A stretch of 20,877 nucleotides of DNA from a virus, in IMG/VR virus record IMGVR_UViG_3300030104_000669, positions 1 to 20,877 of that record, one strand, 5' to 3'. Positions 1-20,877 of the stretch are shown in pieces (the stretch's first letter is position 1; the number at the start of each line of letters is the position of its first letter). The position numbers and the translations under genes are program-made. The notes beneath the pieces were generated by a model. The model did no database searches. It was not told the DNA's origin and saw nothing but the letters and a program-made list of their open reading frames with translations.

Positions 1-206
1 GAAATAGATATATTTTTGTTTCCAAATCTTGCAAAACATTGATAAAAGGATTACAAAGACAAACATACAAGGAAGATACAAATATTCCTGATAAAGAAGA
101 TGGATTTGACCATATGAACGATGCTCTAGGCTACATGATTGATTATATAAAACCTTTAGTAGTTCAGATGCCAAGTTCAAGACCAACTAGATGGACAATG
201 AAATAG
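1..206 (+). CDS. terL: Terminase large subunit, C-terminal end (partial)
   Basis: Only the last 67 codons are present; the gene enters from the left edge with codons in phase from base 3 and stops at TAG 204-206. The visible part has the motif DGFDHMNDALGYMIDY, matching the end of the RNase H-like nuclease domain of phage large terminases, where the late Asp-His and Asn-Asp-Ala pattern contributes to the metal-binding nuclease site. The protein would be the ATP-driven packaging motor that cuts concatemers and docks on the portal. The portal gene begins 4 nt later, the usual terminase-portal order. The ATPase domain lies outside the window, so the family assignment rests on this motif plus synteny. 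Confidence 0.85.
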   Translation, partial: NRYIFVSKSCKTLIKGLQRQTYKEDTNIPDKEDGFDHMNDALGYMIDYIKPLVVQMPSSRPTRWTMK

Positions 207-209
207 ACT

Positions 210-1625
210 ATGGCATATTCACGAGACGAAGCATTTGAAACACATAAAGACTACAAAGAAAATGTTAATCTTTGGGAATATTACATAAGATCATTTAATG
301 GTGGATATGATTATACACTTGGTCAATTTTTAAATAGATATAATTTAGAATTAGACAACGAGTACAATCAAAGATTAGGTAACACTCCTTGCGACAATCA
401 TTGTAAAAACATTATTCAAATATACTCATCATTTTTATTCAGAGTAAAAGCATCAAGAGATTTTGGTGCTATGGCTGATGAAGCTAGTTTAGTATCATTT
501 ATAAAAGATGCAGATTTAGATGGAAATAGTTTTGACGCAGTTATGAAACAGGCTCAAAATTATTCTTCAATTTATGGACATTGTTTTTTAATATTAGATA
601 AACCAAACATAACAACTAACACAAGAGCAGAAGAACTAGAGCAAGATATTAGACCATACTTATCAATCGTAACACCAGAAAATGTTTTAGATTGGAATTT
701 TAAAAGAGAAATAAATGGTAAATATATTTTAGATTATCTTAAAGTAAGAGAAGAAGTAGATAAAAAGGGCGGAACTTACTTTAGAATATGGTATCTTGAT
801 AGGATTGAAACTGTCTATGCAAAATCAGACAGAGACGAGCCTGTTATAATAGATACTGCCGATAATCTGATTGGCAAGATACCAGCAGTTATCTTATACA
901 ATTCCAAATCACACAAAAAAGGGATTGGTCAATCAGACCTAGTTGATATTAGCGATTTACAAAAAGCTATCTATAATGAGTTGTCAGAAGTTGAACAACT
1001 TATTAGATTAACAAACCATCCATCGCTAGTTAAGACTCCATCGGTTAATGCTTCTGCTGGTGCTGGTGCAGTAATAGAAATGCCTGAAGAATTAGAGCCT
1101 AATTTAAAACCATATTTACTTCAACCATCAGGGCAAAACTTACAAGCCATTATGGAATCAATTAACAACAAAGTAAATGCCATAAATAGAATTGCACATA
1201 CAGGAGCAGTAAGAAGTACAAAGACACAAGTATCATCAGGTGTAGCTTTACAAACAGAATTTGAATTACTTAATGCTAGACTATCTGAGAAAGCTGATAA
1301 CTTACAGATAGCAGAAGAACAATTATTTAGATTATACGCACTATTTCAAAATGGTACATTTGATGGAGAAATAAATTACCCAGATTCATTTAACATTAGA
1401 GATTATGCTACTGATCTTATTTATTACCAACAAGCTAAATCATTAAGTATTGGCTCTCCTACATTTATGAAAGAAGTTGATAAAGAAATTGCAAGAGCAG
1501 TAGTAGATGATAACGAAAAACTAAACGAGATATTTGATGAAATAGACTCAGCTTCAGAAGTTGGTCAATTTACACAAGACGAAGTTCAACAAGAAGATCA
1601 AGAAGTAGAGCAAGAAGAAATTTAA
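210..1625 (+). CDS. Phage portal protein (SPP1 gp6-like)
   Basis: This 471-aa protein has the length and character of SPP1 gp6-type portals, the dodecameric ring at the capsid vertex through which DNA passes. The N-terminal part has alternating helical and aromatic segments, with CDNHCKNIIQ near residues 61-70. The central region includes IPAVILYNSKSHKKGIGQSDL, typical of the portal wing/stem region that precedes a helix like DLQKAIYNELSEVEQLI. The C-terminus is strongly acidic (Asp/Glu/Gln from about residue 440). ATG 210 lies 4 nt after the terminase stop, and the minor head protein begins 4 nt after this stop. Position between terminase and MuF-like protein supports the call. Assignment is from recalled family features, not a profile search. 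Confidence 0.85.
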   Translation: MAYSRDEAFETHKDYKENVNLWEYYIRSFNGGYDYTLGQFLNRYNLELDNEYNQRLGNTPCDNHCKNIIQIYSSFLFRVKASRDFGAMADEASLVSFIKDADLDGNSFDAVMKQAQNYSSIYGHCFLILDKPNITTNTRAEELEQDIRPYLSIVTPENVLDWNFKREINGKYILDYLKVREEVDKKGGTYFRIWYLDRIETVYAKSDRDEPVIIDTADNLIGKIPAVILYNSKSHKKGIGQSDLVDISDLQKAIYNELSEVEQLIRLTNHPSLVKTPSVNASAGAGAVIEMPEELEPNLKPYLLQPSGQNLQAIMESINNKVNAINRIAHTGAVRSTKTQVSSGVALQTEFELLNARLSEKADNLQIAEEQLFRLYALFQNGTFDGEINYPDSFNIRDYATDLIYYQQAKSLSIGSPTFMKEVDKEIARAVVDDNEKLNEIFDEIDSASEVGQFTQDEVQQEDQEVEQEEI

Positions 1626-1628
1626 TGA

Positions 1629-2642
1629 ATGTCAGATATAGTCAAAGACGCAACAGAATATAGAATTAAGCAAATAGAAATTGCTGAAGCAAATTATTAT
1701 AGAACACTTACCCAAACATTAGATAGAATAGAAAGAGAAGTAGTTGCATTAGTTAATAAAGATTTACCTACAACAGATGGCAAACTTATTGAACTACAAA
1801 GTGCCATAGCAATTAGACCAAAAATAAAAGCAATACTTGATAAAGAATACTTAGCTTGGTCTGATACAGTTGTTAGAAAAGGTTTTAATCAACAAGCTAA
1901 AAGAATTGAGAAATCTTTTAAAGAAGTTTTAAAAAGAGCAAAAGTATCTAAAGAAGATTTAGCTAAATTTTCAGAATTAACAAAGGGAGATTTAGCATTA
2001 GTTAAAAATTTAAAGCAACAATATTACACACAGTTTAAAGATGTATCAAACACTTTTACTAGAAAATTATCAGAAAAGGTTTATCAAAATACTTTAGTCG
2101 GAACTGAATTTACTGATTTAGAAAAAGAACTTAGACAAACAATCAATGGTATTTATGCTAGTTCAGATGATGTAGAAGCACAAAAATTAATAAATTATAT
2201 TAATAGAAACAAGTTTAATAAGTCAAAAAAAGCACAAGTAGATAAATCAATACAGACATTACAATCTAAATTTGCAAGAGACAGGGCTGGAGAAAATATG
2301 AAAAGATATGCTAGTCAGATATTAAACGATTCTTTACGAGATTTTGATGCAACCCTAAACTTCAATAAATCAAGGGATGCTGGGCTGACTTTTGTTAAAT
2401 ACTATGGAGATGTGATACCTACAACTAGAGACCTTTGCAGAAATTTAGTAAATGGTGTATATAACAAGAGACAAGGTGGTCTTTTTACCATTGAGGAAAT
2501 TAGAAGCCTTTGGCAAAGTAGGAGTTGGTCTGGTAAGAAATCAGGCAATCCACTTGTAGTCAGAGGTGGGTATAATTGCAGACATCAATTTAGTTATGTC
2601 AATCCTGATTGGTATGATGATAAAGGCGAACTTGTAATATAA
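1629..2642 (+). CDS. MuF-like minor head / head morphogenesis protein
   Basis: This 337-aa Lys-rich, mostly helical protein ends in a Cys/His-containing domain. The region around residues 255-325 reads KYYGDVIPTTRDLCRNLVNG, then GGLFTIEEI and GGYNCRHQF. This resembles the C-terminal module of the Mu gpF / SPP1 gp7 minor head family, with Cys at LCRNL and CRHQF in the places where that family has conserved Cys/His. Such proteins bind the portal inside the capsid and may be ejected with DNA. ATG 1629 follows the portal stop by 3 nt. No toxin domain is fused, and the protein ends soon after the Cys/His motif. Confidence comes from the motif and from its position between portal and scaffold. Confidence 0.75.
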   Translation: MSDIVKDATEYRIKQIEIAEANYYRTLTQTLDRIEREVVALVNKDLPTTDGKLIELQSAIAIRPKIKAILDKEYLAWSDTVVRKGFNQQAKRIEKSFKEVLKRAKVSKEDLAKFSELTKGDLALVKNLKQQYYTQFKDVSNTFTRKLSEKVYQNTLVGTEFTDLEKELRQTINGIYASSDDVEAQKLINYINRNKFNKSKKAQVDKSIQTLQSKFARDRAGENMKRYASQILNDSLRDFDATLNFNKSRDAGLTFVKYYGDVIPTTRDLCRNLVNGVYNKRQGGLFTIEEIRSLWQSRSWSGKKSGNPLVVRGGYNCRHQFSYVNPDWYDDKGELVI

Positions 2643-2658
2643 ACAAACAGGAGAAAAA

Positions 2659-3366
2659 ATGTCAGATGACAAACAGGTTAATCAACCGAAAAATGATGTT
2701 CAGGAAGCTGAAGTTAAAGAAACTAAAACTGACGAAACAAAACCAAGTACCACTTTTAATCAAGAAGATGTAGATAGAATAGTTAAACAAAGATTAGAAG
2801 CTGAAAAATCAAAACATCAAAGACAGTTAGACGAAGTTAAAAAACAAGAAGAAGAAATTTTGAAAGCTAAACAAGTAGAAGAAGCTAAATCAAAATCTGA
2901 ACTTGAAAAGCTTATGAAAGAACGAATAGCTGAAAAAGATACTGAGATCACAAAATATAAACAAGCAATCCAAAAAGAAAGAATTGATAATCAAATACTT
3001 TCTGTTGCTTCAAGAAATAAAGCTATATCGCCAAGTCAAGTTGTTTCATTACTAAAAGATGAAGTTAGACTTACTGAAGATAATAGAGTTGAAATACTTG
3101 ATAATAATAAAAACATCAGATATAACTCTAAAGGCGAACTTTTAACGATTGAAGAAAAAGTTAAAGAGTTCTTAGATGCAAACCCACATTTCTCGCAAGG
3201 GTCATTGGCTGGTTCAGGGAGTCAGCAGAGCATCGGTGGTAAAACTGTAAAACCTTTCAATATTCAGGATTTAGATATGAGTAAGTCAGAAGATCGTGCT
3301 AAATATGCAGAGTATCGCAAAGACCGAGATTCAAAACCTACTCAGATTAACTTAACAAACAAATAA
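2659..3366 (+). CDS. Capsid scaffolding protein
   Basis: This 235-aa protein is extremely rich in Lys and Glu. It has an acidic, disordered N-terminus (residues 1-35), then a long predicted coiled coil (about residues 36-112, starting FNQEDVDRIVKQRLEAEK). A short globular part follows, then a Gly/Ser linker (SLAGSGSQQSIGG near 180-195) and a charged helical C-terminus containing DMSKSEDRAKYAEYRKDRD. This is the layout of DUF4355/gp20-type scaffolds, where the C-terminal helix contacts the coat protein. A good ribosome site (AGGAG) lies upstream of ATG 2659. It sits directly before the major capsid gene, the canonical scaffold position. No protease motif is visible, so scaffold removal by a phage protease encoded here is not supported. 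Confidence 0.8.
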   Translation: MSDDKQVNQPKNDVQEAEVKETKTDETKPSTTFNQEDVDRIVKQRLEAEKSKHQRQLDEVKKQEEEILKAKQVEEAKSKSELEKLMKERIAEKDTEITKYKQAIQKERIDNQILSVASRNKAISPSQVVSLLKDEVRLTEDNRVEILDNNKNIRYNSKGELLTIEEKVKEFLDANPHFSQGSLAGSGSQQSIGGKTVKPFNIQDLDMSKSEDRAKYAEYRKDRDSKPTQINLTNK

Positions 3367-3381
3367 TAAAGGACAAACACA

Positions 3382-4227
3382 ATGGCAAACGAAAGCACAA
3401 GTTCTACACTCTCGGAATTATATACTGAGATTGTAGCAGAAGCATTATTCGTAGCAAGTGAGAAATCAATTATGAGACCTCTTGTAAAGAATTATGCAAT
3501 AAGTGGTGGTGGAAAATCAGTTGAAGTTCCAATCTATGCGGCAGTTTCTGCGGCGGCAGTAGCAGATGCAACAGATTTATCTAACACAGCAATCAATCCT
3601 ACTTCAGTTACTATAACAGCATCTGAAAATGGAATAATGACAACTCTTACAGATTTAGCAAGAAACTCTGCACCAAGAAATGTTGCGGCAGATATTGGTA
3701 AATTATTTGGAGATGCGATTGCAAAAAAAATAGACACAGACTTAACAGCATTATTTGATGGTTTTAGTACAGCAGTAGGGTCAGGCTCAACAGCTTTAAC
3801 TGCGGCTTTAGTATTTCAATCAATCGCAAATGTAAGAAATGCTGGAGTTTCAATGGATGGTGTATCAGCAGTTTTACATCCAATGGTAGCTTATGATCTT
3901 AAAGCAAATTTGACTAATACTTTTGCAAATGCAAATGGTAATGATTTAGCAAATGAAGCATTAAGAAATGGTTTTGTTGGAAGATTAGGTGGAGTTCCTA
4001 TCTATGAAACAACAAATATAGCTAATGATGGAACAACTGGTGACTTTAAACAAGGTGTATTCCACAGAGACGCATTAGGACTTGCTATGATGCAAGACCT
4101 GAAAATTGAAACTCAAAGAGATGCGAGTTTAAGAGCTGATGAGATTGTAGCAACAGCAGTATATGGAGTTGGAGAATTAAACGACTCTTATGGTGTTGAA
4201 TTACATTCTGATTCATCTATTCTATAA
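3382..4227 (+). CDS. Major capsid protein (HK97 fold)
   Basis: This 281-aa protein is rich in Ala, Thr and Ser. The N-terminal helix (TLSELYTEIVAEALFVASEK) leads into GGGKSVEVPIY, an E-loop-like strand pair. SENGIMTTLTDLARN and a helix with KLFGDAIAKKIDTDLTALFD then form a spine-helix-like region. HPMVAYDLKANL, RLGGVPIYETTNI, and the terminal ATAVYGVGELNDSYGVEL match the A-domain and P-domain ending of HK97-fold coats. Its position after the scaffold and before head-tail connectors fixes the role. The AGGACA ribosome site is modest. From memory it recalls abundant marine virome capsids, such as those linked to Pelagibacter phages; this is unsearched recollection. It is the most useful taxonomic marker in the window. 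Confidence 0.9.
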   Translation: MANESTSSTLSELYTEIVAEALFVASEKSIMRPLVKNYAISGGGKSVEVPIYAAVSAAAVADATDLSNTAINPTSVTITASENGIMTTLTDLARNSAPRNVAADIGKLFGDAIAKKIDTDLTALFDGFSTAVGSGSTALTAALVFQSIANVRNAGVSMDGVSAVLHPMVAYDLKANLTNTFANANGNDLANEALRNGFVGRLGGVPIYETTNIANDGTTGDFKQGVFHRDALGLAMMQDLKIETQRDASLRADEIVATAVYGVGELNDSYGVELHSDSSIL

Positions 4228-4236
4228 TAAGATAGT

Positions 4237-4262
4237 TATAAGGGCGAGAAATCGCCCTTATA
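4237..4262 (+). terminator. Perfect hairpin after capsid gene (terminator, attenuator or mRNA 3'-end stabiliser)
   Basis: An 11-bp perfect stem (4237-4247 paired with 4252-4262) closes a GAAA tetraloop (4248-4251); its core is AGGGCGA/TCGCCCT. It starts 10 nt after the major capsid stop and is one of the most GC-rich local patches in an AT-rich region. The following bases are TTAAAAAGG, so there is no good U-tract. It may be a leaky terminator that lowers transcription of downstream genes, or a structure that protects the abundant capsid mRNA. The next gene's ribosome site lies immediately after it. Confidence 0.6.
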
Positions 4263-4278
4263 TTAAAAAGGAGAATTT

Positions 4279-4479
4279 ATGGATATAAAATTAACAAATG
4301 GCAAAAAAACAATAATAAGATCAAAAGAGCAATACGAAGCTAATAAAAACCACTTTCAAATGAGAGGTTTTGCTCCTATTGATGCAGTAAAAAAAGAAAT
4401 TAAAAAATCTAAAATAAGTGATATTGTAGATAAAGTAGTACAATTAAAACCAAAAAAAAAGACAAGGAAAAAGAAATGA
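4279..4479 (+). CDS. Small Lys-rich head-module protein, unknown function
   Basis: This 66-aa basic protein sits just after the capsid gene and has a strong AAAAAGGAG ribosome site. The N-terminal half (MDIKLTNGKKTIIRSKEQY, then HFQMRGFAP) looks like a small beta-plus-helix domain. The C-terminal third is a polybasic tail, PKKKTRKKK. Its N-terminus resembles the tiny protein encoded at 6218 (IKL, Gly, TI, Gln, then GF or GW). The stop overlaps the ATG of the next micro-gene (ATGA at 4476-4479). The tail contains nine consecutive A followed by G (4452-4461), which holds an in-phase A_AAA_AAG heptamer. Small capsid-adjacent proteins can be decoration or head-completion factors, but nothing here proves that. 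Confidence 0.7.
   Translation: MDIKLTNGKKTIIRSKEQYEANKNHFQMRGFAPIDAVKKEIKKSKISDIVDKVVQLKPKKKTRKKK
4455..4461 (+). other. Candidate -1 slippery heptamer A_AAA_AAG
   Basis: The zero-frame codons are AAA (4456-4458) and AAG (4459-4461), preceded by A, which is the canonical -1 heptamer. A shift here would leave residue 61 of the Lys-rich protein and continue GAC-AAG-GAA-AAA-GAA straight into the ATG of the 33-aa membrane protein. The product would be 99 aa with a C-terminal membrane anchor. I see no convincing downstream stem. The A9 run could also cause polymerase slippage. The match may be accidental because the tail codes for Lys. Confidence 0.3.
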
Positions 4480-4577
4480 ATGAATTAAAAAAATATTGGA
4501 AAATGGCAAAAGATAATCCAAAAGTAACTGCTGGTGTTATTATTGCTATTGTAATTATTATTAGTTTGGTAGGTTAA
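4476..4577 (+). CDS. 33-aa single-pass membrane protein in head module
   Basis: This very short ORF begins at ATG 4476 inside an ATGA overlap with the preceding stop and ends TAA 4575-4577, one base before the next ATG. It starts MNELKKYWKMAKDNP, a charged amphipathic segment. It then has a continuous hydrophobic stretch, about residues 19-32 (VTAGVIIAIVIIISLVG to the end), which should span the membrane once. Tight packing between two genes and a clean cytoplasmic-plus-helix layout argue that it is real. Its function is unknown. A membrane protein among head genes might help at entry, assembly at the membrane or lysis. It could also be made as the tail of a frameshift fusion from 4279. Confidence 0.6.
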   Translation: MNELKKYWKMAKDNPKVTAGVIIAIVIIISLVG

Positions 4578-4578
4578 T

Positions 4579-5064
4579 ATGGCAAACTTTACAGGTGCAA
4601 ATGTTTGTGATGTTGTCGAAATAGAAACATATCAACCAGATGCTTTTAGTTTTGGTATTGCGTCAAACGACTCTAAAGTTTCATACTACATTACTCAAAC
4701 AACAAACGATATTTTTAGACAGTTAAGGATTGAGTGGTGGCCTGTATATAAAACAAATGTATATACAGATATAACTGTTTTAAATACTGCTGAAATGGTT
4801 AATACAAAAGTTAATTTAGATCAGTTCACAAGAGCTGGTGTATATTTATTTTTATCAAGATATTTTTTACCATCATTATCTAAGTTTAGACCTGAGACAG
4901 AAAAAGATAGATTTGAAAGAATGGGTGAACACTATGCTTCAGAATATAACAAAGAATGGAGAGCAATTTTAGAAGATGGTGTTGAATATGATAGCGATGC
5001 TGGTGGAACAATCTCTACAAGTGAAAGAGAGCCTTTGCATGGCTTACGAAGATTAAATAGATAA
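4579..5064 (+). CDS. Head-tail adaptor / connector protein
   Basis: This 161-aa protein lies in the connector slot after the capsid genes. Its helical middle (TRAGVYLFLSRYFLPSLSK, then DRFERMGEHYASEYNKEW) is a helix pair like those of gp6/gp15-type head-tail adaptors, which bind beneath the portal. The N-terminal part contains ITQTTNDIFRQLRIEWWPVY, and the C-terminus is an extended Gly/Ser/Arg tail. ATG 4579 starts one base after the preceding stop, and the gene overlaps the next by TAATG. No enzymatic motif is seen. The role is inferred from order (capsid, adaptor, completion, terminator, tube) and helical character. It could be renamed head-closure if structure prediction says so. Confidence 0.6.
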   Translation: MANFTGANVCDVVEIETYQPDAFSFGIASNDSKVSYYITQTTNDIFRQLRIEWWPVYKTNVYTDITVLNTAEMVNTKVNLDQFTRAGVYLFLSRYFLPSLSKFRPETEKDRFERMGEHYASEYNKEWRAILEDGVEYDSDAGGTISTSEREPLHGLRRLNR

Positions 5065-5543
5065 TGCTTCAACCACGCATAAAAACAAATGCTAAAGAAC
5101 TCCAAAAAAAATATAAAAAATTGGAGAAAAAACTTCCAAGACTAATTGATAAAGGACTTTTACAAGCTGGGTTTCATTTATTAGATATTATCAGAACTAA
5201 AACAAGCAAAGGAATTGATTTTAAAGGAGTTCCTTTTGCACCTTACTCTGAGGGTTATTTAAAACAATTACAAAGAGAGGGTAAAAAAACAACAGTTGAT
5301 TTATTTTATTCTGGAAGAATGTTAGGAGCATTAACTCCATCTGGTAGAACTATTAAAAAAACAGGAAAAAATAAAATTAGTGTAAATTTTTCAAATGCAC
5401 AAATGCGTAAAAGAGCATTATTTAACCAAGTATTAAACGAGCCAAAAAGAGAATTTTTTGGCTTTAATCAAAGAACAGAATCCATTATACAAAAGGGATT
5501 TAATAAATTTATGATAAGACAACTTAATGCGATGAGAATATGA
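5064..5543 (+). CDS. Tail completion / virion morphogenesis protein
   Basis: This 159-aa, very basic protein has the pattern DFKGVPFAPYSEGYLKQ near residues 52-68. VDLFYSGRML and a C-terminal REFFGFNQRTESII follow, then a helix. This sequence of motifs (F-x-PYS-x-x-Y, then a leucine-rich strand before SGRML, then R-x-FFGF) is characteristic of the phage virion morphogenesis or tail-completion group related to Mu gpG and HK97 gp10. These proteins act at the head-tail joint. It overlaps the adaptor stop (TAATG) and the next gene start (ATGA), suggesting translational coupling across the joining module. I see no catalytic residues. Confidence 0.7.
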   Translation: MLQPRIKTNAKELQKKYKKLEKKLPRLIDKGLLQAGFHLLDIIRTKTSKGIDFKGVPFAPYSEGYLKQLQREGKKTTVDLFYSGRMLGALTPSGRTIKKTGKNKISVNFSNAQMRKRALFNQVLNEPKREFFGFNQRTESIIQKGFNKFMIRQLNAMRI

Positions 5544-5977
5544 GTGTAAGAGAAAACATAGCAAGTAATATAAAAACAGTAATAGATGCCATTAGTTCTC
5601 CTGATGTGAAACTATGTACTAGACAACCTTTTCAATTAGAAGAATTATCACAACAACAATACCCAGCAATAATAGTACAAACTTCAGAAGAAAATAGAGA
5701 TGATTCTGAATTAGGAAGTGGTGCTAGAACAAGGCATGGAACAATAGACTTTGTAATATTGGGATTTGTTAAAGGTGCAGAATCTAATATTGATACATTA
5801 AGAAATCAGTTAATTACTGCTATTGAAACTGCGTTAGAAAGTGATATTACACGAGATAGTAATGCACTTGATACAGAAATTATACAAGTAGAAACTGACG
5901 AGGGTACATTGTTTCCTGTTGGTGGTATAAGAATGACAATTAGATGTATGTATCAGTATCAAGCTGGAACACCATAA
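5540..5977 (+). CDS. Tail terminator protein
   Basis: This 145-aa protein starts with a helix (MSVRENIASNIKTVIDAI). It then has the typical YPAIIVQTSEENRDD strand-turn, a central GTIDFVILGFVKG strand, a long helix (NIDTLRNQLITAIETALESD) and a last strand pair ending GGIRMTIRCMYQY. This alpha/beta alternation resembles lambda gpU and related terminators, which form a ring on the top of the tail tube and stop polymerisation. It overlaps the completion gene by ATGA and precedes the tube gene by about 370 nt, with two micro-genes between. Fold is inferred by eye; the order in the module supports it. Confidence 0.65.
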   Translation: MSVRENIASNIKTVIDAISSPDVKLCTRQPFQLEELSQQQYPAIIVQTSEENRDDSELGSGARTRHGTIDFVILGFVKGAESNIDTLRNQLITAIETALESDITRDSNALDTEIIQVETDEGTLFPVGGIRMTIRCMYQYQAGTP

Positions 5978-5990
5978 AAAAGGAGAAACT

Positions 5991-6206
5991 ATGGCAACTA
6001 AAGATAAAATAATAGACAAAATAGAAAAGAAAATAGATAGCATTGAGAAATTGCATGACAAGGAATCAATAATGTGTGAAGAAGTCAAAGACTTACTTGC
6101 TGATTTAAGAGATGATGTAGAAGATGAGAAATGGGAAGATGACTCAGAAGAAGATTTTGATGAAGATAATGATGACGAAGATATTGACGAAGAAGAAGAT
6201 AAATAG
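5991..6206 (+). CDS. Small hyperacidic protein, unknown function
   Basis: This 71-aa protein has a Lys/Glu heptad-like first half (DKIIDKIEKKIDSIEKLHDK) that could form a coiled coil. Its second half (about residues 38-70) is almost all Asp and Glu, with runs such as EEDFDEDNDDEDIDEEED. A clear AAAAAGGAG ribosome site precedes ATG 5991. It sits between the tail terminator and the tail tube, a place with no standard gene of this type. Possible roles are a chaperone, a DNA-mimic or an assembly factor, but these are guesses. The coding pattern is confident because of the ribosome site and gene packing. Confidence 0.65.
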   Translation: MATKDKIIDKIEKKIDSIEKLHDKESIMCEEVKDLLADLRDDVEDEKWEDDSEEDFDEDNDDEDIDEEEDK

Positions 6207-6217
6207 TAAAAGACTTT

Positions 6218-6382
6218 ATGGCTAAAGACATTAAATTATATAAAGATGGGAATGAAGTTACTATTAACGAAACTCAACTTGATAATTTTTTAGATTTAGG
6301 TTGGAAACAAGAAAAACAAGATAAACAAATAAGTAAAAAGGAAAATAAAAAATGGCAACACACTTCGGAAAAGAAGGAGTAG
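6218..6382 (+). CDS. 54-aa protein overlapping the tail tube start, unknown
   Basis: This small ORF runs from ATG 6218 to TAG 6380-6382 and overlaps the tail tube start by 31 nt. It begins MAKDIKLYKDGNEVTINE, then contains LDNFLDLGW, then a Lys/Gln-rich tail. The N-terminus resembles that of the 66-aa protein at 4279 in order of residues (DIKL, Gly, TI, Gln, GF/GW). No strong ribosome site is seen. It fills an otherwise empty 145-nt gap, and the conserved-looking beginning argues for a real gene. The last 20 or so codons lie partly inside the next gene and look less constrained. Confidence 0.5.
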   Translation: MAKDIKLYKDGNEVTINETQLDNFLDLGWKQEKQDKQISKKENKKWQHTSEKKE

Positions 6383-6738
6383 TAACTGCTGGTGGAACAG
6401 GTATTGGCGAACTAACAGGTTACACACTTGAAACAACTGCTGATGTTGTAGAAGATACTCAATTATCTGATAGCACAAAATCATTTGTAGCTGGAAGAAC
6501 ATCATTTTCAGGAACTTTAGAAATGAGTTATGATGAAACTGATTCTCCACAACAAACATTAACTGCTGGAACTACAATAGCTTTTATATTAGCACCAGAG
6601 GGTAATAGTTCAGGAGATGAAACTTTTACAGGTTCAGGGATTGTAACAGGAATGAGTGTTAATGTTTCACTAGATGGAATAACTACTAGATCAGTTACTT
6701 TTCAAGGCACAGGTGGATTAACAAGAGGAACTGTATAA
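6352..6738 (+). CDS. Major tail tube protein
   Basis: This 128-aa protein is rich in Thr, Gly and Ser with alternating strands, as expected of tail tube subunits that stack into hexameric rings. It begins GVVTAGGTGIGELTGYTLET. It then has VEDTQLSDSTKSFVAGR, SFSGTLEMSYDET, and ends VNVSLDGITTRSVTFQGTGG. Short tube proteins of about 130-180 aa with a central S-G-T-L-E strand are common in siphoviruses. It directly precedes the G/GT chaperones and tape measure, the fixed tail-module order. The upstream AAAAGGAAAATAAAAA is a usable ribosome site. It is likely one of the most abundant virion proteins. Confidence 0.8.
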   Translation: MATHFGKEGVVTAGGTGIGELTGYTLETTADVVEDTQLSDSTKSFVAGRTSFSGTLEMSYDETDSPQQTLTAGTTIAFILAPEGNSSGDETFTGSGIVTGMSVNVSLDGITTRSVTFQGTGGLTRGTV

Positions 6739-6747
6739 TCCTAATTT

Positions 6748-7101
6748 ATGTCAGTTATAGATAGAGTAAAAACTCATTTTGAGACTCTGCAAACTTTAAC
6801 TATTGAAGTTGAGGAGTGGAAAGACGAGAATGGTAATCCATCTATTTTTTATTCAGAGCCTTTAACACTTGAAGAAAAAAATATTATTTTTAAGAAATCA
6901 AATAATTTTCAAGACTTAAATGTTCTTGTTGATTTGCTTATAATGAAACTCCAAGTCAAGAATGATAAAGGAGAAATGATTAAAGCATTTGAACCATTTG
7001 ATAAAATTTCTTTAAAGAAAAAAGCAGACTCCAATGTTATTGCAACAGTAGCCAATAAAATCTTGCTAGACACCTCTTACGAGGAAGCCGAAAAAAAGTA
7101 A
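6748..7101 (+). CDS. Tail assembly chaperone G
   Basis: This 117-aa acidic/Lys protein is located between the tube and tape measure genes, the position of lambda gpG. It contains a conserved-like IEVEEWKDENG strand, LTLEEKNIIFKK, DLNVLVDLLIMKLQ and ends DTSYEEAEKK. The last three codons before TAA (7099-7101) lie on the slippery heptamer A_AAA_AAG. A fraction of ribosomes should shift to make the longer GT product. G is expected to coat the tape measure during assembly and is absent from the virion. The ribosome site before ATG 6748 is weak. Confidence 0.8.
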   Translation: MSVIDRVKTHFETLQTLTIEVEEWKDENGNPSIFYSEPLTLEEKNIIFKKSNNFQDLNVLVDLLIMKLQVKNDKGEMIKAFEPFDKISLKKKADSNVIATVANKILLDTSYEEAEKK

Positions 7102-7271
7102 GTAGCGACCCAGCTACAAGGTCGCTTTTAGTTGTAGCAGACAGACTTCACATCACAATTCAACAAGTTTTAGATATGCCTGTAAGCCATTATAATCTTT
7201 GGTTAGCTTACTTGAAAAAAGAGCAAGATGAGTATAAAAGTCAAGAGAGAATGGCTCAACATAGAAAATAA
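6748..7271 (+). CDS. Tail assembly chaperone GT (programmed -1 frameshift fusion)
   Basis: The fusion reads G codons to AAG (7096-7098), then re-reads base 7098 and continues in the -1 frame from GTA to TAA 7269-7271, giving 117 plus 57 residues, 174 in all. The T part contains LVVADRLHITIQQVLDMP and ends HYNLWLAYLKKEQDEY near its C-terminus. This matches the usual T-domain pattern of a short helix, then W-x-A-Y with acidic/Lys residues. It has no start codon of its own before residue 34 of T, so the frame is only reachable by frameshift. The tape measure gene follows 5 nt after. GT is expected to recruit the tape measure and tube protein; this is family knowledge from lambda and related phages. 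Confidence 0.85.
7092..7138 (+). promoter_or_regulatory. -1 frameshift signal: A_AAA_AAG plus H-type pseudoknot
   Basis: The heptamer is 7092-7098, directly before the zero-frame stop TAA 7099-7101. After a 5-nt spacer, stem 1 pairs AGCGACC (7104-7110) with GGTCGCT (7120-7126). The loop sequence GCTACAA (7113-7119) pairs with TTGTAGC (7132-7138) to form stem 2. Both stems are 7 bp without mismatch, with a 2-nt first loop and a 5-nt last loop. This is the classical layout of a -1 frameshift stimulator. Confidence 0.85.
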
Positions 7272-7276
7272 AGATA

Positions 7277-9124
7277 ATGGCAACACAAAAACTTAATATA
7301 GACATAGTAGCACGAGATAGGTCGAAACAAGCTTTAGGCAAATTACAAGGTAGTCTAGGAAGATTAAAACAATCAGTATTTAATTTAAGAAATGCCTTTA
7401 TTGGTTTAGGTGCTGGTCTTGTTATTAGAAATATAGTTAATACAGGAAAGCAAATTGAAAACCTACAAGTTCAATTAAAATTCTTATTTGGGTCAGCCCA
7501 AGAGGGTGCAAAAGCTTTTGATGAAATGGCAAAATTTGCATCTAAAGTTCCTTTCTCACTAGAAGAAATACAAGCTGGGTCTGGAGTATTAGCAGTTGTT
7601 AGTGATGATGCTAAAGAACTAGCAAATTTAATGAAAATTACAGGTAATGTTGCGGCAGTAACAGGTTTAGATTTTAAAACAACTGCGGAACAAATCCAAA
7701 GGTCATTATCTGCTGGTATCTCAGCCGCAGATTTATTTAGAGATAAAGGTGTTAAAGATATGCTAGGTTTTTCTGCTGGTGCGAAAGTATCAGTTGAAGA
7801 AACTGTAAAAGCATTTGAAAGAGTATTTGGAGAGGGTGGAAGATTTGATGGAGCAACAGATGAATTAGCAAATACATTATCTGGTACTTTATCAATGATA
7901 GGAGATAAAGTTTTTAACTTTAAAAGAGTTCTATTAGATGCTGGTTTCTTTTCACAACTTAAAAAACAATTTGGCGATCTTAATAAATCATTAGAAAAAA
8001 ACTCAGAAACAATGGACAAGATTGCAGTAACCATTGGAACAGTTTTAGCAGTAGGAGTTGAAAAATTAGTAAATGGTTTTAAATTTTTAGCAAAACACTC
8101 AGACGAAGTAGTTACCGCATTTAAAATTCTTATATCTTTTAAACTTGCCAAAATGTTTATTAACATTGGTAGAGCAATAATTCCTGTTGTAGCTGGTATG
8201 AGAGCCTTAGCATCATTAACAGGTGCTGGTTTAGTTTTAGTTGCGGCTTCTGTTGCGGCTACAACTGCTACTTTTTTTGCATTAGGAAAAGCAATAGATG
8301 ATGTAGAGAAAAAAATTAATTCTAATTTTGAAGCACAAAAAAAAGCATACGACCCAACTATGCTATTAGATCAACTTGGTAGCCATAAAAAAGTAACAAA
8401 AGAATTAGAAAAGCAAGAGAAAGTAATATTTAATATATTTGAATCAGATCGAAAACTTGTAAATGCAGTTAAAGAAAAAGCAACTATGGAAGAAGAAGTT
8501 TTAGAATCAATAAAAAAACAAAACAATCAATTCAGTATATCAAATGAAGTAGTAAGTGTTATAAATCAAGGAGTAAAAGGATTTGCAAACAGTATTGCTA
8601 GAGCAGTTGTTTTAGGAGAACAATTAAATGCTTCTTTTAAAGAATTAGCACAATCATTATTAATTACAATTATTCAAAAAACTATTGAACGAATAGCTTT
8701 AATGGGTATTGAAAAAATATTAGCAGAAACATTATTTAAAAAAGAAGCAGATAAAGAAAATATGATTAGAAAACAAAATACTAATCTTAAAAGACAAATT
8801 GCATTACAAGCAACTTTAAGTGCTATGTCAGGTGGTTTTGGTGGTTTCTTTAGTGGATTATTTGGAAAAGCATCAGGTGGTGCAGTATCAAAAGGTCAGC
8901 CTGTTGTTGTAGGAGAACGAGGTGCTGAAGTTTTTGTACCAAACTCATCAGGTCAAATAACACAAGCCGCTAGAGGAACAGGTGGTGGAAATGTTAATGT
9001 TAATTTTAATATTGAAGCCATAGATTCAAGTAGCTTTAATAGTGTTTTAGTAGAAAACAGAGGTATCATAACTTCAATAATAAATAATGCTTTAAACGAA
9101 AAAGGTAGGAGAGAATTAGTATAA
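7277..9124 (+). CDS. Tail tape measure protein
   Basis: At 615 aa this is the longest tail-interior protein. It starts with an N-terminal segment NIDIVARDRSKQALGKLQGS, typical of tape measures, followed by long helices. QVQLKFLFGSAQEGAKAFDE and LSAGISAADLFRDKGVKDML are TMP-like. A hydrophobic region spans about residues 293-338 (IIPVVAGMRALASLTGAGLV and onward). The C-terminus has FGGFFSGLFGKASGGAVSKG and GERGAEVFVPNSSGQI, a common tape-measure ending. Length suggests a tail near 90 nm at about 1.5 angstrom per residue. No lytic transglycosylase or peptidase domain is visible. It follows the chaperones and overlaps the next gene by TAATG. Confidence 0.9.
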   Translation: MATQKLNIDIVARDRSKQALGKLQGSLGRLKQSVFNLRNAFIGLGAGLVIRNIVNTGKQIENLQVQLKFLFGSAQEGAKAFDEMAKFASKVPFSLEEIQAGSGVLAVVSDDAKELANLMKITGNVAAVTGLDFKTTAEQIQRSLSAGISAADLFRDKGVKDMLGFSAGAKVSVEETVKAFERVFGEGGRFDGATDELANTLSGTLSMIGDKVFNFKRVLLDAGFFSQLKKQFGDLNKSLEKNSETMDKIAVTIGTVLAVGVEKLVNGFKFLAKHSDEVVTAFKILISFKLAKMFINIGRAIIPVVAGMRALASLTGAGLVLVAASVAATTATFFALGKAIDDVEKKINSNFEAQKKAYDPTMLLDQLGSHKKVTKELEKQEKVIFNIFESDRKLVNAVKEKATMEEEVLESIKKQNNQFSISNEVVSVINQGVKGFANSIARAVVLGEQLNASFKELAQSLLITIIQKTIERIALMGIEKILAETLFKKEADKENMIRKQNTNLKRQIALQATLSAMSGGFGGFFSGLFGKASGGAVSKGQPVVVGERGAEVFVPNSSGQITQAARGTGGGNVNVNFNIEAIDSSSFNSVLVENRGIITSIINNALNEKGRRELV

Positions 9125-9744
9125 TGAGTGGTGCATTTCCAATAGCAAGTTCTAAATTTGAAACAATGGGCATTAAGTCTATTCAAAGTACAATTATATC
9201 TAAATCTATAAGTGGTAAAAAATTATCAAGAACTATTGATTCTCAAAGATGGGCTTTTACTGTTTCTATAATTACAGGAAATAGATCAGATGTTTATGGA
9301 GAACTTATGGCTTTTATAGTTAAGCAAAGAAGTGGAAAAGAAAACTTTACTATTGTTCCACCAGAAATAGAAGATGCCAGAGGAAGTGAAACAGGAAGTG
9401 TTTTAGTTAATGGAGATCAATCTGCTGGAGACAACACTATTGCTATGGATGGATTTGCTGGAGATGGTGCTGGAAGGTTAAAAGCTGGAGATTTTATAAA
9501 ATTTGCTTCTCACACAAAAATTTATATGGTGGTTGCAGATGTAACAAGTTCAAGTAATGCCGCAACTGTTACAATAGAGCCACCTTTAATAGCTGATATA
9601 GCAAATAATTCAGCAGTTACTTATGACGATGTTTCTTTTACAGTTCATTTAACAGGAGATGTTCAACAATTTGGGTCAGTAGGTGCTGATAAAGATGGTA
9701 GTCTTTTATATAAATATGAATTAGATGTTGAAGAAGCCTTTTAA
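9124..9744 (+). CDS. Distal tail protein-like minor tail protein
   Basis: This 206-aa beta-rich protein follows the tape measure, the usual slot for distal tail (Dit or gpM-like) proteins. The N-terminal part includes SISGKKLSRTIDSQRWAFTV, resembling the first strands of Dit-like domains. MAFIVKQRSGKENFTIVPPE follows, then a central Gly/Asp/Ala insertion (about residues 90-155, with LKAGDFIKFASH). The C-terminus returns to strands (VSFTVHLTGDVQQFGSV). The insertion could be a small extra domain exposed on the tail surface. It has TAATG overlaps at both ends, so it is tightly coupled. A gpM assignment is position-based. Confidence 0.6.
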   Translation: MSGAFPIASSKFETMGIKSIQSTIISKSISGKKLSRTIDSQRWAFTVSIITGNRSDVYGELMAFIVKQRSGKENFTIVPPEIEDARGSETGSVLVNGDQSAGDNTIAMDGFAGDGAGRLKAGDFIKFASHTKIYMVVADVTSSSNAATVTIEPPLIADIANNSAVTYDDVSFTVHLTGDVQQFGSVGADKDGSLLYKYELDVEEAF

Positions 9745-9968
9745 TGCAATACAAAGTTAAGTATTGGATGAATGTTGATGTACTTGCTGAAGAAATAATT
9801 GATAGTGAAAATATTAATATGGATACAAACGATTTAGGAAAGTATAATGAGCCAACAAAGGATGCAAAATATAAAATTTTAGATAGTATAAAAATAAACA
9901 GAAAAAGTTACGAGAAATATGACGAGAAGTTTAACAACAGCAGTAAAGAATCATCTAGCAACAAATGA
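9744..9968 (+). CDS. Small tail-module protein, unknown function
   Basis: This 74-aa Lys/Asn-rich protein starts MQYKVKYWMNVDVLAEEI and has DAKYKILDSIKINRKSYEKY, ending in Ser/Lys. No domain is recognised. It begins by TAATG overlap with the distal tail gene and its last 50 nt overlap the start of the next gene. The strand-forming beginning suggests a folded core of about 55 residues, with the overlapped tail less conserved. Its place between the distal tail and hub-type genes suggests a tail-tip assembly factor or minor component. That is inference from position only. Confidence 0.55.
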   Translation: MQYKVKYWMNVDVLAEEIIDSENINMDTNDLGKYNEPTKDAKYKILDSIKINRKSYEKYDEKFNNSSKESSSNK

Positions 9969-10485
9969 AATTAAACCTGTTCATTTAATTACGATTGGTT
10001 TTGGAACTCCACAAAATATTACAGATTGCGTACATGATTTAACTTCAAGTGTATCAGGCTCTAGTGTTACTTATTCATCAAGCAGTTTTTTAGTAAGTTA
10101 CCCTGAAGTAGTAGAAGAAACCGACATAGGTAAGTCAAGCATATCAATAGCTTTATCAGGAGCAGATCAAACATACATATCATTAGCACTAGCAGAAAAT
10201 ATAGTTAATGATGCAGTAACAATTTATAGAGCATTTTTAGATGATAATAATGCAATTATAGCTGACCCTTTTTTATTATATAAAGGAAACATTGAAACAT
10301 ACACAATATCAGAAGATCAAACTTCATCAATATTAAATCTTAATATAGTTTCTCATTGGGCTGATTTTGAAAAAAAATCTGGAAGAAAAACAAACAATAT
10401 ATCCCAACAAAGATTTTTTAGTAGTGATGTGGGTATGGCTTTTGCTAGTGAAACTGTTTTAAATATTAAGTGGGGTAGAACATAA
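9919..10485 (+). CDS. Minor tail protein upstream of tip protein (gpL-like / DUF2163-like)
   Basis: This 188-aa beta-rich protein starts MTRSLTTAVKNHLATNEIKP and contains PVHLITIGFG. It then has SSSSFLVSYPEVVEETDIGK, KGNIETYTISEDQTSSILN and the ending HWADFEKKSGRKTNNISQQR, followed by a phenylalanine-rich segment. The WADFE-(S/G)-R-x-TN-x-x-SQQRFF pattern is a recognisable hallmark of tail-tip proteins that precede J-like hubs in marine and Rhodobacter-type phages. ATG 9919 is inside the preceding gene but matches the usual beginning, with CGAGAAAT just before it. It overlaps the J gene by TAATG. It probably joins the baseplate hub; the exact family name is uncertain. Confidence 0.65.
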   Translation: MTRSLTTAVKNHLATNEIKPVHLITIGFGTPQNITDCVHDLTSSVSGSSVTYSSSSFLVSYPEVVEETDIGKSSISIALSGADQTYISLALAENIVNDAVTIYRAFLDDNNAIIADPFLLYKGNIETYTISEDQTSSILNLNIVSHWADFEKKSGRKTNNISQQRFFSSDVGMAFASETVLNIKWGRT

Positions 10486-13400
10486 TGTTTAATTGGTTTG
10501 ATAAACTATTAGTTAAAATAGGAAAAAAAATATTAAACAGATACGCACCTAAAGGTGAATTTATTGCTTACATTAATAAAGAGGAAGAAAAAATATTAAA
10601 AAAATTAGGTGGGTATGGAAAGCCTGTAAATGAAACAGGCATTAAATCTTTTTTCAATCCTTTTAAAGCGGCAAAAAAAGTTTTTAAGTCAGCAAAAACA
10701 GTTGTTAAAATTATAACAAAATCAGTTAATTTTTTAAAAAACTTAAATCCTTATGTCGCTTTAGCAATATTTGCTATTGGTTGGTTATTTTTATCTAATA
10801 GACGACCTGATAGACCTGACTTTGGAGATAGTGATTTTAATAATTACGAAAAAGGAATATTATTAAACCATCAGTCTAACGATCAATCTATTCCAGTTGT
10901 TTATGGAGAAAGAAAGGTAGGTGGCACAAGAGTCTTTGTTGAGTCTAGCGGATCTGACAATGAGTATTTATATGTTGCACTAGCTTTATGTGAGGGAGAA
11001 ATAGAAAGTGTAGAAAAAATTTTTATTGATGAAAAAGAAGTTACATGGTCAGGTACTTTAGCAGACAATACTTTAAGAACAGTAGGGACAGGTGATGGAA
11101 ACTTTTATAAAGATAGCACAAGTTTAATTAGTGTTAAATGTCATTATGGAACTGATAGTCAAGCACAATGCGATTTATTAGGAACACTAACATCTTGGAC
11201 ATCAAACCATAGATTAAGAGGTATTGCTTATTTATCTTTAAAGTTTAAATGGAATCAAGATGCGTTTGGTGGAATACCACTAATCCAAGCGATAATTAAA
11301 GGTAAAAAAGTTGTCGCTTATAATTCTAGTTCAGTTGCACAAACTGCGGCACATTCTAATAATCCAGCTTGGTGTTTATTAGACTATTTAACAAACGAAA
11401 GATATGGAAAAGGAATACCGATAGCAAATATTGATGTACCAAGTTTTTATACTTCATCTGGAGTTTTCGATACTGATGTTACTGCTTATGGCTCAACAAC
11501 AATAGATGTTTTAGATTGCAATGCAGTTATAGATACTTCAAGAAAAGTAATTGATAATGTTAGAGAGTTAGTTAAAGGTGCAAGATCATATTTACCTTTT
11601 TCATCAGGAAAATATAAATTAATTGCTGAAACCACAGGATCGGCTTCTATAACTTTAACAGAAGATGATATTATAGGTGGATATAGTTTAGCAAGCGAAA
11701 CCAAATCAAATAAGTATAATAGAGTTATAGTTTCATTTATTAACCCAGATCGTAATTATCAAGTTGATGAAGTACAATTTCCTGAAATAGATGATAGTGC
11801 TTATGCTTCAGCAGATCAACACGCAACAATGAAAACTGCTGATGGTGGTTTTTTATTAGAGGGAAGATTTGACTTTAGTACGATTACTTCTCCATATCAG
11901 GCTTTGGAACTTGCAGAAGTTATATTAAGAAGATCAAGAGACTCAAAAGGACTACAATTAACAGTAGGGTTTGATGCTTATGATTTAGCAATAGGAGATA
12001 TAGTAAATATAACATTATCGTCTTTAGGCTATTCTGCAAAACCACATAGAGTTATAGGAATGACTTTTAATGAAGATTTTACTATTCAATTAAATTTAGT
12101 TATACATCAAGATTCACATTACACTTGGGCTACAAAAACACAAGTTGCTTCAACACCAAGTACAACTCTTCCAAATCCTTATTCTGTTAGTGCTCCAGCA
12201 AGTATTACATTATCTGACCAACTTATTGAATATAATGACGGAACTGTAATTGTAGCTTTAGATGTAGTAATAGGTGCTTCTCCTGATAGTTTTATTGATT
12301 ATTATCAAGTAGAATACAAGTTAAGTACAGACTCAAATTTTATAATTTATGCACAAGGGTCAGGATTAAATCATAGAGTTTTAAATGTAATAGACCAATC
12401 CACCTATGATGTGCGAGTAAAAGCAGTATCAACTTTAGGAGTATCATCTACTTATGTGTCAGCTTCAAGAACAATCATAGGTGCTATTTTACCACCTGAA
12501 GATGTTGAAGATTTTTCTTGTAATATTACAGGTCAAGATGCTCATTTATCTTGGAAACAAATTAGTGATCTCGACCTTGCATACTATCAAATAAGATTTT
12601 CTTCTTTAACTGATGGAACAGGAGATTGGTTAAACTCAGTAAATTTAGTTACAAAAGTTTCAAGACCAGCAACATCAATTACCGTGCCAGCAAGGGCAGG
12701 AACATATCTAATAAAGGCAGTGGATAAGCTAGGCAATTTTTCATCAAACGCAACTGCAATCGTATCAAATGTTACAAGTGCTGAAAATTTTAATGCCATA
12801 ACAACAGTAAATGAACATCCAACATTTTCTGGAACTAAAACAAATGTATCAATATCAGATGATGCTATTGTATTAAATTCAAGTGAATTATTTGATGCGG
12901 CTTCTGGTTTGTTTGATGCAAATACTACTAGATTTTTTGATTCAGGTTTAGCTAATGCAGACTTTTTACCATCAGGAAATTATGAGTTTGCAAATGTTAT
13001 TGACATTGGTGCAAAACATACAGTAAGAGTTACAGCTTCTTTAACTCAATCAGCAAGAAATCCTGATGACTTATTTGACAATCGTTCAGGGTTCTTTGAT
13101 TCAAGTGCCTCAAATTTTGATGGAGATACACCAGCTAATTGTGATGCACATTTAGAAATTGCTACAAGTGATGATAATTCAACTTATACATCTTTTCAAA
13201 ATTTTGTTATTGGTAATTATACCGCCAGATATTTAAAATTTAGAATAGTTTTAACCTCAACAGATTTAGCTTCAACTGCTGTTGTATCTGCTGTAACAGT
13301 AACAGTAGATATGCCTGATAGAATATTTAGCGGAAATGATATTGTTTCAGGAACAAGTACAAAAACTGTTACCTTTACAACACCATTTAAAACTACTGCT

Positions 13401-13550
13401 TATGCAGTAGGTATAACAATGGAAGATGCAAATACAGGAGATTTCTTTACAGTCTCTAATAAAACTGTTAATAATTTCCAAGTTTTATTTAAAAATTCAA
13501 GTGGGACAAATATTTCAAGAACATTTGATTATATTGCAAAAGGATTTTAA
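10485..13550 (+). CDS. Tail tip attachment protein (J-like host-specificity protein)
   Basis: This 1021-aa protein is the largest in the window. Residues 1-85 are basic and amphipathic. Residues about 89-104 form a hydrophobic segment (YVALAIFAIGWLFL) that could span a membrane. The hub part follows, with IPVVYGERKVGGTRVFVESS and LALCEGEIESVEKIFIDEKE near 126-172, the typical J/TipJ core. Two fibronectin type III-like modules occupy about 565-670 and 670-765. A beta-sandwich region then carries two FD-rich repeats (802-819 and 863-879). The end (NFQVLFKNSSGTNISRTFDYI) is strand-rich. It should form the tail tip that contacts the host and opens the channel. The following fibre gene begins 18 nt later with AAAAGGAG upstream. 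Confidence 0.85.
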   Translation: MFNWFDKLLVKIGKKILNRYAPKGEFIAYINKEEEKILKKLGGYGKPVNETGIKSFFNPFKAAKKVFKSAKTVVKIITKSVNFLKNLNPYVALAIFAIGWLFLSNRRPDRPDFGDSDFNNYEKGILLNHQSNDQSIPVVYGERKVGGTRVFVESSGSDNEYLYVALALCEGEIESVEKIFIDEKEVTWSGTLADNTLRTVGTGDGNFYKDSTSLISVKCHYGTDSQAQCDLLGTLTSWTSNHRLRGIAYLSLKFKWNQDAFGGIPLIQAIIKGKKVVAYNSSSVAQTAAHSNNPAWCLLDYLTNERYGKGIPIANIDVPSFYTSSGVFDTDVTAYGSTTIDVLDCNAVIDTSRKVIDNVRELVKGARSYLPFSSGKYKLIAETTGSASITLTEDDIIGGYSLASETKSNKYNRVIVSFINPDRNYQVDEVQFPEIDDSAYASADQHATMKTADGGFLLEGRFDFSTITSPYQALELAEVILRRSRDSKGLQLTVGFDAYDLAIGDIVNITLSSLGYSAKPHRVIGMTFNEDFTIQLNLVIHQDSHYTWATKTQVASTPSTTLPNPYSVSAPASITLSDQLIEYNDGTVIVALDVVIGASPDSFIDYYQVEYKLSTDSNFIIYAQGSGLNHRVLNVIDQSTYDVRVKAVSTLGVSSTYVSASRTIIGAILPPEDVEDFSCNITGQDAHLSWKQISDLDLAYYQIRFSSLTDGTGDWLNSVNLVTKVSRPATSITVPARAGTYLIKAVDKLGNFSSNATAIVSNVTSAENFNAITTVNEHPTFSGTKTNVSISDDAIVLNSSELFDAASGLFDANTTRFFDSGLANADFLPSGNYEFANVIDIGAKHTVRVTASLTQSARNPDDLFDNRSGFFDSSASNFDGDTPANCDAHLEIATSDDNSTYTSFQNFVIGNYTARYLKFRIVLTSTDLASTAVVSAVTVTVDMPDRIFSGNDIVSGTSTKTVTFTTPFKTTAYAVGITMEDANTGDFFTVSNKTVNNFQVLFKNSSGTNISRTFDYIAKGF

Positions 13551-13567
13551 AAGGAGTATAAGAAGTT

Positions 13568-14569
13568 ATGGCACAACATGATATGAATATTGCAAATCAG
13601 AGTTTTCCTGATTTTAGAACAGATTTAAATAATGCACTTTCAGCTATAAACTCAATGCACTCAGGGTCATCAAGACCAAGTGGTGCGGCGGCTGGAACAA
13701 TGTGGTTAGATACAACTTCGGCATCTTCTCCAACTATTAAGTTTTATGATGGATCAGATGATATTAGTTTTGCGACAATAGATTATTCGGCTAATACAGT
13801 AAATTTTTTAGACTCAACAGTAGTTGCAGATTTACTTGGAGATACTTCTCCTCAACTCGGTGGAAATTTAGATACTAACTCACACAATATTTTAATAGAC
13901 GATGCTCATTTTATTGGAGATGAAAATGGTCTTGAACAAATTATATTTCAAACAACTGCTTCAGCAGTTAATGAATTAGAAGTTACAAATGCGGCAACAG
14001 GTAATCCACCTATTCTCGGAGCAAGTGGAGAAACAAATGTTGATCTTCATTTAAAACCAAAAGGCTCAGGAGAAGTTGTTATAGGAACAGGTGCGGCTTC
14101 TGCTTCTTTAACTACTAAAGGAACATACGATTTAGTTTTAGATACAAATAGTGGAACGAACTCAGGAAACATTACAATAACTGATGGAGCAAATGGAGCA
14201 ATAGATTTAACAACAAATGGCACAGGAGCAATTAAATTTAATGATATGGCTTATGTTCCACAACAAGCATTAACTTCATCTTCAAATGCGGTAGCTTGGG
14301 ATGCACAAGCTAAATCTAACGCAGTTCATGTAACAACAGAAAACACGACTTTTTCTGCCCCAAGTAATGCAGTAGAGGGTGCTTTTATTTGTTTAGAAAT
14401 TAATTATAATGGTAGCCACACTATTGGTTGGAATACTGTTTTTGAATTTGCGGCAAGTACAGAGCCAACTACTACTGATACAGATGCAAAGACAGACATA
14501 TTCGTATTTAGATATAATGGTGCAGTATGGCAAGAAGTAGGTAGAACATTAAATTTAAGTGAAAGTTAA
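13568..14569 (+). CDS. Tail fibre protein
   Basis: This 333-aa Ser/Thr/Asn/Gly-rich protein has low-complexity beta structure. The N-terminal part (DFRTDLNNALSAINSMHSGS, then RPSGAAAGTMWLDTT) is a common adaptor segment of marine phage fibres. It is followed by DLHLKPKGSGEVVIGTG and repeated short strands (SGNITITDGANGAIDLTTNG), suggesting a trimeric beta-fibre shaft. The C-terminal portion (TENTTFSAPSNAVEGAFI, then a Trp-containing end) is a small globular tip. The ribosome site AAAAGGAG lies 15 nt before ATG, somewhat distant. It probably attaches to the J-like tip and helps recognise the host surface. Confidence 0.7.
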   Translation: MAQHDMNIANQSFPDFRTDLNNALSAINSMHSGSSRPSGAAAGTMWLDTTSASSPTIKFYDGSDDISFATIDYSANTVNFLDSTVVADLLGDTSPQLGGNLDTNSHNILIDDAHFIGDENGLEQIIFQTTASAVNELEVTNAATGNPPILGASGETNVDLHLKPKGSGEVVIGTGAASASLTTKGTYDLVLDTNSGTNSGNITITDGANGAIDLTTNGTGAIKFNDMAYVPQQALTSSSNAVAWDAQAKSNAVHVTTENTTFSAPSNAVEGAFICLEINYNGSHTIGWNTVFEFAASTEPTTTDTDAKTDIFVFRYNGAVWQEVGRTLNLSES

Positions 14570-14572
14570 AAT

Positions 14573-15214
14573 ATGTGGGCTTTAGTAGAAGATAATACAA
14601 TTACAAAATTAATAAATAATCCAAAAGGTTTAGTTATTGGAGATACTCGTTATTCAAAAAACATATTTTCTTTTAGATGGACAAACGAAGAAAGAGAAGC
14701 TATTGGGATTTACGAAGTAATTTTTAACGATTCAAATAAAAAAAATGATGAGTTTTATATAAATACAAATCAATCTTTTAACTATGCAGATGGACAAGTT
14801 ACCGCAAGTTATGGAAGTGCAATACCTAGACAATTAGAAGATAGTTTTTATACTCAAGAAGATATTGATCTTATTGATGTAAAATATCTTGATGGTAGAA
14901 AAGTTGGTGATTTAAAAGTCAAAGGTTTAAAATCTAAAAAAAAAGAAATTATAAAAAAACAAGCTAGTGGTTTATTAGAATCAACTGATTGGCATAATCA
15001 TAAAGCATTAGACGATGACACTTATACTATTCCAGAAAATATAAAAACTTATAGAGCAAATGTAAGAACAAGGTCTAATGAAATGGAAACTTTAATTCAA
15101 AATGCAAGTGATGTAAGTGCTTTAGAAACTCTTTATATTTATGTTAATACAGGCACAGAAGAAAATCCTGTTCATGAAAGACCATTAGGCGAGTTTCCAA
15201 CATTGGAGATTTAA
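14573..15214 (+). CDS. Fibre-associated protein with tail-fibre-assembly-like C-terminus
   Basis: This 213-aa protein begins MWALVEDNTITKLINNPKGL and has SFYTQEDIDLIDVKYLDGRK in the middle. Residues 131-185 read ASGLLESTDWHNHKALDDDT, then YTIPENIKTYRANVRTRSNE. The pattern LLxxTDW, a short acidic loop, a YRxxVR helix and a final helix is shared with tail fibre assembly/XkdW-like and DUF4376-like proteins. These often chaperone fibres or sit next to them. It lies between the fibre and the lectin-like gene, only 3 nt after the former. It could be a structural component rather than a chaperone. Confidence 0.55.
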   Translation: MWALVEDNTITKLINNPKGLVIGDTRYSKNIFSFRWTNEEREAIGIYEVIFNDSNKKNDEFYINTNQSFNYADGQVTASYGSAIPRQLEDSFYTQEDIDLIDVKYLDGRKVGDLKVKGLKSKKKEIIKKQASGLLESTDWHNHKALDDDTYTIPENIKTYRANVRTRSNEMETLIQNASDVSALETLYIYVNTGTEENPVHERPLGEFPTLEI

Positions 15215-15215
15215 A

Positions 15216-16667
15216 ATGCCACTACCAACAATTCCATCTGGAAATGTAGCTTCAGCAACAGCTTCAACTGGTTTTGAAATAGCAAACTCAGTAAGACTTG
15301 CTGGTGATGCTTATTTTAATAGAACTTGTTCAAATGCTTATTATGATGAAGTAACATTTAATTTTTGGGTTAAAAGATCAACACTTGGAACAGATCAAGG
15401 ACTTTTTGGAAGAAAAGGAACAAATTCTACTGCTCATGGAACATTTTGTCATTTTACAACTGATGACGCATTATTAATAAATTTTAGAGATAGTGGTGGA
15501 ACATCGCAATATTATATAATTACAACAAAAAAGTTTCGAGACGTCAGTGCGTGGTATAATATCCATATACGAGTTGATGGACTAGATGGCACTCAAAATG
15601 ATCGTATTCAATTATGGGTAAACGGAGTTAGAGAAACAGTTTTTGATTTATTTAGCGCACCATCAAGCACAGGCTATCAAATAGCAACTTTTTTAACAAA
15701 TGGTAGTCAAGATTTTACAGTAGGTCGAAGTTTAAGATCACAGAATGATACATTTTATAATTTTAATGGGTATATGGCAGAATTTCATTGTTGCACAGGT
15801 CAACATTATGCTTGCACAGAGTTTGGGGAGTTTGACAGCGATAGCCCAAGAATTTGGAAGCCTAAAGAAACAAGTGGTCTTTCCTATGGTAACGATGGCT
15901 TTTATCTAGACTTCGAAGATTCTGGAGACTTAGATGATGACGAAAGTGGAGAAGGACATGATTTTACTTCAAATAGTTTAGCCGCAACAGATCAGGCGGT
16001 GGACTCGCCCACTAATAATTTTTGTACTTTAAATCCTTTATTTCTTAACTCTGGATTAACTTTTAGTGAAGGAAACTTAAATGTCGTTGCTAGTGATGCA
16101 AATTATCGTCATGCTGTAAGTTCTATGGCAGTACAAAATGGGAAGTGGTACGCAGAATTTAAGGCGGTATCTGGATTTAGTGGTGTTGATAAAAATGTTG
16201 GTATTTATAGAACTGACAATGCTTATTCAGCAACAACAGGATTAGGAAATTATACTTCAGGAACTACTTGGGCTTATGGTGCTACTGGAAATGTTAGAAC
16301 TAGCAATGGCAACAATGATACTGGCGAAGCTACATTTACAGATGGAGACATCATTTCGATAGCAATGGATTTAGATAATAACAAATTATATTTCGCAAAA
16401 AATAATTCATGGATTAATTCTGGCGATCCAGAATCAGGATCAACAGGCACTGGAGCTTATGCAATAGTTGCTGGAGATTTTTATCATTTTGCAGTTACAA
16501 CAATAAGTTCTGGCGGTGCGGCTTTATGGTCTTGTAATTTTGGCTCTCCAAGCTATGCTAATTCTTCAGATGCGGCAGATGCAAATGGATATGGTGCTTT
16601 TGAATATGCACCACCTAGTGGCTACCTTGCGTTATGCACAAAAAATTTAGGAAGTGATGGAGGTTAA
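15216..16667 (+). CDS. Lectin-like fibre protein (LamG-like plus SPRY-like domains)
   Basis: This 483-aa protein has two recognisable modules. Residues about 20-200 look like a concanavalin A/LamG domain: YDEVTFNFWVKRSTLG, then WYNIHIRVDG, IQLWVNGVRE and FTVGRS. Residues about 275-445 look SPRY-like: NGKWYAEFKAVSGFSGV, VGIYRTD, DGDIISIAMDLDNNKLYFAK and an NSGDPESG loop. It ends PPSGYLALCTKNLGSDGG. Such domains bind glycans or surface protein and fit host recognition. The frame ends at TAA 16665-16667 and the next gene's ATG follows with no gap in the same frame. In remembered marine relatives a similar GYLALCT segment runs directly into the next domain, so the pair may be one split protein. 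Confidence 0.75.
   Translation: MPLPTIPSGNVASATASTGFEIANSVRLAGDAYFNRTCSNAYYDEVTFNFWVKRSTLGTDQGLFGRKGTNSTAHGTFCHFTTDDALLINFRDSGGTSQYYIITTKKFRDVSAWYNIHIRVDGLDGTQNDRIQLWVNGVRETVFDLFSAPSSTGYQIATFLTNGSQDFTVGRSLRSQNDTFYNFNGYMAEFHCCTGQHYACTEFGEFDSDSPRIWKPKETSGLSYGNDGFYLDFEDSGDLDDDESGEGHDFTSNSLAATDQAVDSPTNNFCTLNPLFLNSGLTFSEGNLNVVASDANYRHAVSSMAVQNGKWYAEFKAVSGFSGVDKNVGIYRTDNAYSATTGLGNYTSGTTWAYGATGNVRTSNGNNDTGEATFTDGDIISIAMDLDNNKLYFAKNNSWINSGDPESGSTGTGAYAIVAGDFYHFAVTTISSGGAALWSCNFGSPSYANSSDAADANGYGAFEYAPPSGYLALCTKNLGSDGG
16659..16663 (+). promoter_or_regulatory. Strong ribosome binding site inside the preceding gene's last codons
   Basis: GGAGG lies 4 nt upstream of ATG 16668 and overlaps the last codons of the lectin-like gene. 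It supports independent initiation of the repeat-bearing protein immediately after the TAA, rather than a simple sequencing error or readthrough alone. Confidence 0.6.
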
Positions 16668-17720
16668 ATGGCAGCTTATACAACAATAGACAATCCAGAA
16701 TTATATTTTCAGGTTAAGACTTATAGTGGAAATGGAAGTGCTGGTCATGCAATTACTTTAGATGGTGAAGAAGATATGCAACCTGATCTTGTCTGGCAAA
16801 AAAGAAGAAATGACACTAACTACCATGTTTTGTATGATTCTGTTAGAGGTGCAACTAAATATATATATTCAAATACAAATGGAGCTGAAAATACTAATGC
16901 AAATGGATTAACTGCATTTGGCTCTAATGGATTTACTCTTGGAAATGATGGAGACGCAAATCATAGCTCTGGAACTCATGTAGCTTGGTGCTGGAAAGCT
17001 GGAGCTGGTTCAGGTTCTGCTAATACAGATGGCGGTATAAACACAACTTCAACATCAGTAAGTCAAACTGCTGGTTTTTCAATTTCAACATGGACAGGTA
17101 CAGGTAGTAATGCTACAGTTGGACATGGATTAAATGCTGTTCCTAAACTGATTATTACAAAAGCTAGATCACATTCTTATGATTGGTACACCTATCATGC
17201 AAGTATTGGAAATACAAAAAATATTTATTTAAATTTAACTAATGCTGAAAGTGGTGCTTCAGCTAATTTTCATAACAACACCGATCCAACATCTTCAGTT
17301 TGGACTGCTGGTGGAAATATATATAATGACACTTATACTTTTGTAACTTACGCATTTGCAGAAAAACAAGGTTTCAGTAAGTTTGGCTCATACACAGGAA
17401 ATGGAAATGCTGATGGAGCATTTATTTACACAGGATTTAGACCAGCTTTTTTAATAATTAAAAAATCAAGTGCAACAGAAGATTGGGGTTTGATTGATAA
17501 TAAAAGAGATCCTAATAATGATGGAGCAAGTTCTCAATTATTTCCTAATGGATCTAATGTAGAAGATAGTTCAAATGACAGAGCAGACCTTTTAAGCAAT
17601 GGTTTTAAATTAAGAACATCAAGCGGTCAATGGAATGCTTCTGGTGCAACATATGTCTACATGGCTTTCGCAGAACAACCATTCGTAAATTCTAAAGGTG
17701 TACCAGCTAACTCAAGATAG
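16668..17720 (+). CDS. Fibre tip protein with three tandem repeat domains
   Basis: This 350-aa protein consists almost wholly of three related units of about 100 residues (15-112, 137-233 and 236-338). Each has a Y(S/T)GNG or WTGTG opening and a G-x-x-P-x-(L/F)-(V/I) strand. A K-R/K turn with Trp or Tyr and a GF- or N-rich loop follow, and each ends with a WCWKAG or FAE strand. It is the kind of domain (DUF7483-like, as I recall) seen in marine phage fibres. The first unit has YDSVRGATKYIYSN. The protein probably makes a multivalent receptor-binding surface. It is in the same frame as the upstream gene, separated only by one stop codon. Confidence 0.7.
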   Translation: MAAYTTIDNPELYFQVKTYSGNGSAGHAITLDGEEDMQPDLVWQKRRNDTNYHVLYDSVRGATKYIYSNTNGAENTNANGLTAFGSNGFTLGNDGDANHSSGTHVAWCWKAGAGSGSANTDGGINTTSTSVSQTAGFSISTWTGTGSNATVGHGLNAVPKLIITKARSHSYDWYTYHASIGNTKNIYLNLTNAESGASANFHNNTDPTSSVWTAGGNIYNDTYTFVTYAFAEKQGFSKFGSYTGNGNADGAFIYTGFRPAFLIIKKSSATEDWGLIDNKRDPNNDGASSQLFPNGSNVEDSSNDRADLLSNGFKLRTSSGQWNASGATYVYMAFAEQPFVNSKGVPANSR

Positions 17721-17728
17721 GAGAAATT

Positions 17729-18214
17729 ATGCAATTATCAAAACATTTTAAATTATCTGAATTTGAAAAGTCCTCAACTGCTACAAGGTTAGGTATAAAA
17801 AACAAAGCTGGTAGTGGGGAGATTAAAAACTTAACTGATCTTTGTTATGCAGTTCTTGAGCCTGTACGAGCAAAGTTCGACAAACCAATTATGGTGACAT
17901 CAGGCTATCGTAGTGAAGAACTTTGTGTTGCAATTAAATCGTCAAAGACAAGTCAGCACACAAAAGGACAGGCAGTAGATTTTGAAATAGCTGGTGTATC
18001 AAATTTACAGTTAGCAATTTGGATTCAAAATAACTGCGACTTTGATCAGCTGATATTAGAGTTTTGGAAAGAAGAAGAAGGAGCAAATAGTGGCTGGGTA
18101 CATTGTAGCTATAACGAGGGTAGCAACAGAAAACAAGTATTGACATTTAATGGTAAGGAATTTAAAAATGGATTACCAGAGGCTAAATGGTCTGCTGGTA
18201 AATTTGCAAACTAA
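17729..18214 (+). CDS. Endolysin, zinc-dependent M15-family peptidase
   Basis: This 161-aa single-domain protein belongs to the peptidase M15_3 group (D-Ala-D-Ala carboxypeptidase-like). It begins MQLSKHFKLSEFEKSSTATR, the usual start for the family. SGYRSEEL follows at about 58-65, and SQHTKGQAVDFEI supplies zinc ligands H77 and D84. GWVHCSY supplies H125. Glu111 in LILEFW is a candidate catalytic base. It should cleave peptide cross-links in host peptidoglycan at lysis. There is no signal peptide, so a holin is needed; two membrane proteins lie downstream. The ribosome site AGGAGAAATT precedes ATG 17729. The Cys after His125 is a variant of the common VHV/VHI. Confidence 0.9.
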   Translation: MQLSKHFKLSEFEKSSTATRLGIKNKAGSGEIKNLTDLCYAVLEPVRAKFDKPIMVTSGYRSEELCVAIKSSKTSQHTKGQAVDFEIAGVSNLQLAIWIQNNCDFDQLILEFWKEEEGANSGWVHCSYNEGSNRKQVLTFNGKEFKNGLPEAKWSAGKFAN

Positions 18215-18225
18215 TAGGAGGAAAC

Positions 18226-18309
18226 ATGCCAAGAGGACGAGGAACATACGGAAGTAAAAGAGGACGACCATCAAAAAAAAGTAAAATGAAAAAAAAGAAG
18301 AAGAAGTAA
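18226..18309 (+). CDS. 27-aa polybasic micro-protein
   Basis: This tiny ORF has a full AGGAGG ribosome site (18216-18221) 4 nt before ATG and ends TAA 18307-18309, sharing a base with the next ATG. It starts MPRGRGTYGSKRGRPSKKS and ends in six consecutive Lys. Nearly half its residues are Lys or Arg and there is no acidic residue. The strong ribosome site and neat packing say it is translated. The function is unknown: DNA or RNA binding, capsid DNA condensation and membrane activity in lysis are all possible. An in-phase A_AAA_AAG occurs at 18291-18297, so a fusion with the next ORF is conceivable. Confidence 0.65.
   Translation: MPRGRGTYGSKRGRPSKKSKMKKKKKK
18291..18297 (+). other. Candidate -1 slippery heptamer between two basic ORFs
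   Basis: The zero-frame codons AAA (18292-18294) and AAG (18295-18297) are preceded by A. A -1 shift would continue as Glu-Glu-Glu-Val into the ATG of the next ORF, giving a 93-aa protein. No stimulatory structure is evident, and Lys-rich coding alone can create the match. Confidence 0.25.
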
Positions 18310-18506
18310 TGGCTACAAAGAAACCTATATATGCTAAAGCTAGACCAAAAAGATTAGGAAAGCCAAAGTCTTTTAATAAAAAGTCTAAAGCTTATAAATC
18401 TGTAAAAAGAAAAGCAGATAAAAAGTTTGGTAAAAAGGTTTCTTTGTATAAAAATATATTTATTTCACAAGGTATTAAAAAATATAAAGCAAGAAAAAAA
18501 AAGTGA
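18309..18506 (+). CDS. 65-aa polybasic protein, unknown function
   Basis: This protein begins MATKKPIYAKARPKRLGKPK and is Lys/Arg-rich throughout, with only one acidic residue. It has aromatic Tyr/Phe residues spaced between the charges (SKAYKSVKRKADKKFGKK, then SLYKNIFISQGIKKY) and ends KARKKK. It starts in a TAATG overlap with the 27-aa gene and ends TGA 18504-18506, overlapping the next start. No domain is recognised. The composition resembles nucleic-acid-binding or histone-like tails. Because it lies between the endolysin and a membrane protein, a lysis-related or cationic membrane-active role is also possible. Confidence 0.65.
   Translation: MATKKPIYAKARPKRLGKPKSFNKKSKAYKSVKRKADKKFGKKVSLYKNIFISQGIKKYKARKKK
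18497..18503 (+). other. Candidate -1 slippery heptamer before membrane protein
   Basis: AAA (18498-18500) and AAG (18501-18503), preceded by A, are the last sense codons before TGA 18504-18506. A -1 shift would re-read base 18503 as GTG and run directly into ATG 18506, fusing all 65 basic residues plus Val to the 80-aa membrane protein. This is the same stop-adjacent geometry as the G/GT signal, but no stem or pseudoknot was found. Confidence 0.3.
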
Positions 18507-18748
18507 TGACTAAAAAGCCTAAAACAACAGGCGAACATATAGTCGCTTTATATGGACATATTACAGGAATCAAAAGAGATATATCTAATCTAAAAAGTAA
18601 TCATCTTAAACATATGCACGATGACATTGATAAGATACATGAAAAGTTAGATCAAAAATTTGGTACAATTACAAATTGGTTAATGTATGGTGTAGGTGCA
18701 GTAGCGATTCTTGTAATAGGTCAACTACTTTACATTTTATCAAATTAA
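18506..18748 (+). CDS. Single-pass membrane protein, possible holin or holin partner
   Basis: This 80-aa protein has a hydrophilic N-terminal half that is probably coiled (HDDIDKIHEKLDQKFG). A single C-terminal transmembrane segment occupies about residues 58-79 (LMYGVGAVAILVIGQLLYIL). The layout resembles XhlA-type hemolysin/holin helpers: cytoplasmic coil plus C-terminal anchor. ATG 18506 overlaps the previous stop (TGATG); a GTG start at 18503 would add one residue. It is near the endolysin, so a lysis role is likely, but no family match was checked. A second holin-like gene is at 19756. Confidence 0.55.
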   Translation: MTKKPKTTGEHIVALYGHITGIKRDISNLKSNHLKHMHDDIDKIHEKLDQKFGTITNWLMYGVGAVAILVIGQLLYILSN

Positions 18749-18750
18749 TT

Positions 18751-18769
18751 GTACAAGTAACACTTGTAT
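18751..18769 (+). promoter_or_regulatory. Inverted repeat touching the metallophosphoesterase start codon
   Basis: TACAAGT (18752-18758) pairs perfectly with ACTTGTA (18762-18768) around a 3-nt AAC loop, and a G-U pair could extend it to 18751/18769. The A of ATG 18768 lies in the stem, and no Shine-Dalgarno sequence is visible upstream. It could be an RNA hairpin that limits initiation or a DNA operator. Confidence 0.45.
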
Positions 18770-19469
18770 GAGTCATAAAAAAATCTTAGTTATTAGTGAT
18801 ATGCACTTGCCATATCAACATCGTGATTCGATAACTTTTTTAAAAGAAATAAAAAAAGAATTTAAACCTGATTTTGTTGTCAACATAGGTGATCTTTTAG
18901 ATTTTCACGCAATTAATATGCACACACACGATCCTGATTTATATTCTGCTGGACACGAGTTAGACAAATCAAAAGAATATATAAAACAATTAGAGGATAT
19001 ATTTCCAGAAGTAACAGAAGTTGACTCAAATCATAGCAGTTTAGTTTATAGACGAGCATTAAAATTTGGAATGTCTAAACAATTTTTAAAACCCTATGGA
19101 GAATTTTTAGGAACTCGAAAGTGGAATTGGGTAGATGACTTAACACTTACAATGTCAAATGGACAAAGATGTTTTTTTACACACGGAAGAAGTGCAGATA
19201 TTTTAAAAGTATCTCAAACAATGGGTATGTCAGCAGTACAAGGACATTATCATACAAAGTTTTTAATTAGTTATTGGGCTAATCCTGATAACTTGTTTTT
19301 TGCTATGAATGTAGGTTGTTTGATCAACCAAAAAAGTATGGCTTTTAATTATGCAAAAAATTTTAAGACTAGGTTTATATTAGGTTGCGGTATTATCTTA
19401 AATGGTGTACCAAGATTGTTACCAATGGTTTTAAACGATAAAGGCGATTGGATTAAAAAAATAGTATGA
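18768..19469 (+). CDS. Calcineurin-like metallophosphoesterase
   Basis: This 233-aa protein carries the metal-binding motifs of the superfamily. They are D11-M-H13 in VISDMHLP, G41-D42 in VVNIGDLLDF, N88-H89 in VDSNHSS, H139 in FFTHGRS, and G159-H160-Y-H162 in VQGHYHTK. The common GNHE is SNHS here, as in some phage members. It would hydrolyse phosphoesters with two metal ions; the substrate (nucleic acid end, nucleotide or phosphopeptide) cannot be told. It has no ribosome site and its start touches a hairpin. It overlaps the next gene by ATGA. A phosphoesterase among lysis genes is unusual for a minimal phage and may belong to nucleotide or DNA metabolism with DUF3310. Confidence 0.8.
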   Translation: MSHKKILVISDMHLPYQHRDSITFLKEIKKEFKPDFVVNIGDLLDFHAINMHTHDPDLYSAGHELDKSKEYIKQLEDIFPEVTEVDSNHSSLVYRRALKFGMSKQFLKPYGEFLGTRKWNWVDDLTLTMSNGQRCFFTHGRSADILKVSQTMGMSAVQGHYHTKFLISYWANPDNLFFAMNVGCLINQKSMAFNYAKNFKTRFILGCGIILNGVPRLLPMVLNDKGDWIKKIV

Positions 19470-19753
19470 CAAAGTCTAATAAGCTAAAAAATACCCTTTT
19501 AAAGAGCCATAGAGGCACACAGAACGAAGATTCGGCATTTTCCGAGCAAGTGGGTGGTGATTGGTATAAAAAGCTTAAATTGCAACCTTTGGACTATTGC
19601 ATGGATAATAATTTTAATGCTTGTCAAACAAAAGTGATAAAATACATATCAAGATATAATTTAAAGCATAAAAATAAAACAGATCAGTTAAAAGATTTAG
19701 AAAAAGCTAAGCATGTTATAGATATGCTTAAAGAAAAAATACAGGAAAAGTAA
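19466..19753 (+). CDS. DUF3310-like small protein
   Basis: This 95-aa protein contains GDWYKKLKLQPLDYCMDN, then TKVIKYISRYNLKHKN and LKDLEKAKHVIDML. This order (short Tyr motif, PxDY helix, VIKYxxRY helix, LxDLxKAxxxxxxL helix) is that of DUF3310. The domain is also found in T7 gp1.7, a nucleotide kinase. The usual starting His-Tyr is altered to Asp-Trp-Tyr. The N-terminal 28 residues are extra and basic. It is coupled by ATGA to the metallophosphoesterase, which suggests a shared nucleotide-related job, but activity is not proven. Confidence 0.65.
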   Translation: MTKSNKLKNTLLKSHRGTQNEDSAFSEQVGGDWYKKLKLQPLDYCMDNNFNACQTKVIKYISRYNLKHKNKTDQLKDLEKAKHVIDMLKEKIQEK

Positions 19754-19755
19754 TT

Positions 19756-20133
19756 ATGTGGTTGAATTTATTAAGTTTAGGTGTAAAGACAGGTGCAAGA
19801 ATTTACCAAAATAAACAAAGAACTAAACAGTTGATGTCAGATGCTCAGATGCACCATGCAGAGCAAATGGCGAAAGGTGAGATTGAATATAAAGCGAAAG
19901 TTATTGAGAGCAATGATAATGGTTGGAAAGATGAATTTGTCCTTATTCTCGTATCTTTGCCTATTCTTTTATTGGGTTGGTCTGTTTTTTCTGACGATCC
20001 TACGATTCGTGATAGAATAGATTTGTTCTTTGAGTATTTTAAAAATCTACCTTATTGGTATCAAGCAATTTTTATTGGTGTAGTATCTGCAATCTATGGA
20101 CTTAAAGGTGCTGACATTATGAGAAAGAAATAG
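19756..20133 (+). CDS. Putative holin (GTA holin-like membrane protein)
   Basis: This 125-aa protein has an N-terminal amphipathic region and a charged middle (QMHHAEQMAKGEIEYKAKVI). Two transmembrane segments follow: residues about 61-77 (FVLILVSLPILLLGWSVF) and 101-117 (WYQAIFIGVVSAIYGL). The pair GWKDEFVLILVSLP and NLPYWYQAIFIGVV resembles the GTA-type holin family (W-K-D-E before the first segment, P-x-WY before the last). Holins oligomerise in the inner membrane to let the endolysin reach peptidoglycan. It lies 2 kb from the endolysin. This is the better holin candidate of the two membrane proteins. A weak third N-terminal segment (LNLLSLGV) may also associate with the membrane. Confidence 0.65.
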   Translation: MWLNLLSLGVKTGARIYQNKQRTKQLMSDAQMHHAEQMAKGEIEYKAKVIESNDNGWKDEFVLILVSLPILLLGWSVFSDDPTIRDRIDLFFEYFKNLPYWYQAIFIGVVSAIYGLKGADIMRKK

Positions 20134-20145
20134 TAATATGCCTAC

Positions 20146-20382
20146 ATGGGCATTGACGCAGTTATTACAGAATTAGAACTACAATTAGAATCAAAGTATA
20201 GTCCTTATGGACATTTTATAGCTTTAAGATTTATTGACACCTATCCTACATTTCCAAAAATAAATAATACAATAAATGAAATTTCAAAATATGAAGATGT
20301 AATAGTTGTTAACTATAATTATACTTACGAAGTAATTAAGGAAAGTACTGACATCAAAGGACTTGATGTAGTTAAACATTAG
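20146..20382 (+). CDS. Small protein at the end of the plus-strand cluster, unknown
   Basis: This 78-aa protein starts MGIDAVITELELQLESKYSP and has a helix-strand-helix character. YPTFPKINNTINEISKYED, then VIVVNYNYTYEVI, suggest a small alpha/beta fold. No domain is recognised. ATG 20146 is the first start in frame after the preceding gene and has little ribosome site; a 12-codon ORF in another frame (20138-20176) overlaps the start. It is the last gene before the hairpin at 20386. The coding call rests on length, strand context and lack of another frame. Confidence 0.5.
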   Translation: MGIDAVITELELQLESKYSPYGHFIALRFIDTYPTFPKINNTINEISKYEDVIVVNYNYTYEVIKESTDIKGLDVVKH

Positions 20383-20385
20383 AAA

Positions 20386-20405
20386 TGTGGGGATTGCTCC
20401 CCACA
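20386..20405. terminator. Convergent-gene hairpin, likely bidirectional terminator
   Basis: TGTGGGGA (20386-20393) pairs perfectly with TCCCCACA (20398-20405) around a TTGC loop. It lies in the 30-nt gap between the last plus-strand gene and the end of the minus-strand gene. On the minus strand the stem is followed by TTTCTAATGTTT, a modest U-rich tail; on the plus strand it is followed by CACACTATTAATTTGG. Confidence 0.65.
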
Positions 20406-20412
20406 CACACTA

Positions 20413-20805
20413 TTAATTTGGTTTCCAATTAGTCAACTTATCAATAGCTAATTGGTTAATAGATTTTTGTTTTAAGCTATCACAATAACTATGAGCATTT
20501 TTAGCTTCAATCTTCATGTAAAGATGTAGCTTTTTTCTACGAGAAAGTTCTTTTTTAACTTCCTTATATCTCTCATCATTAGTTGCTTTAACTTTAGCTT
20601 GTGCAACAGATATAGATTCATTTATCTGCTTTTCACTTACAACAAAATCAAAGACTTCTTGAACTTGATCTTTAGCCTCGTCATATTCTATTTCTGCATC
20701 AATACTTCTTTTATCTAAAGTATCTATGTAGATAAGAATTTTATTAGGGTCAAATTCAGTTGGTCTTAACTTGATGTAATTGGGTAATGAATCTTTTTCT
20801 GCCAT
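20413..20805 (-). CDS. Minus-strand phage protein, unknown function
   Basis: This 130-aa protein starts MAEKDSLPNYIKLRPTEFDP and is followed by long, highly charged helices (EIEYDEAKDQVQEVF, KVKATNDERYKEVKKELSRR). It ends SINQLAIDKLTNWKPN. The middle is likely coiled coil or helical bundle. No catalytic motif or membrane segment is seen. Its ATG overlaps the stop of the upstream minus-strand gene (TAATG), so it is the last gene of an opposing operon, probably the early or replication cluster. Function is not recognised. Confidence 0.7.
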   Translation of the reverse strand: MAEKDSLPNYIKLRPTEFDPNKILIYIDTLDKRSIDAEIEYDEAKDQVQEVFDFVVSEKQINESISVAQAKVKATNDERYKEVKKELSRRKKLHLYMKIEAKNAHSYCDSLKQKSINQLAIDKLTNWKPN

Positions 20806-20877
20806 TACTTATAATCGTTCTGACTTAACTGTTGCTCGTATTCATCAGGATTGAAGTCCGACTTTCCCCATTCCTTT
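20805..20877 (-). CDS. C-terminal end of a minus-strand gene (partial)
   Basis: Reading from the right edge on the minus strand, 23 in-frame codons end at TAA (20807-20805), which overlaps the next ATG. The visible end is KEWGKSDFNPDEYEQQLSQN then DYK. The acidic, flexible tail is compatible with many small proteins, including single-strand DNA-binding ones, but there is too little to classify. It shows that the opposing cluster continues beyond the window. Confidence 0.55.
   Translation of the reverse strand, partial: KEWGKSDFNPDEYEQQLSQNDYK

Follow-up and report, generated by a model that had tools for sequence, protein, structure and literature searches.

A lambda-type −1 frameshift signal, very probably real, with a conserved hairpin and a lineage-specific second stem in the tail assembly chaperone gene of a pelagiphage

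The locus described here raises the question of whether the end of a short gene, located between those for the tail tube and the tape measure, directs some ribosomes into the −1 frame, and which part of the RNA behind it matters for such a shift. The window, i.e., the whole stretch of DNA that was analysed, comprises the 20,877 bases of a virus record and has a GC content of 31.9%. A previous reading of its letters, referred to below as the sequence-only reading, had claimed the heptamer A_AAA_AAG at 7092-7098, a TAA stop codon, a 5-nt spacer and two mismatch-free 7-bp stems, all of which are present exactly as claimed. The codons GAA AAA AAG TAA at 7090-7101 place A_AAA_AAG in the 0 frame directly before the stop, and the spacer between the heptamer and stem 1 reads TAAGT (7099-7103, 5 nt). 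The claimed T-like domain without a start codon was also borne out, the −1 frame being open to 7268 with no ATG, GTG or TTG ahead of codon 7176. The features are as follows.

6352-6738, plus strand: major tail (tube) protein gene, the upstream neighbour expected for G (PHROGs major tail protein, E 4.1e-8)
6748-7101, plus strand: gene G, encoding the short form of the tail assembly chaperone with 117 aa (open reading frame; matches phrog_16513 once fused with T)
7081-7085, plus strand: GAGGA, Shine-Dalgarno-like, a possible 5' stimulator, 6 nt ahead of the slippery site; Glu codon GAG kept
7092-7098, plus strand: slippery heptamer A_AAA_AAG (from the letters), fixed in relatives except for 3 of 185 with AAA as last codon
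7099-7101, plus strand: G stop codon TAA (from the letters), inside the 5-nt spacer; TAA or TAG in all relatives
7104-7110, plus strand: stem 1, 5' arm AGCGACC; DNA and pairing conserved
7120-7126, plus strand: stem 1, 3' arm GGTCGCT; DNA and pairing conserved
7113-7119, plus strand: stem 2, 5' arm GCTACAA; lineage-specific, in 7 of 114 distinct junctions
7132-7138, plus strand: stem 2, 3' arm TTGTAGC; lineage-specific, in one subclade, accompanying every GCTACAA loop in this gene
7098-7271, plus strand: T, the extension read in the −1 frame, which adds 57 aa behind the slip, has its stop codon at 7269-7271 and lacks a start of its own (from translation); kept in hundreds of relatives and part of the phrog_16513 match
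7277-9124, plus strand: tape measure protein gene, the expected downstream neighbour (PHROGs tail length tape measure protein, E 5.6e-12)

The nearest named relatives of the window are the Pelagibacter phages HTVC112P (80% DNA identity over 6300-7400) and HTVC111P, followed by HTVC026P and HTVC202P. The window belongs to a marine virus infecting SAR11 bacteria, which very probably makes a short and a long tail-building helper protein from one message through a ribosomal slip of one base; the cassette is very probably a genuine signal for −1 frameshifting in the lambda-type G/GT tail assembly chaperone gene of an HTVC111P-like pelagiphage. When G and T were searched separately, Pfam returned nothing useful and PHROGs gave weak matches only (to phrog_16513, E 0.3 with G and 0.04 with T); the 174-residue G-T fusion matches phrog_16513, a tail assembly chaperone family, with an E value of 5.8e-9 over profile positions 6-158 of 160. 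A search for G in bacterial genomes found none, and an Rfam search of the whole window returned no family. By tblastn the fusion also reaches the Rhodobacter phages RcSaxon, RcCronus and RcRhea (E 1e-4 for RcSaxon and RcCronus, KT253150 and KR935217), and in RcSaxon the annotation gives the tail assembly chaperone as a joined (j2) CDS; the fused product is thus homologous to known tail assembly chaperones. The RcSaxon and RcCronus junctions likewise combine a slip, a stop and a strong hairpin, although the slip is G_GGA_AAC directly before TGA, and the GC-rich hairpin is unrelated in sequence to that of the window. The predicted GT junction peptide lies around EAEKKVSSDPATR.

The gene order, i.e., tail tube, G, T frame and tape measure, and the −1 extension, which lacks its own start and whose frame is conserved across relatives, are those of lambda-type G/GT. 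The likeness to lambda extends to a −1 slip close to where G ends (3' end) and a small fraction of extended product (Levin 1993; Xu, Hendrix and Duda 2004, both as cited in PMC5009743), whereas the lambda slip is G_GGA_AAG (PMC7618472) and here A_AAA_AAG stands beside the G stop with a conserved hairpin downstream. The T gene is annotated in none of the four GenBank records of HTVC112P, HTVC111P, HTVC026P and HTVC202P, and at its position those of HTVC112P and HTVC111P show a hypothetical ORF on the reverse strand instead. A literature search on frameshifting in pelagiphages yielded nothing on this locus. The cassette is a well supported case of a familiar type of element that, as far as the records and papers examined show, had not been annotated in these phages before, and it adds the T portion that was missing from the tail assembly chaperone of a phage group widespread in the ocean.

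Relatives were gathered by their G and T proteins and not by junction sequence. The comparison covers 185 in-frame sequences, 114 distinct junctions and 52 representatives with less than 92% DNA identity; counts at synonymous sites in the representatives leave out loci fetched with the stem 1 pattern. All 185 in-frame sequences carry AAAAAAG or, rarely, AAAAAAA, an invariance that is somewhat built in because the heptamer partly served to recognise family members; main-family loci lacking it were not encountered in the unbiased set. A natural heptamer variant occurs in three loci (L254, L256 and L260), where the slip is GAAAAAAAATAG (A8, last codon AAA) and the loop is CCTCAACAA or CTGAAACAA. 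A second in-frame A_AAA_AAG is found at position 15527 of the window, in an open reading frame spanning 15216-16667.

The junction shares with E. coli dnaX the A_AAA_AAG heptamer, a downstream stem-loop, an upstream purine-rich Shine-Dalgarno-like stretch and, apparently, a single tRNA-Lys(UUU); in E. coli the last is the condition under which this heptamer becomes slippery (PMC5009743). Among the 30 tRNAs of a 1.3 Mb Candidatus Pelagibacter MAG, which has no recognised Ile or Ala tRNA and may differ from the host, there is one tRNA-Lys (anticodon TTT) and none with CTT. Here, unlike in dnaX, frameshifting yields the longer of the two proteins and the spacer contains the G stop; the upstream stretch stands 6 nt from the heptamer as compared to 10 nt in dnaX, and the stem has 7 bp as compared to 11 bp (PMC5009743). 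The GAG of the GAGGA stretch is present in 50 of the 52 representatives, GAG making up 18% of the window's Glu codons. Stimulatory upstream Shine-Dalgarno sequences for −1 shifts lie 9-14 nt away (PMC5009743), and GAGGA, with 6 nt to the heptamer and 10 nt to the AAG codon, is a possible 5' stimulator whose spacing is short if measured to the heptamer.

Stem 1 is a perfect 7-bp helix in the window and begins 5 nt past the heptamer, within the 5-9 nt at which a selected stem-loop is found in dnaX-type cassettes. Over the 114 distinct junctions, all seven pairs form in 95, six in 18 and three in one. Among the representatives its codons show no synonymous change (AGC in 51/51, AGG in 52/52 and TCG in 52/52), and these codons account for approximately 6%, 6% and 3% of the Ser, Arg and Ser codons of the window, respectively. 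The alignment across relatives that the sequence-only reading had proposed as a search for compensatory changes gave wobble pairs and one such change in stem 1: in several lineages GAC has become GAT, turning C-G into U-G wobble pairs, and one locus (L282) combines GAT with AGA in a compensatory double change from C-G to U-A. Variation in stem 1 is so low that there is hardly any true covariation, and the conservation of this stem reflects strong purifying selection, not rich covariation. The lowest-energy pseudoknot-free fold of 7099-7145 has −12.0 kcal/mol, as compared to −10.4 kcal/mol for stem 1 alone, and includes a competing nested hairpin (GTAGC 7102-7106 with GCTAC 7113-7117) that a ribosome positioned on the slip site would be expected to block. 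The junction with three pairs, L037 (from 3345), has kept the slip and the T frame and lost the 3' arm of stem 1; it resembles a recombinant involving another T gene. Two further entries (L013 and L286) represent the same contig, in which one base is missing from the stem 1 loop, breaking the T frame and lengthening the hairpin; the missing base is probably an assembly error.

On the basis of these comparisons, we consider it highly likely that this SAR11 phage uses programmed −1 ribosomal frameshifting of the lambda G/GT type. At TAA, most ribosomes would stop and release gpG (117 aa), while a minority, delayed by the hairpin of stem 1, which follows after 5 nt, and perhaps also by the Shine-Dalgarno-like GAGGA, would move one base back on A_AAA_AAG and produce gpGT (174 aa), the apparently single tRNA-Lys(UUU) of the host presumably re-pairing better with AAA. 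The gpG protein would then coat the tape measure protein, and the T part would recruit the tail tube protein, a division of labour that is established for lambda. The sequences themselves show the conserved frames, the slippery site, stem 1, the family match and the gene order; we infer this division, the ribosomal nature of the slip and its rate.

The conservation of stem 1 could have another purpose, for example in an antisense RNA. In that case its constraint would partly serve a minus-strand RNA that starts from a promoter in T (about 7188-7238) and ends at a terminator-like element composed of stem 1 and the complement of the A run. A terminator-like match on the minus strand (7126-7104), a promoter-like match (7218-7189) and the strong synonymous constraint on CAT TAT AAT ... 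TAC TTG AAA in T, which is not seen in the sister lineage lacking stem 1, are consistent with this. However, the U run begins 6 nt past the stem, unlike in a good terminator, promoter-like matches in the window are near chance (101 versus 93), and stem 1 is located exactly where a frameshift stimulator is expected, such that we regard an antisense role as very improbable.

Two features of this region are recorded in their own right. Within T, at 7188-7238, CAT TAT AAT, TTA and TAC TTG AAA are fixed in about 51 of the 52 representatives, in the stem 1-bearing family only, and TATAAT is present on both strands. Read on the minus strand, 7126-7090 resembles a terminator, with stem 1 as the hairpin and the complement of the A run as a U run that comes late, and together with 7218-7189 could frame a short antisense RNA.

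The sister lineage of HTVC026P, HTVC202P and their relatives (56 distinct junctions) keeps both frames with GTAAAAAAAAACTAA, an A9C slip, and stable downstream structure was not detected in HTVC026P and HTVC202P (z −1.1 and −0.6, respectively). As this lineage keeps the fusion without the stem, either the fusion probably predates the hairpin or this lineage has lost it, and the longer A run may take the place of the hairpin. The slips of both pelagiphage lineages have counterparts in the unrelated Paenibacillus larvae phages, for which a chaperone frameshift has been proposed at AAAAAAG, or AAAAAAC in one phage; the corresponding passage of PMC6003738 does not describe a stimulatory structure. 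Homopolymeric runs of this kind (A7 in the window, A8 in L254 and L260, A9 in the HTVC026P class) would also suit transcriptional slippage, by which one A is added to some mRNAs and no ribosome slips, and the retention of T by the A9C lineage without a stable structure fits such a process. Against it, A7G is short for polymerase slippage, which moreover needs no hairpin at a fixed ribosomal spacing, and yet stem 1 is fixed at synonymous sites and the heptamer sits in the exact X_XXY_YYZ register; transcriptional slippage is accordingly given very little weight next to the ribosomal shift.

As to the downstream structure, the sequence-only reading had placed a full H-type pseudoknot at the centre of the cassette, and it could indeed be the selected stimulator, the right gpG:gpGT ratio needing both stems. 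In the window it consists of two perfect, interleaved helices of 7 bp each; loop 1 has 2 nt, loop 3 has 5 nt, and no base separates the stems. No other perfect 7+7 bp H-type arrangement with short loops occurs in the window on either strand, and 60 letter-shuffled windows contained one in total; as a geometric find, the helix letters are beyond chance. Stem 2 stacking adds about 12 kcal/mol, the pseudoknot energy being a sum of stacking terms only. Across stem 1 the groove span is 25.7 A, which the 5-nt loop 3 can bridge; across stem 2 it is 16.3 A with 7 bp, for which the 2-nt loop 1 is slightly short, and 12.3 A with 6 bp, for which this loop is about long enough. These spans render the knot physically plausible. 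A scan for the GCTACAA loop that left the downstream sequence free found no member of this gene family without TTGTAGC (7/7 distinct junctions), and in-register pairing exceeds that of permuted partners (z 4.1 in the whole family, 2.9 without the subclade and 2.4 in representatives).

The comparative evidence argues against such a role. Relatives that keep T and lose a stem without compensation, which the sequence-only reading had said would tell against the pseudoknot, are the rule for stem 2, absent from 107 of the 114 distinct junctions, and the HTVC026P/HTVC202P lineage lacks both stems. The coding sequence itself eases stem 2, because codons for Ala-Thr, as in the loop, pair easily with codons for Val-Val-Ala, as further downstream, and 12.7% of synonymous redraws encoding the same amino acids give a Watson-Crick run of at least 7 pairs. 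In the rest of the family the loop and downstream letters vary, their longest Watson-Crick run being 2-5 pairs, and an energy test without the subclade was null (88 of 500 permuted partners as good); the in-register excess remaining there and in the representatives (z 2.9 and 2.4) can be reached through relatedness alone. The carriers of stem 2 form one subclade, in which they are interspersed with junctions bearing another loop and a CAA/CAG (RSQ) codon haplotype, and in a G+T tree built without the junction the stem 2 state changes at least five times, together with the neighbouring codon haplotype. These linked changes suggest that both arms, of a single origin, were exchanged as a recombining block, so that the seven stem 2 junctions represent few independent events.

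Selection of the full pseudoknot is therefore unlikely, and of the cassette as claimed, the G/GT −1 frameshift with a selected stem 1 holds, and the pseudoknot as its working core does not. The conserved stimulator would be the hairpin, as in E. coli dnaX, while the pseudoknot is at best a lineage-specific extra outside the conserved machinery. In the lineage of the window, stem 2 may nevertheless pair and be active. A precedent cited in PMC5009743 is Lactobacillus phage A2, where a pseudoknot assists −1 frameshifting on bacterial ribosomes in a virion gene, there for a major virion protein and not a tail assembly chaperone. The relatives constitute a natural series of cassettes around one protein, with a hairpin only, a hairpin and a pseudoknot, or a longer A run and no stem, which is suited to testing the contribution of the stimulator. 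Within the subclade it is conceivable, though rather doubtful, that a pseudoknot allele (GCTACAA with TTGTAGC) and a hairpin allele (RSQ) are swapped as a block by recombination, setting different gpG:gpGT ratios matched to tail length or host.
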